A DNA stretch of 64,000 nucleotides from Georgenia sp. EYE_87 (GTDB taxonomy: Bacteria; Actinomycetota; Actinomycetes; Actinomycetales; Actinomycetaceae): positions 1 through 64,000 of the forward strand of contig NZ_JAHXNL010000011.1 of assembly GCF_023148685.1 (NCBI RefSeq), given 5' to 3'. Positions 1-64,000 of the stretch are shown here, piece by piece. The translations under genes were made by a program, and so were the position numbers. Below the pieces are notes generated by a model that saw only the letters and a list, made by a program, of their open reading frames with translations, did not search any database and had not been told where the DNA came from. Every line of letters starts with the position of its first letter. Position 1 is the stretch's first letter.

Positions 1-188
1 TCACCAAGACCGTCGGCGCCTTCGCCGTCACCCAGCCCGAGCCCGGCATCTTCGTCTGGCTCACCCCCTCCGGCCACACCTACCGCCGCGAACGCAACGG
101 CACCGTCACCCTCCTCGCCGTCCGCCCACCCCACCACGGCCGACCCGAACCCCTCCACGACGAACGCGACGACCCACCACCCTTCTGA
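1..188 (+). CDS. DUF222/HNH endonuclease family protein, C-terminal fragment
   Basis: Reading from base 3 there are 61 sense codons before the TGA at 186-188; the gene continues upstream of the window. The visible tail contains PGIFVWLTPSGHTYRRER followed by a hydrophilic, proline-rich end. This is the usual C-terminus of actinobacterial DUF222 proteins, whose HNH nuclease domain ends close to this point. The family is multicopy in Micrococcales and has been regarded as a selfish or defence-like nuclease, but its substrate is not established. The HNH residues themselves lie outside the window, so activity cannot be judged. Assignment rests on the characteristic tail motif only. Confidence 0.7.
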   Translation, partial: TKTVGAFAVTQPEPGIFVWLTPSGHTYRRERNGTVTLLAVRPPHHGRPEPLHDERDDPPPF

Positions 189-273
189 CGAACGCCGAGG
201 ATGGTCCGATCGGCATCGTCGAACGCCTGCGGCAGGAAAGCCCCCTCGAGGTGAGACACCTGCACAAGGCCCA

Positions 274-1658
274 TCAGCCGACCCGAACCCGCTCACCGAG
301 GCGCGGGACCACGACCGTCCAGTCAAGCTCGTCGCGCACCCGCTGGGCCAACGCTTCCGAGGCCTCGGGCTCACCATGCACGACGTACAACGCCTCCGGC
401 GCCGCCGGCAGAGCCCGGAGCCACTGCATCAGCTCGTCGGCGTCCGCATGGACGGAGAACTCCTCGTCCTGCACTATCTCCGCCCGCACCGGCACGTACC
501 GCCCGTGCATCTTGATCTCGTGCGCACCGTCGATCAGCGCTCGCCCCCGGGTGCCTGCCGCCTGGTATCCCGTGAGGACCACGGCGTTACGACGGTCGGG
601 GAGAAGGTGCCGCAGGTGGTGCACCACTCGTCCGCCGGTCGCCATGCCGGATGCCGGATGATGATGCAGGGCATCCGTGGGTTGTTGAGGCGCATGGACT
701 CCTCGGAGGTACGGGCCGCCTCGAGGTGCGAAAGGTGAACAAGCTCGGGTGCCACGTCATCGCGCAGCTCGGGCCGCAGCTCCGGCCTCCGGTAGACGTC
801 GAGGGCGGCGAGCGCCATCGGACTGTCGACGAACACCGGGACCTCGGGGATTCGCCGGTCGCGCATCAGGTCGGAGAGCACGAGGAGTACCAGCTCCGTG
901 CGGTCCACCGCGAACGCCGGGATCAGCACCGACCCCCCGCGTCCCACCGTCCGGCGGATGACGTCGGCGAGCGCCTCATGCGGCTCCCCCTCGGGAGCAG
1001 GATGGGTGCGGTCGCCATAGGTGGACTCCATCACGACGGTCGCCGCGGCCGGCGGGACCGCACGAGCCCGGAGCAATGGGTGCGACGGCCGCCCGAGGTC
1101 GCCCGAGAAGAGCACCTCCGCGCCGCCCAGGCGGACGGTCACGCTCGCTGAACCGAGCACGTGACCGGCCCGGGTCAGTCGCACACCCACCCCGCCGGCC
1201 AGCTCGGCGTCGTCGTCGAAGCGGAGGGTGCGGAACTGCCGGATGGCCTCCTCGGCGTCGGCCACCGTGTAGAGCGGCAGCGGCGGGTCGTGCCGCGAGT
1301 ACTCACCCTTACGGGCGTCCTCCGCGTCGCGCTCCTGGAGCTGCGCGCTGTCGCGGAGGACGATCTCGGTGAGCGCCTGGGTGCCCGCGCTCATCCAGAT
1401 CGGACCGTCGTACCCCTGGCGCACGAGCGCCGGCAGGTAACCGCTGTGGTCCAGGTGGCAGTGAGTGAGCATCACGTGGGCGAGGCCGGCGGCCTCGAGA
1501 GACGGGGGCTCCCAGTTCTGGCGGCGCCACCGGCGCTCCCTCTGGAAGAGCCCGCAGTCGACCATCGCCCGAGTGCCCTCGTGCTCGAGGAGGAACTTGC
1601 TACCGGTGACCGTCTCGGTACCGCCGAGGAAGGTGAGGGTCGTGTGCCCGCCGCTCAT
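274..1658 (-). pseudogene. beta-CASP MBL-fold RNA metallo-hydrolase, one-base frameshift
   Basis: Metallo-beta-lactamase/beta-CASP protein of the RNA-processing exonuclease type (YSH1/CPSF-73-like, about 460 residues if intact). The N-terminal part from ATG 1658 (MSGGHTTLTFLGG) carries the zinc motif THCHLDH and a further zinc-site segment (FSGDLGRP). The reading frame breaks at about 656/657: the read DNA gives CIIIRHPAW, whereas adding one A on the + strand (a T in the gene) restores CIIISASGMATGG, the conserved motif of the family. The second frame then runs through TGYQAAGTRGR and FSVHADAD to the stop at 274. All catalytic segments are present across the two frames. Either a very recent mutation or a sequencing or assembly deletion; the clean reconstruction favours the latter, or a fresh loss. 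Downstream of tRNA-Ser on the same strand. Confidence 0.85.
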
Positions 1659-1766
1659 GCCTTCACGGTCGGCCGCCGACTCCCTAGCGGCAAGAGCGGA
1701 AGGTCCCGGAGGAGCCCGGGAGGAGCCCGGCGCCCGAGCCCCGACCTGCCCTGGCGGGCACCGGAG

Positions 1767-1838
1767 ACGACGAAGTGTCCGCAGTCGACGAAGGGCCCCG
1801 CAGACGACGAAGGGCCCCGCAGACGACGAAGGGCCCCG
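1767..1838. repeat. Short tandem repeat, about 19-bp unit, ~4 copies
   Basis: The unit CGACGAAGGGCCCCGCAGA is repeated. One divergent copy begins near 1767 (CGACGAAGTGTCCGCAG), followed by two exact copies and a partial copy that runs into the hairpin at 1829-1853. It sits between the 3' end of tRNA-Ser(CGA) and the metallo-hydrolase gene. No coding role is evident. Confidence 0.6.
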
Positions 1839-1853
1839 GATCCCGGGGCCCCT
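1829..1853 (-). terminator. Hairpin downstream of tRNA-Ser(CGA)
   Basis: Read on the minus strand, AGGGGCCCC pairs with GGGGCCCTT (nine pairs including one G-T) around a GGGATCC loop, nine bases past the tRNA 3' end. No clear U-run follows, so it may act as a transcript 3' end or processing signal rather than a classical terminator. Confidence 0.5.
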
Positions 1854-1861
1854 CGGCTGGC

Positions 1862-1946
1862 GGTAGCGGTGGGATTTGAACCCACGGAGGCTGTTAACCT
1901 CACACGCTTTCGAGGCGTGCTCCTTAGGCCGCTCGGACACGCTACC
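1862..1946 (-). tRNA. tRNA-Ser (anticodon CGA)
   Basis: 85-nt class II tRNA with a long variable arm. The acceptor stem GGTAGCG/CGCTACC, T-loop GGTTCAAATCC and anticodon stem CACGC/GCGTG around loop CTCGAAA give anticodon CGA, reading UCG serine codons. CCA is not encoded. Confidence 0.95.
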
Positions 1947-2127
1947 TCGCCGGACGATGCTACCGGTCGGCGTCGTCACGGCCCAAACCGGCCGGAGTGT
2001 GACCCGTCACCCCGCTACTGGCGGCGCACCGGTCGACCCACCCACTGCTCCCCCGGCCGCCGGTCTTCCGTCGCCCGCGCACCGGGCGTACCGTCCGACC
2101 CAAGGACGTCCTGCTCAAGGAGGAGAC

Positions 2128-2703
2128 ATGACGACCATCTCGGGTTACGACTACGAGACCGCCACCGCGTCACCCGTGTCCGTCGAGGAGCTCGACCTGC
2201 TCAAGGCGAGCGTGCTGTTCGGCCCGGCGGACGAGGCCGCGCTCCGCACGGCCGGGGAGGTGCTCGCCGACCAGGTGGAGGACGTGCTCGACGTCTGGTA
2301 CGGCTTCGTCGGCGCCCATCACCACCTGCTCGCGCAGTTCTCCGGGCCCGACGGCGAGCCGATCAGCAGGTACCTCAGCGCGGTGAGGGGCCGGTTCGGG
2401 CAGTGGATCCGCGACACCTGCGAGCGGCCGTGGGACGAGCAGTGGCTCGCCTACCAGCACGAGATCGGGCTGCGGCACACCCCGTACAAGAAGAACCGCA
2501 CCGACCGCGTCGAGTCGACGACCCACGTGCCGCTGCGCTACCTCATCGCGCTCATCTATCCGATCACGGCGACGGTGCGGCCGTTCCTGGAGAACTCCGG
2601 GCGCCCTCCGGAGGAGATCGACGCGATGCACGACGCCTGGCGCAAGGCCGTCATCCTCCAGGTGGCGCTCTGGTCGCGGCCGTACGCGCCCGGCCCCTGG
2701 TGA
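2128..2703 (+). CDS. Protoglobin domain protein
   Basis: 191-residue single-domain heme protein of the protoglobin family. Evidence: the conserved block QWLAYQHEIGLRHTPYKKNR (about residues 106-124), which holds the predicted proximal heme histidine (H117, or H111), and the VPLRYLIALIYPIT helix typical of protoglobins. ATG 2128 is preceded by AAGGAGGAGA, a strong ribosome binding site. There is no attached signalling domain, unlike globin-coupled sensors, so binding or redox handling of O2, NO or CO is the likely role; no partner is visible. It is transcribed alone and convergent with the flavoenzyme at 2738-3913. Substrate is not predictable from sequence. Confidence 0.85.
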   Translation: MTTISGYDYETATASPVSVEELDLLKASVLFGPADEAALRTAGEVLADQVEDVLDVWYGFVGAHHHLLAQFSGPDGEPISRYLSAVRGRFGQWIRDTCERPWDEQWLAYQHEIGLRHTPYKKNRTDRVESTTHVPLRYLIALIYPITATVRPFLENSGRPPEEIDAMHDAWRKAVILQVALWSRPYAPGPW

Positions 2704-2737
2704 GGTAGGGAGCGGCAGGGCCGCCGCGCCCCGCCGC

Positions 2738-3913
2738 TCACCGCCCGAGCACGTGCTCCCGCAGCTCCGCCCCGCCGGCGAAGCGCGCCAGGGAGAAGGT
2801 CGCGACGTCGTCGTCCGGGGTGGCGCCCTCCGCGAGGTCGGCGAGGACGATCCCCATGAGTGCGGAGAACTTGAAGCCCTCGCCGGAGTCCCCGCACGCC
2901 ACGACGACGCCGCCCGGGAGCCGGTCGATCACGAACCGGCCGTCGGGCGACATCGTCCACGAGCACACCTGGGCGTCCAGCGCGCGGGGCGTCAGCGCCC
3001 GCAGGTCGCGTCGCACGCGCTCGACGACCAGCTCGGTCAGGGTCTGGTCGGGCGTCCGGTCCTCGTCCCCGGGCAGCAGCTCGCGCACCGGCCTGTCCAG
3101 CCCGAGCTTGTAGCCCACACCGGGCGTGGGCATCGCGTAGATCCCCGGCTCGTCCGCGCCGCCGTCTCCGCCGCCCTCGTCGCCCGCACCCGGCCGAGGA
3201 CCGTCGAACAGGCACGGCAGCGCGTCCGCCGCGCCCGGGTCCGCCGGGTCGCCCACGTGCACCACCTGCTCCAGCCGTGGGCGTAGCGGCAGCTCGACGC
3301 CGAGCGTGGCCAGCAGCGGCTGCGCGCCGGGCCCCGGCGCGAGGACCACGACGTCGCCCGCGAACGTTCTCCCGTCGGCACAGACCACCTCCGCGCCGTG
3401 CGTGGTCGTGCGCACCTCCCGCACCTCGACCCCGGTCTCGACCGCACCCCCGCCCGCCTCGAGCAGCCCGGCCTGGGCGCGCATCGACGCTGCGGCCAGG
3501 ACGGGCCCGGCGTCCTCCTGCCAGACCGCCCCGCGACCGTCCGGACGCAGTCCGGGGAAGTACCGTGCGACGTCGTCCGCGGCCACCACCTCGTGCGGGA
3601 CGTCCTCGGCCCCGAGCGCCGAGACCACTCCGGGAATGCTTGAGTCGTCGCGCCAGAGCAGGCCGCGGCGCAGGAACACCTCGGCTCCCGAGCGGCTCGC
3701 CAGCCGCTCCATCGCCTCGACGCTGCGCCGCGCGAGGCGCACGCGGACCCGGTCCGGGTGGGTCAGCCGCCAGATGCGCGTCGGACCGGAGGACGAGGCG
3801 AGCGGGTTCGCGATCCCGTACCGGTCCAGCAGCACCACGTCGTGCCCGCGGCCGGCCAGCTCAGCCGCCGCCGGCAGCCCCCACGCCCCGGCTCCCACCA
3901 CGATGCACCGCAT
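2738..3913 (-). CDS. FAD-dependent amine oxidase, monomeric sarcosine oxidase-like
   Basis: 391-residue member of the DAO superfamily. The N-terminus has the Rossmann dinucleotide motif VVGAGAWGLPAAAEL (residues 4-18) and the acidic LLDR end of the second strand. Near the C-terminus, VCSWTMSPDGRFVIDRLPGG and ACGDSGEGFKFSALMG match monomeric sarcosine oxidase and N-methyltryptophan oxidase. The Cys in VCSWTMSPD aligns with the cysteine that binds FAD covalently in that family. Expected reaction: oxidative demethylation of an N-methyl amino acid, giving formaldehyde and H2O2. No sarcosine or folate pathway genes are adjacent, so the substrate is open. Monocistronic; convergent with the protoglobin gene. 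Confidence 0.8.
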   Translation of the reverse strand: MRCIVVGAGAWGLPAAAELAGRGHDVVLLDRYGIANPLASSSGPTRIWRLTHPDRVRVRLARRSVEAMERLASRSGAEVFLRRGLLWRDDSSIPGVVSALGAEDVPHEVVAADDVARYFPGLRPDGRGAVWQEDAGPVLAAASMRAQAGLLEAGGGAVETGVEVREVRTTTHGAEVVCADGRTFAGDVVVLAPGPGAQPLLATLGVELPLRPRLEQVVHVGDPADPGAADALPCLFDGPRPGAGDEGGGDGGADEPGIYAMPTPGVGYKLGLDRPVRELLPGDEDRTPDQTLTELVVERVRRDLRALTPRALDAQVCSWTMSPDGRFVIDRLPGGVVVACGDSGEGFKFSALMGIVLADLAEGATPDDDVATFSLARFAGGAELREHVLGR

Positions 3914-3938
3914 GCGGGCGAGAGTAGTCGGTGCCGGT

Positions 3939-4388
3939 TCAGAAGCCCTGGGTCAGCTCGCGCCAGGACCGCAGCAGGGGGCGAAGATCCTCGTCGAACA
4001 GGCGGACGGCCTCGCCCTCGACGCGCTCGGCGTCGTCCTCGTCGAAGTCGTCGGCGGTGACGATCGAGTGCACCAGCTCGCGCACCTGGTTCTCGCGAGC
4101 GAGGTAGACCTGCGGCTGCTTCGCCGGGTCGCCGCCGAACCGGACGAACGCCCACCAGCCGTCGGGGAAGACGGTCGGGGGACGGCGCGCGTACGCCCAC
4201 GGCACCAGCCAGCCGGCCGAGTCGGTGACCGTCACCCGGATCCGCCGGTGCTCCCCCGCCTGGTTGAGGATCTCGATGAGGTCCTCGTCCTCGGCCATCC
4301 AGGTCACGTCCACACCGGCGAGGTAGGAGGTCACGACGTCACGTCCGCGTGCGTAAAGGTCCTCCGGCGCCTTGCGCTCCGTGTCCAT
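3939..4388 (-). CDS. Conserved hypothetical protein, 149 residues
   Basis: Small soluble protein beginning MDTERKAPEDLYARG at ATG 4388, with no signal peptide or membrane segment. It is rich in acidic and aromatic residues (DGWWAFVRFGGD, DDFDEDDAERVEGE). I do not recognise the family. It lies just upstream of the flavoenzyme on the same strand with a 25-bp gap, so the two may be co-transcribed. An in-frame upstream start would add 17 residues, but the conserved-looking part begins at the chosen ATG. It is divergent from the sirtuin gene. Confidence 0.65.
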   Translation of the reverse strand: MDTERKAPEDLYARGRDVVTSYLAGVDVTWMAEDEDLIEILNQAGEHRRIRVTVTDSAGWLVPWAYARRPPTVFPDGWWAFVRFGGDPAKQPQVYLARENQVRELVHSIVTADDFDEDDAERVEGEAVRLFDEDLRPLLRSWRELTQGF

Positions 4389-4474
4389 GACAGGACGGTA
4401 AAACGCCGCGCGGTGGCGCACCAGCGCGCGCGCCGACACGGGCCGCGCGGGTTCGCGCGCCGACGTAGCCTGGG

Positions 4475-5464
4475 GTGGTGAACGAGCCCGACGAGCACGT
4501 GCGCCTGCCGCGGCACGGCCACCACAGCGTGGCCGAGCTGTTCCCGCAGAGCCATACGGAGACGACGCCGCGCCTCGTCATCAAGCCCGCCCCCGTCGCA
4601 CCGCCCGCGGCCGTCCGGGTCCCCGACCCGGACGACGTCGGAGCCGCCCTGGCGCCGCTGGTCGACGTTCTCGCCGGGCGCCGGGTCGCGGCGCTGACCG
4701 GCGCCGGCCTGTCCACCGACTCCGGCATCCCCGACTACCGCTCCCCCGGGTCGCCGCCGCGCCACCCGATGACGCACCAGCAGTTCGTCTCGTCCCCCGC
4801 CTTCCGCCGGCACTACTGGGCCCGGAACCACCTCGGCTGGCGCCACCTCCTCGCCGCGCGCCCGAACGCCGGCCACGCCGCGCTCGCACGCCTGGAGCAC
4901 GCCGGTGTCGTCACCGGGCTGGTCACGCAGAACATCGACCTGCTCCACCTGCGTGCGGGCTCACGCCGCCTCGTCCACCTGCACGGCCGGTACGACCGCG
5001 TGGTGTGCCTGAGCTGCGCGGCGGTGGTGCCCCGGTCCGAGCACGACGCCGCGCTGGTGGCCCTGAACCCGCACTGGCGCGAGCGCTTCCAGCACGTGGC
5101 CGACCTCGAGATCGCCCCGGACGCCGACGTCATCCTCGACTCCACCGCCGACTTCCGGGTCGCGGACTGCCCCCGTTGCGGCGGCATCCTCAAGCCGGAC
5201 GTCGTGTTCTTCGGCGACAACACGCCGCGCGCACGGGTCGAGGAGGCTTACGCGATCGTGGACGACGCCGAGGCGCTCCTCGTCGCGGGCTCCTCCCTCG
5301 CCGTGATGAGCGGCCTGCGCTTCGTCCGCCGCGCGCACAAGGCCGGCAAGCCGGTCGCCGTCGTCAACCGGGGGCCGACGCGCGGGGACGAGCTGGCCAC
5401 GGTGCGCGTGCACGTGGGCACCAGCGAGGCGCTGCCCGTGCTGGCGCGCGAGCTGGGCGCCTAG
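4475..5464 (+). CDS. NAD-dependent protein deacylase, Sir2 family (sirtuin)
   Basis: 329-residue sirtuin. The NAD-binding motif GAGLSTDSGIPDYRSPG, catalytic stretch TQNIDLLHLRAG, active-site His in LHGRYD, and the two zinc pairs CLSC and CPRC followed by GGILKPDVVFFGD are all in place. It removes acyl groups from lysines using NAD+. The layout resembles class II (SIRT4-like) bacterial sirtuins rather than CobB. Two in-frame GTG codons (4475, 4478) can start it. There is no clear ribosome binding site, and a TAGCCT box lies just upstream, so a leaderless message is possible. An N-terminal extension of about 60 residues precedes the catalytic core. Confidence 0.9.
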   Translation: MVNEPDEHVRLPRHGHHSVAELFPQSHTETTPRLVIKPAPVAPPAAVRVPDPDDVGAALAPLVDVLAGRRVAALTGAGLSTDSGIPDYRSPGSPPRHPMTHQQFVSSPAFRRHYWARNHLGWRHLLAARPNAGHAALARLEHAGVVTGLVTQNIDLLHLRAGSRRLVHLHGRYDRVVCLSCAAVVPRSEHDAALVALNPHWRERFQHVADLEIAPDADVILDSTADFRVADCPRCGGILKPDVVFFGDNTPRARVEEAYAIVDDAEALLVAGSSLAVMSGLRFVRRAHKAGKPVAVVNRGPTRGDELATVRVHVGTSEALPVLARELGA

Positions 5465-5470
5465 CTCAGC

Positions 5471-6625
5471 TCAGCGGATCCGCAGCGGCAGGCGCGAGAA
5501 ACCGCTGCCCGGGTACTGCGCGCGCACCGGGCGGGCGTCCTCGGCCGGCTCGATCGCCGCCGCCCCGGCCAACAGCTCCTCCAGCACCAGGCGCAGCTCC
5601 AGACGGGCGAGCGGGGCACCGGGGCAGTAGTGGATCCCGGCGCCGTACAGCAGGTTCTGCGCCGGGTCGCGGTCGAGGCGGAACTCGTCGGGGTTCCCGA
5701 AGACCCTCTCGTCGCGGTTGGCCGACGCCCACAGCACCATGACGCGCTCCCCGGCGGGGATCTCCTGGCCGGCGATCGTCACGGCGCGCGTGGTGCGGCG
5801 CCGGTTGGCGATCAGCGGGGCGTTGATGCGCAGGATCTCGTCGCTCGCGCGCTCCAGGTCCGCCGGCTGCTCACGGAGCTGCTGCTGGACGCGCGGGTGG
5901 GTGGCGAGGAACTCGGCCATGATGCCGACGCTGGCGGCGATGGTGCCCAGCTCGCCGACCGTCCAGTTGCGCACGATCGAGACGATCTCCTCGTCGGTGA
6001 GCCGCCGACCGTCGACCGTCTCCCGCAGCAGCGCGGTGGTGGCGTCGTCGGGGGCGTCCGCCCCGGCGGCCCGGCGCTCGTCGAGCTGCTTTCGGATGTA
6101 GCCGTCGAACTCCACGGCGACGGCGGACATCGCCTCCCGGTCCATGGCGAGGGTGGCCTCGTGGTTCTTCCTCGTCCACAGCCGCAGCGGCTCGTGGAGC
6201 CGCTCGGGCCAGCCCATGAAGGCGCACTGGACGCGGTTCGCGAAGGGCTCGGCGAGCTCCGCCATGACCTCGACGTCGACGCCGCGCGGCAGCGCCTCGA
6301 CCAGCTCACGGGTGATCCGCCGGCAGGTGGGCTCGAACGCCGCCATGCGCTCCGGCGTGTAGTACCGGTCGACGATCTGCCGGTACCTCGTGTGCTCGGG
6401 CGGGTCCATCCCGTTAGGCACCGAGACGTGGTGGGACACCGCGTTGGAGTAGGTCTCGTGGTCCTCGAGGATCCCCACGACGTCCTCGTGGCGGAAGACG
6501 GTCCAGTTCCCGTACGGGCTGCGGGCCACAGGGCACCTCGCCCGCATCTTGTCGTACGCGGCGATCTGGTCGGACAGCACCTCCGGGGACCGCGGGTCCC
6601 AGTCGATGCGCTGCGTCTCGTCCAC
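5471..6625 (-). CDS. Cytochrome P450
   Basis: 384-residue soluble bacterial P450. The heme-binding loop reads LLYGAGIHYCPGAPLARLE, with Tyr at the usual Phe position. The ExxR motif is EILR in DEILRINAP. The I-helix segment NWTVGELGTIAAS lacks the usual acidic residue before the conserved Thr (G replaces D/E), a feature seen in a minority of P450s that may alter oxygen activation. GTG 6625 is preceded by GAGGAAG. No ferredoxin or ferredoxin reductase is adjacent, so electron partners must be elsewhere. Substrate unknown. It ends seven bases from the convergent sirtuin gene. Confidence 0.92.
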   Translation of the reverse strand: MDETQRIDWDPRSPEVLSDQIAAYDKMRARCPVARSPYGNWTVFRHEDVVGILEDHETYSNAVSHHVSVPNGMDPPEHTRYRQIVDRYYTPERMAAFEPTCRRITRELVEALPRGVDVEVMAELAEPFANRVQCAFMGWPERLHEPLRLWTRKNHEATLAMDREAMSAVAVEFDGYIRKQLDERRAAGADAPDDATTALLRETVDGRRLTDEEIVSIVRNWTVGELGTIAASVGIMAEFLATHPRVQQQLREQPADLERASDEILRINAPLIANRRRTTRAVTIAGQEIPAGERVMVLWASANRDERVFGNPDEFRLDRDPAQNLLYGAGIHYCPGAPLARLELRLVLEELLAGAAAIEPAEDARPVRAQYPGSGFSRLPLRIR

Positions 6626-6712
6626 GGCACTTCCTCACCCGGCGCGTTCGGCACACGTCGATCAATTTTCACGGGGCGGTCCGATATTACGCCCGGGCCC
6701 CGCCGGTCGACG

Positions 6713-6979
6713 TCAGTAGCTCGTGAAGCCGCCCAGCCCCTCGGGCTCCTCCTCGTGCACCTCGACCCGGGCGACGTCGGCGTGCCGGGGCCCCTGGCGG
6801 GCCCACTCGATCAGGGACTCGACGGCGGACTCGGCCCCCTCCGCGACGGCCTCGACCGTGCCGTCGTCCCTGTTGCGGACCCAGCCGCTGACGCCGAGGC
6901 GCTCCGCGACCATCTCGCAGGAGTACCGGTACCCCACGCCCTGCACCCGGCCGTGGACGACGATGCGACGGCGGATCAT
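6713..6979 (-). CDS. acyP: Acylphosphatase
   Basis: 88-residue acylphosphatase that hydrolyses carboxyl-phosphate bonds such as in acetyl phosphate. The signature VHGRVQGVGYRYSCE contains the phosphate-binding loop and catalytic Arg (YR), and GWVRNRDDGTVEAVAEG contains the catalytic Asn. The length is normal for the family (about 90). ATG 6979 fits the family start; an upstream in-frame ATG would add a non-conserved 12-residue tail. Probably transcribed with tadA, which lies 81 bp upstream on the same strand. Confidence 0.93.
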   Translation of the reverse strand: MIRRRIVVHGRVQGVGYRYSCEMVAERLGVSGWVRNRDDGTVEAVAEGAESAVESLIEWARQGPRHADVARVEVHEEEPEGLGGFTSY

Positions 6980-7060
6980 GGGGCCAGTCTGGCGCGGGCA
7001 CCCCGCCGCGGCCACCGTGGGGATCGCGCGGCGCAGCTCGGCGGCCGCGCCGGGCCCTCG

Positions 7061-7558
7061 TCAGCGGAGCTCGCCGAAGAACTCCCGCAGCAGCGCGGCG
7101 CTCTCCTCGCCGCGCGGCCCGGCGACCACCTCGACCCGGTGGTTCAGGCGGGAGTCACGCACGACGTCGCGCACCGATCCCGTCGCGCCCGCCTTGGGGT
7201 CCCAGGCGCCGAGGACCACCCGGTCCAGGCGCGCCAGCACGATCGCGCCCGCGCACATCGTGCACGGCTCGAGCGTGACGACCAGGGTGCACCCCTCCAG
7301 CCGCCACGTCCCCAGCGCGGCGGCCGCCTCCCGCAGGGCGAGGATCTCGGCGTGCGCGGTGGGGTCGCCGTCGGCCTCGCGGCGGTTCCGGCCCCGCCCG
7401 ACGACGGAATCGCCGGGTCCGAGGACGACGGCGCCGACCGGGACGTCGCCGTCGCCGACCGCCTCGCGGGCCAGCTCCAGGGCGAGCCGCATAGCGGCGT
7501 CGAGGGCCGCGTCCGTCGGCGGCGCGGCACCCGGGCCCGTGGCGGTCATGGGAGCCAT
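7061..7558 (-). CDS. tadA: tRNA-specific adenosine deaminase
   Basis: 165-residue zinc deaminase converting A34 to inosine in tRNA-Arg(ACG); the substrate tRNA gene is in this window at 54295-54367. The zinc and catalytic motifs are TAHAEI (His and Glu) and EPCTMCAGA (two Cys). The VPVGAVV and DPKAGATGSV segments are typical of TadA. Start could be ATG 7558 or 7549; the family core begins after both. Divergent from upp with a 50-bp gap. Confidence 0.92.
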   Translation of the reverse strand: MAPMTATGPGAAPPTDAALDAAMRLALELAREAVGDGDVPVGAVVLGPGDSVVGRGRNRREADGDPTAHAEILALREAAAALGTWRLEGCTLVVTLEPCTMCAGAIVLARLDRVVLGAWDPKAGATGSVRDVVRDSRLNHRVEVVAGPRGEESAALLREFFGELR

Positions 7559-7608
7559 GATGGCGCACGCCGTGCGGCGGTCCGGGCGGCGGGCGGTACG
7601 TTGGGCGC

Positions 7609-8247
7609 ATGCGCCTGCACGTCGCGGACCACCCGCTGATCGCCCACAAGCTGACCGTCATGCGCGACGAGAACACCGAGTCCCCGACGTTCCGGCTCCT
7701 CGTCGACGAGCTCGTCACCCTGCTGGCCTACGAGGCCACGCGCGACGTGCGGGTGACCCAGATCCAGGTGACCACCCCGGTGGCGACCACGACCGGCACC
7801 CACCTCGCCGCGCCCCGCCCGATCGTCGTCCCGATCCTGCGGGCCGGCCTGGGCATGCTCGAGGGCATGACCCGGCTGCTCCCGACCGCGGAGGTGGGCT
7901 TCCTCGGGCTGCAGCGCGACGAGAAGACCTACGAGGCGATCACCTACGCCAACCGGCTGCCGGACGACCTCTCGGGCCGCCAGTGCTTCGTGCTCGACCC
8001 GATGCTCGCCACCGGCCACACCCTCGTCGCGGCGATCGACTACCTCCTGGAGAAGGGCGCGCGGGACGTCACCGCCATCTGCCTGCTCGCCGCGCCGGAG
8101 GGCCTGCGCACGCTGGACGAGGCCATCGGCGAGCGCGGCGACGTCACCATCGTCACGGCCGCCGTCGACGAGCGGCTCAACGAGCACAAGTACATCGTCC
8201 CGGGGCTGGGCGACGCGGGCGACCGCCTCTACGGCGTCGTCGACTGA
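7609..8247 (+). CDS. upp: Uracil phosphoribosyltransferase
   Basis: 212 residues, full length. Converts uracil plus PRPP to UMP in pyrimidine salvage. The PRPP loop is [18 protein letters not shown], the N-terminal [19 protein letters not shown] is typical of Upp, and PILRAGLGM matches the family. It ends in [15 protein letters not shown], the usual uracil-binding end. Divergent from tadA; ends four bases before the convergent TRIC-type gene. Confidence 0.97.
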
Positions 8248-8251
8248 CGGC

Positions 8252-8953
8252 TCACCCCCGGTCACCGGGCGGGCGCCGCCGCCACCGCAGCCGCGGGACG
8301 GGAAGCCGCACCGCCTCCGCGTCGGGAAGGGTCCAGCGCCGCCAGTGCGCGAGGATGCTCAGCCCGGCGCCCACCACGATGCCGGTCACCATCCCCGCCG
8401 TCTCCTGGCCCTCGGAGTACAGCGCGATCATCGCCAGGCTGGCGAACACCGCGGACGTCGCGTAGAGCGTGTTGCCGCCGAAGATGGTGGGCACCTGCCC
8501 GACGACGACGTCGCGGATCATGCCCCCGCCCACCGCCGTCGTCACCCCGAGCAGCACCGCCGGGAGCACGCCCAGGCCCGCGGCGAGCGCCTTGGCCGCC
8601 CCGGTGGCCGCCCAGCACCCGAGCGCGATGCCGTCCGCCACCAGGAAGGTCCGGTTCCACCACCGCCCGCCCAGCGGGACGAAGAAGGCGACGACGGCGC
8701 CCACCAGGGCGGTGCCGAGGTAAGCCGGATCCGTCAGGGCCACGGGCGGGCCCGCCTGCAGCAGGGTGTCGCGCAGCATGCCGCCGCCCAGCCCGGAGAC
8801 GATCGCCAGGATCGCGAACCCCACCAGGTCGAACCGGCGCTGGCGCGCGATCGTGCCGCCCAGCACGCCGTTGAGGAGCACGCCGGTGAGGTCGATCGCC
8901 CGGAACACGTCCGGGAGGAGGTCCCCCAGCTGCCCTGTCACGTCCGCGGCCAC
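8252..8953 (-). CDS. TRIC-type cation channel family protein (YadS/UPF0126)
   Basis: 233-residue membrane protein built from two repeated units, each with a glycine motif: SGLGGGMLRDTLL in the first and TAVGGGMIRDVVVGQVP in the second. About seven hydrophobic helices are visible. Prokaryotic TRIC homologues form trimeric K+-permeable channels; the physiological role in bacteria is unclear. GTG 8953 (VAADVTGQLG) is the likely start, because sequence upstream is highly charged and not family-like. The charged RLRWRRRPPGDRG tail is cytoplasmic by the positive-inside rule. Confidence 0.85.
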   Translation of the reverse strand: MAADVTGQLGDLLPDVFRAIDLTGVLLNGVLGGTIARQRRFDLVGFAILAIVSGLGGGMLRDTLLQAGPPVALTDPAYLGTALVGAVVAFFVPLGGRWWNRTFLVADGIALGCWAATGAAKALAAGLGVLPAVLLGVTTAVGGGMIRDVVVGQVPTIFGGNTLYATSAVFASLAMIALYSEGQETAGMVTGIVVGAGLSILAHWRRWTLPDAEAVRLPVPRLRWRRRPPGDRG

Positions 8954-9009
8954 ACCCGATCCTCGCGCCCGCCCTGGCGGGCGGGCAACGGGGGCGCGCC
9001 GCGCGCGTC

Positions 9010-10335
9010 TCAGCCGGCGGCGGCCGGCACGGGCGCCCGCGCGCCCCGCACGCCGCGGAAGACGGCGAGCGCGGCGTCCAGGTCCTCCCGGAGGTCCTCG
9101 ACGTCCTCGAGCCCCACGGAGAACCGCACGGTCGTCGGCACGATCCCGAGCGCGTCGCGCGTGACCGGGTCGACCCGGCGGTGCGTCGTCGTCGCCGGGT
9201 GCGTGACCATCGACTTCGCGTCCCCCAGGTTGTTGGAGATGTCCACCACGCGCAGGGCGTCGAGGAACGCGAAGGTGCGCTCGACGTCGGCCCGGGCGGC
9301 CGGGTCCGCGCTGGCGAGCCCGGAGCCGTCGAGGGTGAAGGTGACGACCGTCCCGCCCCCGCTCATCTGTGCCCGCGCGAGGTCGTGCTGCGGGTGGGAG
9401 GCCAGGAACGGGTAGCGCACCGAGGCCACGCCCGGCTGCTGCTCCAGCCACCGCGCCAGCTCAAGCGCCGTGGCCGTCTGGGCGCGGACCCGCAGGGGCA
9501 GCGTCTCCAGCCCCTTGGCCAGCACCCAGGCGTTGAACGGCGCGAGGTTGGGACCGGTGCTGCGGATCAGCGACTGCACGGGCCCGCGCACGAGCTCGCG
9601 CGTGCCCAGGATCGCCCCGCCCATGACCCGGCCCTGGCCGTCGATGTGCTTCGTCGCGGAGTAGACGACGACGTCGGCGCCGAGCTCGAGCGGCCGCTGC
9701 AGCACCGGGGTGGCGAAGACGTTGTCCACGATGACCGTCGCGCCGGCGGCGTGCGCGAGGCGGGCGATCGCGGGCAGGTCGAGGACGTCCTGCATCGGGT
9801 TCGACGGTGACTCGAGGAAGACGACGTCGGCGGGGGTGGCGAGCGCCGCGGCCCACTGGTCGAGGTCGGTGCCGGTGACGTAGTCGGTCCGCACTCCCCA
9901 CCGCGCCAGGATGTCGTCGAAGACGCACAGCGTGGAGCCGAACAGCTCCCGGGCCGCCACGACGCGCGAGCCGCTGCTCACCAGCGCCGCGAGCGCGGTG
10001 AAGACGGCGGACATGCCGGTCGACGTCGCGTAGCAGTCCTCGGCGCCCTCGATCAGGGCGAGGCGCTCCTCGAAGGTGGTGACGGTGGGGTTGGTGTAGC
10101 GCGAGTAGGTGTAGCGCTCGATCTCCTCCGCGAACGCCGCCTCCGCCTCGGCGGCACGGTCGTAGACGAAACCCTGGGTGAGGTAGAGCGCCTCGGAGGT
10201 CTCCTGGAACGCGCTGCGGTACTGCCCGCCGCGCACCGCGAGGGTGCCGGGGCGCAGACCCGCCGGGTCGACCGCGGGCCGCGGCAGGTCCGGCGGACAG
10301 AAGGGCTCGGACGGACAGGCAGGCAGGTCGGACAT
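9010..10335 (-). CDS. metZ: O-succinylhomoserine sulfhydrylase (MetZ-type PLP enzyme)
   Basis: 441-residue Cys/Met metabolism PLP enzyme forming homocysteine from an activated homoserine and sulfide. The PLP lysine is in YSATKHIDGQGRVMGGAI, whose HIDGQGR form separates MetZ from MetB and MetC. RYTYSRYTNPT and STGMSAVF are substrate and PLP contacts. ATG 10335 follows GGAGGAGC with good spacing. A SAM-I riboswitch lies in the leader, indicating shut-off when S-adenosylmethionine is plentiful. Homoserine acyl donor (succinyl or acetyl) cannot be settled from sequence. Confidence 0.9.
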   Translation of the reverse strand: MSDLPACPSEPFCPPDLPRPAVDPAGLRPGTLAVRGGQYRSAFQETSEALYLTQGFVYDRAAEAEAAFAEEIERYTYSRYTNPTVTTFEERLALIEGAEDCYATSTGMSAVFTALAALVSSGSRVVAARELFGSTLCVFDDILARWGVRTDYVTGTDLDQWAAALATPADVVFLESPSNPMQDVLDLPAIARLAHAAGATVIVDNVFATPVLQRPLELGADVVVYSATKHIDGQGRVMGGAILGTRELVRGPVQSLIRSTGPNLAPFNAWVLAKGLETLPLRVRAQTATALELARWLEQQPGVASVRYPFLASHPQHDLARAQMSGGGTVVTFTLDGSGLASADPAARADVERTFAFLDALRVVDISNNLGDAKSMVTHPATTTHRRVDPVTRDALGIVPTTVRFSVGLEDVEDLREDLDAALAVFRGVRGARAPVPAAAG

Positions 10336-10344
10336 GTCGCGCTC

Positions 10345-10438
10345 CTCCATCGGGCCTGGCGGAAGCACCCTCCCCACACGGAGTGGGAGGTTGCTGCAGC
10401 GTCGTCGAGCCAGATCTCTCGGCTGCTCTGGATGGTGT
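10345..10438 (-). promoter_or_regulatory. SAM-I riboswitch (S-box) controlling metZ
   Basis: The minus-strand leader shows the S-box order: AGAGCAGCCGAGAGATCTGG, then GACGCTGCAGCAACC, a P3 hairpin CTCCCACTC/GTGTGGGGAG, GGTGCTTCCGCCAG and GAT. TCTGGC near the 5' side pairs with GCCAG(G) on the 3' side, closing P2. The final element runs directly into the GGAGGAG ribosome binding site, so control is likely at translation initiation; no U-run terminator is seen. Confidence 0.85.
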
Positions 10439-10589
10439 GCGGCGATCGTAGGGCGCCGCGCGGGCACGCCGGGCCCGCGCCCGGCTCATGGCCGCATGCT
10501 GAGACCGGGGCACCGACGCGTCCGGCTGCCGGACCGCTGCCCGCGGCGGCGGCCGACCGCGCGGGAGGTCGGACTGACATGATCGGGGC

Positions 10590-11618
10590 ATGAGCCACGA
10601 CGCCCAGCCCGCTCTGACCGCTCGGCACGCAGCCGCGCCCCCGCCCGTCGTCGAGGACGACCTGCTGGGGCCACCGTGGGTGACGCGCACGATCCCGCTC
10701 GGCGACCGTCTCGACGGCGGGGAGGAGCCCGGCGCCCCGGACGTCGCGACGCTCGTGCACCAGAGGGACGCCGGCTCCGCGCCCCGCGCCGTGCTCTACC
10801 TGCCCGGGTTCGTCGACTACTTCTTCCAGGCCGAGCACGCCCAGGCGTGGATCGACGCCGGCTACGACTTCTACGGCCTCGACCTGCGCCGCTCCGGCCG
10901 CTCGACCAACGGGCACCCGCGCCCGGACGACGTCCGTGACCTCCGCGTCCAGGACGAGGAGATCGGCAAGGCGCTCGCGATCATCCAGGAGGGTGGCCCG
11001 CGCCCGGTGGTCCTCCTCGGTCACTCGACCGGCGGCCTGCAGGCGGTGCTCTGGGCGGCCGACCACCCTGGCAGCGTGGACGCCGTCGTCCTCAACTCCC
11101 CCTGGCTGGACCTCAACTCCGGCTGGTTCACCCGCGTCCCGGTCACCGAGCTCGTCGACAAGCTCGGGGCCTGGCTCCCCAGCCTCCCGGTCGGCTCGCT
11201 CAACCAGGCCTACGGCCGGTACCTGCACAACGGCTCCGGCGGCGACTGGGAGTACGAGCTCGCGCTGAAGCCCCACGAGGGCTTCCCCGCGCGCGCCGGG
11301 TTCATCCGGACGGTGCGCCGCGCGCAGGCGGAGATCGGCCGCGGGCTCGAGGTCTCCGTGCCGGTGCTGCTGTGCTGCTCGACGCGGTCCGGGCACCGCA
11401 AGCACCCCGGGCCGGCGGACCTGTCGACCTCCGACGTCGTCCTCGACGTGCGCCAGATGATCAGCCGGGCGCCGATGATCGGGGAGGACGTCACCATCCT
11501 CCAGGTGCCCGGCGGCGTCCACGACCTCGCGCTCTCGCCCCAGCCGGGCCGGGAGTACTACACGCGCAGCGCGATCGAGTGGGCGGACGCCCGCCTCGGC
11601 GTCGACGGCGGAGCCTGA
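10590..11618 (+). CDS. Alpha/beta hydrolase, serine aminopeptidase S33/lysophospholipase type
   Basis: 342-residue soluble hydrolase. The nucleophile elbow is GHSTGG, the oxyanion region is VLYLPGFVDYFFQ, and a late Asp/His pair (EDVTILQVPGGVHDLALS) completes a triad. DFYGLDLRRSGRST is typical of monoacylglycerol-lipase-like Hydrolase_4 proteins. No signal peptide. It stands alone; substrate unknown, probably a lipid ester. Divergent from metZ across a 254-bp gap that contains the riboswitch. Confidence 0.82.
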   Translation: MSHDAQPALTARHAAAPPPVVEDDLLGPPWVTRTIPLGDRLDGGEEPGAPDVATLVHQRDAGSAPRAVLYLPGFVDYFFQAEHAQAWIDAGYDFYGLDLRRSGRSTNGHPRPDDVRDLRVQDEEIGKALAIIQEGGPRPVVLLGHSTGGLQAVLWAADHPGSVDAVVLNSPWLDLNSGWFTRVPVTELVDKLGAWLPSLPVGSLNQAYGRYLHNGSGGDWEYELALKPHEGFPARAGFIRTVRRAQAEIGRGLEVSVPVLLCCSTRSGHRKHPGPADLSTSDVVLDVRQMISRAPMIGEDVTILQVPGGVHDLALSPQPGREYYTRSAIEWADARLGVDGGA

Positions 11619-11632
11619 GCGGGCGGCTGCTC

Positions 11633-11728
11633 AGGTCTGACCAGGCCCAGGTCTGGCTCTCACCGCCGACGTCCGACCGTGCCGGCGAGGTCTGACGCTC
11701 AGGACCCTGAGCAGGTCCCGGCAGACCT
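11633..11728. repeat. AGGTCTG repeats and a 16-bp palindrome in a convergent gap
   Basis: AGGTCTG occurs three times directly (11633, 11649, 11688) and once inverted (11722-11728). GCTCAGG-AC-CCTGAGC at 11697-11712 is a perfect 7-bp hairpin. The gap lies between the hydrolase and the convergent MFS exporter, so a weak bidirectional terminator is the simplest reading. Confidence 0.4.
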
Positions 11729-13470
11729 CAGCGACCGACCCGCGCCAGGTCCGACGAAGGCCCGGCTCCGTCGTCGCCCACGGTGCGTGCGCGCTTGCCG
11801 CTCCGGTCCACCATCGCCGTCGTGGCCGGCGTGGCGTCCCCGGGTGCCGCCGTCGTCCCGGGACCGGCGTCGGCCTCGATGACCTCGCGGGCGCTCGCCG
11901 GGACCTCCCAGGTGCTGCGGAGCTCGGTGCCGCGCATGAACGCCACGGCGACCAGCCCGGCCACCGCGATCAGCGCGGCCCCGGCGAAGACCAGGCCGAT
12001 GCCGTCGCCGTATGCCTCGCGCACCACCTGGGCCATCTCCGCCGGCAGCGCCGAGAGGTCGAGCGAGGCGGTCGAGGAGTCGAGCTCGGTCACGTCGATG
12101 CCGCGCTCCGCGTACCCGGCGAGGGTCAGCGAGGTGACCCGGGCCGCGTAGACCGCGCCGAGCACCTGGATGCCGACCGCGCCGCCGAGGCTGCGGAAGA
12201 ACGTCACGGTCGAGGTGGCGGCGCCGACGTTGCCGATCTCCACGGTGTTCTGCACCGCCAGCACCAGGTTCTGCATGGACGCGCCGAGGCCCAGGCCCGC
12301 GATGAGCAGGTAGAGACTCACCGCCCACAGCGGGGTCGTCCCGCCGACGGTGGCCATCAGGCCCATGCCCGCGGCGAGCAGGGCGATGCCGCCGACGACG
12401 TACGGCTTCCACCGCCCGCTCCGCGTGACCAGGTTCCCCGACACCGTGGAGGAGATCAGCAGGCCGCCCATGAGCGGCAGACCCAGCCAGCCGGCGATCG
12501 TCGGGCTGTACGCGCGGCCGATCTGGAAGTACTGGCCCAGGAAGATCATCGTCCCGAACATCGCGGTGCCGACGGCGAGGCTCGCCACGACCGCCAGCGC
12601 CGTGGTCCGCTCGGTGAGGATGTGCAGCGGCACCACCGGCTCGCTGACGCGGCGCTCGACCAGGACGAACGCCAGAGCGGCGACGACGGCGCCGGCGAGC
12701 ATGGCCGCCGTCTGCCAGGACATCCATGCGAAGGCGTGGTTGGCGAACGAGACCCAGATGAGCAGCAGCGTGGCGGACAGCGAGATGAGGGCGGCGCCGG
12801 ACCAGTCGACCTTCGCCCCCGGACGGCCCTTGCCGGGCACCTGGAGGTTCTTCGCGAGCACGGCGAACGCGGCCGCCACGAAGGGGATGGCCACCCAGAA
12901 GCACCAGCGCCAGCCGAGCCACGGGATGTCCACGATGAGGCCGCCCACGAGGGGGCCGGACACCGTCGCCAGGGCGATGACGGCGCCCATGTAGCCGTTG
13001 TACCGGCCGCGCTGCCGCGGCGGGATGATCGTGGCGATGATGATCTGCGTGAGCACCATGTTGGCGCCCATGCCGATGCCCTGGATCACCCGGACCGCGA
13101 TGAGCATGCCGGCCGAGGTCGACATGCCGGCGACCAGCGAGCCGAGCGCGAAGAGCGCGAGCGAGGCGAGCAGCAGCTTCTTCTTGTCGAAGAGGTCGGC
13201 GAGCTTCCCGGCGATCGGGGTCACCGCCGTCGAGGCCAGGATCGTCGAGGTGACGATCCAGGTGTACTGCTGCTGCGTCCCGCCGATCTCCCCCACGATC
13301 ACCGGCAGCGCGTTGCCCACGATGGTGCCGGAGAGGTTGGCGACGAACATCCCGAGCAGCAGTCCGGTGAGCACCTTGAGGATCTGCCGGTGGTCCTCGT
13401 GGGCGAGCGCGGCCTGCTCCGGCGTCATGCCGGCGTAGGCCCGGCGCGAGGTCAGGTCCTTCTTCTTCAC
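11728..13470 (-). CDS. DHA2-family MFS drug exporter (EmrB/QacA-like, 14 TM)
   Basis: 580-residue major facilitator with about 14 hydrophobic helices starting at residue 30. The motif-A loop is GKLADLFDKKK and motif C is seen in LATVSGPLVGGLI, both typical of proton-driven antiporters. The C-terminal 70 residues are polar and low in complexity. GTG 13470 overlaps the TGA of the MarR gene in a GTGA, so translation is coupled. The context, a MarR regulator plus exporter, points to an inducible multidrug efflux pair. Substrate not predictable. Confidence 0.9.
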   Translation of the reverse strand: MKKKDLTSRRAYAGMTPEQAALAHEDHRQILKVLTGLLLGMFVANLSGTIVGNALPVIVGEIGGTQQQYTWIVTSTILASTAVTPIAGKLADLFDKKKLLLASLALFALGSLVAGMSTSAGMLIAVRVIQGIGMGANMVLTQIIIATIIPPRQRGRYNGYMGAVIALATVSGPLVGGLIVDIPWLGWRWCFWVAIPFVAAAFAVLAKNLQVPGKGRPGAKVDWSGAALISLSATLLLIWVSFANHAFAWMSWQTAAMLAGAVVAALAFVLVERRVSEPVVPLHILTERTTALAVVASLAVGTAMFGTMIFLGQYFQIGRAYSPTIAGWLGLPLMGGLLISSTVSGNLVTRSGRWKPYVVGGIALLAAGMGLMATVGGTTPLWAVSLYLLIAGLGLGASMQNLVLAVQNTVEIGNVGAATSTVTFFRSLGGAVGIQVLGAVYAARVTSLTLAGYAERGIDVTELDSSTASLDLSALPAEMAQVVREAYGDGIGLVFAGAALIAVAGLVAVAFMRGTELRSTWEVPASAREVIEADAGPGTTAAPGDATPATTAMVDRSGKRARTVGDDGAGPSSDLARVGR

Positions 13471-13970
13471 GCGTGATCCTTGGCTTCGGTGTCGGCCGGC
13501 GTGGGGCCGGAGAGCTTGGCGTAGACGACGGCGGAGGCGTCGGTCAGGTCCGCGAGGTCGTCGGCGAGGCGGCTGATCCGCTCGACCGGCCAGTCCTGCA
13601 TGGACTCGACGACCGCCTGCAGGTGCAGGCGGCGCACCTCGCGGAGCTTCTCGCGCCCGGCGTCGGTGAGGGAGACGAGCGAGGCGCGCCCGTCGTCGGG
13701 GTCGGACCGGCGGGTGACCAGGCCCAGCTTCTCCAGGGCCGCCACCTGACGGCTGATCACCGAGGGATCGACCAGCTGGTGCGTGGCGAGGCCGGCCACG
13801 CGGCACTCCTGCTCACGGTGGAGGGCGAAGAGGAGCTGCACCTGCGCGCCCTGCATCCCGCAGGCCTGGGACACGAGCACGGCGGAGGTGCGGCTCCGGC
13901 GGACCAGCGAGCTGAGTGCATCGAGGACACGCTCGGAAGCCTCCGGCCGCGACGGGGAGGAATCGGACAT
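13467..13970 (-). CDS. MarR-family transcriptional regulator
   Basis: 167 residues with a winged-helix core: a recognition helix around LVDPSVISRQVAALEKLG and a wing containing RRSDPDDGRASLVSLT, the classic MarR DxRxxxxxLT motif. ATG 13970 (MSDSSPSRPEA) is preceded by GGTGGAGCA. It lies first in the operon with the DHA2 exporter and presumably represses both genes through the palindrome in its own promoter (13990-14002). Confidence 0.92.
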   Translation of the reverse strand: MSDSSPSRPEASERVLDALSSLVRRSRTSAVLVSQACGMQGAQVQLLFALHREQECRVAGLATHQLVDPSVISRQVAALEKLGLVTRRSDPDDGRASLVSLTDAGREKLREVRRLHLQAVVESMQDWPVERISRLADDLADLTDASAVVYAKLSGPTPADTEAKDHA

Positions 13971-13981
13971 TGCTCCACCGT

Positions 13982-14008
13982 ACATCTACATGCACCATGC
14001 ATCTAAAT
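13982..14008 (-). promoter_or_regulatory. Promoter/operator region of the MarR-exporter operon
   Basis: An AT-rich island in otherwise GC-rich DNA. ATGCA-CCA-TGCAT (13990-14002) is a perfect 5-bp inverted repeat, and on the minus strand TAGATG occurs on both sides of it. It lies 20-40 bp upstream of the start codon, where MarR autoregulatory sites usually sit. Confidence 0.5.
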
Positions 14009-14049
14009 GGGAGGCGGTGCTCTCGGTCACCGTTCGTGACGGCCCGGGG

Positions 14050-14568
14050 TCAGCCGCGCACGTCGTGCAGGTGGTGCAGCACGTCGTGGACGAAGTACTG
14101 GCTCAGCGTGCGCACCGTGAACACCGACCCGTTGGACCGCAGCCCGGGACGCTCCCACGCGCTCTCGGGGACCGCCTCGAACGCGTCCGCGACGGCGGCG
14201 CCCGCACCCGCGAGCTCGCCCGCCACCACCGCGGGGTCCTGGTCGCGGTACCGGCCGGCGACGGCGGCGACGTCCTGGTCCCAGTCGGCGAAGGTCGGCC
14301 CGTCCTCCGCGAGCATGAGAACCAGGCGGCCCCGGAAGACCCCGAAGACGTCGCGCACGTGGGCGGCGTACTCCAGCGGTGACCACGTGCCCTCGTCGGG
14401 CCGCTCCGCGACGTCGCGACGGCGGAGCACCGCCTCCCAGCGCGGGATCGCCTCCCGCACCCGGGCAGCCACGGTGGCGGGCGTCTCCCCCGCGACCTCC
14501 GCGCCGCACTGCTCGCAGCGCCGCTGCAGCACCCAGGTCCAGTCCTTGGTGTCCGGTTCGATCGCCAT
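14050..14568 (-). CDS. DinB-family protein
   Basis: 172-residue four-helix-bundle protein of the DinB/DUF664 group. TWSPLEYAAHVRDVFGVFRGR and the end YFVHDVLHHLHDVRG supply the histidines expected for the metal site of DinB-fold thiol-dependent transferases. An N-terminal CEQCG pair is present. ATG 14568 follows GGGGAGGCG. In Actinobacteria this fold includes mycothiol- or bacillithiol-dependent enzymes, but no such link is shown here. Divergent from moeZ. Confidence 0.8.
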   Translation of the reverse strand: MAIEPDTKDWTWVLQRRCEQCGAEVAGETPATVAARVREAIPRWEAVLRRRDVAERPDEGTWSPLEYAAHVRDVFGVFRGRLVLMLAEDGPTFADWDQDVAAVAGRYRDQDPAVVAGELAGAGAAVADAFEAVPESAWERPGLRSNGSVFTVRTLSQYFVHDVLHHLHDVRG

Positions 14569-14630
14569 GTCGCCTCCCCGCTGCGCCAGCCTGGGACCCT
14601 TGGCCCCGGCACGGACCCTACAGTGGGGCC

Positions 14631-15851
14631 ATGCACACGTCCGCCATCGTGGAGCCCGGGCCGCCGCTGACCCGGGAGCAGGTCCAGCGGTACTCGCGGC
14701 ACCTGCTGCTCGGTCAGCTCGGAGACGCCGGTCAGCGCCGGCTGCTCGCCGCCCGGGTGCTCGTCATGGGCGCCGGTGGTCTCGGCTCGCCGGTGCTGCA
14801 GTACCTCGCCGCCGCCGGGGTCGGGCACCTGACCGTCGTCGACGACGACGTCGTGGACGCCTCGAACCTCCAGCGCCAGGTCATCCACTCCACGGCCGAC
14901 GTGGGCCGCCCCAAGGTCGAGTCCGCGGCCGCGCACGTCCGGGCGCTCAACCCGGACGTCGTGGTCACCGGCCACCACGTCCGCCTGGACGCGGCCAACG
15001 CGCGAGACCTCCTCGGCGGGCACGACCTCGTCATCGACGGCACCGACAACTTCCCCACCCGCTACCTCGTCAACGACGTCTGCGCCGAGCTCGGGATCCC
15101 CCTGGTCTGGGGGTCGATCCTGCGCTTCGACGCCCAGGTCTCCGTGTTCTGGTCCCGGCCCGGCGGCGACTCCCCCGGCGTGACGCTCCGCGACCTCTTC
15201 CCCACGCCGCCCCCGGAGGGCACGACGCCGTCGTGCGGCCAGGCCGGCGTGCTCGGCGCCATGTGCGGCCAGGTCGGCTCGATCATGGCCGCGGAGGCCG
15301 TCAAGCTGATCACCGGCGCCGGCGAGCCGCTGCTCGGCCGGGTGCTCGTGCTCGACGTGCTGGGCGCCCGCTGGAGCGAGCTGCCGGTGCGCCCGCGCCC
15401 GGGCACGCCAGCCGCGCCCAGCACCCCCGCGGAGCTCGGGTACGACCCGGCGCCGGGCGTCGCCCCGGCGGGCCAGGGCGACGAAGCCGCGGCTCTGCCG
15501 GCGATCTCGGTGCGGGCCCTGGCCGAGCGGCTGGGCGCCCGCGAGCGCGGCACCGACGACTTCGTCCTCCTCGACGTCCGCGAGGCGCCGGAGCGCGGCA
15601 TCGTCGCGATCCCCGGCGCAGTGAGCCTGCCGCTCGCGGAGGTGCTCGCCGACCCGGAGGGCGTGGTGCACCGCCTCGACCTCGGCCGCCCCGGCGGCGT
15701 GGCCCGCGAGCTGCTGGTCCACTGCCGCAGCGGCCAGCGGTCTGCCCAGGCCGTCCACGCGCTGACCGACGCCGGCGCGCGCGCCGTGAACGTCGAGGGC
15801 GGCGTCCTGGCCTGGGTGGCGGACGTGGACCCGACGCTGCCGACGTACTGA
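14631..15851 (+). CDS. moeZ: MoeB/MoeZ-type sulfur-carrier adenylyltransferase with rhodanese domain
   Basis: 406 residues. An N-terminal ThiF/MoeB adenylation domain (ATP loop VMGAGGLGSPVLQYLAAAGV, then DNLQRQ-like SNLQRQVIH) activates the C-terminus of a small sulfur carrier such as MoaD or CysO. The C-terminal rhodanese domain (from about 290) has the persulfide Cys in VHCRSGQRSAQA and transfers the sulfur. This fused form is the actinobacterial MoeZ. The zinc CxxC pairs of E. coli MoeB are not evident. First gene of a Moco cluster; moeA follows after 52 bp. Confidence 0.9.
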   Translation: MHTSAIVEPGPPLTREQVQRYSRHLLLGQLGDAGQRRLLAARVLVMGAGGLGSPVLQYLAAAGVGHLTVVDDDVVDASNLQRQVIHSTADVGRPKVESAAAHVRALNPDVVVTGHHVRLDAANARDLLGGHDLVIDGTDNFPTRYLVNDVCAELGIPLVWGSILRFDAQVSVFWSRPGGDSPGVTLRDLFPTPPPEGTTPSCGQAGVLGAMCGQVGSIMAAEAVKLITGAGEPLLGRVLVLDVLGARWSELPVRPRPGTPAAPSTPAELGYDPAPGVAPAGQGDEAAALPAISVRALAERLGARERGTDDFVLLDVREAPERGIVAIPGAVSLPLAEVLADPEGVVHRLDLGRPGGVARELLVHCRSGQRSAQAVHALTDAGARAVNVEGGVLAWVADVDPTLPTY

Positions 15852-15903
15852 CCCGCCCGCCGCCCCAGCCCGGCGACCGCCGGCCGACCCGAGGAGAGAC
15901 CGG

Positions 15904-17183
15904 ATGATCACCGTCGAGGAGCACCGCGACGCGGTCCTGGCCGCCGTCCCGCGCCTCCCCGTGCGCGACGTCCCGCTCGCCGAGGCGCTCGGCTGCGTCC
16001 TGGCCGAGGACGTCACCGCCGTGCTCGCAGTCCCGCCGTTCGAGAACTCAGCGATGGACGGGTACGCGGTGCGCGCCGCGGACGTCGCCGGCGCCTCGGG
16101 GCAGGCCCCGGTGCGGCTGCGCGTCGTCGCGGACCTGCCCGCCGGGTCGGGCGAGCGCCCCGAGGTGCTCCCCGGCACCGCGGTGCGGATCATGACCGGC
16201 GCACCGGTGCCACCGGGCGCGGACGCCGTGGTCCCCGTCGAGCAGACGGACCAGCAGGCCGGGCCCGGCGCGGGCAGCGCCCTGCCCGAGGTGGTGGAGA
16301 TCCGCTCCCCCGCCGCCCCCGGCGCCCACGTCCGCCGCGCGGGCGACGACGTCACCCCGGGCACCGTCGTCGTCCCGGCCGGGATCGAGCTGCGTCCCCG
16401 CGACCTCTCGACCGCCGCGTCCACCGGGCACGGCACCCTCCCGGTCCACCCCCGCGTGCGGCTCGGCGTGCTCTCCACGGGCTCCGAGCTGGTCGCCCCC
16501 GGCACCCCGCTCGCCCACGGGCAGATCCCGGACTCCAACTCCGTCCTGGTCGCGGCGCTGGCGGAGACGCTCGGCGCCACCGCCGTCCCGCTGGAGACCG
16601 TCGACGACGACCCGGCCACCCTGCGCCGTCGCCTCCAGGAGGCCCTGGGCCGGGTGGACGCGATCGTCACGACCGGCGGCGTCAGCGCCGGCGCCTACGA
16701 CGTCGTCAAGGAGGTCCTCGCCCCGCTCGGCGAGGTGGCCTTCACCGCCGTCGCGATGCAGCCCGGCAAGCCGCAGGGCTTCGGGGTGCTGGACCACGAC
16801 GGCCGCGGCGTGCCGATCTTCTGCCTGCCCGGGAACCCGGTGAGCGTGTTCGTCAGCTTCGTCGTCTTCGTCGAGCCCGCGCTGCGGGTCATGGCCGGCC
16901 GCGGCACGACGGCGCAGCCGCAGACTCTGCAGCCCCTCCTCGTCGACGCGACGGTGGCCGCGGGCTGGCGCTGCCCGGCGGGGCGGCGCCAGTACATGCC
17001 CGTCGTGCTCGACGACCGCACCGACGACGACGGCACGCTCGTCCTGCTCGCCAGTCCCGCCTCCCCGGGCGGGTCGGGCTCCCATCTCGTGGCCTCTCTC
17101 GCGGAGGCGGACGGCCTGGCGATCGTCGACGCCGACGTCGAGGCCGTCGCGGAGGGGGACGTCGTCACCGTCATGATGGTGCC

Positions 17184-17187
<4 letters not shown>
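15904..17187 (+). CDS. moeA: Molybdopterin molybdotransferase
   Basis: 427 residues, full length. Inserts molybdate into adenylated molybdopterin (MPT-AMP) to give Moco. Motifs: [63 protein letters not shown] and [19 protein letters not shown] 15904 has GAGGAGAGA upstream. The stop overlaps the GTG start of moaC (GTGA). Confidence 0.97.
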
Positions 17188-17663
<476 letters not shown>

Positions 17664-17667
17664 CGCC

Positions 17668-18285
17668 ATGACGACGGCGGAGCGGGGCGGCGGGACGACG
17701 TTCGACGCCGTCGTGCTCGCCGGCGGCACCGGGCGCCGGCTCGGCGGCGCGTCCAAGCCGGACGTGCTGCTCGCGGGCCGCCGCCTGCTCGACCACGCCC
17801 TGGCCGCCACCGAGAGCGCGGGCCGGGTGGTCGTCGTCGCCCCGGAGGACGTCGCGGTGCCGCCCGGCGTCGTGCGCACCCTCGAGGACCCGCCGCTCGG
17901 CGGGCCGGTGGCCGGGGTGGCCGCGGGCCTGGCTGCGCTCGACGCGGCGCCGGGCCGGCCGGCGCCACTGCTGCTCGTGCTGGCGTGCGACGTCCCGCGC
18001 GCGGCCAGCGCCGTGCCGCGCCTGCTGCGGGCCGCGGCCGGGGACGGCCCGGGCGGGACGGGGCGCGACGGCGCGGCCCTGACCGACGCGACCGGCCGCC
18101 CCCAGTGGCTCACCGCCGTCTACCGCACCGCCACGTTGCGCGCGCGGCTGCGGGCGCTGGCACCTGCCGGGGCGTCGGTGCGCGAGCTGGTGTCCGGGAT
18201 GGACCTCGCCTCGGTCACCGCCGCGGGCGAGGAGGCGGCGGACGTCGACACCTGGCACGACCTCGCCGCCCTCGAGGAGCGCTGA
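17668..18285 (+). CDS. mobA: Molybdenum cofactor guanylyltransferase
   Basis: 205 residues. Transfers GMP to Moco to give the MGD dinucleotide required by NarG-type enzymes. The nucleotide-binding start is VLAGGTGRRLGGASKPDVLL, and the metal Asp lies in LVLACDVPRA. Follows moaC by four bases. The presence of MobA fits the DMSO-reductase-family NarG further on. Ends ten bases from the convergent mogA. Confidence 0.9.
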   Translation: MTTAERGGGTTFDAVVLAGGTGRRLGGASKPDVLLAGRRLLDHALAATESAGRVVVVAPEDVAVPPGVVRTLEDPPLGGPVAGVAAGLAALDAAPGRPAPLLLVLACDVPRAASAVPRLLRAAAGDGPGGTGRDGAALTDATGRPQWLTAVYRTATLRARLRALAPAGASVRELVSGMDLASVTAAGEEAADVDTWHDLAALEER

Positions 18286-18295
18286 CGGCGAGCGG

Positions 18296-18895
18296 TCAGA
18301 CCGGCAGGGCGCGCCCGTGGTCGCCGCCGGCGAGCTGGTCGAGCACGTGGGGCACCAGCGGGCCGAGCACCGCCAGCGCGTCGCGGACCGCACCCGGCGA
18401 GCCGGGCGCGTTGACCACGAGGGCCTCCCCGTCCCGGCCGGCGGCGATGCCCGCGAGGCCGCGGGAGAGGACGGCGGCCGGCACGGTGGCGGCGCCGCGG
18501 GCGCGGATCGCCTCGGCGAGGCCGGGCAGCTCGCGCGCCAGCAGGTCGCGGGTGCCCTCCGGGGTGAGGTCGCGCGGCGAGACGCCCGTCCCGCCGGTGG
18601 TCAGCACCACGCGCGCGCCCCCCGCGAGGGCCGCCCGCAGCGCGCCGCGCACTGACTCGACCCCGTCGGGCACCACCACCACGTCCGCGCGCACGCCGAC
18701 CCTGGCGAGGAGCTCCGCGGCCAGCGGGCCGGAGCGGTCCTCCGCCTCGCCGCGGGCGCACCGGTCCGACACGGTGATCACGGCGCCGGTGGCGGGCGGC
18801 CGGCCCGCCCCGCCTGCGCGGTCCTCGCGGCCGGTCACATGCTCGGTCAGGGCGGCGTCCTCGGCGGGCGTGTGCGGTTCCGGCTGGCTCACCAC
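18296..18895 (-). CDS. mogA: Molybdopterin adenylyltransferase (MogA/MoaB family)
   Basis: About 199 residues. Adenylates molybdopterin before MoeA acts. Motifs: VITVSDRCARGEAEDRSG, LTTGGTGVSPRDLTPEGT and NAPGSPGAVRDAL. The start is uncertain: GTG 18895 or 18892 gives a 35-residue hydrophilic leader, and an internal GTG before TGREDRAGG would also serve. Transcribed opposite to the rest of the Moco genes from the long intergenic region upstream of narK. Confidence 0.88.
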   Translation of the reverse strand: MVSQPEPHTPAEDAALTEHVTGREDRAGGAGRPPATGAVITVSDRCARGEAEDRSGPLAAELLARVGVRADVVVVPDGVESVRGALRAALAGGARVVLTTGGTGVSPRDLTPEGTRDLLARELPGLAEAIRARGAATVPAAVLSRGLAGIAAGRDGEALVVNAPGSPGAVRDALAVLGPLVPHVLDQLAGGDHGRALPV

Positions 18896-19549
18896 GTCAC
18901 CGTAGCGACCCTGGTCGGTGACGTGCCCGGACCACGACCCATGCCTCACAGCCCACGGCCTCACGGCCCAGCGCCAGCGCGCTCGACCGCCAGCCGTCCT
19001 GTGACACTCCCAGCCGGCACGAAGCGGCCACAGGCGCACAGACCCAACTGGAGAAGAAGACCAGAATTCAATATATCGACGTCGAGATTCCCCTGGCCGT
19101 CGCGTCTCCCCTGCAGCACCTCGCGCAATCAGCACCGGAAATCGCCGCGGACGCTGGCGAGAACGCGCGCTCGTCGGCAAAGCACCGGGATTGAACGATC
19201 CGTCACGGCACGGCCCAGCACCGCGCGGCCGACCACCACGGGGGCAGCACGACGGCCCGCGCCACCGGGCGATCGGACGGCACGTCGGGCTACCGGCACC
19301 ACGGTGATCTGCGGCGATCCGCTTCGCGGCCGATCTCAGCCGAACCTGGACGGCGCAGTCTCCACCGTGGCAATGCCGTGAAATCCGGAAAGCCGCACGC
19401 TGGCGCGGAATGATTTACGTCAGCCTCCTCTTGCCTATTCCGCCGACATTCCCGACGCCTTTCTCCGCACTGTCGCCGACGGTTCACTCCGTGCATAATC
19501 GGCCGCACCGGGCCCCGCAAAGGGCACCAGTCAAGCCGGGAGTCGCCGC
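18896..19549. other. 650-bp intergenic region between mogA and narK
   Basis: No convincing gene. Composition is less GC-rich than the surroundings, with an AT patch (GAATTCAATATATCGACG, about 19064-19081) and a second low-GC stretch from about 19405 to 19500. It must hold the divergent promoters for mogA and the nar genes. I found no perfect FNR-type TTGAT-N4-ATCAA site by eye. Confidence 0.5.
19471..19499 (+). promoter_or_regulatory. Possible narK promoter
   Basis: CATAAT at 19494-19499 is a good -10 box. The hexamer 17 bases upstream (TGTCGC, 19471-19476) is a poor -35, as expected if an activator is needed. The narK start is about 50 bp downstream. Confidence 0.4.
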
Positions 19550-20779
19550 ATGACGTCGCCACAGCCCCACGACCGCACCGCGTCCGCGCCCGGTCGAGGT
19601 GGGCCGCAGAACCGCATGCTCCTCCTGGCCACCACCGGCTTCCTCGTCAACTTCTGGGCCTGGGCGCTCATCGGCCCGCTCGGCGCCACCTACGGCGAGG
19701 ACTTCGCGCTGAGCCCCTTCCAGGTGTCCGTCATCGTCGCGGTGCCGGTCATCGTCGGCTCGGTCGGGCGCATCCCGGTGGGCGCCCTGACCGACCGTTT
19801 CGGCGCCCGGGTGATGTTCCCGGCGGTGAGCCTCCTGACGATCGTGCCGGTGCTGTTCACCGGCCTGGTGGCGCGCAACTTCGCCATGCTGATCCTGGGC
19901 GGGTTCTTCCTGGGACTGGGCGGGACCGCGTTCGCCATCGGGGTGCCGTTCGTCAACCGCTGGTTCGCCCCGGAGAACCGCGGGACCGCGCTCGGGATCT
20001 TCGGGATGGGCACCGCGGGCACCGCCGTCGCCTCCTTCACCACGGTCGGGATCGCGGAGGCCTTCGGCCGTCCCGCACCGTTCGTCCTCGTCGCGGTGCT
20101 GCTCGCGATCTACGCCGTCGTGGCCCGCGCCCTCGTGCGGGACGCGCCGGGCCTCACCGCCCCCGCGGGCTCCCTGCTCGCACGCACCGTGGCGACGCTG
20201 AAGGTGCGCGCCACCTTGCAGCTCGCCCTGATCTACGCGCTCGGCTTCGGCGGCTTCGTCGCCTTCAGCGTCTACCTGCCCGCCTACCTCGTGAACGCCT
20301 ACGGCCTCGACCGCGCCGACGCCGCGCTGCGCACCGCCGGGTTCGTGGTGCTCGCCGTCGTCGCCCGGCCGGTCGGCGGCTGGCTCTCGGACCGGTTCCA
20401 CCCGATCCCGGTGCTCGTCGTCAACTTCGTCGTCACCGCCGCGATGGCCGTCCTCGCCGCGCTCGAGCTCGAGCTGCTGCCCGCCGGCACGGTGGCGTTC
20501 CTGACCATGGCGGTCATGCTCGGCTCCGCCTCCGGCGCGTGCTTCGCCCTCGTGGCCCGGCTCGCCCCGGCCGACAAGGTCGGCTCCGTCACCGGCATCG
20601 TCGGCGCGGCCGGCGGCCTCGGTGGGTTCTTCCCCCCGCTGGTCATGGGCGCGGTCTACACCCAGACCGGGAGCTACTTCTTCGGCCTGATCCTGCTCGC
20701 CATCACCGCCCTCGCGCTCGCCGCGTTCTGCTGGTGGCCCGTCCGCCGCGCCGAGGCGGCCCGGCCCGCGACCGCCTGA
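19550..20779 (+). CDS. narK: Nitrate/nitrite transporter NarK
   Basis: 409-residue, 12-helix major facilitator of the nitrate/nitrite porter group. Glycine-rich signature helices are visible (GGTAFAIGVPFVNRWF, GIFGMGTAGTAVASF and GIVGAAGGLGGFFPPLVMG), including the NS-motif-type sequence; conserved Arg residues lie in GRIPVGALTDRFGAR. Length fits NarK1/NarK2-type proteins without fusion. ATG 19550. It is directly upstream of narG (51-bp gap) and imports nitrate and/or exports nitrite for the cytoplasm-facing nitrate reductase. Confidence 0.93.
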   Translation: MTSPQPHDRTASAPGRGGPQNRMLLLATTGFLVNFWAWALIGPLGATYGEDFALSPFQVSVIVAVPVIVGSVGRIPVGALTDRFGARVMFPAVSLLTIVPVLFTGLVARNFAMLILGGFFLGLGGTAFAIGVPFVNRWFAPENRGTALGIFGMGTAGTAVASFTTVGIAEAFGRPAPFVLVAVLLAIYAVVARALVRDAPGLTAPAGSLLARTVATLKVRATLQLALIYALGFGGFVAFSVYLPAYLVNAYGLDRADAALRTAGFVVLAVVARPVGGWLSDRFHPIPVLVVNFVVTAAMAVLAALELELLPAGTVAFLTMAVMLGSASGACFALVARLAPADKVGSVTGIVGAAGGLGGFFPPLVMGAVYTQTGSYFFGLILLAITALALAAFCWWPVRRAEAARPATA

Positions 20780-20830
20780 CCCCACCGCCCGACCCTCCCT
20801 GTCGTACCGCCCTCCACGGAAGGACCCACC

Positions 20831-23800
20831 ATGACGGCCACCCGGCCCGACGGAACGCCCGCCACCCGCGAGAGCTCGCCCGAGGACGCCCTGCTCAGGC
20901 TGGGCACCTTCCTCCGCCGGGGCAAAGCCTCGCCGGACCTGCGCCAGCTCTTCCTCAGCGGCGGGCGCGAGGGCGACGCGTTCTACCGCGACCGCTGGTC
21001 GCACGACAAGGTGGTCCGCTCCACCCACGGGGTCAACTGCACCGGCTCCTGCTCGTGGAAGGTCTACGTCAAGGACGGGATCATCACCTGGGAGACCCAG
21101 CAGACCGACTACCCCTCCACCGGCCCGAACTCCCCCGAGTACGAGCCCCGCGGCTGCCCGCGGGGCGCGGCGTTCTCCTGGTACACCTACTCCCCCACCC
21201 GGATCCGCTACCCCTACGTGCGGGCCACGCTGCTCAACCTCTACCGCGAGGCGAGGTCCCGCCTGGGCGACCCGGTCGAGGCGTGGGCGGACGTCGTCGA
21301 GGACCCCGAGCGGGCCCGGCAGTACAAGGCGGCCCGCGGCAAGGGCGGCCTGGTGCGCACCACGTGGGAGGAGACCGAGGAGCTCATCGCGGCGGCGCAC
21401 GTCTACACCACCCAGCAGTACGGGCCGGACCGCCTGGCGGGCTTCACCCCGATCCCGGCGATGTCGCAGGTCTCCTACGGCGCCGGGTCCCGGTTCTACT
21501 CGCTCATGGGCGGCCACATGCTGTCCTTCTACGACTGGTACGCGGACCTCCCGGTCGCGTCCCCGCAGGTCTTCGGCGACCAGACCGACGTCCCCGAGTC
21601 CGCCGACTGGTTCAACGCCGGCTACCTGGTCATGTGGGGCTCGAACATCCCGGTCACCCGCACCCCGGACGCGCACTTCATGACCGAGGCCCGCTACCAC
21701 GGGCAGAAGGTCGTCGCGATCTCCCCCGACTACGCCGACAACACCAAGTTCGCCGACGAGTGGCTCTCCGTCCACCCCGGCACCGACGGCGCCCTCGCGA
21801 TGGCCATGGGCCACGTGATCCTCAGCGAGTTCCACGTCCGCGACCGAACGCCGCGCTTCCTCGAGTACATGAAGCGCTACACCGACTCCCCGTTCCTGGT
21901 GGGCCTGGAGGAGCGCGACGGCGCCTACGTGCCCGGCAAGTTCCTCACCGCCGCGGACCTCGCCGACGACCCCGAGCACGGCCGCCTGGCCCGCGCCGAG
22001 AACCCGGCCTTCCGCACCGTCCTCCTGGACGACGCCGGCACCCCGGTGGTCCCGAACGGCACCCTGGGCGACCGGTTCGGCCCCGAGGGCGCCGGGCGGT
22101 GGAACCTCGACCTCGGCGACGTCGACCCCGTCCTGACCCTCGCGGACCTGGCCGGCTCCGAGGGCGTCCCGGTCGACCTGCCCCGCTTCGACGTCCCGCC
22201 GACCACCGCCGACGGCGAGGTCGGCGCGCACACCGGCGGCTCCGGCGTCGTGCGCCGCGGGGTCCCGGCCCGGCGGGTGGGCGGCCACCTGGTCACCACC
22301 GTCTACGACCTGCTGCTCGCCCGGTACGGCGTCGAACGTGAGGGCCTGCCCGGCAGCTGGCCGGCCGGCTACGAGGACGCCTCCGCCCCCGGCACCCCGG
22401 CCTGGCAGGAGGAGCTCACCGGCGTCCCGGCCGCGGCCGCGATCCGCGTCGGGCGGGAGTTCGCGCACAACGCCGTCGTCTCGAACGGCCGGTCGATGAT
22501 CATCATGGGCGCCGGCGTCAACCACTACTTCCACGCCGACACCATCTACCGGGCGATGCTCGCGCTGACCACCATGACCGGGTGCCAGGGCGTCAACGGC
22601 GGCGGCTGGGCGCACTACGTGGGCCAGGAGAAGGTCCGGCCCATCACCGGCTTCCAGCAGTACGCCTTCGCCCTGGACTGGCAGCGCCCGGCCCGGCAGA
22701 TGACGGCGACGTCGTTCTGGTATCTGGCCACCGACCAGTGGCGCTACGACGGGCTGCCGGCCGACACCCTCGCCTCCCCGCTCGCCCGGGGCGACTTCGC
22801 CGGGCGGACCACGGCGGACACCCTCGTCGAGGCCGTCAAGCGGGGCTGGACCCCGAGCTTCCCGACCTTCAACCGCAACCCGCTGCTCATCACCCAGGAG
22901 GCGGCGCAGGCGGGCAAGGAGGTCCCGCAGCACATCGTCGACGAGCTCACGGCCGGCAACCTCCGCTACGCCGTCGAGGACCCGGACGCCCCCGAGAACT
23001 TCCCCCGGGTGCTGACCGTGTGGCGCTCGAACCTGCTCGGCTCCTCCGCCAAGGGCAACGAGTACTTCCTCAAGCACCTGCTCGGCACGGACGCCTCGGT
23101 CCGGGCGCCGGAGTCCCCGCCCGGGCGGCGGCCGCGGGACATGGTCTGGCGGGAGGAGGCCCCGCAGGGCAAGCTCGACCTGCTGACGACCATCGACTTC
23201 CGGATGACCTCGACGACGCTCTTCTCCGACGTCGTCCTGCCGGCGGCCACCTGGTACGAGAAGTACGACCTGTCCAGCACGGACATGCACCCCTTCGTGC
23301 ACGCCTTCACCCCGGCGATCGACCCGCCGTGGCAGACCCGGTCCGACTTCACGATCTTCCAGGGCCTGGCCAGGCGGGTCGCCGAGCTCAGCGCCGGCCA
23401 CCTCGGCGTGCACCGGGACGTCGTCGCCGCGCCGCTCGCCCACGACACCCCGGACGAGCTGGCGACCCCGCACGGGGCGGTCGCCGCGATGGACCAGCTG
23501 CCGCCCACCCCCGGCGTGACGATGCCCAAGCTGATCGTGATCGAGCGGGACTACCCGAACCTCGCGGCCAAGTTCGACGCGCTCGGGCCGCTGCCCGACA
23601 CGCTGGGCATGATCACCAAGGGCGTGAAGTTCGACCCCGCCGAGGAGGTCCAGGCCCTCGGCGAGCGGAACGGCCGGGCACGCTCCGGCGTCGCCGCGGG
23701 TCGGCCGCTGCTGGACAAGGACACCAAGGCCTGCGAGATGATCCTGGCCTTCTCGGGCACCACGAACGGCCGGCTGGCCACCCAGGGCTTCGAGTTCCTC

Positions 23801-24610
23801 GAGAAGCGCACCGGGACGGAGCTCGCGGACCTCTCCCGCGACCACGCCGGCACCCGGATCACCTTCGCCGACACCCAGCACCAGCCGCAGCCGGTGGTCA
23901 CGTCCCCGGAGTGGTCCGGCTCCGAGCACGGCGGACGGCGGTACTCGGCCTTCGTGGTCAACGTCGAGCGGCTCAAGCCCTGGCACACCCTCACCGGGCG
24001 CCAGCACTTCTACCTCGACCACGACTGGATGAGCGAGCTCGGCGAGAACCTCCCGGTCTTCCGGCCCCCGCTGGACATGCACCGCCTCTTCGGCGACGCG
24101 ATCCCCGGGGACACCTCCCCCACCGGTGCGCCCGGCTCGGAGGGCTACGCGGAGGTGGCGGTGCGCTACCTGACCCCGCACTCGAAGTGGTCCATCCACT
24201 CCGAGTACCAGGACAACCTGTTCATGCTCTCGCTCTCCCGCGGCGGCCCGAACATCTGGATGTCCCCGCGGGACGCCGCGAAGATCGGCGTGAAGGACAA
24301 CGAGTGGATCGAGGCGTACAACCGCAACGGCGTGGTGGTGGCCCGCGCCGTGGTCTCCCACCGCATGCCCGAGGGCACGGTGTACATGCACCACGCAACC
24401 GACCGCGTCATCGACGTCCCGGTCGCGGAGACCTCCGGGAACCGCGGGGGCATCCACAACTCCCTGACCCGGGTGCTGCTCAAGCCGAGCCACCTGGTGG
24501 GCGGCTACGCACAGCTGTCCTACGCGTTCAACTACATCGGCCCGACCGGCAACCAGCGTGACGAGGTCACCGTCATCCGCCGCCGCAGCCAGGAGGTGCA
24601 GTACCGATGA
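20831..24610 (+). CDS. narG: Respiratory nitrate reductase, alpha subunit
   Basis: 1259 residues, normal for NarG. Membrane-attached, cytoplasm-facing catalytic subunit that reduces nitrate to nitrite at Mo-bisMGD. The FS0 cluster uses His plus Cys ligands in STHGVNCTGSCSWKVYVKDG, and the molybdenum Asp is in VAISPDYADNTKFADEW. Other family blocks are YTYSPTRIRYPY, NGGGWAHYVGQEKVRP and GNRGGIHNSLTRVLLKPSHL. There is no Tat leader, consistent with NarGHI rather than Nap. The ribosome binding site before ATG 20831 is AGGAC. Confidence 0.98.
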   Translation: MTATRPDGTPATRESSPEDALLRLGTFLRRGKASPDLRQLFLSGGREGDAFYRDRWSHDKVVRSTHGVNCTGSCSWKVYVKDGIITWETQQTDYPSTGPNSPEYEPRGCPRGAAFSWYTYSPTRIRYPYVRATLLNLYREARSRLGDPVEAWADVVEDPERARQYKAARGKGGLVRTTWEETEELIAAAHVYTTQQYGPDRLAGFTPIPAMSQVSYGAGSRFYSLMGGHMLSFYDWYADLPVASPQVFGDQTDVPESADWFNAGYLVMWGSNIPVTRTPDAHFMTEARYHGQKVVAISPDYADNTKFADEWLSVHPGTDGALAMAMGHVILSEFHVRDRTPRFLEYMKRYTDSPFLVGLEERDGAYVPGKFLTAADLADDPEHGRLARAENPAFRTVLLDDAGTPVVPNGTLGDRFGPEGAGRWNLDLGDVDPVLTLADLAGSEGVPVDLPRFDVPPTTADGEVGAHTGGSGVVRRGVPARRVGGHLVTTVYDLLLARYGVEREGLPGSWPAGYEDASAPGTPAWQEELTGVPAAAAIRVGREFAHNAVVSNGRSMIIMGAGVNHYFHADTIYRAMLALTTMTGCQGVNGGGWAHYVGQEKVRPITGFQQYAFALDWQRPARQMTATSFWYLATDQWRYDGLPADTLASPLARGDFAGRTTADTLVEAVKRGWTPSFPTFNRNPLLITQEAAQAGKEVPQHIVDELTAGNLRYAVEDPDAPENFPRVLTVWRSNLLGSSAKGNEYFLKHLLGTDASVRAPESPPGRRPRDMVWREEAPQGKLDLLTTIDFRMTSTTLFSDVVLPAATWYEKYDLSSTDMHPFVHAFTPAIDPPWQTRSDFTIFQGLARRVAELSAGHLGVHRDVVAAPLAHDTPDELATPHGAVAAMDQLPPTPGVTMPKLIVIERDYPNLAAKFDALGPLPDTLGMITKGVKFDPAEEVQALGERNGRARSGVAAGRPLLDKDTKACEMILAFSGTTNGRLATQGFEFLEKRTGTELADLSRDHAGTRITFADTQHQPQPVVTSPEWSGSEHGGRRYSAFVVNVERLKPWHTLTGRQHFYLDHDWMSELGENLPVFRPPLDMHRLFGDAIPGDTSPTGAPGSEGYAEVAVRYLTPHSKWSIHSEYQDNLFMLSLSRGGPNIWMSPRDAAKIGVKDNEWIEAYNRNGVVVARAVVSHRMPEGTVYMHHATDRVIDVPVAETSGNRGGIHNSLTRVLLKPSHLVGGYAQLSYAFNYIGPTGNQRDEVTVIRRRSQEVQYR

Positions 24611-24662
24611 CCGAACAGGGGAACTCCGCAGCGAGGTACGAGCGAAGGGGGAGCGTGACCCT

Positions 24663-26429
24663 ATGAAGGTCATGGCGCAGATGTCGATGGTGATGAACCT
24701 CGACAAGTGCATCGGGTGCCACACGTGCTCGGTCACGTGCAAGCAGGCGTGGACCAACCGCACGGGCATGGAGTACGTGTGGTTCAACAACGTCGAGACC
24801 CGGCCCGGGCTCGGCTACCCGCGCACCTACGAGGACCAGGAGACGTGGGGCGGCGGGTGGGTGCGCACCAAGCGCGGCAAGCTCAAGCTGCGCGCCGGCG
24901 GGCGGCTGAAGAAGCTCGCCACGATCTTCTCCAACCCCAAGCTGCCGACGATCCACGACTACTACGAGCCGTGGACGTACGACTACGACATGCTGCTCTC
25001 CGCCCCGGCGGACACCCGGCACACTCCGGTGGCGCGGCCGAAGTCGCTGCTGACGGGCGAGGACACCAAGATCACCTGGTCGGCGAACTGGGACGACGAC
25101 CTCGGCGGCTCGCAGGAGATCGCCGTCAAGGACCCGCTCCTGAAGCACATGAGCGAGCACGTGGCCATGGAGTTCGAGAAGACCTTCATGTTCTACCTGC
25201 CGCGCATCTGCGAGCACTGCCTCAACCCCTCCTGCGTGGCCTCCTGCCCCTCGGGCGCGATGTACAAGCGGGTCGAGGACGGCATCGTGCTCGTGGACCA
25301 GGACCAGTGCCGCGGGTGGCGCATGTGCGTGACCGGCTGCCCGTACAAGAAGGTCTACTTCAACCACAAGACCGGCAAGGCCGAGAAGTGCACGCTGTGC
25401 TACCCGCGCATCGAGGTGGGCCTGCCCACCGTGTGCTCGGAGACCTGCGTGGGGCGCCTGCGCTACCTCGGCCTGGTCCTCTACGACGCCGACCGCGTGG
25501 GCGAGGCCGCCGCCGTCGAGGACGAGCACGACCTGCTCGCGGCCCAGCGCTCGGTCTTCCTGGACCCGCACGACCCGGCCGTGATCGAGGCGGCCCGCCG
25601 CGACGGCATCGCCGAGGACTGGATCGCCGCCGCGCAGGCCAGCCCCATCTGGCGGCTCATCAGCGAGTACGAGGTTGCCCTGCCGCTGCACCCCGAGTAC
25701 CGCACGCTCCCGATGGTCTGGTACATCCCGCCGCTGAGCCCGGTGGTCGACGTCGTCACCTCCTCGGGCAACGACGGCGAGGACGCCAAGACCCTCTACA
25801 CGGCCATCTCGACGATGCGGATCCCGCTGGAGTACCTCGCCGAGCTCTTCTCCGCCGGCGACACCCGGCCCGTGGAGAAGACGCTGCGGCGCCTGGCGGC
25901 GATGCGCTCCTACATGCGCGACCTCAACCTCGGCCAGGAGCCGAAGGAGGAGATCGCGGCCGCCGTCGGCATGACCGGCGTGGAGGTCCAGGAGATGTAC
26001 CGCCTCCTGGCCATCGCCAAGTACGAGGAGCGCTACGTCATCCCCTCCGCGCACGCGGAGACGGCGGCCGGGCTCGAGGAGATGGCCTGCTCGCTGGACT
26101 ACGAGGGCGGGCCCGGCATGGGCGGCGCGGGGCCGTTCGGCTCCTCCTCCGGCCACCCGGCGCCCGCCAGCGTCGAGACGTTCCACGCGCTGAAGTCGCG
26201 CCAGACGGCGGACGACCCGCACGTGCCCACCGGCCCGTCGCGGGTGAACCTGCTCAACTGGGACGGCCGCGGCGCGGCCGGGCTGTTCCCGCCGGCGGAG
26301 GAGGAGAGGCCCCCGGGCGCCGTCGCCCTCGCCGACCCCGACGCCGCCCCCGGCACCTTCGCGGACGACCCCAACCCGGGCGGCTTCCCCGGGGTGGCGC
26401 GCGACGACGACGAGGAGGGCCGGCGATGA
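24663..26429 (+). CDS. narH: Respiratory nitrate reductase, beta subunit
   Basis: 588 residues. Electron-transfer subunit with four Fe-S clusters. Cysteine groups: CIGCHTCSVTCK, CEHCLNPSCVASCP, CRGWRMCVTGCP (Trp at the missing cysteine, which makes the 3Fe-4S cluster) and CTLCYPRIEVGLPTVCSETC. The C-terminal 90 residues (after LEEMACSLDYEGG) are long and acidic compared with E. coli NarH. ATG 24663 (MKVMAQMSMVMNLDKC) lies 52 bp after narG, with AAGGGGGA upstream. Its stop overlaps narJ (ATGA). Confidence 0.98.
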   Translation: MKVMAQMSMVMNLDKCIGCHTCSVTCKQAWTNRTGMEYVWFNNVETRPGLGYPRTYEDQETWGGGWVRTKRGKLKLRAGGRLKKLATIFSNPKLPTIHDYYEPWTYDYDMLLSAPADTRHTPVARPKSLLTGEDTKITWSANWDDDLGGSQEIAVKDPLLKHMSEHVAMEFEKTFMFYLPRICEHCLNPSCVASCPSGAMYKRVEDGIVLVDQDQCRGWRMCVTGCPYKKVYFNHKTGKAEKCTLCYPRIEVGLPTVCSETCVGRLRYLGLVLYDADRVGEAAAVEDEHDLLAAQRSVFLDPHDPAVIEAARRDGIAEDWIAAAQASPIWRLISEYEVALPLHPEYRTLPMVWYIPPLSPVVDVVTSSGNDGEDAKTLYTAISTMRIPLEYLAELFSAGDTRPVEKTLRRLAAMRSYMRDLNLGQEPKEEIAAAVGMTGVEVQEMYRLLAIAKYEERYVIPSAHAETAAGLEEMACSLDYEGGPGMGGAGPFGSSSGHPAPASVETFHALKSRQTADDPHVPTGPSRVNLLNWDGRGAAGLFPPAEEERPPGAVALADPDAAPGTFADDPNPGGFPGVARDDDEEGRR

Positions 26430-27130
26430 GCGGCTTCCTGCGGGTGCCCGGCCTCGAGCCGCTCGCACCCGTCCGGGTCACCGACCGCGAGCGCGCGCTG
26501 GCGTGCATGGCCGCGTCCGTGCTGCTCGACTACCCGGACCCGGGCCCGGACCGGGACGAGCGCCTGGCGGCGGTGCGCTCCGGCGTCGCCGGCCTGCCCG
26601 AGCCGGTGCGGTCCCGGCTCGCGGGGTTCGTCGACCACGCGCTCACGCAGGACCCCCAGGCGCTGGCCCGGGCCTACGTCGACACCTTCGACCTCAAGCG
26701 CAAGTGCTCGATGTACCTGTCCTACTTCGTCACCGGCGACACCCGCCGCCGCGGCACGGCGCTCGTCCGCTTCGTGGAGGCGTACCGGGCGGCGGGGTGG
26801 GAGGTCGGCCGGAACGAGCTGCCCGACTTCCTGCCCATCGTCCTGGAGTTCACCGCGGTCGGCGACGCCGAGCTCGGCACCGCGCTGCTCGCCGCCCACC
26901 GCGAGGGCGTGGAGGTGCTGCGCTCGGCGCTGACGTCGCTGCGCAGCCCCTGGGCGGCCGTGGTCGAGGCGGTGTGCCTCGTGCTGCCGCGGCCCAGCGC
27001 CGACGTCGAGGACCGCCTCCTGCAGCTGATCACGGCCGGTCCCCCGACCGAGATGGTGGGCCTGAACGCGCTCGGCCCGCTTGAGCCATTCGCCCCCGGC
27101 GGGGCCCGGAACGAGGAGGTGCGGGCATGA
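26426..27130 (+). CDS. narJ: Nitrate reductase assembly chaperone
   Basis: 234-residue TorD/DmsD-type chaperone required for Moco insertion into NarG and docking of NarGH on NarI. The family stretch LARAYVDTFDLKRKCSMYLSY is clear, as is NELPDFLPIVLEF. Overlaps narH and narI by four bases each, so the three are translationally coupled. Confidence 0.95.
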   Translation: MSGFLRVPGLEPLAPVRVTDRERALACMAASVLLDYPDPGPDRDERLAAVRSGVAGLPEPVRSRLAGFVDHALTQDPQALARAYVDTFDLKRKCSMYLSYFVTGDTRRRGTALVRFVEAYRAAGWEVGRNELPDFLPIVLEFTAVGDAELGTALLAAHREGVEVLRSALTSLRSPWAAVVEAVCLVLPRPSADVEDRLLQLITAGPPTEMVGLNALGPLEPFAPGGARNEEVRA

Positions 27131-27906
27131 GTGCGACCGCCACGCTGCTGTGGGTCGTCTTCCCCTACGTGTCGATGGCGGTCTTCGTCGTCGGCCTGAT
27201 CTGGCGGTACCGGTACGACAAGTTCGGCTGGACCACCCGCTCGTCCGAGCTCTACGAGAAGACCCTCCTGCGCCTGGGCTCGCCGCTTTTCCACTTCGGG
27301 ATCATCTTCGTCGGGCTCGGGCACTTCATGGGTCTGCTGATCCCGAAGGACTGGACCGAGGCGGTCGGCTTCCGGGAGGCGGCGTACCACTTCATCGCGA
27401 CCTACATGGGCTCGGTGGCGGGCCTGATGACGCTCGTCGGCCTGGCGCTGCTGATCTACCGCCGGCGCGTGACCGGCCCGGTGTTCCTGGCCACCACGCG
27501 GGTGGACAAGTTCATGTACGTCATGCTCGCCATCCCGATCCTGCTCGGGATGTGGGCGACCGTGCAGACGCAGATCCTCGGCGACGCCCACGGGTACGAC
27601 TACCGCGAGACGATCTCGCCCTGGCTGCGCTCCCTGTTCTACTTCCAGCCCATGCCGGAGCTGATGACCGACGTGCCGGTGCCGTTCAAGCTGCACATCG
27701 CCGCGGCGTTCCTGCTCTTCATGATCTGGCCGTTCACCCGGCTGGTGCACGCGTTCTCGGCGCCGGTGCAGTACTCGACCAGGCCGTACATCGTCTACCG
27801 CTCCCGGGAGGAGTCGCACGCCACCGGTTCGCGCGACCCGCGTCGAGGCTGGGAGCCCAGCGTCGCACCGCGCGAGCGCCGTCGGCGCACCAGCACGAAC
27901 ACCTGA
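27127..27906 (+). CDS. narI: Respiratory nitrate reductase, gamma subunit (cytochrome b)
   Basis: 259-residue membrane protein with five predicted helices. Oxidises menaquinol and passes electrons via two hemes b to NarH. Heme-ligand histidines are expected in FHFGIIFVGLGHFMGL and in KLHIAAAF and RLVHAFSAPVQY, all seen. The N-terminus WVVFPYVSMAVFVVGLIWRY is typical. The C-terminal 40 residues are basic and low in complexity. End of the narKGHJI operon. Confidence 0.97.
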   Translation: MSATATLLWVVFPYVSMAVFVVGLIWRYRYDKFGWTTRSSELYEKTLLRLGSPLFHFGIIFVGLGHFMGLLIPKDWTEAVGFREAAYHFIATYMGSVAGLMTLVGLALLIYRRRVTGPVFLATTRVDKFMYVMLAIPILLGMWATVQTQILGDAHGYDYRETISPWLRSLFYFQPMPELMTDVPVPFKLHIAAAFLLFMIWPFTRLVHAFSAPVQYSTRPYIVYRSREESHATGSRDPRRGWEPSVAPRERRRRTSTNT

Positions 27907-27954
27907 GTCGCAGTCCTCACCATCCACCCGAGCCCGGGCCCGGCACCACCTCCC

Positions 27955-28063
27955 GCCGAACCCGCCCCGCCGAACCCGCCCCCCCGAAACCGCCCCCCGA
28001 ACCCGTCCGCCGAACCCGTCCGCCGAACCCGCCCCGCCGAACCCGTCCCGCCGAACCCGTCGG
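27955..28063. repeat. Degenerate CCGAACCCG tandem repeat
   Basis: About ten imperfect copies of a 9- to 12-bp unit (GCCGAACCCG with variable C-runs and CCGT/CCCC spacers) run from 27955 to 28062. It is the only such array in the window. No promoter or coding feature is visible inside; translation in any frame is low-complexity. It separates narI from the maleylacetate reductase-like gene. Confidence 0.7.
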
Positions 28064-28064
28064 T

Positions 28065-28122
28065 AAGTGCTCCTGCGCAGATCAAGTCGTCCCAGGCCCA
28101 CTGGATCTGCTCAGGAGCACTT
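28065..28122. repeat. Long inverted repeat (19-bp arms)
   Basis: Arm 1 (28065-28083, AAGTGCTCCTGCGCAGATC) and arm 2 (28104-28122, GATCTGCTCAGGAGCACTT) are complementary except at one position, with a 20-base loop. The arms are less GC-rich than their surroundings and no U-run follows either way. It could be a transcript 3' structure for narI or the remains of a small mobile or REP-like element. It follows the CCGAACCCG array directly. Confidence 0.65.
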
Positions 28123-28242
28123 CGCCTGCCGCGACTCGGCCGCCGGCCCGCCCCGCCACCACAGGGAACCGGTCATCATGGGAGGTGGCGGCACCGGCCG
28201 ACGCCGAGCCGCCCGCTGCTGCGACGGACGAGGAGGTATCCG

Positions 28243-29361
28243 GTGGAGTTCACCTACGAGACGTCACCCGCACGCGTGGTCTTCGGCCGCGGCACCGTGC
28301 GCACCGCGCTCCCGGACGAGGTCGCCAGGCTCGGCGCGGACCGGGTCATGGTGGTCACCGGCGCGTCCCACCAGGCGCTCGCGCACGCCTCGGTGGAACC
28401 GTTCGCCGACGCGGTGGTCTCGTTCTTCACCGAGGTCGAGGAGCACGTCCCGGTGGCGATCGCCCAGCGGGCCGTGGCCCGCGCGCGGGAGGCCCGCGCG
28501 GACCTGCTGCTGAGCATCGGCGGCGGCTCGACCACCGGCACCGCCAAGATGGTCGCGCGCGAGCTCCGGGTGCCGATCCTCGCCGTGCCGACGACGTACT
28601 CAGGCTCGGAGGCGACACCGGTGTGGGGCACCACGCGGGAGGGGCGCAAGGAGACGGGCACCGATCCCGCGGTCCGGCCACGGACCGTGGTGCTCGACCC
28701 GGACCTGACCGACCGGCTCCCCCGGGACCTCGCGGTCGGGTCGGGGCTCAACGCGCTCGCCCATGTGGTGGAGGCCCACTGGGCGCCCCGGGCCAACCCG
28801 ATCAGCTCGGCCATGGCCGACGAGGCGATGCGCTCCCTGGCCTCGGGCCTGCGCGGGATCGGCCCGGAGAGCCTCGCCCGGGCGCAGGCCCCCGAGAAGG
28901 CCCTGACGGACCCCGTATCGGTGTGGGCGGGCACCCCCACCGCGGCGGGCGAGCTGCTGCTCTACGGCGCCTACCTGGCCGGGGCGACCTTCGCGGCGAC
29001 CGGCTCGGGCCTCCACCACAAGATCTGCCACGTCCTGGGCGGGGCGTTCCGCCTCCCGCACGCCGCCCTGCACGCCGTCGTCCTCCCGCAGGTCCTCGCC
29101 TTCAACGCCCCGGCCGTGCCGCGCGCGGCCGCCCGCATCGCGCGTGCGCTCGAGGCCGAGGAGGCCGTGTCCGGGCTGCGCGGGCTGGCCGCCTCTATCG
29201 GCGCGCCGCGGACCCTCGCCCAGATCGGGCTGCTCTACCGCCAGCTCGACGAGGCGATCGACCGCGTCAGCGCCGCGCTGCCGATCGACAACCCGCGCCC
29301 GGTCGGCAAGAACGAGATCCGCGCGATCCTGACCGCCGCCTACGGCGAGGACGCCGGCTGA
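28243..29361 (+). CDS. Maleylacetate reductase / iron-containing alcohol dehydrogenase family
   Basis: 372 residues. Reduces maleylacetate to 3-oxoadipate with NAD(P)H in aromatic degradation, if the family call holds. Evidence: MEFTYETSPARVVFGRGT start, LSIGGGSTTGTAKMVAREL nucleotide loop, VPTTYSGSEATPVWGTT (maleylacetate reductase signature), and GSGLHHKICHVLGGAF with the metal-region histidines. GTG 28243 follows GGAGGTATCCG. No chlorocatechol or hydroxyquinol dioxygenase is adjacent, so its pathway is incomplete here. Confidence 0.85.
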   Translation: MEFTYETSPARVVFGRGTVRTALPDEVARLGADRVMVVTGASHQALAHASVEPFADAVVSFFTEVEEHVPVAIAQRAVARAREARADLLLSIGGGSTTGTAKMVARELRVPILAVPTTYSGSEATPVWGTTREGRKETGTDPAVRPRTVVLDPDLTDRLPRDLAVGSGLNALAHVVEAHWAPRANPISSAMADEAMRSLASGLRGIGPESLARAQAPEKALTDPVSVWAGTPTAAGELLLYGAYLAGATFAATGSGLHHKICHVLGGAFRLPHAALHAVVLPQVLAFNAPAVPRAAARIARALEAEEAVSGLRGLAASIGAPRTLAQIGLLYRQLDEAIDRVSAALPIDNPRPVGKNEIRAILTAAYGEDAG

Positions 29362-29467
29362 GCCGGGCGGCTGGGCCGCCTGCTCGAGACTTCTCGGGAT
29401 CGCGCGCCGGCGGGGTCGGGGCGTTGTCAGGGCAGCGACTGGAGCGTCCTGGTCAGGCCCGCGTCGG

Positions 29468-30163
29468 TCAGCTCAGCGCCTCGAGCGCCCAGGCCAGGCC
29501 CATCAGGACGACCGTGCCGACCGGGAGCAGCCACGTCGCCGCCGCGGCGCGGACCGGCCGCCGACCATCCCCCACCGGGCTGACGACGGGGTCTGCCGGC
29601 TCCCCGCCGAGGTGCTCCCACAGGGCCGTGCCGACCACCAGGCCGAGGCCGGCCACGGTGACCGCCGGTGCAGGGAGCTGCGCGAGAGCCACGGTCAGCA
29701 CGACCGGTGCGGCCACCACGGTGGACAGCCCGAGCGCCATCGCTGCGACCGCGAGCCACGGGCGCTCCAGCACCGTGCGCAGGTACCGCAGGAGCAGCGG
29801 TGCGGCCAGCACGAGCGCCACGGCGGCCACCAGCCGGCCGAGCGTGATGGCGACCGGCTCACCGTCGAGCCAGGACGTGAAGCCCCACAGCGCCAGGAAC
29901 ATGCCCACCAGCCCGCCCGCGGTGCCGAGCAGCATCCCGGCGAACCGGACGTCCTGTGCGGGCAGCCCGAGACTGCGGGCGTACTCCGCCGGGTCTCCGA
30001 AGGCCGTGCCCGCGTCCTCGCCGGACTCCGCGCAGTGCGACCGCACCTGCTCCAGCGCGTCGCCGATGTGGTGCCCCGGGACGTCCAGGAGCCGCAGCTC
30101 GACGACGAAGTCGGTCTCCCACGCCGTGCCCGCCCGGTCCCTGCTCATCCGGTCGCTCCTCAT
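29468..30163 (-). CDS. Membrane protein with HAAS/DUF1700-like N-terminus
   Basis: 231 residues. The N-terminal 70 are soluble and helical (VELRLLDVPGHHIGDALEQV, then DPAEYARSLGLP), like the HAAS domain often paired with PadR regulators. Then come about five hydrophobic segments (GLVGMFLALWGF, AAVALVLAAPLLL, ALGLSTVVAAPVVL, VAGLGLVVGTAL, WLLPVGTVVLMGLAWAL). The start ATG 30163 overlaps the PadR stop (ATGA). In related systems the HAAS protein is controlled by, or works with, the PadR partner; function otherwise unknown. Confidence 0.75.
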   Translation of the reverse strand: MRSDRMSRDRAGTAWETDFVVELRLLDVPGHHIGDALEQVRSHCAESGEDAGTAFGDPAEYARSLGLPAQDVRFAGMLLGTAGGLVGMFLALWGFTSWLDGEPVAITLGRLVAAVALVLAAPLLLRYLRTVLERPWLAVAAMALGLSTVVAAPVVLTVALAQLPAPAVTVAGLGLVVGTALWEHLGGEPADPVVSPVGDGRRPVRAAAATWLLPVGTVVLMGLAWALEALS

Positions 30164-30525
30164 CCTCGTGCCCCTTCCGGGTTGTTGGGACGCGACCCGC
30201 TCGACAGGTGGCGTCCGACGGCCTCGCTGAATGCCGACCAGCGGGTCACGAGCGCCGCGTGCTCCGCCCGGCCCGCCTCCGTCAGCCGGTAGTACTTCCG
30301 TGCCGGGCCGCCCTCGCCGGTCCGCCAGCTCGGCTCCACGAGCCCGGCCCTCTCGAACCGCGTGAGCAGCGGGTAGAGGGTGCCACCCTGGATGTTCCCG
30401 AGGTCGGCCTCCTCCAGCTGGGCGGCGATGGCGTACCCGTAGCTGGGCCCCCGGGTGAGCGTCTGGAGCACGCACACCTCCAGGAAGCCGCGCAGCCACT
30501 CGCCCGGCCAGTTCTCTCCGCTCAC
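30160..30525 (-). CDS. PadR-family transcriptional regulator
   Basis: 121 residues with the PadR winged-helix pattern: LEVCVLQTLTRGPSYGYAIAAQL, then IQGGTLYPLLTRFERAGLV and the wing GGPARKYYRLTEAGR. GTG 30525 has no ribosome binding site, and an ACTATC box lies about ten bases upstream, suggesting a leaderless message. It is coupled to the HAAS-like membrane protein and likely represses the pair via the inverted repeat in its promoter. Confidence 0.92.
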   Translation of the reverse strand: MSGENWPGEWLRGFLEVCVLQTLTRGPSYGYAIAAQLEEADLGNIQGGTLYPLLTRFERAGLVEPSWRTGEGGPARKYYRLTEAGRAEHAALVTRWSAFSEAVGRHLSSGSRPNNPEGARG

Positions 30526-30532
30526 ACGTAGA

Positions 30533-30568
30533 TAGTGGCACTACTTAGTCAGTCTGTCTACCTAGTGC
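30533..30568 (-). promoter_or_regulatory. PadR promoter with inverted-repeat operators
   Basis: TAGTG-G-CACTA (30533-30543) is a perfect palindrome, and GCACTA (30538-30543) is matched by TAGTGC at 30563-30568. On the minus strand TAGACA and ACTATC are spaced 18 bases and fit -35/-10, overlapping both repeats. Placement suits autorepression. Confidence 0.5.
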
Positions 30569-30659
30569 TGGCCGCGGACCGACGCGGCCCGGCACCGAGG
30601 GCCGCCGTTCGACGCACCAGAAGCTCTAACGCCGTAGGTGCGGGTCTAGGATCGGTCTC

Positions 30660-31094
30660 GTGCCGCACTATCGGATCAGCGAGGCCGCGGACCTGCTCGG
30701 CGTCAGCGACGACACGGTCCGCCGCTGGGTCGACGACGGGCACCTGAGGGCCGTCCCGGACGCTGCCGGCCGCAAGGTGGTCGACGGCGCCGCCCTCGCC
30801 CGTCACGCGCAGGAGGTCGCCGCGCGGACGGTGCCCCTGGGCCGCGACGACGGCGTGGGTCGGTCGGCCCGGAACCGCTTCACCGGGCTGGTCACCCGCG
30901 TGGTCGCCGACGGCGTCATGGCGCAGGTGGAGCTCCAGTGCGGCCCGTACCGGGTCGTCTCGCTCATGAGCAGCGAGGCCGCCACGGAGCTCGGGCTCGA
31001 GCCCGGCTCCCTGGCCACCGCCGTCGTCAAGGCCACGAACGTCATCGTGGAGACGCCCGCGGCCCCGAGGCGCTCGCGTGGGGGCAGAGCATGA
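30660..31094 (+). CDS. HTH plus TOBE (molybdate-binding) domain protein, ModE/Mop-like
   Basis: 144 residues. The N-terminus is an excisionase/MerR-type helix-turn-helix (YRISEAADLLGVSDDTVRRW) and the C-terminus a TOBE/Mop domain (SARNRFTGLVTRVVADGVMA, then GLEPGSLATAVVKATNVIVE) that binds molybdate or tungstate. It heads the mod operon, so molybdate-responsive control is the likely role. GTG 30660 sits seven bases after TAGGAT and lacks a ribosome binding site; a leaderless start is likely. Stop overlaps the next gene (ATGA). Confidence 0.88.
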   Translation: MPHYRISEAADLLGVSDDTVRRWVDDGHLRAVPDAAGRKVVDGAALARHAQEVAARTVPLGRDDGVGRSARNRFTGLVTRVVADGVMAQVELQCGPYRVVSLMSSEAATELGLEPGSLATAVVKATNVIVETPAAPRRSRGGRA

Positions 31095-31891
31095 GCCACG
31101 AGCCCGCGCGCCTCGGCTACGGAGTCACCGGGGACCTCGACCCGGACCTGGTGCGACGCCTGGCGCCGGCGGTCGAGCGCGCCGGGCTGCGCACCCTGTG
31201 GGTCAACCAGCCCGCCCGCGGCGACGCGCTCGCCACCATGGCCGCGGCCGCCGAGGCCACCGGCACCCTGCGGATCGCCTCGGGCGTGCTCCCGGTGGAC
31301 CACGTCCCGCCGGCGGAGATCGTGCGGCGGGTGCGCGAGCTTGAGCTGCCGGTGGACCGGGTCGTCCTGGGCGTCGGCGCGAGCACGGGGCCCAGCCCGC
31401 TCGCCACCGTGCGCGAGGCCGTCCGGACGCTCACCGACGAGCTCGGCGTGCCGGTGGTGGTCGGCGCGCTCGGCCCGCGGATGCGGCGGCTCGCCGCGCG
31501 GGAGAGCGCGGGCATGGTGCTCAACTGGCTCACGCCGTCGGCCGCCCGGGGTGCGGTCGCGGACAAGCACCGCGACGTCGCCGACCTCGGCAGGGACGCC
31601 ACGGTCGCGCTCTACGTCCGCGGCGCCCTCGGCGAGCGGGCGCACGCCGTCGCGCGCCGCGAGGCCGACCGGTACGCGGGCATCGCCTCCTACGCGGCGA
31701 ACTTCGCCCGCCTGGGGTTCGCCGCGCCCGAGGCAGCCGTCCTCGCCGAGACGGCCGAGGAGCTGCGCGCCCGGCTCACGCCGTACACGGAGGTCCTCGA
31801 CGAGACGGTGGTCCGTGGAGTGACCGCCACGGGTGCCCTTGACGAGCACCGCGCGCTGGTCGACGCCGTGGCCGACGGGGCGTCGTCGTGA
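31091..31891 (+). CDS. Luciferase-like (LLM class) F420-dependent oxidoreductase
   Basis: 266-residue TIM-barrel protein of the bacterial luciferase-like group. Family features: [59 protein letters not shown], and [19 protein letters not shown], consistent with F420-binding enzymes. The substrate is unknown. It is unusual that this enzyme lies inside the molybdate operon, coupled on both sides (ATGA with the TOBE gene, GTGA with modA). It may be a molybdenum-independent passenger or act with an unidentified partner. Confidence 0.82.
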
Positions 31892-32754
31892 CGGGCGGGC
31901 CGGCGGCCCGGACCAGGTGTGGAACCAAGCGTGGGACCAGGCGTGGGCACCGGAGTGGCGGCGGGGTCGCCCAGGCTGGCGTCGTCGTCGCCGCGGCGAC
32001 GGCGGCCCTCGCCGCCTGCACCGCCGGCCCGGTGACGACACCCGGGCCCGGCACGGCGGGCGGCAGCGGTTCGGACGGGAGCGCGAGGACGGAGCTCACC
32101 GTGTTCGCGGCCGCCTCCCTGGTGGACGTCGCCGAGCGGGTGTCCGACGCGGTCGAGGCCGAGCACCCGGGCCTCACCGTGAACCTCTCGCTGGCCGGCT
32201 CCTCCGACCTCGTCTCCCAGGTCGCCTCCGGCGCCCCGGCCGACGTCCTGGTGACGGCGGACGAGGCCACCATGGCCCGCGCGGTGGAGGCCGGCGCCGT
32301 GGAGGAGCCGGTGGTCGTGGCGGTCAACCACCCCGTCCTCGTCGTAACTTCGGGCAACCCGGCACGGGTCACCGGGCTGGACGGCACGCTGGAGGACGCC
32401 GTTCTGGTCGTATGCGCGCCGCAGGTGCCCTGCGGCACCGCGGCCACCGAGCTGGCGGAACGCGCCGGCGCCGCCCTGGCCCCCGCGAGCGAGGAGCTCA
32501 GCGTCACCGACGTGCTCGGCAAGGTCGCCTCCGGGCAGGCCGACGCCGGCATCGTCTACGCCACCGACGCCCGCCGCGCCGGGGACGCCGTCGAGCTGGT
32601 CCCCGTCCCCGGGACCGAGGAGGTCACCAACCGGTACCCGGCCGCCGTCGTCGCCGGGACCGACGCGCCCGAGGCGGCGCGCGAGTGGCTGGCGGTGCTG
32701 ACCGGCGAGACCGGCCGGGAGATCCTCGTCGACGCCGGGTTCGGGCGGCCGTGA
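31888..32754 (+). CDS. modA: Molybdate ABC transporter substrate-binding lipoprotein
   Basis: 288 residues. A signal peptide and lipobox ([12 protein letters not shown], Cys at about 44) anchor it to the membrane. The mature part has the ModA motifs [36 protein letters not shown] and [18 protein letters not shown]. Binds molybdate or tungstate outside the membrane. GTG start overlaps the preceding stop. The long basic N-terminus before the hydrophobic core (about 27 residues) suggests a later true start, but no better one is obvious. Confidence 0.93.
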
Positions 32755-33560
32755 CGACGGCGACCTCCCGGACCGGGCAGCTGCCCCGCACCGTCCTCGT
32801 GGTCGCGGCGGCGGCGGTGCTCGTGGTGGTCGTGCCGGTGCTCGGGCTGCTCCTGCGGGTCCCGTGGTCCCGCTTCCCGGAGCTCGTGACCTCCGAGGCG
32901 TCGCTCGCGGCGCTCGGGCTCAGCCTGCGCACCTCCGCGGCGGCGACGGTGCTGTGCGTGCTCCTCGGCGTGCCGCTCGCCCTGGTGCTCGCCCGCTCGT
33001 CGCTGCCCGGGCTGCGGGCGGCGCGGACCGTGGTGCTGCTCCCCCTGGTGCTGCCGCCGGTGGTCTCGGGCCTGGCGCTGCTGACGACGCTCGGCCGCAC
33101 GGGACTCCTCGGCGCCCGGCTCGAGGCGGCCGGGATCTCGGTCGCGTTCTCCACCACCGCGGTCGTGCTGGCGCAGACCTTCGTCTCCCTGCCCTTCCTC
33201 GTGCTCTCGCTCGAGGGAGCCGCCCGGACGGCGGGCACCCGGTACGAGGCCGTGGCCGCGACGCTGGGTGCCCGGCCGGGCACCGTGCTGCGGCGCGTGA
33301 CGCTGCCCCTGCTCCTGCCGGCGCTCGGCACCGGCACCGCGCTGGCCTTCGCACGCTCGCTGGGCGAGTTCGGCGCCACCCTGACCTTCGCCGGCTCGCT
33401 GCAGGGCGTGACCCGCACCCTGCCGCTGGAGATCTACCTCCAGCGGGAGACCGACCCCGACGCCGCGGTCGCGCTGGCCGTGGTGCTCCTCGCCGTCGCC
33501 GCCGTGATGGTCCTGCTCACCCAGGGCGGCGCGAGGCGGCGCGGCGGCGGCCCGCGTTGA
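32751..33560 (+). CDS. modB: Molybdate ABC transporter permease
   Basis: 269-residue permease with about six helices. The ABC coupling (EAA) loop is [23 protein letters not shown], and the family block [15 protein letters not shown] with TRTLPLEIY is typical of ModB. GTG 32751 overlaps the modA stop (GTGA), and the stop overlaps modC (TTGA). Confidence 0.95.
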
Positions 33561-34660
33561 GCGGCCACCCGGCGACGGCCGCTCCCCCGCCCGCCCTGGC
33601 CGTGCGCGCCTCCGTTCCCGAGCGGGGCGTCGAGCTCGACGTGGCGATGCCGCCCGGCGAGGTGGTCGCGGTGCTGGGCCCCAACGGTGCGGGCAAGTCC
33701 ACCCTGCTCGGGCTGGCGGCGGGCACTCTCCGGCCCGGCTCGGGCACCGTCCACGTCGGCGGCCGGGCGGTGGCCGACGGCGCCCGCTGGGTGCCCCCGC
33801 ACGCCCGCCGCGTGGCGCTGCTGGCCCAGGAGCCCCTGCTCTTCCCGCACCTGGACGCGCTGGGGAACGTGGCCTTCGGCCCACGCGCCGCGGGGACGCC
33901 GCGCCGGGAGGCGGCCCGGCGGGCCCGGGAGCTGCTGGACCAGGTCGGGGCCGGCCACCTGGCCGACCGCCGGCCCGCGGAGCTCTCGGGCGGGCAGGCG
34001 CAGCGGGTGGCCCTCGCCCGGGCGCTGGCGCCGGACCCCGACGTCGTGCTGCTGGACGAGCCGCTCTCGGCGCTGGACGTCGGGGCGGCCGCCGAGCTGC
34101 GCCAGGTGCTGCGCCACGTGCTGCGCGAGGCCGGTCGCGCCGCCGCCCTGGTGACCCACGACCTCCTGGACGTCCTCGCGGTGGCCGACTCCGTCGTCGT
34201 CCTCGAGGCGGGCCGCGTCGTCGAGCGTGGCCGGGCGCTGGAGGTGCTGAGCCGGCCGCGCTCGGCGTTCGCGGCCCGGCTCGCCGGGGTCAACCTCGTC
34301 GGCGGGACGCTCGCCGGGGCCGGCGGGGAGGCGGTGGTGCGGGCCGGCGGCGGGCTCGAGCTGCACGGGCTTCCGGACCCCGCCTGCGAGGCCGGCTCCG
34401 CCGTCGCCGCCGCGTTCTCCCCGCGCGCGGTCTCGGTCCACCGCGCCCCGCCCGGCGGGAGCCCGCGCAACACCGTGCCGGTCACGCTCGACGCGCTCGA
34501 GCTGCAGGGCGAGCTAGTCCGGGTGCGCGGGGCCGCGCCCGGGGGGCACCGGCTGTCGGCGGACATCACCCCCGGCTCGGTCGCGGCGCTCGACCTCGCT
34601 CCCGGTTCCCGCGTCCTGTTCACCGTCAAGGCGGCGGAGGTCGCGATCTACCCGGCCTGA
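33557..34660 (+). CDS. modC: Molybdate ABC transporter ATP-binding protein
   Basis: 367 residues. Walker [15 protein letters not shown]-loop [12 protein letters not shown], signature [15 protein letters not shown], Walker [14 protein letters not shown]-loop LVTHD. The C-terminal third carries a TOBE domain typical of ModC ([17 protein letters not shown] to [13 protein letters not shown]). Start is TTG 33557 overlapping the modB stop; GTG 33602 is an in-frame alternative that would remove 15 residues. Completes the molybdate importer. Confidence 0.95.
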
Positions 34661-34786
34661 GCGCCGGTGGCGCCGGAGGCTCGGACCGTCCGGACCGGGC
34701 GAGTCCGGAGCTGTGAACCGTTGCACACGCCGTCGATCAGGGGCACCCTGGGCGGAACGGGTTTCCGGCTCCTTCTGGAGGGCACC

Positions 34787-36589
34787 ATGGCCCTGACGAC
34801 GCCGTCACGCACCACGCGCCCCGCCCCCCTGCCCGGGCTGCGCCCGGACCGGCAGAACTGGGGCAAGACCCTCGTCACGTGGATCACCTCCACCGACCAC
34901 AAGGTCATCGGGTACATGTACCTGACGTCGTCGTTCGTGTTCTTCCTGGTCGGCGGCGTGCTCGCGATGCTCGTCCGCACCGAGCTGTTCACGCCCGCGC
35001 TGGACGTCGTGCAGTCCAACGAGCAGTACAACCAGCTCTTCACCATGCACGGCACGATCATGATGTTCCTGTTCGCCACCTCGCTGTTCACGGGGTTCGC
35101 GAACGTCATGGTGCCGATCCAGATCGGGGCGCCGGACGTGGCGTTCCCGCGGCTGAACATGGTGTCGTACTGGCTCTACCTGTTCGGCGGGCTGATGGTG
35201 GTCTCCGGCTTCCTCACGCCCAAGGGGGCGGCGAGCTTCGGCTGGACGGCCTACACGCCGCTGTCGAACGCCATGTTCTCGCCGGGTCTCGGCGGGGACC
35301 TGTGGGTCCTCGGCCTCGCAATGACCGGTTTCGCGACCATCTTCGGCGCCGTCAACTTCATCGCCACGATCATCACGCTGCGCGCCCCCGGCATGACGAT
35401 GTTCCGGATGCCGATCTTCACCTGGAACACCCTCATCACCTCGATCCTGGTGCTGATGGCGTTCCCGGTGCTCGCGTCCGCGCTGTTCGGCCTGGCGATC
35501 GACCGGATCCTCGGCGGGCAGATCTACAACCCCGACTTCGGCGGAGCGCTGCTGTGGCAGCACCTGTTCTGGTTCTTCGGCCACCCCGAGGTGTACGTCA
35601 TCGCCCTGCCGTTCTTCGGCATCATCTCCGAGATCATCCCCGTCTTCTCCCGCAAGCCGATCTTCGGGTACAAGGGTCTGGTCTTCGCCACCATCGCCAT
35701 CGCCGCGCTGTCGATGACCGTCTGGGCGCACCACATGTTCACCACCGGTGGCGTGATGCTGCCGTTCTTCTCGCTGATGACGATGCTGATCGCGGTGCCC
35801 ACCGGCGTGAAGTTCTTCAACTGGATCGGCACGATGTGGCGCGGGCAGATCACGTTCGACGCCGGGATGCTCTTCACCCTCGGCTTCCTCGTGACCTTCC
35901 TCTTCGGCGGTCTGACGGGCGTCGTCCTGTCGAGCCCGGCGATGGACTTCCAGGTCCACGACACCTACTTCGTCGTCGCCCACTTCCACTACGTCGTCTT
36001 CGGCACCGTGGTCTTCGCCATGTACGCGGGCTTCCACTTCTGGTGGCCGAAGTGGACCGGGCGGATGCTGGACGAGCCGCTGGGCAAGATCAGCTTCTGG
36101 ATGCTGTTCATCGGGTTCCACACCACGTTCCTCGTCCAGCACTGGCTCGGGGTCCAGGGGATGCCGCGCCGGTACGCGGAGTACATGCCGGAGGACGGCT
36201 TCCAGCTATACAACCAGCTCTCCACCGTGGGCGCCTTCCTCATCGCGCTGTCCACGCTGCCGTTCCTCTGGAACGTCTACATCACCCAGCGCGGCCCGCG
36301 CACGGTGTTCGTCGACGACCCGTGGGGCTTCGGCAACTCCCTCGAGTGGGCCACCGCCTGCCCCGTCCCGCGGCACAACTTCACCGTGCTGCCGCGGATC
36401 CGGTCCGAGCGTCCGGCGTTCGACCTGCACCACCCCGAGGTCGCGATGATGGACCACTCCGAGCCCAACCGTGACGTCCTCGACTCGCTGTACGCGGGGC
36501 CGGAGGTGCGCGGCCGCGAGGACCTCCTGGACCGGCTCGGCGGCCCCGGGACGCCGCACCCGCCGGAGCGGGGGGAAGAGATTCCCTGA
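34787..36589 (+). CDS. ctaD: Cytochrome c oxidase subunit I (aa3 type)
   Basis: 600 residues, 12 helices. CuB and heme a3 site: [13 protein letters not shown] (His-Tyr pair), WAHHMFTTG (two His) and HFHYVVFG (heme ligands); the low-spin heme His is in [12 protein letters not shown]. The start [15 protein letters not shown] is standard. No subunits II, III or ctaB are adjacent, so it is a stand-alone copy, probably a second paralogue; such solitary ctaD genes occur in Actinobacteria. ATG 34787 after TGGAGGGCACC. It lies 126 bp after modC. Confidence 0.96.
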
Positions 36590-36694
36590 GCCGGTGCGCC
36601 GTGGCCCTGCCGCCGAGGCACCAGCTGACACGCACCCCTGCTGCCTGCACCACTGACGCGGGGCTCCACTGACACCTGCCGGGGCGCCCGGGCG

Positions 36695-37039
36695 TCAGCG
36701 CAGGTGGTCCGCCAGCACGACCGCCTGGTTGTGCTCGGTGTCCCGCGCCCCGTAGAGCAGGGTCACCCGCGGGTGCTCGCCCACCACCGCGCGCAGCTCC
36801 TCGACAGCCGGGTTGGCAGCCAGCTCGGCGCGGTAGCGGCGGGCGAACTCCTCGAAGCGCTCCGGGTCGTGCCCGAACCAGCGGCGCAGCTCGGTGGAGG
36901 GACCCACCTCCTTGAGCCAGAGGTCGACACGCGCGTCCGCCTTGCGGATCCCCCGCGGCCACACGCGGTCCACGAGGACCCGGAAGCCGTCGTCGTCGCC
37001 GGGCGGGTCGTAGACCCGCGCGAGTCGCACGGTACCCAT
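36695..37039 (-). CDS. DUF488-family protein
   Basis: 114 residues. The family pattern VYDPPGDDDGFRVLVDRVWPRG, WLKEVGPSTELRRWFGHDPERF and VTLLYGARDTEHNQAVVLADHL is complete. Function unknown; these small proteins are widespread in bacteria. ATG 37039 (MGTVRLARVYDPP) is chosen because everything before it lacks family similarity. Confidence 0.9.
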   Translation of the reverse strand: MGTVRLARVYDPPGDDDGFRVLVDRVWPRGIRKADARVDLWLKEVGPSTELRRWFGHDPERFEEFARRYRAELAANPAVEELRAVVGEHPRVTLLYGARDTEHNQAVVLADHLR

Positions 37040-37271
37040 GGGGCGAGTGTGCCGCGGACGGTCGCGCGCGTCACCCGTGCGGGCGGGAGGCCGACTCGCT
37101 GCCGCATACCGCCACCGCCGCCGCGCCGCAAGCAGCTCGCCCGATCGTTCTGACCGGTGGGACCCGCGGCGGGCACCGTCTCGCCGTACCGTCCGCCCCT
37201 TCCGGTGCCCCGGCCGACGCCGATAGCGTCCCGCGCACCACGTTCGGGACGACCAGGAGAGGAGCGGACCG

Positions 37272-37337
37272 ATGAGCGAGCGAACCGTCCGCCCGGTCGC
37301 AGAGCGCCGAATGCTCGGCCGCGCGCCGCGTCGCTGA
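37272..37337 (+). CDS. Possible 21-residue leader peptide upstream of osmC
   Basis: ATG 37272 is preceded by GGAGAGGAGCGGACCG, a good ribosome binding site, and encodes a 21-residue basic peptide (seven Arg) that starts MSERTVRPVAERRM and ends in TGA at 37335-37337. It lies 74 bp upstream of the OsmC-family gene in the same orientation. The Arg content is high even for this genome. It may be a regulatory upstream ORF or chance; no homology is claimed. The rest of the 371-bp gap (37040-37411) shows nothing clear. Confidence 0.35.
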   Translation: MSERTVRPVAERRMLGRAPRR

Positions 37338-37411
37338 GGCGACCCCGGCGCGCGGGACCCCGGCCCCGGCGCGGACCTCGCGCCCCCCCACCTCCTGGAA
37401 CGGAACCGACC

Positions 37412-37897
37412 ATGACCACCACGACCACCATCACCACCGACCCGACGCCGCGCCTCGCCGACTTCACGGCGACCGGCTCCTGGCGCGGCAGCTACTCCAC
37501 CGACGTCGCCGCACGCCACTTCGGCTTCACCGTCGCCGAGCCCGAGTCCCTGGGCGGCACCGACGAGTCCGCCAACCCGATCGAGTACCTCCTCGGCTCC
37601 CTGAACGGGTGCGTGAGCGTCGTCGTCGAGACGGTGGCGAAGGAGCTCGGCATCACCGTCGGCGCCCTGTCCACCCACGCCACCGGTTCGATCGACCTGC
37701 GCGGGTTCCTCGGGACCGCCGACGTCTCGCCGCACTTCCAGCAGCTCACCCTCACGCTCACCCTCACCTCCGACGCCCCGGCGGAGGCGCTGGACGAGCT
37801 GCGCGCCCAGGTGTTGCGCCGGTGCCCGGTGCTGAACCTGATCAAGGACGCCGGCGTCGACCTGCGCGAGGAGTGGGAGTTCCTGCCCGCCTCCTGA
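37412..37897 (+). CDS. OsmC-family peroxiredoxin-like protein
   Basis: 161 residues of the OsmC/Ohr fold, which reduces organic hydroperoxides through paired cysteines. Here NPIEYLLGSLNGCVSVVVETVAKELGI carries the first Cys and LRRCPVLNLIKDAGV the second, matching the two active-site positions. The N-terminus is Thr-rich. ATG 37412 is preceded by GGAACCGACC. Followed by a strong hairpin terminator. Confidence 0.88.
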   Translation: MTTTTTITTDPTPRLADFTATGSWRGSYSTDVAARHFGFTVAEPESLGGTDESANPIEYLLGSLNGCVSVVVETVAKELGITVGALSTHATGSIDLRGFLGTADVSPHFQQLTLTLTLTSDAPAEALDELRAQVLRRCPVLNLIKDAGVDLREEWEFLPAS

Positions 37898-37902
37898 CCC
37901 GC

Positions 37903-37952
37903 CCGCCGTCGTCCCTCCGCGACCAGGGATGGACGTGGAGGGACGACGGCGG
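37903..37952 (+). terminator. Hairpin terminator after osmC
   Basis: CCGCCGTCGTCCCTCC (37903-37918) is perfectly complementary to GGAGGGACGACGGCGG (37937-37952) around an 18-base loop, six bases after the osmC stop. No U-run follows. Confidence 0.65.
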
Positions 37953-38087
37953 CCGGCGCGGGGCCGGCCCGGGGGCGGCGGAGAGGACACCGGGAGGCCG
38001 GCGGGAGGGCCGACGAGGAGGCCCGCGCCCCGCCGGGCCGCTTCACCCGGTGTTCACATCTCGGTCACCGGGGCGCATGATGGGTAC

Positions 38088-38321
38088 ATGGCCTCTTCCT
38101 CCCGTGCCGGATCGCGTCCTCACCTACCCAACAGCCCCTTCAACGCCTCACGCATCGTGCCCGACGCCGAGCCGATCCCGGTCGGTGCGCAGCTGTGCCA
38201 CGACCGGCACGGTCTGGGCCGCGTGATCGCGCTCGACGGCGCGACGTCGGTGATCGTCGACTTCGGCAACGGGGACCGGCGCCGCGTCGCCATCGACAGC
38301 CCCCGCATCGAGCGCCTCTGA
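38088..38321 (+). CDS. Small conserved hypothetical protein, 77 residues
   Basis: Starts MASSSRAGSRPHLP at ATG 38088. The C-terminal half (GAQLCHDRHGLGRVIALDGA, then VIVDFGNGDRRRVAI) looks like a small beta-barrel of SH3/KOW type, in which GLGRVI and VDFG frame short strands. I recognise no named family. It ends three bases before the convergent DUF429-RelA fusion gene; a weak TTCACATCTCGG stretch upstream may hold its promoter. Confidence 0.7.
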   Translation: MASSSRAGSRPHLPNSPFNASRIVPDAEPIPVGAQLCHDRHGLGRVIALDGATSVIVDFGNGDRRRVAIDSPRIERL

Positions 38322-38324
38322 CGC

Positions 38325-40202
38325 TCAGCCGCGCAGCTTCTCCAGCCTCGCCCGGAGCGCCTCGGCGCGCCGGGCGTTGCCGTGCAGCGCCACGTACCGG
38401 TCACCGAACACCTCCAGCAGCGCGTCGTCGAGGCGACGGACCGCGCCGGGCGGGTACCGGTAGCCCATCCGTCGGCTGATCGCCGCGCTGTCCACGTCGC
38501 CCAGCACCTCACCGAGCTCCTGCAGGGACGCGATGCCCAGCTCGAGCAGCAGACCCGACACCCAGGCGTAGTGGTCGGTCCTCGACCAGCCCGCCCCGGG
38601 GAACCGGCCGGCGAGGAAGGCGGCGAGATCCTGCGCGCTGATGCGCGGGTCGCCGGCGTCCCCGCGGAGCTGGTGGCCGGTCATGCTCTCCTGAAGGCGG
38701 TCCCGGATCGCGGAGAACTCCCGGTCCGCGAGGTCCAGCAGGCCGGCGGCGAGCGTGAAGCGCCGGTCGAGGTCGGGTGCGTACTCCTCGGGCACGGTGC
38801 CCTTGTAGCGGATGTCGTGCTCGAACTCGGCCCAGGCGTGCTGCAGCACCGTGCGCACCTGGACCGACGCCGGGCGCCCCGCGAGGCTGGCGTACTCGGG
38901 GTCGTGCGAGCGGGCGTCGTCGAGCTGGACGAGGACGTGCTGGCTGGAGTAGCCGAACCGTCCCTCCTGGGCCGTCTCCAGCCCCATGTCACGGTGGAGC
39001 AGGACGGTGAGCTGGTCCGCGAGCAGGTCCACGACGGCCTGGACGTCACTGACCAGGTAGGTGATCACCCGCACGCCGACCTGGTCGGTGACCTGGCGCA
39101 GCGGGTCGGTGTAGACGGGCCGGCCGTCGGCCGTGCGAGCGGCCTTCCCGGCGAAGGACGCGACGGACTTCGCGCGCCCCGTGACCGTGAGGTAGTTGAT
39201 GCCCGCCTCGTCCAGCAGCGAGGTGATGAGCGCGACGTACTTCTCGGTGGCCCGCTCGAGGCTCGGGTACTGCGCGGCGTAGGCCTGCACGGCGTCGCGG
39301 ACGGGGTCGGCGACGGCGGGGTCGGCGACGGCGGGATCCGCCAGGCGTTCAGCGGCCGCGGGTCCGACGGCGGGTGCGGGGGCCGCGGGTCCGGCGGCGG
39401 GTTCCGCGGCCGCCGGTACTCCCGGGGGTGCAGCCGCGACGGGCTTCGAGGCCCGCGGTGCGGGCGCGTGCCCCTCGGGGAGGGTCGGCGTGACGATGTA
39501 GCCCGTGGCGAGGTCGCCGTAGGTGGTGGTGCGCTCCGGGTGGGCGACGACGAACCGGGCGATGTACGCGCACACGACGGCGTCGATCTGGTCCTCGGCG
39601 CGGCGCAGCTCGCTCTTGCGGGCGGCGCCCCGCACCTGCGCCACCAGCTGGCGCCAGCCCTCGTGACCGCTCACCACCATCGGGGTCTCGGCGTCCGCGA
39701 GACCCTCGAGGTGCGCGATCAGCTCGAGCATCGCCGCGCGGAGCTGGGGCACGGTCCGGCCCGGGCGCTGCTTGTACTTGAGCACCCGGCCCAGGCGGAA
39801 GAGGGCGATGGTCGCCGGGTGGGGGTAGACCTCGATGGCCCGGCGGGGGCGGCGGGAGGCGGGGTTGATGTCGAGGCCCAGCGCCTTGGCCAGCCGCGCC
39901 CCCCGGGGCGTCTCCGCGAACTCGGGCTTGCCGGTGTTGGCAGGGTGCGCCCCGGCGTCGAAGCGCGCGAAGTCCCGGTTGAGCGCCGCCTCGCAGGGCC
40001 GGTTGCCGGTGGGGTTGACGACCACCAGCGGGGCGTCGACGGCCACGAGGACGGGCGTCTCCCGGAGGTCCGCGAGGGCGGCGACGATCGACTCGTCGGT
40101 GTCGTGCGCCGAGAGGTGGACCAGGCGTCCGCCGTCGTCCAGGACGGCGAGGCCGGTGGGGCGGACCTCGCCCCAGGCGAGGTCGATGCCGATGTAGTGC
40201 AT
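38325..40202 (-). CDS. Fusion of DUF429 (RNase H-like) and RelA/SpoT (p)ppGpp synthetase domain
   Basis: 625 residues in one uninterrupted frame. Residues 1-235 are DUF429, a predicted RNase H-fold nuclease: MHYIGIDLAWGE with D7, VAVDAPL with D56, and AEDQIDAVVCAY with D207. Residues 236-305 are an Ala/Pro-rich linker containing an AVADP repeat. Residues 315-470 are a RelA/SpoT synthetase domain: R343-x-K-S-x2-S-x3-K353, D373 in TDQVGVR, GYSSQH (417-422), and QVRT then HAWAEFEHDIRYK (455-467). The usual Glu of the ExQxRT motif is Ser446. A helical C-terminal region (520-625, DHYAWVSGLLLELGI and YRYPPGAVRRLDDALL) follows. No hydrolase (HD) domain. Expected, if active: GTP/GDP pyrophosphorylation linked to nucleic-acid recognition or cleavage. 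Transcribed alone. Confidence 0.88.
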   Translation of the reverse strand: MHYIGIDLAWGEVRPTGLAVLDDGGRLVHLSAHDTDESIVAALADLRETPVLVAVDAPLVVVNPTGNRPCEAALNRDFARFDAGAHPANTGKPEFAETPRGARLAKALGLDINPASRRPRRAIEVYPHPATIALFRLGRVLKYKQRPGRTVPQLRAAMLELIAHLEGLADAETPMVVSGHEGWRQLVAQVRGAARKSELRRAEDQIDAVVCAYIARFVVAHPERTTTYGDLATGYIVTPTLPEGHAPAPRASKPVAAAPPGVPAAAEPAAGPAAPAPAVGPAAAERLADPAVADPAVADPVRDAVQAYAAQYPSLERATEKYVALITSLLDEAGINYLTVTGRAKSVASFAGKAARTADGRPVYTDPLRQVTDQVGVRVITYLVSDVQAVVDLLADQLTVLLHRDMGLETAQEGRFGYSSQHVLVQLDDARSHDPEYASLAGRPASVQVRTVLQHAWAEFEHDIRYKGTVPEEYAPDLDRRFTLAAGLLDLADREFSAIRDRLQESMTGHQLRGDAGDPRISAQDLAAFLAGRFPGAGWSRTDHYAWVSGLLLELGIASLQELGEVLGDVDSAAISRRMGYRYPPGAVRRLDDALLEVFGDRYVALHGNARRAEALRARLEKLRG

Positions 40203-40293
40203 GGGGTCACTCTGCCCTGCCGCGCGGGGTGCGGCTGACGGGCGGCCCGCCGGCCGTCCGCGTGCGCGGGACGGGCCGGGGGCCGCCGCCGGG

Positions 40294-41415
40294 TCAGAGG
40301 TGGCGCTCGTCCGGCCCGTGGTAGGCGCTGAGCGGGCGGATCAGGGCGTTGGACGCCAGCTGCTCCATGATGTGCGCGGTCCAGCCGGTGATGCGGGCGG
40401 CGACGAAGAGCGGGGTGAAGGTCGCCGTGTCGAAGCCCATGAGGTGGTAGGCGGGGCCGGAGGGGTAGTCGAGGTTCGGCTGGATGTTCTTCCGCTCGAC
40501 CATCGCCTTCTCGAGGGTGTCGTACAGCGCGGCGAGGTCGGGGCGGTCGTAGTGCGCGACGAGGGTGTCCAGCGCGGCCTTCATGGTGGGGACGCGCGAG
40601 TCGCCGTGCTTGTACACGCGGTGCCCGAAGCCCATGATCTTGCGCTTCTCGGCGAGCGCACGATCCAGCCAGGCCTCGGCGTTCTCGGCGGTGCCGATCT
40701 CCTCGAGCACGTGCATGACGGCCTCGTTCGCCCCGCCGTGGAGCGGGCCCTTGAGCGCGCCGATCGCCCCGACGACGGCGGAGTACAGGTCCGACAGCGT
40801 CGAGGTGATCACCCGGGCGGTGAAGGTGGAGGCGTTGAAGGAGTGCTCCGCGTAGAGGATCAGGGAGACCCGGAAGGCGTCGACGACGACGTCCGCGGGC
40901 ACCTCCCCGAACGTCATGTGCAGGAAGTTCTCGGTGTACCCCAGGTCCTCGCGGGGCTCGACGAGCTCCTGCCCGCGGCGGCGCCGCTGGTCGTAGGCGA
41001 CGACGGCGGGGATCTGGGCGAGCAGCCGGACGGACTTGGCGAAGTTGGCCTCCGGGGAGGCATCCTCGGCCGTCGGGTCGGTGGCCCCGACGACCGACAC
41101 GGCCGTGCGGAGCACGTCCATCGGGTGCGCGGTGGTGGGCACGAGGTCGATCGCGGCGCGCACCTCGGGGGCCAGGGCCCGCTGGGTGCGGCCGGCCTCC
41201 TCCAGCCCAGCGAGCTGCTCGGGGGTGGGTAGCTCCCCGTGCCAGAGCAGGTACGCGACCTCCTCGAAGGTGCACCGCGCGGCGAGCTCCTGGACGGGGT
41301 AGCCGCGGTAGAGCAGGGAGTTGGTGTCGGGGTTGACCTTGGAGACGGCGGTCGTGTCGGCGACGACGCCGACCAGCCCCTTGCGGATCTCGGGCTCGGT
41401 CTGGGTCTGGCTCAT
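40294..41415 (-). CDS. prpC: 2-methylcitrate synthase / citrate synthase
   Basis: 373 residues. Condenses propionyl-CoA with oxaloacetate to 2-methylcitrate. Catalytic residues: His in ILYAEHSFNAST and GPLHGGANEAVM, and Asp region near the C-terminus; GFGHRVYKHGDSR is the CoA-site block. Placement after prpD and prpB with a 36-bp gap identifies it as PrpC rather than the TCA enzyme. ATG 41415 follows AAGGAGCGAG. Confidence 0.95.
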   Translation of the reverse strand: MSQTQTEPEIRKGLVGVVADTTAVSKVNPDTNSLLYRGYPVQELAARCTFEEVAYLLWHGELPTPEQLAGLEEAGRTQRALAPEVRAAIDLVPTTAHPMDVLRTAVSVVGATDPTAEDASPEANFAKSVRLLAQIPAVVAYDQRRRRGQELVEPREDLGYTENFLHMTFGEVPADVVVDAFRVSLILYAEHSFNASTFTARVITSTLSDLYSAVVGAIGALKGPLHGGANEAVMHVLEEIGTAENAEAWLDRALAEKRKIMGFGHRVYKHGDSRVPTMKAALDTLVAHYDRPDLAALYDTLEKAMVERKNIQPNLDYPSGPAYHLMGFDTATFTPLFVAARITGWTAHIMEQLASNALIRPLSAYHGPDERHL

Positions 41416-41451
41416 GTCTCGCTCCTTCGCGGGCAGTGGCGGCAGAACTGG

Positions 41452-42354
41452 TCAGTCGGTGCGGACGGTGAAGTTGAAGATGCCGGTGTCGAAGTGGTTG
41501 TACGCCTCGTAGTCGAGGAGCTCGTAGAGCCGGGCGCGGTGCTGCATGTTGCCCAGCTCGGAGGTCAGGGACCCCTCGCGCCGGATGGTCTCCAGGCCGC
41601 GCTCGGCGGCGCCCATCGCCAGGCGCAGGAGCGAGACCGGGAAGATCACGATCGCGACGCCGGCGTCGGCCAGCTGCTCGGTGGTGAACAGCTCGGACTT
41701 GCCGAACTCGGTCATGTTCGCCAGGACGGGCACGTCGACGGCGGAGGCGATGGCCTCGAACTCGGCGAGGTCGCGCATCGCCTCCGGGAAGATCGCGTCC
41801 GCCCCGGCGTCCACGAGCGCCCGGGCCCGGTCGGCGGCGGCGTCGAAGCCGTCGACCCCGCGGACGTCCGTGCGGGCCATGATCAGCAGGTTCGGGTCGC
41901 GGCGGGCGTCGGCGGCGGCCCGGATCCGCTTGACGGCGGTGCCGGTGTCGACCACCTGCTTGCCGTCCAGGTGGCCGCACCGCTTGGGGTTGACCTGGTC
42001 CTCGATGTGCAGGCCGGCCACCCCGGCGTCCTCGAGCGCCTGGACGGTGCGGGCGACGTTCATCGGCTCGCCGAAGCCGGTGTCCGCGTCCACCAGGGCC
42101 GGCAGGTCGGTCATCCGGGCGATCTGCTGGGACCGGCCCGCCACCTCGGTCAGGGTCGTCAGCCCGATGTCGGGCAGGCCCAGGTCGGCGGAGAGCACCG
42201 CGCCGGAGATGTAGACCCCGTCGAACCCCTTGTCCTGGATCAGCCTCGCCGAGAGGGGGTTGAAGGCGCCGGGGAAGAGCAGCGTGTCGCCGGAGGCGAG
42301 CCGCTCGCGGAGACGGGCCCGCTTGTCGGCGGCGGTGGTGGCGGAGTACAGCAT
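41452..42354 (-). CDS. prpB: Methylisocitrate lyase
   Basis: 300 residues of the isocitrate lyase/PEP mutase superfamily. Cleaves 2-methylisocitrate to pyruvate and succinate. The catalytic loop NPKRCGHLDGK holds the essential Cys; LVDADTGFGEPMNVARTV and GLHIEDQ are metal and substrate sites. ATG 42354 overlaps the prpD stop (ATGA). Confidence 0.96.
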   Translation of the reverse strand: MLYSATTAADKRARLRERLASGDTLLFPGAFNPLSARLIQDKGFDGVYISGAVLSADLGLPDIGLTTLTEVAGRSQQIARMTDLPALVDADTGFGEPMNVARTVQALEDAGVAGLHIEDQVNPKRCGHLDGKQVVDTGTAVKRIRAAADARRDPNLLIMARTDVRGVDGFDAAADRARALVDAGADAIFPEAMRDLAEFEAIASAVDVPVLANMTEFGKSELFTTEQLADAGVAIVIFPVSLLRLAMGAAERGLETIRREGSLTSELGNMQHRARLYELLDYEAYNHFDTGIFNFTVRTD

Positions 42355-43880
42355 CAGAAGATCCCCCCGGGAACGGTCACGGTGTCGAGGTAGCCCTCCG
42401 GGGCCACCACGGTCAGCTCGGCGAGCTCGGCGGCGCCGAGCTCGGGCAGGCGCTGGGCGACGTCGAGGAACCGCTCGACCTCCGCAGGCTCCAGGACGCC
42501 GTCGGCGAGGGTGCGGAACTTGGCCACGTACTGCTCGCGGCCGAAGGGACGGGCGCCCAGCGGGTGGGCGTCGGCCACGGCGATCTCCTCCACGATCCGT
42601 CCGCCGTCGGCCAGGGTGATCTCCAGCCGGCCGCCGAAGGCCTTCTCGTCCGGGTCCGTCGCGTGGTAGCGCCGGGTCCACTCCGGGTCCTCCGCCGTCG
42701 TGATCTTGCGCCACAGGGCCACGGTGTCCGGGCGGGCGGCCCGCTCGGGGGCGTAGGAGCGGACGTGGTGCCAGGCCCCGTCCTGCAGGGCGACGGCCAG
42801 GATGTACGGGATCGAGTGGTCCAGGGTCTCCCGGGAGGCGGTCGGGTCGTACTTCTGCGGGTCGTTCGCGCCCGAGCCGATCACGAAGTGGGTGTGGTGC
42901 GAGGTGTGCAGCACGATCGACTCGACGTTCTCGGCGTCGCGCAGGAAGGGGTAGTGGGTGCCGATCCGGCGGGCCAGGTCGATGAGCGCCTGGGCCTGGT
43001 ACTCCGCGGAGTGCTCCTTGGTGTAGGTGTCCAGGATCGCGGTGCGCGGTTCGCCGGGCCCCGGCAGGACCACGTCGTAGGCGGCGTCGGGGCCGTCGAG
43101 CAGCCAGGCGACGACGCCGTCCTCGCCCTCGTAGATCGGCGTCGGGGACGTCTGGCCCCGCATGGCCCGGTCCACGGCCTCGATCGCCACCTTCCCGGCG
43201 AACGCCGGGGCGTAGGCCTTCCAGGTGGAGATCTGCCCCTTGCGGGACTGCCGGGTGGCGGTGGTGGTGTGCAGGGCCTGCCCGATCGCGTGGAACACCA
43301 CCTCGGTGTCGAGCCCGAGCAGCGTGCCGATACCCGCGGCGGCCGAGGGGCCCAGATGGGCCACGTGGTCGATCTTGTGCTGGTGCAGGCTGATCGCCCG
43401 GACGAGATCCACCTGGATCTCGTAGCCGGTGACGATGCCGCGCACCAGCTCGCGCCCGGTCAGGCCGCGCCGCTCGGCCAGGTGCTGGGCGACGGCGAGG
43501 ATCGGCGGGATGTTGTCGCCGGGGTGGGAGTACTCCGCGGCGAGGAAGGTGTCGTGGTAGTCCAGCTCGCGCACGGCCACGCCGTTGGCCCACGCCGCCC
43601 ACTCGGGGCTGACCCGGGTGTCGAGCGGGGCGCCGAAGACGGTCGAGCCGGGGCTGTAGGGGTGGGCCAGCGCCTGGGCGCGGGCCGCCGCCGGGGGCGT
43701 GCGCACCAGCGAAGCGGTGGCCACCGCCGCGTTGTCGATGACCCGGTTGACCACCATCTCGGTCACGGCGTCGGTGACCTCGACCGGGTCGGTGGCGAGC
43801 TCGGCCAGCTTCCAGGCGAGCTGCTCCTCGCGGGGGAGGTTGTCGGCGCTGGGGTGGACGCGAAGGTGGTGGGTGTTCAC
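42354..43880 (-). CDS. prpD: 2-methylcitrate dehydratase (MmgE/PrpD family)
   Basis: 508 residues. Dehydrates 2-methylcitrate to 2-methylaconitate. Family blocks: [20 protein letters not shown] near the active site, [16 protein letters not shown], and [23 protein letters not shown] 43880 overlaps the gntR stop (GTGA). Middle gene of the gntR-prpD-prpB-prpC operon; no acnD or prpF is seen, as expected when the classical PrpD route is used. Confidence 0.95.
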
Positions 43881-44569
43881 CGGGCTGCTCCAAGGGTGAG
43901 GGTGGGAAGGGACGGGTCCGTCGCCCGGCCGCCGTCGGCCAGGCTCGTGAGGATCGTGGTCAGGCTCGCGCGCAGGTGGACGGCGGTGGCCTGGGCGGCG
44001 AGGGTCTCGTTGCCGTCGGCGATCGCCTCGACGATGAGCAGGTGCTCGTGGGCGGCGCGCACGAGACGGTCGGGGTTGTCGCGGGAGAGCCGGCGCGCGC
44101 GGGCCACGTGGGTGCGCAGCGAGGCGAGCGCGCGCAGCAGGTACGGGCTGGCGGCGGCCTCGTCGATCGCGGCGTCGAGCTCGGTGACGAGCGCGTAGTA
44201 GGCGCGCCGGTCCGGGTCCTCGGTGCTCAGCAGCGCGGGCGCCTCGGCGAAGCGGTCGCGCAGCGCGGCGAACGGGGCGGCGCTGCGCCGGCGGGCGGCC
44301 AGCCGGGCGGCCTGCGTCTCGAGGGCCTCGCGCAGCTCGAAGAGGTGCTCGACGTCGGCCGCGCGCAGGTCCGAGACGACGAGGGTGCGCCCCTTCCCGA
44401 CCACGGCGAGCCCGTCGGCGGCCAGCCGGCCGAGGGCCTCGCGCAGGGGGGTGCGGGAGACGCCGAGCCGGTCGGCCTGCTCGACCTCGGACAGGACCGC
44501 GCCCGGCAGGAGGCGCCACGAGACGATGTCCTCCCGGAGGGACTCGTAGACCCGCTCGCTCGCGCGCAC
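43877..44569 (-). CDS. GntR-family (FadR/FCD-type) regulator of the prp operon
   Basis: 230 residues. N-terminal winged helix [20 protein letters not shown], then [20 protein letters not shown], and a C-terminal all-helical FCD ligand domain with metal/ligand histidines ([26 protein letters not shown]). GTG 44569 is chosen because upstream codons cover the operator. It probably binds a methylcitrate-cycle intermediate and controls its own operon through the two operators at 44598 and 44650. Confidence 0.93.
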
Positions 44570-44597
44570 GCCCTCACCGTAGCCCGGGCCGACTGAG

Positions 44598-44609
44598 TTT
44601 GTATACAAA
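44598..44609. promoter_or_regulatory. GntR operator 1 (TTTGTATACAAA)
   Basis: A perfect 12-bp palindrome in a very GC-rich surrounding, 29 bp upstream of the gntR start. It matches the TTGTATACAA-type sites of FCD-group GntR proteins. Confidence 0.75.
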
Positions 44610-44648
44610 AGCAGGGAGACCGGCCGCCCCGGGCCGGGGGGCAGAGGG

Positions 44649-44662
44649 ATTGTGCACACAAA
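44649..44662. promoter_or_regulatory. GntR operator 2 (TTGTG-CA-CACAA)
   Basis: Perfect 5-bp inverted arms with a 2-bp centre, about 41 bp from operator 1 and just downstream of the opposing membrane-protein gene's stop. The spacing (about four helical turns) suits cooperative binding. Confidence 0.6.
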
Positions 44663-44668
44663 CCCGGC

Positions 44669-45541
44669 TCAGAGGTTGGGCCTCGCGGGGCCTCCGGGCG
44701 GGGCGGCGGGTGCGCCGTACGGGACCGGACCGTGCGGGGCGGCGCCCGGTGGCCCGCCGCGCGCTCCGCGCGCGGCGGAGACGATCAGCGCCACGGCCCC
44801 GGCCAGGGCCAGGAGCCCGATCACCAGCGCCGCGACCGTCGCCCAGGGCAGCCACGGGAGCGTGGCGCCGACGTCGACGCGGGCGTCGATGCCCGGCTCG
44901 GCGTCGGGAGACATGACCACGAGCGCCCACCGCCCGGTGGTCAGTTCGTCGACCTCGAGGGTCTGGACGCCGGGCCCGGCGGCCTCCTCGCGCCAGAAGT
45001 CCTCGCCCTCCGGGGGGCCGGCCGGCTCACCGCCGTCGTGCTCGACGCTCCACCGGGGCGAGTCCCCGACCTCATGGTGGTGCACGCCGTCGAGGTAGCG
45101 GTGCGCCTCGAACGCCGGGGCGATGCCGACGAAGATCTCGCCGCCGTCGAGCGACTCGGCACGCACGCGGACGTCGCCGACGATGCGCTGCGGCCAGTCG
45201 ACCGGCATGCCGACCGTGTTCACCTCGGCGTCGCCGAGCAGGACGGCGTACCCCTCGCTCGTGACGTGCTCGCCGGGGCTGGTGACGTAGCCGTCGTCGC
45301 GCGCGACGACGTGGAAGAACCCCAGCGCGAGGCCGGTGCCGAACGCCCCCAGCCCGAAGAGGGCCAGCAGGATGCCGACAAGGACGGCGGCGATGCGCGC
45401 GCCGCTCCAGGCGGACGGGCGGGCCGGCCGGCCCTGGTAGGCCTCGGGCCCGTAGCGGGCGGCCGGCGGCGGACCGGCGCTGCCGGGCCACGGGGTCCCA
45501 GGGTGCTGGGGCGGTGGAGGGTTGGGGCCTGCCGTCGTCAT
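44669..45541 (-). CDS. Proline-rich membrane protein with extracellular domain
   Basis: 290 residues. A Pro-rich cytoplasmic tail (residues 1-45) is followed by helix ARIAAVLVGILLALFGLGAF, a roughly 150-residue outside domain (SEGYAVLLGDAEVNTVGM, IVGDVRVRAESLDGGEIFVGI), helix WLPWATVAALVIGLLALAGAVALIV and a Gly/Pro-rich tail. The outside domain resembles the actinobacterial DUF4389/GlcNAc-like beta modules only loosely; I assign no function. Lies 89 bp downstream of the MgtE-like gene on the same strand. Confidence 0.7.
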   Translation of the reverse strand: MTTAGPNPPPPQHPGTPWPGSAGPPPAARYGPEAYQGRPARPSAWSGARIAAVLVGILLALFGLGAFGTGLALGFFHVVARDDGYVTSPGEHVTSEGYAVLLGDAEVNTVGMPVDWPQRIVGDVRVRAESLDGGEIFVGIAPAFEAHRYLDGVHHHEVGDSPRWSVEHDGGEPAGPPEGEDFWREEAAGPGVQTLEVDELTTGRWALVVMSPDAEPGIDARVDVGATLPWLPWATVAALVIGLLALAGAVALIVSAARGARGGPPGAAPHGPVPYGAPAAPPGGPARPNL

Positions 45542-45630
45542 GACGCCACCTCTCGATCGGCCTGCGACCACCGTCCACCCGGGGGCCGCACTTCCGCCAG
45601 GGACCTTTGGGCAGCCGCGAGGCTCTGCCC

Positions 45631-46647
45631 TCACAGGACGACGGCGGTCGCCACCAGCAGGTAGATGGCGACGGTCAGGACGTCCTGGATCACCGTGGCC
45701 AGCGGCCCGGACCCGAACGCGGGGTCCCTGCCGAACCGGTGGAACAGCCACGGCAGCGCGAGCGCGATGAGCGAGGCGATCGACGAGGCGGCCAGCAGGG
45801 CGAGCGCGACGGCCACCGCGACGTCGGCCCGCCCCCACAACCCCCACACCAGCGGCAGCGCCAGCCCGCCCAGGAGCGCGCCGAGAAGCACCCCGGTGAT
45901 GACCTCGCGCACGGCGATGCGCCGCACCCCGATGCCGAGCGACAGGCCCCGGATCACCAGCGCCTCGGTCTGGGTACCGACCGCGTCGGCCATGTAGACC
46001 ACGCCCGGGACGAAGTACGCGATCAGCACCTCCTGGGCGAGCTGCTCCTCGAAGCTCCCGACGATGACCGCGGCCAGCAGCGCCCCCGCCAGCCCGAGCA
46101 GCAGCCAGGGCAGGCGGTGGGAGAGCCGCCGGAGCACCGGCTCGATCGTGGAGCTGCGCGCCGTGGCCGCCGACCCGAGGAACCCGCCGAGCCGGGCCAT
46201 GTCCTCGTCGTGCTCCTCGAGGAGGACCCCGAGGAGCGTCGGTGCCGCCACCAGCCCGGCGAAGCGGCCGGCGTCGTCCACGACGGCGAGGGTCGGCTCC
46301 GCGTGCTGGACGGCGAGCCAGGCCGCCCGCTCCTGGGCGGTCGACGGCGCGACGACGGGCGGCGCGTCGTCCATGATCGCGCCGACCGGCGTGGTGGGCG
46401 GCGCGGCGAGCAGCCGCTCCAGGGTGACGAGGCCGCGGAGCCGGTCGCCGTCGAGGACGGCGAGGACGGCGGCGCTGTCGAAGGCGCGCCCGCGCATCCC
46501 GTCCAGCACCTGTCCGGCGGCGTCCGAGGCGACGGCGACCGGGACGTTGCGCGTGGCGTGCTGGGCGGCGGTCCTCAGCCCCGCCGTCAGCGCGATGTCG
46601 GGGTCCGCCACCTGGAGACCTCCCCGTTCCCGGCGGGCGCCGTTCAC
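45631..46647 (-). CDS. MgtE-like divalent cation transporter with CBS pair
   Basis: 338 residues. Two CBS motifs (VPVAVASDAAGQVLDGMRGR; VGAIMDDAPPVVAPSTAQERA) precede five membrane helices of MgtE type (PWLLLGLAGALLAAVIVGSF, VPGVVYMADAVGTQTEALVIRG, VREVITGVLLGALLGGLALP). The TQTEA block is the pore signature. It lacks the N-terminal helical domain of full MgtE (about 450 residues). GTG 46647 overlaps the flavodoxin stop (GTGA). Likely Mg2+ transport. Confidence 0.85.
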   Translation of the reverse strand: MNGARRERGGLQVADPDIALTAGLRTAAQHATRNVPVAVASDAAGQVLDGMRGRAFDSAAVLAVLDGDRLRGLVTLERLLAAPPTTPVGAIMDDAPPVVAPSTAQERAAWLAVQHAEPTLAVVDDAGRFAGLVAAPTLLGVLLEEHDEDMARLGGFLGSAATARSSTIEPVLRRLSHRLPWLLLGLAGALLAAVIVGSFEEQLAQEVLIAYFVPGVVYMADAVGTQTEALVIRGLSLGIGVRRIAVREVITGVLLGALLGGLALPLVWGLWGRADVAVAVALALLAASSIASLIALALPWLFHRFGRDPAFGSGPLATVIQDVLTVAIYLLVATAVVL

Positions 46648-47162
46648 CGGACCGCCGCGGTGACCTTCCCCGTCAGGGCGGCACCCCAGGCGCGGGCGCG
46701 GTCCTCCTCGCCCGCACGGAGGGGCCCCTCCGCCTCCTCGACGACGAACCCCTCGGGGTCGGCGACCAGCTCGAAGCCGTGCCGGCGCAGGGCCCGTGCC
46801 ACCCCGTGGGCGGCGCCGCCCGCCAGGGCGGAGGGCAGGCGCGTGTCGAACGCGGCCGCCCGCTGGCCCCCGCCCGCCGCGGGCAGGTCCTCGAGCCACT
46901 CGCGCACGCCGTCGTCGATCTCGCCGCCCGTGCCGATCTCCTGGGGGTGCGCCTTGCCGCGCGACCAGGGCCGGCTCATGCCCAGCATGTGGGTCGGCCC
47001 GCCGACCACCAGGAGGTCGGCGCCGTCGACCTGCTGCGCCGTCGCGTCCTCGACCCCGACGACGGTCACGTCCGCGCCGGCCTCGCGTGCGCCGTCGGCG
47101 ATCGCCGAGGCGATCTCGCGGGTCTGGCCGTAGTGCGTCTCGTACACCACAACGACATCCAT
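46644..47162 (-). CDS. Flavodoxin-family protein
   Basis: 172 residues with an FMN-binding start VVVVYETHYGQTREIASAIA (phosphate loop variant THYGQT) and LLVVGGPTHMLGMSRPWSRG, as in actinobacterial flavodoxins. The end DRARAWGAALTG is typical. Electron carrier or NAD(P)H-quinone-type stress protein; partner unknown. First gene of an operon with the MgtE-like gene, and divergent from the membrane protein at 47390. Confidence 0.85.
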   Translation of the reverse strand: MDVVVVYETHYGQTREIASAIADGAREAGADVTVVGVEDATAQQVDGADLLVVGGPTHMLGMSRPWSRGKAHPQEIGTGGEIDDGVREWLEDLPAAGGGQRAAAFDTRLPSALAGGAAHGVARALRRHGFELVADPEGFVVEEAEGPLRAGEEDRARAWGAALTGKVTAAVR

Positions 47163-47181
47163 GACGTCTCCATCTCCGAAC

Positions 47182-47248
47182 GGGACGTCGTCGTCCCGGC
47201 CTCCATGGTGCCCACGCCGCCCCGCCCGCTACCAGGGGCCAAAGGCCC
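47182..47248. promoter_or_regulatory. Two GGG-type palindromes in a divergent promoter
   Basis: GGGACG-TCGT-CGTCCC (47182-47197) and GGGCC-AAA-GGCCC (47236-47248) lie between the flavodoxin operon and the opposing membrane-protein gene. Their form resembles DosR/DevR-type hypoxia boxes (GGGAC...GTCCC). A related half-perfect box GGGACCTTTGGGC is at 45600-45612 and GGACC-GCC-GGTCC at 59079-59091. Confidence 0.4.
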
Positions 47249-47389
47249 GGTGCGTGGGTCTTCCGTCCCTGGACCTCTCCCCCGGCCCGGCGGGGCGGGA
47301 CGTTGTGCCCTTCCGAACGTGCCCGGGGCGCCCGACGATGAGAGCACCCTCGCGTACCGGGCCCGAGCTCCGGGCCCTGAGGAGAGGAA

Positions 47390-48094
47390 GTGGTGGCGAT
47401 GGGGCTGCACGATGTCGGACCGACGTACGGGACGGACCGGCGCCGCGTGCCGTCGAGCGTGGTGTGGGGCGTCCTGCTCCTGCTGGCGGGGGTCATGCTC
47501 CTGCTGGACTACCTCGCGGTGCTGCCCGGCGAGTGGATCTTCTGGACCGTGGCTCTCACCGCCGGTGCGGGCGCGTTCCTCTACGTCTTCCTCACCCAGC
47601 ACGAGAAGTGGTGGGCGGCCATCCCCGCCGGCTGGCTCCTCGGGGCCGCCGCGGTGACGGTGTGGGAGGCCCTGGTCGCGAACGACGACCGGGGCGCCGC
47701 GCTCCTGCTGGGCCTCGGCGGCCTGGGATTCTGGGCCGTCTACGCACGCCGGCGCGCGAACTGGTGGGCGGTCATCCCCGGCGGGGTGCTCGTCACGCTC
47801 GCCGTGATGATCGCGCTCGAGGCGACCGTGAGCGCCGCGACCGCCGGGGCCGTTCTCTTCCTCGGGATGGCCGTGACGTTCGCGCTGCTGGCGGTCCTGC
47901 CGGGCACCCGGATGCGGTGGCCGCTGATCCCGGCGGCCGGGTTCGCGCTGCTCGGCGTGCTGACCGCGCTCGAGGCGACCGGGGCGCTGGAGCTGGCCAA
48001 CCTCGTCTGGCCGGTGGCGCTCATCGCCGCCGGTGGCTACGTGATCTGGAAGGCCGTCCGGCCGCGTCGTCCGCACGGGCCCGCCGGCGCCTGA
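47390..48094 (+). CDS. Multi-pass membrane protein (LiaI/LiaF-like)
   Basis: 234 residues, with eight or so short hydrophobic segments beginning VVWGVLLLLAGVMLLLDYLAVLP (phage-shock LiaI-type start), then WIFWTVALTAGAGAFLYVFL and repeated WWAAIPAGWLLG / WWAVIPGGVLVTL units. The repeated W-W-A-x-I-P-x-G motif indicates internal duplication. GTG 47390 follows GGAGAGGAA. Role unknown; expression opposite to the flavodoxin operon from a shared region. Confidence 0.75.
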   Translation: MVAMGLHDVGPTYGTDRRRVPSSVVWGVLLLLAGVMLLLDYLAVLPGEWIFWTVALTAGAGAFLYVFLTQHEKWWAAIPAGWLLGAAAVTVWEALVANDDRGAALLLGLGGLGFWAVYARRRANWWAVIPGGVLVTLAVMIALEATVSAATAGAVLFLGMAVTFALLAVLPGTRMRWPLIPAAGFALLGVLTALEATGALELANLVWPVALIAAGGYVIWKAVRPRRPHGPAGA

Positions 48095-48106
48095 CGGCGG
48101 AGGTCG

Positions 48107-49651
48107 CTACGCCGGGACGTGGAGGTGCCGCACCTCGGCGTAGCGCTCCCGCACGTGCCGCGCCGGCTCACCGACGTAGGTGCGCGCGGGTGCCGCCGTC
48201 GTCCACGACGGCGGCACCCGCCTGCCGGCGAGCACCCAGGCCGCCTGGCGCGCCGCGCCGTCGGCGACGTACTCGCCCACCTCCGGCACCTGCACGGGTC
48301 GCCCGAGGACGGTCGGGGCGATGCGGCGGACCGCCTCGGACCGCGCACCTCCGCCGACGAGCCGGATCCGCTCCGCCGGCGCCCCGACGTCCTCCAGCGC
48401 CGCGAGCCCGTCGGCCAGCCCGCACAGCACCGCCTCGACGGCCGCGCGGGCGAGGTTCTCCCGCGTCGCCGAGGCGAGGGTGAGGCCGAGGAGCGAGCCC
48501 GTGGCGTCCGGCAGGTCGGGGGTGCGCTCGCCCTCGAGGTACGGCACCAGGGTCAGCCCGCCGGCCCCCGGTGCGGCGGCGAGCGCGAGGGCGGACAGCC
48601 CGTCGTGGTCGACGCCGAGGAGCCGACCGACGGCGTCGAGGACCCGGGACGCGTTGAGCGTGACCGCCACGGGCAGGAACGCGCCGGTGGCGTCGGCGAA
48701 GCCGGCGACCAGCCCGGAGTCGTCGGCCACCGGGTGCGGGGAGACGGCGGAGACGACGCCGGAGGTCCCGATGGAGATCGCGACGTCGCCCGGTCCCATA
48801 CCGAGCGCCAGCGCGGCCGCCGCGTTGTCGCCGGCACCGGGCCCGAGCACGAACTCACCCAGGTCGGGGGCGCCGGTGCCGGCGGCGCGCTGCGGGCCCA
48901 GCACCCGGGGCAGGACGATCCCCGCAGCGTCGTCGCGGCGCAGCGCCAGGGCGAGCAGGTCGCGGCGATAGGTCCCGCGGGCCGTGTCGAAGTATCCGGT
49001 GCCCGAGGCCTCGGACCGGTCCGTGACGAGGCCGTCGAGGCCCGGCGCGCCCGCGAGCCGCCAGGTGAGCCAGTCGTGCGGCAGCGCGACGGCCGCCACC
49101 CGGGCGGCGTTCTCGGGCTCGTGGTCGGCGAGCCACCGCAGCTTCGTGACGGTGAACGACGCCACCGGCACCGAGCCGGTGGCCACGGCCCAGGCGGCCC
49201 GACCGGCCGCGTGGTCCACCGTGCGGTCCGGGGCGCGCCCGGTGCCGGCGGCCCGGCCCGGAGCCGGACCGGGCCGCCCGCCCCGGTCCACCGCGGTGGG
49301 TCCGGGTCGGTGGGCGTCGCGCGGCTCGAGCTCCGCGATCAGGTCCTCGGCCGCGCGGGCGCTGCGGGTGTCGTTCCAGAGCAGGGCGGGGCGGATCACC
49401 TCGCCGTCGGCGTCGAGGACGACCATGCCGTGCTGCTGGCCGGCGACCGAGACCGCGGCGACGTCGTCCAGCCCGCCCGCCGCGGCGACGGCGGCCTGGA
49501 GGGCGTCCCACCAGGCCTCGGGGTCGACCTCGGTCCCCTCCGGGTGGGGGGCCTGGCCGAAGCGGCGCAGCGCCCCGGTCCCGGCGTCGCGCACGACGAC
49601 CTTGCACGACTGCGTCGAGGAGTCGACCCCCGCGACGAGGGCGCCGCTCAC
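48107..49651 (-). CDS. xylB: Xylulokinase
   Basis: 514 residues of the FGGY kinase family. Phosphorylates D-xylulose. Motifs: [16 protein letters not shown] (ATP), [15 protein letters not shown] and LLWNDTRS (sugar), [32 protein letters not shown]. Between LIAELEP and [15 protein letters not shown] there is an extra Arg/Gly/Pro-rich insert of about 45 residues absent from typical XylB. A 36-bp near-perfect palindrome lies inside the 3' part. No xylA or xylose transporter is adjacent. Confidence 0.9.
48186..48221. repeat. 36-bp palindrome inside xylB
   Basis: Arms of 17 bp (48186-48202 and 48205-48221) are perfectly complementary around a 2-bp centre (CC); the left arm reads GCGGGTGCCGCCGTCGT. 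It is in frame and codes for part of the C-terminal domain ([15 protein letters not shown]). Such a long perfect palindrome in coding DNA is uncommon. Confidence 0.75.
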
Positions 49652-49858
49652 CGGTCAGGGCTCCCGCCGGCACTCCTGCCCCGGCAGGACCCGCCGTCGT
49701 CGGGGAAGAGCCTGCGCACCATGAGGGCCTCCGCTCCCGGTCCACACCGTCCTGCTCGCTCGTCCGACCTTAAGGCGCGGCCCCGGCGTCCGGCCATGGC
49801 CGGCCACGCACCCGGCGGCCGACGCGACCAGCCGGAATTCCGTGGAGATCATCGATCA

Positions 49859-49894
49859 TTGACAATCACAACGGTTGTTCCTAGTGTCTGCGAG
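49859..49894 (+). promoter_or_regulatory. Promoter and operator of the MarR gene; leaderless start
   Basis: TTGACA (49859-49864), a 17-bp spacer and TAGTGT (49882-49887) form a near-consensus promoter whose start site would fall at about the GTG codon at 49895. ACAAC-G-GTTGT (49868-49878), a perfect inverted repeat, sits in the spacer and would be the autorepressor site. Confidence 0.65.
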
Positions 49895-50362
49895 GTGAGC
49901 GATCCTCAGGAGCCGGTCGGCGAGCAGCCGAGGGACAACATCGGCCTGCTGCTCTCGCTCGCGAGCGCGCGCGGCGTCCTGGCCGCCAACACGGGGCTGC
50001 GGCCGATGGACCTGAACCACCGGACGTACTCCGTGCTGGACGTCCTCGAGCTGCGCGGGGGGATCAGCCAGCGTGAGCTCGCGGACGAGCTGCGGCTCGA
50101 CCCCAGCCAGATCGTCGCCCTCGTCGACTCCCTCGAGCGGCGCGGTCTGGTGGAGCGACGGCCCAACCCCCAGGACCGGCGCCAGCGTACGGTCGTGGTG
50201 ACGGCCGCCGGCCGCACGCTCTACCGGCGGGCACGCCAGCAGGTGGACGGCTCGCTCGACGAGGTCCTCGAAGGCCTTCACGCCGCGGAGCGCGACACGC
50301 TTCGCGAGCTTCTCCAACGGATCGTCCGGCCGCCGGCCGGCGCGACGACCCCCGCCGGCTGA
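49895..50362 (+). CDS. MarR-family transcriptional regulator
   Basis: 155 residues. Winged helix: LRGGISQRELADELRLDPSQ, VALVDSLERRGLVERR and the wing PNPQDRRQRTVVVTAAG. GTG 49895 has no ribosome binding site and lies about 7 bp from the -10 box, so the mRNA is probably leaderless. It precedes the NMT1-type binding protein by 48 bp in the same orientation and is divergent from xylB. Ligand unknown. Confidence 0.9.
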   Translation: MSDPQEPVGEQPRDNIGLLLSLASARGVLAANTGLRPMDLNHRTYSVLDVLELRGGISQRELADELRLDPSQIVALVDSLERRGLVERRPNPQDRRQRTVVVTAAGRTLYRRARQQVDGSLDEVLEGLHAAERDTLRELLQRIVRPPAGATTPAG

Positions 50363-50410
50363 GCCCGGCTCCCCCGATCCCGCACGCGGGACATCACGAA
50401 GGGACCAGCA

Positions 50411-51391
50411 ATGCGCACAAGGATGTGTGTCACCCTCACGGCAGCGGCGCTCCTCGCCCTGTCCGCCTGCTCGGGCACGTCCGACGACGGCGGCGCCCCG
50501 GCCACGGGCGGCGCCACCGGTGGCGGCGGCGAGCTGACGCCGATCACGATGGGCGTGCTCCCCATCGTGCCCAGCGCTGCGCTGCAGCTCGGTATCGACG
50601 AGGGCATCTTCGAGGAGCACGGTTTCGACGTGACCCTCGAGACCGGCCAGGGCGGCGCGGCCCTCCTGCCCGCCGTCGTCTCCGGGCAGATGCAGTTCGC
50701 GATCAGCAACCCGCTGAGCATCATGCTCGCCCAGGGCGAGGGCCTCGACGTCCGGCTGATCACCGGCTACTCGCACTCCCTCAAGGAGGGCGACGACATC
50801 ACCTCGGTGTGGGCGCCGGCGGACTCGGGCATCTCCTCGCCGAAGGACCTGGAGGGCAAGACCGTCGCGGTCAACACCCTGCGCACCATGGGCGAGGTGT
50901 CGATCAAGGAGATCGTCAGCGAGGACGGCGGGGACCCGAACGCCGTGGAGTTCGTCGAGCTCGGCTTCCCGGACATGCCAGCGGCGCTGTCGGCCGGGAA
51001 CATCGACGCCGCCTGGGTGCCCGAGCCGTTCCAGACGATCCTGAAGGACGGCGGCAACCAGCTCGTCTCCTACAACTACCAGGAGACCATGCCCGGCGTC
51101 CCCACCATGTCGGTCATCACCGCCGGCACGCTGGCCGAGCAGGACCCGGAGATGGTGGAGGAGTTCGTAGCCGCCGTCGACGAGATCACTGCGTTCGCGC
51201 AGGAGAACCCCGACCGGGTCCGCGAGACCCTGACCACGTTCCTCGAGATGGACGAGGCCCTCGCGCAGAAGGTGCTCATCGAGGACTTCGGCGCGGAGAT
51301 GGACGAGGAGGCCATGCAGTCGCTGGCCGACCTGTCGCTCGAGTACGGCCTGCTCAACGAGCCGGTCGACATGGAGAAGCTGATGCCCTGA
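50411..51391 (+). CDS. NMT1/SsuA-type ABC substrate-binding lipoprotein, orphan
   Basis: 326 residues. Signal peptide and lipobox LLALSAC (Cys at about 20), then a Gly/Thr-rich linker. The periplasmic-binding fold of the NMT1/THI5/SsuA (nitrate, sulfonate, taurine, thiamine-precursor) group is shown by ITMGVLPIVPSAALQLGIDEGIF, GFDVTLETGQGGAALLPAVVSG and DLEGKTVAVNTLRTMGEV. No permease or ATPase follows; a strong terminator does. Ligand cannot be read from sequence. Probably regulated by the adjacent MarR protein. Confidence 0.85.
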   Translation: MRTRMCVTLTAAALLALSACSGTSDDGGAPATGGATGGGGELTPITMGVLPIVPSAALQLGIDEGIFEEHGFDVTLETGQGGAALLPAVVSGQMQFAISNPLSIMLAQGEGLDVRLITGYSHSLKEGDDITSVWAPADSGISSPKDLEGKTVAVNTLRTMGEVSIKEIVSEDGGDPNAVEFVELGFPDMPAALSAGNIDAAWVPEPFQTILKDGGNQLVSYNYQETMPGVPTMSVITAGTLAEQDPEMVEEFVAAVDEITAFAQENPDRVRETLTTFLEMDEALAQKVLIEDFGAEMDEEAMQSLADLSLEYGLLNEPVDMEKLMP

Positions 51392-51415
51392 GGCAGTCCG
51401 CGGCCGCCCGGGTGC

Positions 51416-51470
51416 AGGGGCCCCGCCGGGACCGAACCGTCGTTGTGCGGTCGGTCCCGCGGGGCCCCTT
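51416..51470 (+). terminator. Strong hairpin after the orphan binding protein
   Basis: AGGGGCCCCGCCGGGACCGA pairs with the complementary segment ending CGCGGGGCCCCTT, with two mismatches, around a short loop (51416-51470), 25 bases after the stop. Confidence 0.75.
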
Positions 51471-51758
51471 CCTCGTGGCAGGCGGTAGCATGGGGACCTC
51501 ACCGCTACCAGCCGGGCCCGCTCGCGACGACGACGTGCTCCGACCACGGTGACCGGCCCTCGCACGGTGGGCCGGAGCTTCAGGGTGAGCGGACCGTTTC
51601 GAGTCCGACGCGTCGATCTCTCCGTAGATCCGTGAGGCCGGCTCACCTCCCGGACGGGCAGCTCAGGCCGCCCGTTCGAGTCCATCGTCCCGGGCCCGGG
51701 GCCGTGTGCGGATCGTCACCGCCATGGTGACCGGCCGGGAGCGCCAGAGGAGGATCCC

Positions 51759-53900
51759 GTGGCTCGAGGAGCCCAGCGCCAGCCCGGCGCACGCCGTTCC
51801 GCACCGCGCGACCAGCGGCGAGCCCGCACGCGCCCCCGCGACAACGACGGCATCATGCCCGTGCTGGCCCAGGTGGTGCGTGAGGTCGAGGCGGCCGTGC
51901 AGCGCGGCCGCGTGGTGCCCTCGGTGCGCACCAGGTTCCAGGTGGTCGCGCTGCTGGTGCGCGAGGAACGCGCCCGGCTGAAGGCGGACCAGAGCATCGG
52001 CGAGGCCCGGCGCGGCGAGCAGCTCAAGCGCCTCGACGGCATCGCCGTCATCCTCGCCAAGACCGCGGCCCGCGACACCACCCTGCTGGCGCTGCTGGAC
52101 GACGACGCGGTCATCTCCGACGCCGCCAGATCGCTCAGGCGCGAGCTGCTGCACGAGGCCGGTGTCGAGGTGGGTCCCGAAGAGGTCGAGCCGCCCGAGC
52201 CCGCCGCGGCGTCCGCGCCCTCCCCGCGCCAGGTGGTGCCGCAGTCGGTCGTCTCGCGACAGCTGGCCAACCCCTTCCTCGCACCCGACTTCTCGTCCGT
52301 CGCGAAGCGGCAGGCTCGGCCGCGCCGTCTGGCCGGCTGGGAGCTGCTGGGGCCGCTGTTCCGGTCGTTCGAGCTGGGCGGGGAGTCGTCCTGCATGGAC
52401 CTGCCCGAGCCGGCGTCGGTACGGGCACCGGGCGGCCTCGAGCTGATGCCCCACCAGGCACGGGTGGTCGCTGCCGCGGCCGAGGGCCACCGGACCTTCC
52501 TGCTCGCCGACGAACCCGGGCTGGGCAAGACTGCCCAGGCGCTCCTCGCCGCGCAGGCCGCGAACGCCTATCCCCTGCTCGTCGTGGTGCCCAACGTCGT
52601 CAAGACGAACTGGGCGCGCGAGGCCGGGCTGTGGACGCCCCACCGCCGCCCGACAGTGATCCACGGCGACGGCGAGACCGTGGACGCCTTCGCCGACATC
52701 GTCATCGTCAACTACGAGGTGCTCGACCGGCACGTGGGCTGGATCGGCGAGCTCGGGTTCCGCGGCATGGTGGTCGACGAGGCGCACTACATCAAGAACA
52801 AGAAGTCGCAGCGCTCCCAGCACGTGCTGCAGATCGCCGAGCGGATCCGGTTCCGCACGGGCGACCCGCTGCTGATGGCCCTCACCGGCACGCCCCTGAT
52901 CAACGACATCGAGGACTTCCGCGCCATCTGGCAGTTCCTCGGGTGGATCGACGACAAGAGGCCGCTCGGCGAGCTCATGGAGGCGCTCGAGGAGATCGGC
53001 CTGACTCCTGCCGACCACGCCTTCTACCCGGCGGCCCGCACCAGCGTCGTCGAGCGGGGGATCGTCCGACGCCGCAAGATCGACGTGGCAGCGGACATCC
53101 CGGCCCGCCGCGTCGCCGACCTGCCGGTCGAGCTCGACGACGCCGCCGCCAGCTCGATCCGTGCGTCCGAGCAGGCGCTCGCCCGCCGCCTCGTGTCGTA
53201 CTACGAGAGGGCGCTCGAGGCGCGCGGCCCGGACGTTCCCGCGGGCATCGACCTGGACCTGGCGCGGCAGGTCGCCAGACGCGAGCTCGCCGCCAAGACC
53301 ACGAAGAAGTCGGAGGAGAACGTCTTCAGCATGATGCGGCGCATCGGTCAGGCCAAGGCCGGTCCCGCCGCGGACTACGCCGCACAGCTCGTGCGCAGCG
53401 TCGGCAAGGTGGTCTTCTTCGCCAAGCACGTCGACGTGATGGACGCGGCCGAGGAGGTCTTCGCCGGGCGCGGCATCCGGTTCGTGTCGATCCGTGGGGA
53501 CCAGTCCTCGGCGGCGCGTCAGAAGGCCATCGACGCCTTCACCAACGATCCCGAGGTCGCCGTCGCGGTCTGCTCGCTGACCGCCGCCGGTGTCGGGCTC
53601 AACCTGCAGGTCGCCTCCAACATGGTCCTCGCGGAGCTGTCGTGGACCGACGCGGAGCAGACCCAGGCGATCGACCGCATCCACCGCATCGGTCAGGCGG
53701 AGCCCGTCACCGCGTGGCGGATCATCGCCGCGCAGACCCTCGACGCCCGGATCGCGGAGCTGATCGACAGCAAGGCGGGGCTCGCCGCCCGGGCGCTCGA
53801 CGGGTCGGACGAGGAGATCTCCTCCTCGACCGACGTGCAGCTTGACGCCCTCGTGGCGCTGCTCACCGACGCGCTGACGGAGCTGCAGGTCACCGCCTAG
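51759..53900 (+). CDS. SNF2-family DEAD/DEAH helicase
   Basis: 713 residues. Residues 1-220 are an unassigned Arg/Ala-rich N-terminal region. The ATPase core follows: Walker A LLADEPGLGKTAQ, Walker B/DEAH VVDEAHYIKNKKSQRS, motif III ALTGTPLINDIEDF, and helicase C with motif V LTAAGVGLNLQVA and motif VI TQAIDRIHRIGQ. It resembles SMARCAL1/HepA-type DNA translocases. GTG 51759 follows AGAGGAGGA. Stand-alone; likely DNA repair or nucleoid remodelling. Confidence 0.9.
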   Translation: MARGAQRQPGARRSAPRDQRRARTRPRDNDGIMPVLAQVVREVEAAVQRGRVVPSVRTRFQVVALLVREERARLKADQSIGEARRGEQLKRLDGIAVILAKTAARDTTLLALLDDDAVISDAARSLRRELLHEAGVEVGPEEVEPPEPAAASAPSPRQVVPQSVVSRQLANPFLAPDFSSVAKRQARPRRLAGWELLGPLFRSFELGGESSCMDLPEPASVRAPGGLELMPHQARVVAAAAEGHRTFLLADEPGLGKTAQALLAAQAANAYPLLVVVPNVVKTNWAREAGLWTPHRRPTVIHGDGETVDAFADIVIVNYEVLDRHVGWIGELGFRGMVVDEAHYIKNKKSQRSQHVLQIAERIRFRTGDPLLMALTGTPLINDIEDFRAIWQFLGWIDDKRPLGELMEALEEIGLTPADHAFYPAARTSVVERGIVRRRKIDVAADIPARRVADLPVELDDAAASSIRASEQALARRLVSYYERALEARGPDVPAGIDLDLARQVARRELAAKTTKKSEENVFSMMRRIGQAKAGPAADYAAQLVRSVGKVVFFAKHVDVMDAAEEVFAGRGIRFVSIRGDQSSAARQKAIDAFTNDPEVAVAVCSLTAAGVGLNLQVASNMVLAELSWTDAEQTQAIDRIHRIGQAEPVTAWRIIAAQTLDARIAELIDSKAGLAARALDGSDEEISSSTDVQLDALVALLTDALTELQVTA

Positions 53901-53902
53901 GC

Positions 53903-53949
53903 ACGCACCGAGTGACCTGCGAGCTCCGCGGGTCAGGGCCTCGGTGCGT
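53903..53949 (+). terminator. Nested hairpin after the helicase gene
   Basis: ACGCACCGAG (53903-53912) pairs perfectly with CTCGGTGCGT (53940-53949), and inside it TGACC..GGTCA pair again. A short gap after the helicase stop (53898-53900) fits a terminator. Nothing else is clear from here to 54225. Confidence 0.6.
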
Positions 53950-54226
53950 CCGGGAGGCAGTTGCTCTCAGGACGACGTCGCTACCACCTGATCACAGCGC
54001 CTCGAGGAGCGGCAGATGGCCGGAACGACCGGTGATGGGCTCCTCCGGCGGGGCTGCCCCGAGCTGGTAGCGGACGACGAGACCGCGAGAACTGCCATCC
54101 CGAGGCGAGCACGCCGACGAAGATGCCGGTCGGTCTGAGCGATTCCAGCGTCCTGTCGTTCGCGGCATCGACGTCGCCGTCGTAAGCAGGTACCCGTACC
54201 CCGGTGGCAGTGGGCGCCTACCGGCC

Positions 54227-54271
54227 CCAGGAAAAGACGAAGCCCGAACCTTCAGCAGAAGGTCCGGGCCG
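54227..54271 (-). terminator. Rho-independent terminator of tRNA-Arg
   Basis: On the minus strand GCCCGGACCTTC pairs with GAAGGTTCGGGC (one mismatch) over a TGCT loop, then TTCGTCTTTTC provides a U-rich tail. Confidence 0.75.
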
Positions 54272-54294
54272 ATCCGTGATGCCGACTCACACTG

Positions 54295-54367
54295 TGCGCC
54301 CGAAGGGACTCGAACCCCCAACCTTCTGATCCGTAGTCAGATGCTCTATCCATTGAGCTACGGGCGC
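54295..54367 (-). tRNA. tRNA-Arg (anticodon ACG)
   Basis: 73 nt. Acceptor GCGCCCG/CGGGCGC with discriminator A, T-loop GGTTCGAGTCC, anticodon stem TCTGA/TCAGA around CTACGGA, giving ACG. The A34 would be modified to inosine by TadA (gene at 7061). No encoded CCA. Confidence 0.95.
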
Positions 54368-54669
54368 GTGGCCTTGTGGGCCGAAGAAGACTCTATCGCG
54401 ACCGGCCCGGCGCTCCAAACGCGAAGACGGTGAGCCGCGTCACCGGTGGCCGCCCTGACAGGGGGGCACACCGCCCGCGCAGGGCGCGTCACGGTCGCCA
54501 CCCGGCGCCGACCGCCAGGACCAGCTGAGGGACGCCAGGATGATCCCGGCCCAGCGCGAGGGTGAACGCCGTGCCGTTCGGCTCCGGAGCCCTTGACCGG
54601 CCACGAGACCAGATCTAGCGTCGAGTCGCCGGTCGGTCGATGGTCGCCCGACCCGCACGGGAGGCCGCC
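54368..54669. other. 300-bp gap between tRNA-Arg and the VOC gene
   Basis: No gene or repeat I can support. It should hold the tRNA-Arg promoter (minus) and the VOC promoter (plus), but no convincing -10/-35 pair stands out. Confidence 0.4.
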
Positions 54670-55053
54670 ATGCTCTCCACCTACAGCCCGATCCCCACCC
54701 TCGCCGTCAAGGACGTCGCCGCCGCGCGGTCCTTCTACGAGGGCACGCTCGGCTTCGCCCCCGGGAGGGAGGAGACCGGCGGCATCGTCTACACCGCCGG
54801 GTCTGGGCAGTTCCTCGTCTACGAGTCGGCCTACGCCGGCACCAACAAGGCCACTGCCATGGCCTTCGAGGCACCCGACGGCGACTTCGACACCGAGGTC
54901 CAGAAGCTCCGCGACAAGGGTGTGCAGTTCCAGACCTTCGAGATGGAAGGCCTCGAGTGGGACGGCGACGTCGCGAAGTTCGGCGACAGCAGGGCCGTCT
55001 GGTTCAACGACCCCGACGGCAACATCCTGAGCCTGGGCACCGAGCTCATGTGA
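54670..55053 (+). CDS. VOC-family (glyoxalase/bleomycin-resistance fold) protein
   Basis: 127 residues. The beta-alpha-beta-beta-beta fold is shown by IPTLAVKDVAAARSFYEGTLGF and the closing RAVWFNDPDGNILSLGTELM. It lacks one of the metal ligands typical of glyoxalase I, so enzymatic type cannot be named. ATG 54670 follows GGGAGGCCGCC. Monocistronic. Confidence 0.85.
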   Translation: MLSTYSPIPTLAVKDVAAARSFYEGTLGFAPGREETGGIVYTAGSGQFLVYESAYAGTNKATAMAFEAPDGDFDTEVQKLRDKGVQFQTFEMEGLEWDGDVAKFGDSRAVWFNDPDGNILSLGTELM

Positions 55054-55135
55054 GCGCGCGCCGGCCCCGCCGGGAGCGGCGCCGCAGTCTCGACGTCGGG
55101 GGCGCTGGCACAGGTCGTGGGCGTGCGTACGGAAA

Positions 55136-55168
55136 AGCCCGAACCCCTCGGACCGAGGGGTTCGGGCT
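55136..55168 (-). terminator. Terminator of tRNA-Ser(GCT)
   Basis: A perfect 15-bp stem AGCCCGAACCCCTCG/CGAGGGGTTCGGGCT with a 3-base loop; on the minus strand it is followed by TTTTCC. It also faces the end of the VOC gene and may act for both. Confidence 0.8.
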
Positions 55169-55197
55169 GTCCGCGATGCCCTGCGACATCACACGAG

Positions 55198-55286
55198 CGG
55201 AGACGGTGGGATTTGAACCCACGGACGGGTTACCCCGTCACATCCTTAGCAGGGATGCGCACTAGACCAGACTATGCGACGTCTCC
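55198..55286 (-). tRNA. tRNA-Ser (anticodon GCT)
   Basis: 89-nt class II tRNA. Acceptor GGAGACG/CGTCTCC, discriminator G, T-loop GGTTCAAATCC, anticodon stem CATCC/GGATG around CTGCTAA, giving GCT for AGC/AGU codons. CCA not encoded. Confidence 0.95.
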
Positions 55287-55348
55287 CGGTCACCGGACAG
55301 GTTACCCAACGACCGGCTCACGGGCCAAAACTGCCGGACGGGCGGTCG

Positions 55349-55878
55349 CTAGGGCATGCGACGCCGCGCCAGACGGGGGTATCTCGCAGCGAGCGCGGCG
55401 ACGTTGCTCTCGTCGAACGGCTCGCCGCGAGGTGCGCCGTCGGGATCCTCGATCACGAGGTCGCCGCCGACGTCCTGCTGCGCGTCACGCCCTGTGCGCC
55501 GCTCGTAGACATCCGCGGCGACGTAAGAGAGGAGCTCGGCGTCGGTGGCCTCCTCGACGTCCCTCGGCCCGAGGCGTGCCAACAGGTCCGGCTCGGCGAG
55601 CACCTGACGACACACCCGTGACCCGCGGGAGACGAGCCACGAGCGCAGGTCGGTAAAGGTGTCGTCACCGCAGCCGCCGAAGATCACGAAGGCCGCGCCC
55701 CACAGGTCCCAGGTGTAGAGCCGGTGGTTGGCCGCGACGAACTGGGTGTGGAAGCCGAGCACGCCCTCCACCGGCAGTGGTCAAGGATCGTCTCGAGCAC
55801 GGCGGCCTGCCGCTCCACGCTCCCCACGGACGCCCACCGGCTCGCGCTGACGATCCGCCAGAACTGTCGCTCGTCCAC
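55349..55878 (-). pseudogene. DUF4240-family gene with one-base frameshift
   Basis: DUF4240 proteins (about 175 residues) have unknown function. The N-terminal part starts at GTG 55878 (VDERQFWRIVSASRW, ribosome binding site GGAGGAG) and reads to AAVLETILDH. The frame breaks at about 55777: adding one G on the + strand gives ILDHLPVEGVLGFH and the second frame continues RLYTWDLWGAAFVIFGGCGDD, the family core, to the stop at 55349. The total span (530 bp) is one base short of a complete frame. Both halves keep conserved residues, so a recent mutation or an assembly deletion is likely. Confidence 0.8.
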
Positions 55879-56032
55879 CGTGCTCCTCCTCCGCCCGGCG
55901 GAAACGTTAGCCGCTCCGCTGCGTGGCGAAGCTCCACGCGTGGGACACCCCGACGACGTCGTCGAGGTGCTCACCGCACCGGCTGCCCAGCGGCCGGGCT
56001 TCCTCGATCGGCTGCCGGGTCGCGGCCGCTGG

Positions 56033-56120
56033 CGGAGGGCAAGGGATTCGAACCCTTGGTGCGGGGTTACCGCACAACGGTTTTCAAGACCGTCACATTC
56101 GGCCGCTCTGTCAGCCCTCC
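56033..56120 (-). tRNA. tRNA-Ser (anticodon TGA)
   Basis: 88-nt class II tRNA. Acceptor GGAGGGC/GCCCTCC, discriminator G, T-loop GGTTCGAATCC, anticodon stem ACGGT/ACCGT around CTTGAAA, giving TGA for UCA codons. CCA not encoded. The DUF4240 gene lies between this and tRNA-Ser(GCT), same strand. Confidence 0.95.
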
Positions 56121-56362
56121 CTGCCCCGGCGTCGACCGCCCGGCCCAGCGTTGCCAGAAGACTCCGTACCGGGATGCGGTACAAGCCCTTCTGTCAGGGC
56201 GGCGGGCCGAGGTGGTCGGCCGAGGCGCGCACCAGTGTAGGTGAGCGGAACCTCCGGTCCCGCGCCGTGGCCGCACAGACGCGGCCGGGACGGCGGCGCG
56301 GCACGTCCTCCCGCCCACGGGCGCGGCTCGGCCGGCAAGGCCACCTCGGGCACGATGGGCCC

Positions 56363-57331
56363 ATGCGCGCCATCACCATCACCGACGACTCCGACTTGCT
56401 GCTCACCGACGTCCCCGACCCGCGGCCCGGCCCCGCCGAGGTGCTCGTGCGGGTGGCCGCCGCGGGCGTGAACCGGGCCGACCTCCTCCAGCGCGCCGGC
56501 CACTACCCGCCCCCGCCGGGGGCCAGCGAGATCCTCGGCCTGGAGGTCTCCGGCACTGTCGTCGCCGTCGGCGACGGCGTCACCGGCTGGGCCGAGGGAG
56601 ACGAGGTGTGCGCCCTTCTCGCCGGCGGCGGCTACGCCGAGCTGGTCGCGGTGCCCGCCGGCCAGCTGCTCCCCGCCCCGGCCGGGCTGGATCTCATCGA
56701 CGCCGCCGCGCTCCCGGAGGCCGTGTGCACCGCCTGGTCGAACCTTGTCGGCACCGGGGGGCTGCGGGCGGGCGAGACGGTGCTGGTCCACGGCGGCTCC
56801 GGCGGGGTGGGCTCGGCGGCGATCCAGCTCGCCGCCTCCGTCGGGGCGCGGGTGCTGACGACGGCCGGGGGGCCGGAGCGGGCGGCCAGGTGCCGCGAGC
56901 TGGGCGCCGACGTCGCCATCGACCACCGCGCGCAGGACGTCGCCGCCGCCGTGGCGGCGGCGACGGACGGCCGCGGCGTCGACGTGATCCTCGACGTGCT
57001 GGGCGCCGGCGGGCTGGACCAGAACGTGCGTAGCCTCGCCACCGGCGGCCGCCTCGTGGTCATCGGCACCCAGAAGGGCCGCAAGGGCGAGATCGATCTC
57101 GGCCGGCTGATGACGAAGCGGGCCAGCGTCCACGCCACCACGCTGCGCGCCCGACCGCTGGAGGAGAAGGCGGCGATCGTCGCCGACGTGCGCGAGCGAG
57201 CCTGGCCCCTGCTCGAGGACGGGCGCCTGCGCCCCGTGGTCGCCGAGCGGCTGCCGCTCGCGGAGGCGGCCCGGGCGCACGAGCTGCTCGACTCCGGCGC
57301 TGTGTTCGGCAAGGTGCTGCTGGTCCCCTGA
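56363..57331 (+). CDS. NADPH:quinone oxidoreductase, zinc-free MDR family
   Basis: 322 residues. N-terminal GroES-like domain (LVRVAAAGVNRADLLQRAGH), then Rossmann motif VLVHGGSGGVGSAAIQLAA. The signature AYAELVAVP-type segment (GGGYAELVAVPAGQLLP) and PLEEKAAIVADV match the PIG3/quinone oxidoreductase subgroup. No zinc-binding cysteines. Reduces quinones or enals with NADPH. ATG 56363. Confidence 0.9.
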   Translation: MRAITITDDSDLLLTDVPDPRPGPAEVLVRVAAAGVNRADLLQRAGHYPPPPGASEILGLEVSGTVVAVGDGVTGWAEGDEVCALLAGGGYAELVAVPAGQLLPAPAGLDLIDAAALPEAVCTAWSNLVGTGGLRAGETVLVHGGSGGVGSAAIQLAASVGARVLTTAGGPERAARCRELGADVAIDHRAQDVAAAVAAATDGRGVDVILDVLGAGGLDQNVRSLATGGRLVVIGTQKGRKGEIDLGRLMTKRASVHATTLRARPLEEKAAIVADVRERAWPLLEDGRLRPVVAERLPLAEAARAHELLDSGAVFGKVLLVP

Positions 57332-57370
57332 ACCGCCGGGAGCCGCAGGTCCGCCGTGCGGGACCTCACG

Positions 57371-57398
57371 TTGCGCCTCATACCCCCTTGGGTATCGT
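57371..57398 (+). promoter_or_regulatory. CsoR/CstR-like operator in the rhodanese promoter
   Basis: ATACCC-CCTT-GGGTAT (57380-57395) is a perfect inverted repeat of the type bound by CsoR, RcnR and CstR repressors. It overlaps a plausible promoter, TTGCGC (57371-57376), 16-bp spacer, TATCGT (57393-57398). No CsoR-family gene is in the window. Confidence 0.7.
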
Positions 57399-57454
57399 GT
57401 CAGGGTCGGCGCCGCCAGGGCGCCACCCTGTCCCCCACCTCAGGAAACGGATTC

Positions 57455-58072
57455 GTGACAGCGCTCAACACCGCCATGACCACACCCGCCACCGGCTCCG
57501 CCGTGCTCGACCCGCACTCCCTGATCGAGCGGCTGGGCTCGGCGACGCCGCCCCGGCTGATCGACGTCCGCACCCCTGCCGAGTTCGAGACGGTCCACAT
57601 CCCCGGCGCGTACAACGTGCCGCTGGACACCCTCAAGGAGCACCGGGAGGAGATCGCCCGGCGCCTCGACGAGGACGTCGTGCTGATCTGCCGCTCCGGG
57701 CAGCGTGCGAGCCAGGCCCGCGAGGCACTGGCCGCGGCCGGGCTGCCGAACCTCCACCTCCTGGACGGAGGCATGCAGGCCTGGCAGTCCGCCGGCGGCG
57801 AGGTCAACCGCGGCCGGAGCAGGTGGGACCTCGAGCGGCAGGTGCGCCTCGTCGCCGGCTCGGTCGTGCTCACCAGCATCCTGGCCAGCACCCGCGTGCC
57901 GGGGGCCAAGTGGCTCGCCGCGGCGCTCGGCGGCGGGCTCACCGCGGCCGCGCTGACCAACACGTGCGCCATGGGCTCGGCGCTGTCCAAGCTGCCGTAC
58001 AACCGTGGCGCCTCGCTGGACCCGGCCGAGGCCGTCGCCCAGCTCCGCCCGGGCGGCCCCGCCGGGCAGTGA
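57455..58072 (+). CDS. Rhodanese domain protein with membrane anchor (YgaP-like)
   Basis: 205 residues. Rhodanese domain: LIDVRTPAEFETVHIPGA, active-site Cys in VLICRSGQRASQARE, and LHLLDGGMQAW. A C-terminal DUF2892-type membrane region follows (LVAGSVVLTSILAS, KWLAAALGGGLTAAALT with a late Cys in TNTCAMGSALSKLPYN). Transfers sulfane sulfur; with the CstR-like operator upstream it suggests persulfide or sulfide defence. GTG 57455 or ATG 57476 could start it; the AGGAAAC sequence favours GTG. Confidence 0.88.
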   Translation: MTALNTAMTTPATGSAVLDPHSLIERLGSATPPRLIDVRTPAEFETVHIPGAYNVPLDTLKEHREEIARRLDEDVVLICRSGQRASQAREALAAAGLPNLHLLDGGMQAWQSAGGEVNRGRSRWDLERQVRLVAGSVVLTSILASTRVPGAKWLAAALGGGLTAAALTNTCAMGSALSKLPYNRGASLDPAEAVAQLRPGGPAGQ

Positions 58073-58107
58073 GTACTGCCGCCGCCCGCGGGCGGCGGTG
58101 ACGAGCA

Positions 58108-58139
58108 GGAGCCGCCCCGTTCCCCCACGGGGCGGCTCC
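58108..58139. terminator. Bidirectional hairpin between convergent genes
   Basis: GGAGCCGCCCCGT and ACGGGGCGGCTCC (13-bp perfect arms) around TCCCCC, between the rhodanese gene and the convergent hydrolase. Confidence 0.75.
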
Positions 58140-58153
58140 GCCGTTCGGGAGCG

Positions 58154-58996
58154 TCAGTCCGCCCCGGGCCCGCGCGCCGTGGGCGCCACGACCCCGACGT
58201 GCTCGCCCGCGAGGAACCGCAGGATGTCGGCGCGGACGCGCCGGCTCATGAACGGGCCGACGTGCCCCATGCGCGGGTACAGCCGCAGCCGCCCTCCCGG
58301 GACGCCGGCCGCCGTACGGCGGAAGAGCTCGGGGCTGTAGTAGCCGTCGCGCGCCCCGGCGACCACGAGCGTCGGGGCCTGCACGGCACCGAGCCGGTCG
58401 CAGACGTCGAAGGCGTCCTCGGCCTCGATGGTCCGGAGCAGGTCGGTGGGATCCGCCGGCGTCATCGCCGGGCCGGCGAGCCGGAGGCCGGCGCGCATGA
58501 CCAGGGTGCCGGCCGCCGTCGCCGCCATGACGGGGGCCAGCTCGACGATGCCCCGCCCGTAGTCGCCCGCCGCGGTGCGCTCCGCGAGACGCCGCTGGGC
58601 GGCACGCCCGGGGTCGGAGAGACGGCACGCCGCCGACAGCAGGACCAGCCGGCGCACCGCCTCCGGGTGGTCGACCGCCAGCTGCAGCGCCACGGACCCG
58701 CCGGTGGAGGAGCCGAGGACGTCGACGGGCTCGCCGAAGCGGTCCGCGAGCGCCCGGGCGTGCAGGTCCGCCAGGTCGGCCATGGTCACGCCGGCGGGCA
58801 GGCCGGCCGGGCGCCTCACCACGTGCACCCGGTGCCGCCGCGCGTACGCGCGCAGGCCGCGCAGCTCCCGGGCGCGGGCCGCCCCGGTCGGGTTGACGTT
58901 CTCGGCCTCGAGACCGGCCAGCACGACGAGCGCCGGTCCGCCGCCGAACGCGAGGTACGGCAGGCCCCCGGTCAGGGTGCCCTCGACGAGCTCCAT
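58154..58996 (-). CDS. Alpha/beta hydrolase
   Basis: 280 residues. Nucleophile elbow VLGSSTGGSVALQLAV, oxyanion-side ALVVLAGLEAEN, and late catalytic residues in LVVAGARDGYYSPE (Asp) and MGHVGPFMSRR (His). Small soluble enzyme; substrate unknown. ATG 58996 after GGAGCGACC. A GGACC-GCC-GGTCC palindrome lies about 80 bp upstream. Confidence 0.83.
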   Translation of the reverse strand: MELVEGTLTGGLPYLAFGGGPALVVLAGLEAENVNPTGAARARELRGLRAYARRHRVHVVRRPAGLPAGVTMADLADLHARALADRFGEPVDVLGSSTGGSVALQLAVDHPEAVRRLVLLSAACRLSDPGRAAQRRLAERTAAGDYGRGIVELAPVMAATAAGTLVMRAGLRLAGPAMTPADPTDLLRTIEAEDAFDVCDRLGAVQAPTLVVAGARDGYYSPELFRRTAAGVPGGRLRLYPRMGHVGPFMSRRVRADILRFLAGEHVGVVAPTARGPGAD

Positions 58997-59109
58997 GGTC
59001 GCTCCCGTCCGCGCGCGCCGCGCCCGCCGCGTCGCGTGCGCCCACGCCGAGCATCCCGCGCGGGAGCGGGACGGACAAGGACCGCCGGTCCCTTTGACAC
59101 ACTGTCCGG

Positions 59110-60225
59110 GTGCGAGCCGGCGCCTCCGCGACCCTCAGCGACCGCGTGCTGGGCCGTTCCACCCTGCAGCGCCAGCACCTCCTCGCCCGGGCCGGGCTCC
59201 CCGTGCCGGAGATGCTCGAGCACCTCGTCGGGCTGCAGGGGCAGGTGCCCGGGGTGCCCTACACGGCGCTGTGGTCGCGGGTGGCCGCGTTCGACCCGGA
59301 GGAGCTCTCCTCGGCGATGGCCGGGCGGACCGTGGTGCGCGCCCCGCTGATGCGCACGACGCTGCACACCGTGACGGCGCGTGACTGCCTCGCGCTCCAG
59401 CCGCTGACCGCGCCGGTGCTCGCCCGGACGTTCGCCTCGACCGCCTGGGCGCGGCGCCTCCGCGGGCAGGATCTCGGCCCGGCGCTCGACGCGGCCGGGC
59501 GGCTCGTCGCCGAGCGGCCCCTGACCCGGGCCGCGCTGGCACAGGAGCTCGACCTCCGCTTCCCCGAGCTGGACGCGACATCGCTGGCGTGGGCGTTCAG
59601 CTACCTCGCGCCGGTGCTGCAGGCGACCCCCCGGGGGCTGTGGCGCCGGTCCGGTCCCTCTGCTCTGACGACGATCGAGGCCTGGCTCGGCGAGGCGCCC
59701 GGCGCGGGCATGAGCCTGCAGACCCTGGTGCGCCGCTATCTCGTGGCGTTCGGGCCGGCGAGCGTGAACGACGTGCAGGCCTGGTGCGGGCTGACCCGGC
59801 TGCGCGAGGTCACCGACGGCATGGACCTGCGCCGTTACCGCAGCACCGGCGGGGCCGAGCTCCTCGACCTGCCGGACGCCGCCGTGCCCGACGAGGAGGC
59901 GCCCGCGCCCGTGCGGTTCCTCGGCGAGTACGACAACGCCCTGATCGGGTACGCGGACCGCTCGCGCACCGCGGCGGGGTCGCTGCTCGACCTGCCGCGG
60001 GGCGGCCCGGGCGGGGCGGTCGGTACGGTGCTGGTCGACGCGGCGGTGCGCGGGACGTGGGCGCTCCGGCGGCGCGGGGACGGCTACGCCCTGACGGTCC
60101 ACCCGAGAGCGTCGCTCAGGCGCGCAGAGAAGGACGAGGTCCTCGCCGAGGCGACGGCGCTCGGCGCCTTCCTGACCGTGGGCGCGGACGTGCGCGTGGA
60201 GGTCGCCCGGCCCGAGGCCGGCTGA
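59110..60225 (+). CDS. Winged-helix HTH_42 (AlkZ/YcaQ-like) DNA-binding protein
   Basis: 371 residues of the HTH_42 superfamily, which includes the DNA glycosylases AlkZ (AZL) and YcaQ (AlkX). The diagnostic Q-x-Q/D element appears at VGLQGQVPGVPY (Q43, Q45), and TVVRAPLMRTTLHTV and VRRYLVAFGPASVNDVQAWCGL are family blocks. If catalytic, it would excise alkylated or cross-linked bases. GTG 59110 has no good ribosome binding site; a downstream start would shorten it. Monocistronic. Confidence 0.85.
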   Translation: MRAGASATLSDRVLGRSTLQRQHLLARAGLPVPEMLEHLVGLQGQVPGVPYTALWSRVAAFDPEELSSAMAGRTVVRAPLMRTTLHTVTARDCLALQPLTAPVLARTFASTAWARRLRGQDLGPALDAAGRLVAERPLTRAALAQELDLRFPELDATSLAWAFSYLAPVLQATPRGLWRRSGPSALTTIEAWLGEAPGAGMSLQTLVRRYLVAFGPASVNDVQAWCGLTRLREVTDGMDLRRYRSTGGAELLDLPDAAVPDEEAPAPVRFLGEYDNALIGYADRSRTAAGSLLDLPRGGPGGAVGTVLVDAAVRGTWALRRRGDGYALTVHPRASLRRAEKDEVLAEATALGAFLTVGADVRVEVARPEAG

Positions 60226-60305
60226 CGGACGACGGCGAGCGCCGGCACCGCCGTCGGGAAGAGGCGGCAGCCGCCGGGAAGAGGCCGCCACCGCAGGGAG
60301 GCCGA

Positions 60306-60338
60306 GGGCCCGCCCGACCACGACGGTCGGACGGGCCC
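60306..60338 (-). terminator. Terminator of the sugar ABC operon
   Basis: GGGCCCG/CGGGCCC with CCGACC/GGTCGG inside (one mismatch between) forms a long hairpin 16 bases downstream of the last permease gene. Confidence 0.65.
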
Positions 60339-60353
60339 CGAGCCTTCCTGGGT

Positions 60354-61316
60354 TCAGCCCTTGACGGACCCGGCGAGCAGGCCGCGCACGAAGTACTTCT
60401 GCAGGGCCAGGAACACGATCAGCGGCACGATGATCGACACGAACGCGCCGGAGGTCAGCAGGTGCCAGTCCTGACCGCGCGAGCCGGCCATCTCCGCCAG
60501 GCGTGCGGTCAGCGGCTGGACCGCGTTGTTCCCGCCGGTGAAGGTCAGGCCGACCAGCAGGTCGTTCCACACCCACAGGAACTGGAAGATCGCGAAGCTC
60601 GCGATCGCCGGGACGAGCAGCGGGAGCATGACCTTGAGGAACACGGTCACGTGCCCGGCGCCGTCCACCCGGGCGGCCTCGATCAGCTCGCGCGGCACCT
60701 CCGCCATGAAGTTGTGCAGGAGGAACGTGGCCAGCGGCATGGCGAAGCACGCGTGCGCCACCCACACGGCGAGGTACGGGAACGCGTCGAGCGCCGCCGA
60801 GCCGGCGAAGATGCGCAGCAGCGGGATCAGGGCCATCTGCAGCGGCACGATCTGCAGGGCGAAGACGACGACGAAGATCGTGTCCCGCCCGCGCCACTTC
60901 AGCACCGAGAACGCGTACGCCGCCATGGTCGCCGCGACCAGCGGGATGAGGGTGCCCGGGACGGTGATCACGAGCGAGTTGACGAAGAACGTCGACAGCT
61001 GCCCGGAGGAGGCGCGCCCGAACAGCACCTCCTGGTAGTTCTCCAGCGTGAAGGCGGGGTTCGAGAAGAACGTCCACCAGCCCGAGGTGCGGATGTCCCC
61101 CTCGGGCCGCACGGAGCTGACCAGCATGCCGACGATCGGCACCGTCCACAGCAGGGCGATGACGATGGCGACGGCGGAGCCCACGCGGGAGGTGAGCATC
61201 CGCCTGGCCCGGGCCGGGGCACCGAGCCGCGGCTCGGCCGAACCCATCGGGTCGGGCAGGGTGCGGGAACGGCCCTCGACGGCGACGGCCGGGTTGGCCG
61301 GGGTGGTTCCGCTCAT
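60354..61316 (-). CDS. Sugar ABC transporter permease (MalG type)
   Basis: 320 residues, six helices. EAA coupling loop RELIEAARVDGAGHVTVFLKV. A 50-residue polar N-terminus precedes SAVAIVIALLWTVPIVGMLV. ATG 61316 overlaps the upstream permease stop (ATGA). Third gene of the operon. Confidence 0.92.
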   Translation of the reverse strand: MSGTTPANPAVAVEGRSRTLPDPMGSAEPRLGAPARARRMLTSRVGSAVAIVIALLWTVPIVGMLVSSVRPEGDIRTSGWWTFFSNPAFTLENYQEVLFGRASSGQLSTFFVNSLVITVPGTLIPLVAATMAAYAFSVLKWRGRDTIFVVVFALQIVPLQMALIPLLRIFAGSAALDAFPYLAVWVAHACFAMPLATFLLHNFMAEVPRELIEAARVDGAGHVTVFLKVMLPLLVPAIASFAIFQFLWVWNDLLVGLTFTGGNNAVQPLTARLAEMAGSRGQDWHLLTSGAFVSIIVPLIVFLALQKYFVRGLLAGSVKG

Positions 61317-62299
61317 GCTCCTCGCACCTCACGGTTCTTGATCATCTGACGCACGTTGAACACCACGATCGGGATCACCAGCAGGAAGATGACCACGGCG
61401 AGCGCCGAGCCCGTGCCGGTGTTGCCGAAGGTGAACGACTGGTCGTACATCATGTTGGCCAGCACCTGCGTGTCGAACCGGGCGCCGGTCATGGCCCGCG
61501 GGATGTCGAAGATCTTCAGCGTGGCGATGGTGATGGTGGTGACCACCACGACGAGCGTGGGACGGATGCTCGGCACCGTGATGTTGCGGAACATCTGCCA
61601 CGCGTTGACGCCGTCGAGGCGGGCGGCCTCGACGATGTCGTCCGGGATGGCCTTGATCGCGGCCGAGAGCAGCACCATGGCGAAGCCGGCCTGGATCCAG
61701 ATCATCACGACGATGAGGAAGAACGTGTTCCACGGCGCGTCCTGGAGGAAGCGCAGCGGCTCGAACCCGAGGCCGACGATGATGGCGTTGAGCAGGCCGA
61801 TCTGGTCCTGCGCGGCGCCGCGGTACTCGTAGACGAACTTCCAGATGATGCCGGCGCCGACGAACGAGATGGCCATCGGGACGAACAGCAGTGTCTTGGC
61901 GACCTTCTCGAAGCGCGCCTTGTCCACGAGGATCGCGTAGAGCAGCCCGACGGTGGTCGAGACGGTCGGCACGAGCACGACCCACCAGAACGTGTTGATG
62001 AAGGACTGCAGCGAGTCGGGGTTGGTGAAGACCCACTCGTAGTTGGCCCAGCCGACCCAGTTCTGGCTGGTGCGGTCCATGAACGACATGACCGTCGTCC
62101 GGATCGCGGGGTAGATGAGCCCGAGCGTCAGCAGGAACGCCGCCGGGCCGCCGAAGCAGAGGACCATCCACCACGTGCGCGAGCGGCCGGCGAAGCGGTC
62201 GGCCAGGCTCGCGAGGAACAGGATGATCCCGACGACCACCGCGAGCACGATGACGGCGAAGATCATCTGCCCGAACTTGGAGTAGAGGAAGAAGTCCAC
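61313..62299 (-). CDS. Sugar ABC transporter permease (MalF type)
   Basis: 328 residues, seven or more helices. EAA loop DDIVEAARLDGVNAWQMFRN. Extended N-terminal helix before the core (FGQMIFAVIVLAVVVGIILF). GTG 62299 is preceded by GGGAGGTACC. Inter-gene hairpin upstream separates it from the binding-protein gene. Confidence 0.92.
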   Translation of the reverse strand: MDFFLYSKFGQMIFAVIVLAVVVGIILFLASLADRFAGRSRTWWMVLCFGGPAAFLLTLGLIYPAIRTTVMSFMDRTSQNWVGWANYEWVFTNPDSLQSFINTFWWVVLVPTVSTTVGLLYAILVDKARFEKVAKTLLFVPMAISFVGAGIIWKFVYEYRGAAQDQIGLLNAIIVGLGFEPLRFLQDAPWNTFFLIVVMIWIQAGFAMVLLSAAIKAIPDDIVEAARLDGVNAWQMFRNITVPSIRPTLVVVVTTITIATLKIFDIPRAMTGARFDTQVLANMMYDQSFTFGNTGTGSALAVVIFLLVIPIVVFNVRQMIKNREVRGA

Positions 62300-62324
62300 C
62301 CTTGGTACCTCCCTTTGATGCCAA

Positions 62325-62356
62325 GACGGGGGCACGGCGTGAGCCGTGCCCCCGTC
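62325..62356 (-). terminator. Intercistronic hairpin, binding protein to permease
   Basis: GACGGGGGCACGGC/GCCGTGCCCCCGTC, 14 perfect pairs over GTGA, between the substrate-binding and permease genes. Such hairpins usually lower permease expression relative to the binding protein. Confidence 0.75.
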
Positions 62357-62367
62357 GGACGGTCAGA

Positions 62368-63747
62368 TCAGCTGGCCGGCCAGGCGGCCTCGATCTGGTC
62401 GAGCACCGCGGAGGTCTCCGCACCGTTGATCCAGTCGACCATGCCGGTCCAGAAGGCACCGGCGCCGACCTCGGAGGGCATGAGGTCCGAGCCGTCGAAG
62501 CGGGCCACGGCGTCCTCCTGCTGCAGCAGCTCGATGGCCAGCCGCAGCACGTCGGACGAGGCCAGCTCGGGGTCGACGCCCTTGTTCGCCGAGGTCACGC
62601 CGCCGATCTCGACGCGGGTGTTGGCCCACTCCGAGGACGCCATGAACGTCTGGACGGCGTCGATGGCCTCGCTCTCGTTGAACTTGGCGACGAACTCGCC
62701 GGCCACGAGCAGCGGGGTCTCGTCCGCCGTCTCGCCGGGCAGGTAGAACGCGAAGACGTCACCGTCGGGGCCGACCTCGGTGCCCTCGGGCCACTGCGCC
62801 TCGTAGAAGGAGGCCATGCGGTACATGAAGCACTCGCCGTCGAGGATGGGCAGGCCGCCGTCGTTGAACGACGTGGTGGCGATCGAGCGGGAGTCGCCGA
62901 TGCCGCCGTTGACGTAGTCCTCGTTCTTGAGGATGGCGCCGGCCATGTCCACGGCCTCGACGATCTGCGGGTCGTTGAACGGGATCTCGTGGTTGACCCA
63001 CTGGTCGTAGACGTCGCCGCCGCCGGTGCGCAGGACCACGTCCTCGATGAAGTCGGTGGCCGGCCAGCCGGTCGCACCGCCGGACTCGATGCCGGCGCAC
63101 CAGGGCTTGACGGTCTCGGAGCCCTGCTCGTCGGCGATGGTCTGCGTGAGGGTCATCAGCTCGTCCCACGTGGTGGGGACCTCGTAGCCGTTCTCCTCGA
63201 ACGCCGTCGGGGAGTACCAGACGAAGGACTTCACCGACGCCATGAGCGGGGCGGCGTAGAACTCGCCGTCCACGGTGCCGTAGCCCTTCCAGTCCTCGGA
63301 CCAGCCCTCGTCCACGTTGGCGACGACGGACTCCGCCGGGGCCTTGACGTAGCCGTCGCGCACCATGCGCTGGAGCAGGCCAGGCTGCGGGATGATCGCG
63401 AGGTCCGGGGCGTTGCCGCCCTCGGCCTGCACCACGAGCTGCTGCTCGAACTCGCCGGAGCCGTTGTGCACGACCTCGATGCCCGTGCACTCGCTGAACT
63501 CGGCGAAGGAGTCCTGGAGCTGGTCGGCCTCGACCTCGCGGATGGAGGAGAAGATGTCGACGCTCTCCCCCTCGAAGGTGCCGTACTCCTCGAACGCGGA
63601 GCAGTCGGTCTCGCCGGCGGTGCTGTCGCCGCCGCCCCCGCCGCCGCCGCCAAGGTCGTCCGCGCCGCCGCAGGCGGCCAGGGTCAGGGCGAGCGCGGCA
63701 GCGCCAGCCAGGCTCGCCGTCGTCCGGCGTCGGTTCGTCATCGTCAC
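62368..63747 (-). CDS. Sugar ABC transporter substrate-binding lipoprotein
   Basis: 459 residues. Signal peptide with lipobox TLAAC, Gly-rich linker, then an extracellular solute-binding protein family 1 fold: FAEFSECTGIEVVHNGSGEF, YAAPLMASVKSFVWYSP, LLVAGEFVAKF. Binds an unidentified sugar outside the membrane. GTG 63747 has GAGGAG at good distance; ATG 63741 is the alternative. No ATPase gene follows, as usual for actinobacterial importers served by a shared MsiK. Confidence 0.9.
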   Translation of the reverse strand: MTMTNRRRTTASLAGAAALALTLAACGGADDLGGGGGGGGDSTAGETDCSAFEEYGTFEGESVDIFSSIREVEADQLQDSFAEFSECTGIEVVHNGSGEFEQQLVVQAEGGNAPDLAIIPQPGLLQRMVRDGYVKAPAESVVANVDEGWSEDWKGYGTVDGEFYAAPLMASVKSFVWYSPTAFEENGYEVPTTWDELMTLTQTIADEQGSETVKPWCAGIESGGATGWPATDFIEDVVLRTGGGDVYDQWVNHEIPFNDPQIVEAVDMAGAILKNEDYVNGGIGDSRSIATTSFNDGGLPILDGECFMYRMASFYEAQWPEGTEVGPDGDVFAFYLPGETADETPLLVAGEFVAKFNESEAIDAVQTFMASSEWANTRVEIGGVTSANKGVDPELASSDVLRLAIELLQQEDAVARFDGSDLMPSEVGAGAFWTGMVDWINGAETSAVLDQIEAAWPAS

Positions 63748-63860
63748 TGAAGTACTCCTCGTCACCTCATCGTCACGAGCGCAAGAGCGCTCCCAGGGCC
63801 AACTCAAGCCGTCCGGACCGTGAGATTCAACATATCCGGGGTCACAGGCGGTAACGATCT

Positions 63861-63883
63861 TGCAACGTTTGCACCCCGTTGCA
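63861..63883. promoter_or_regulatory. LacI-type operator candidate upstream of the sugar operon
   Basis: TGCAA-CGT-TTGCA (63861-63873) is a perfect inverted repeat of LacI-family form, and TGCAACG (63861) is repeated inverted as CGTTGCA (63877-63883). It sits about 115 bp upstream of the binding-protein gene. The final 117 bases of the window contain nothing else I can support. Confidence 0.5.
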
Positions 63884-64000
63884 GCAGCGTGACCTCCGAC
63901 CGAGCACCACGCCGCCACGATCGGCCACGGCCCCACCCCGAGCGAGCTCGCCAGGCCGAGGCCCCGGGCGACTCCTTTGACACGCGGCAGATCAGGTGCC

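Follow-up and report, generated by a model that had tools for sequence, protein, structure and literature searches.

A DUF429–alarmone synthetase fusion in Georgenia, a probable orthologue of mycobacterial RelZ

The relZ-like gene and its neighbourhood

The window analysed here comprises 64,000 nucleotides of a contig of the actinobacterium Georgenia sp. EYE_87. On its minus strand, a single reading frame begins with an ATG at 40202, reaches its stop codon within the coordinates at 38325 and encodes a protein of 625 amino acids, with the following features at the locus:

38325..40202, minus strand: relZ-like gene, 625 amino acids (DUF429, linker, SYNTH and helical C-terminus), from the open reading frame, Pfam and homologues
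39519..40190, minus strand: DUF429 module, residues 5–228, probable RNase H-like fold, from Pfam, conservation, an AlphaFold model (pLDDT 95.3) and weak fold matches
39306..39464, minus strand: Ala/Pro-rich linker, approximately residues 247–299, mostly disordered in the model and variable in length, from the alignment and the model
38682..39305, minus strand: small-alarmone-synthetase module, approximately residues 300–507, from Pfam, the model and Foldseek
within the latter module, minus strand: helix (residues 300–333), SYNTH core (342–468) and helix (472–507), from the model and Pfam
38865..38867, minus strand: codon of Ser446, at the position of the Mg-binding Glu (ExQIRT, Syn4) in other synthetases, from the alignment and PMC7983052
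38328..38681, minus strand: helical C-terminal region, residues 508–625, common to DUF429-free relatives, from the model and the alignment
40294..41415, minus strand: gene of the citrate synthase family (PrpC-like), the upstream neighbour, separated from the relZ start by 91 bp

The initial annotation of this DNA described a 625-residue frame joining DUF429 to a RelA/SpoT domain and proposed a Pfam search as a check. The frame is borne out, and both profiles match the minus-strand protein above their cut-offs: DUF429 (PF04250) covers residues 5–228 (E 3e-29, 102.7 bits against a cut-off of 23), and RelA_SpoT (PF04607) covers residues 342–468 (E 9.8e-15, 55.3 bits against a cut-off of 27). No match to HD, TGS or ACT domains was found in the 625-residue protein by Pfam, and the NCBIfam model GTPPhKinYjbM aligns at 340–506 far under its cut-off (53.5 versus 320 bits). 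The full-length AlphaFold model, built from 42 sequences (mean pLDDT 85, pTM 0.47), displays two confident parts and a helical C-terminus, with pLDDT below 50 over linker residues 252–297, in agreement with the Ala/Pro linker and helical C-terminal region described initially. With so low a pTM, the model does not show how the parts are arranged with respect to one another. A 618-amino acid open frame lies antisense to relZ (38382–40238, plus strand), probably as a by-product of the high G+C content; it was rejected as the gene meant, since the Pfam matches fall on the minus strand.

A scan of genome contigs yielded 448 stretches encoding relatives, of which the best 80 were kept. All 80 carry both halves in one frame, a figure that describes the best of 448 candidates and is not a rate. 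An assembly join as the source of the fusion is unlikely, because the same one-frame fusion occurs at these 80 homologous loci. Two separate genes in place of the fusion, the outcome named initially as contrary to the proposal, were approached in one sampled genome (G272, with adjacent halves in different frames), against 80 fused loci out of 80.

A methylcitrate-cycle-like cluster (40294–44659, minus strand) adjoins relZ on its upstream side in the same orientation; it encodes a GntR/FCD regulator, PrpD, a PEP mutase/ICL family protein (PrpB-like) and the PrpC-like citrate synthase, after which relZ follows. No terminator-like site was found on the relZ strand in 38200–41600, and relZ is possibly co-transcribed with the PrpC-like gene. 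A citrate synthase gene adjoins relZ in three of the seven Georgenia genomes with the fusion (also in G002 and G004; L089, L009/L117), and was not found beside it within the short flanks available in G001, G003, G007 and G008 (L090, L091, L092, L094). Across the 80 loci, methylcitrate genes occur at one and an ABC-transporter match at ten. The commonest flanking clusters (23 and 18 loci) are both antisense overlaps of the gene, and the next one is found at 15 loci. No flanking frame of at least 80 amino acids recurs broadly across the 80 loci, some of which are cut by contig ends. A family-wide operon partner was consequently rejected, and in this varied context the R-loop role considered below finds no support from the neighbours.

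Conserved and altered sites in the two halves

The carboxylates D7, D56, E124, E203, D204 and D207 are conserved in alignments of the DUF429 half. D7, D56 and D207, which had been singled out initially, are present in 81, 80 and 81 of 81 aligned proteins, respectively (the Georgenia protein and 80 homologues), and D204 is invariant among them. In a larger set of 161 fused frames, which includes near-copies of loci reached by two routes (132–133 are distinct), D7, E71, E124, E203, D204 and D207 are identical throughout, and D56 is kept in 160.

Modelled alone from 40 aligned rows, the DUF429 half reaches a pLDDT of 95.3. Among the best 50 of 460 Foldseek matches to this model (E up to 10) are TEFM, RuvX, Ydc2, SPT6 and the phage TerL nuclease, all weak (8e-4 and above), as well as sugar kinases and other actin-like folds, with no RNase HII in these 50. 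No solved chain matching the DUF429 profile was found by a PDB search. The structure search is thus weak evidence that the DUF429 half may adopt an RNase H fold; DUF429 has been grouped in clade D with RuvC, YqgF, Tex and Spt6 (NAR 2014, PMC3985635). Membership of the RnhB family was rejected, since the RNase_HII profile (PF01351) has no match in the 625-residue protein. The only RNase_HII match of the Georgenia genome sits on another contig; the genome also has two RNase H matches, and no second DUF429 match was found in it. Stand-alone DUF429 proteins (COG2410/4328/4923; PADLOC PDC-S44) share the module and its carboxylates, but they carry no synthetase.

The second half is of the small-alarmone-synthetase type, which agrees with the synthetase-only domain proposed initially. 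Its nearest solved chains are small alarmone synthetases of Streptococcus and B. subtilis, and the best fold matches of the model are B. subtilis SAS1/RelQ chains (E about 1e-9), along with other small alarmone synthetases. R343, K345, S349, K353, D373, R378, Y418, H422, Q448 and R450 are invariant in the 81 aligned proteins, and these ten residues, together with E459, E461, H462 and K467, are identical in all 161 fused frames, near-copies included. Peculiar to the Georgenia SYNTH domain are H403 and Q421, where the remaining 80 of the 81 proteins carry Asp and Arg, respectively.

Position 446 departs from this pattern. Instead of the usual Glu of the ExQIRT motif, 44 of the 81 aligned proteins have Gln, 30 have Ser, 6 have Ala and 1 has Thr; the Georgenia protein has Ser446, so that its Syn4 differs from an ExQIRT motif with the Mg-binding Glu. 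This Glu is also absent, with Ser, Gln, Ala or Thr instead, from 160 of the 161 fused frames, near-copies included. The sole frame that keeps it, L129 of genome G133, reads VEIQIRT. L129 sits on a long branch, where an ancestral Glu and a reversion are not told apart. More distant synthetases mostly keep the Glu (L101–L114, L243 and L248), while L100 has Ser. From the alignment, we take the Glu of ExQIRT to correspond to RelP E174 and RelSeq E323. These two residues are described as the catalytic Glu in the Mg site, which they form with an Asp (PMC7983052). No paper naming RelQ E139 was found in the literature search.

RelQ/SAS1 (B. subtilis YjbM) shares the SYNTH fold and most motif residues, but it has the Glu and lacks both DUF429 and the long C-terminus. 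The actRel/RelS proteins without DUF429 (RelS of C. glutamicum and, classed here by resemblance, L102, L103 and L248) share the SYNTH core and the helical C-terminal extension, although they keep the ExQIRT Glu, lack DUF429 and are 33–39% identical. The Georgenia genome itself encodes a probable long Rel (778-residue frame) and a third RelA_SpoT protein (L003, G000:C1:684090), whose 364-residue frame has an intact ELQVRT with the Glu.

Distribution, separation and apparent re-fusion of the halves

Full-length homologues with 55–73% identity are encoded in other Georgenia and in Ornithinimicrobium, Nakamurella, Nocardioides, Cellulomonas, Kineosporia and Mycolicibacterium, as seen among the best 80 of 448 stretches; a phylogenetic survey had been suggested initially. 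The fusion is present in seven of nine Georgenia genomes, this one included, and in none of 28 other genomes of the family. In the class sample, 12 of 197 genomes, the Georgenia genome among them, carry it at full length. Carriage of the whole fusion by mobile elements was rejected, since no match covering over 80% of the query was found in 50,697 phage and 72,556 plasmid records; part-matches occur in 16 and 41 of them, respectively.

The two halves are frequently found apart. The 118 Nocardioides genomes comprise 71 with the fusion, 37 with a synthetase lacking an in-frame DUF429 (DUF429 being present elsewhere in G272, G346 and G349), 4 with DUF429 only and 6 without any match. Among 148 mycobacterial genomes, 45 have the fusion (truncated at a contig end in G419), 78 have DUF429 without a synthetase match (at least 5 of them partial) and 25 have neither. 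These counts apply at a match limit of 1e-40, beyond which more distant halves may be missed, and, as for the class sample, with about 6–11 first-look candidates scored per genome.

The loci fetched were chosen from these lists: 20 carry a separate synthetase, 20 are DUF429-only mycobacterial loci and 20 are others. Within the fetched stretches, DUF429 lies near a separate synthetase at 1 of 27 loci (L197 of G272), and no synthetase remnant was found beside DUF429 at any of 23 DUF429-only loci. At L197, the two halves are adjacent in overlapping, different frames; either the pair is split in nature or a frameshift parts them. The near solo synthetases keep all the listed SYNTH residues except 446, where they have Ser or Gln. 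Of 42 solo DUF429 frames, 39 keep all six carboxylates; the other three, copies of the L055 gene, carry E203 to D and D204 to G changes.

A careful tree of 59 synthetase halves needs seven changes of the fused/solo label, of which starred branches compel at least four, and the AU test rejects the grouping of all solo synthetases as one clade (p 1e-88). A quick tree of 91 DUF429 halves gathers every fused row into one clade (SH-aLRT 100), inside which solo rows are nested too. The trees hold chosen or random fused rows, 34 in the 59-half SYNTH tree, 59 of 133 in another SYNTH tree and 53 of 133 in the DUF429 tree; distant or long sequences (L100–L103, L243, L248 and L129, and in the 59-half tree also L133 and L135) were omitted from the SYNTH trees. 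The clades put to the AU tests were picked after a tree had been seen. Across 126 fused proteins, with six known swaps excluded, DUF429 and SYNTH distances co-vary (r 0.80, versus a maximum of 0.10 in 1000 permutations), a pattern that fits a single ancient fusion with later losses, although the trees are unrooted and do not formally tell gain of the fusion from its loss.

The six exceptions belong to the 46 mycobacterial fused frames (copies included), in which they break the agreement between DUF429 and SYNTH distances. In L128, L190 and L192–L194, the DUF429 half is 74–80% identical to a solo paralogue, L055_D, and at most 61–63% identical to the DUF429 of other fusions, whereas the SYNTH half is 81–85% identical to that of an ordinary fusion, L176. 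L191 has a DUF429 79% identical to the solo L065_D and a SYNTH half 86% identical to that of L065. Trees with 19 of the 46 frames (L192 left out) place both groups within the paralogue clade for DUF429 (100/99), beside L055_D (100/91) and L065_D (98/86), respectively, and split them for SYNTH, one with L176 (99/96) and the other with L065, L084 and L178 (96/91). Keeping the 19 mycobacterial fused DUF429 rows together in one clade fails the AU test (p 1e-77), partly owing to solo rows nested among ordinary fusions. Taken together, these sequence comparisons indicate that the synthetase has apparently been joined twice to a second DUF429 paralogue in mycobacteria.

The solo paralogue, which has a short C-terminal tail in L055 and L065, stands in tandem with the fused gene in both (L055:6001-6735 and L065:7770-8486), upstream of it in one and downstream in the other. 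As paralogue and fused gene adjoin, deletion would provide a simple route to re-fusion.

Relationship to RelZ and possible activities

The DUF429–synthetase pairing has been described before. Some actRel members, including that of M. smegmatis, have an N-terminal DUF429 (Atkinson 2011, PMC3153485), and DUF429 with RelA/SpoT has been listed in Actinobacteria (NAR 2014, PMC3985635) and named in mycobacteria and Marmoricola (Ruwe 2017, PMC5566576). The MSMEG5849 product is stated to have RNase HII activity "through domain Duf429" (PMC4429107), and the RNase HII domain of MS_RHII-RSD was termed domain of unknown function 429 until 2012 (PMC4300193). The literature thus equates DUF429 with the "RNase HII" half of MSMEG_5849, which makes the Georgenia fusion the same pairing in another actinobacterium. 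The name "RNase HII" does suggest RnhB, to which DUF429 does not belong, the Georgenia genome having its RNase_HII match elsewhere. The identification of the domain in these papers (PMC3153485, PMC4429107, PMC4300193), along with the 55–58% full-length identity of fused Mycobacterium/Mycolicibacterium proteins to the Georgenia protein, nevertheless leaves a pairing distinct from MS_RHII-RSD with practically no chance of being correct. The initial annotation had assumed such a separate pairing and knew of no characterised protein with this layout; it was mistaken in both, given that RelZ of M. smegmatis has an N-terminal DUF429.

The two domains in one frame, the full-length homologues, the conserved residues of both halves, the co-varying distances and the published identity of the RNase HII half make it likely that the Georgenia protein is a RelZ orthologue, a dual-domain small alarmone synthetase. 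Against this stand the absent Mg-binding Glu, the frequent occurrence of one half alone, the lack of a recurring gene context and the weak fold evidence for DUF429. RelZ (MSMEG_5849) has the same order of an N-terminal DUF429 and then SAS and a comparable size (64.5 kDa versus 625 amino acids), a likeness drawn from published descriptions and the sequences of other fused mycobacterial proteins; the Georgenia protein differs in genus and in a linker longer than the family median. According to a review, M. smegmatis RelZ cleaves RNA–DNA hybrids and R-loops, makes pGpp, ppGpp and pppGpp with GMP preferred, is inhibited by ssRNA and pppGpp and forms a hexamer (PMC7591505), while its isolated halves are inactive (PMC7591505, PMC8622095). 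For the Georgenia protein and its relatives, the analysis itself establishes the architecture, the family, the SYNTH fold, the conservation of both active sites apart from the Glu expected at position 446, the distribution and the modularity of the halves in evolution. By analogy with RelZ, the protein is probably an RNA–DNA-hybrid nuclease and a pGpp/(p)ppGpp synthetase, and we infer that both enzymatic activities, R-loop removal, GMP preference, ssRNA inhibition and the hexamer would extend to it. The coupling of nuclease and alarmone synthesis suggested initially fits both the domains found and the activities reported for M. smegmatis.

Under stress, such as a replication–transcription conflict, the carboxylate cluster D7/D56/E203-D204-D207 of the DUF429 half would cut the RNA of RNA–DNA hybrids or R-loops, and the SYNTH half would take the beta-gamma pyrophosphate from ATP and attach it to the 3'-OH of GMP, GDP or GTP, giving pGpp/(p)ppGpp. 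Instead of being equivalent to RNase HII, DUF429 could sense nucleic acids or be an enzyme like RuvC/YqgF, with a structured nucleic acid or something else as its true substrate. Compatible with RelZ identity, this reading draws on the fold matches without RNase HII, the clade D grouping and the RNase HII and RNase H matches already encoded in the genome; it is rather unlikely in view of the hybrid and R-loop cleavage reported for M. smegmatis RelZ and of the sugar kinases and actin-like folds that also appear among the weak matches. A role in phage defence, in which recognition of nucleic acid sets off toxic nucleotide synthesis, is quite improbable. The DUF429 half matches the PADLOC candidate PDC-S44 (2.9e-81) and the SYNTH half, weakly, PDC-S33 (9.3e-8), both presumably untested candidates, and RSH toxSAS enzymes are known from toxin–antitoxin systems; however, among flanking frames of at least 80 amino acids there is no broadly recurring neighbour at the 80 loci, such as the conserved adjacent antitoxin gene of a toxSAS system, no phage or plasmid record searched matches over 80% of the fusion, and the fusion is common within whole genera.

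The altered position 446 bears on the other half. The synthetase might be weak, metal-atypical or dependent on another acceptor, which is again compatible with RelZ identity and is suggested by the replaced Glu in nearly all fused frames and by the place of RelP E174 and RelSeq E323 in the Mg site. This is unlikely, as the remaining 14 SYNTH positions examined show no change and M. smegmatis RelZ is reported to be active, with a Km of about 1 mM for GDP and GTP and with Mg2+-independent activity (Ruwe 2017, PMC5566576). Judging from its congeners, M. smegmatis RelZ would itself be without the Glu, and the missing residue is possibly tied to this Mg2+-independence. A further proposal, "cut and cap", is a very long shot: in a RelZ-type centre rebuilt without the second Mg ligand, RNA 3'-OH might be the physiological acceptor. 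RNase H-fold nucleases leave an RNA 3'-OH, and toxSAS enzymes pyrophosphorylate tRNA 3' ends; DUF429 would leave such an end and the SYNTH half would pyrophosphorylate it. If so, GMP preference and ssRNA inhibition would amount to acceptor competition, but the frequent separation of the halves argues against a strict coupling.

The lead of an unprecedented pairing is thereby corrected and recast as points about RelZ, a known enzyme type in M. smegmatis. Compared with the published RelZ descriptions, in the parts available, the Glu loss at 446, the natural separation of the halves and the apparent re-fusions are additions. The Mg-binding Glu is lost almost universally, which could account in structural terms for a synthetase reported to be Mg2+-independent. 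The natural one-half proteins bear directly on the claim that isolated halves are dead, and the solo halves of Nocardioides and mycobacteria sit badly with the inactivity reported for those of RelZ. Finally, the two apparent re-fusions suggest that the pairing of DUF429 with the synthetase is advantageous, though not obligatory.
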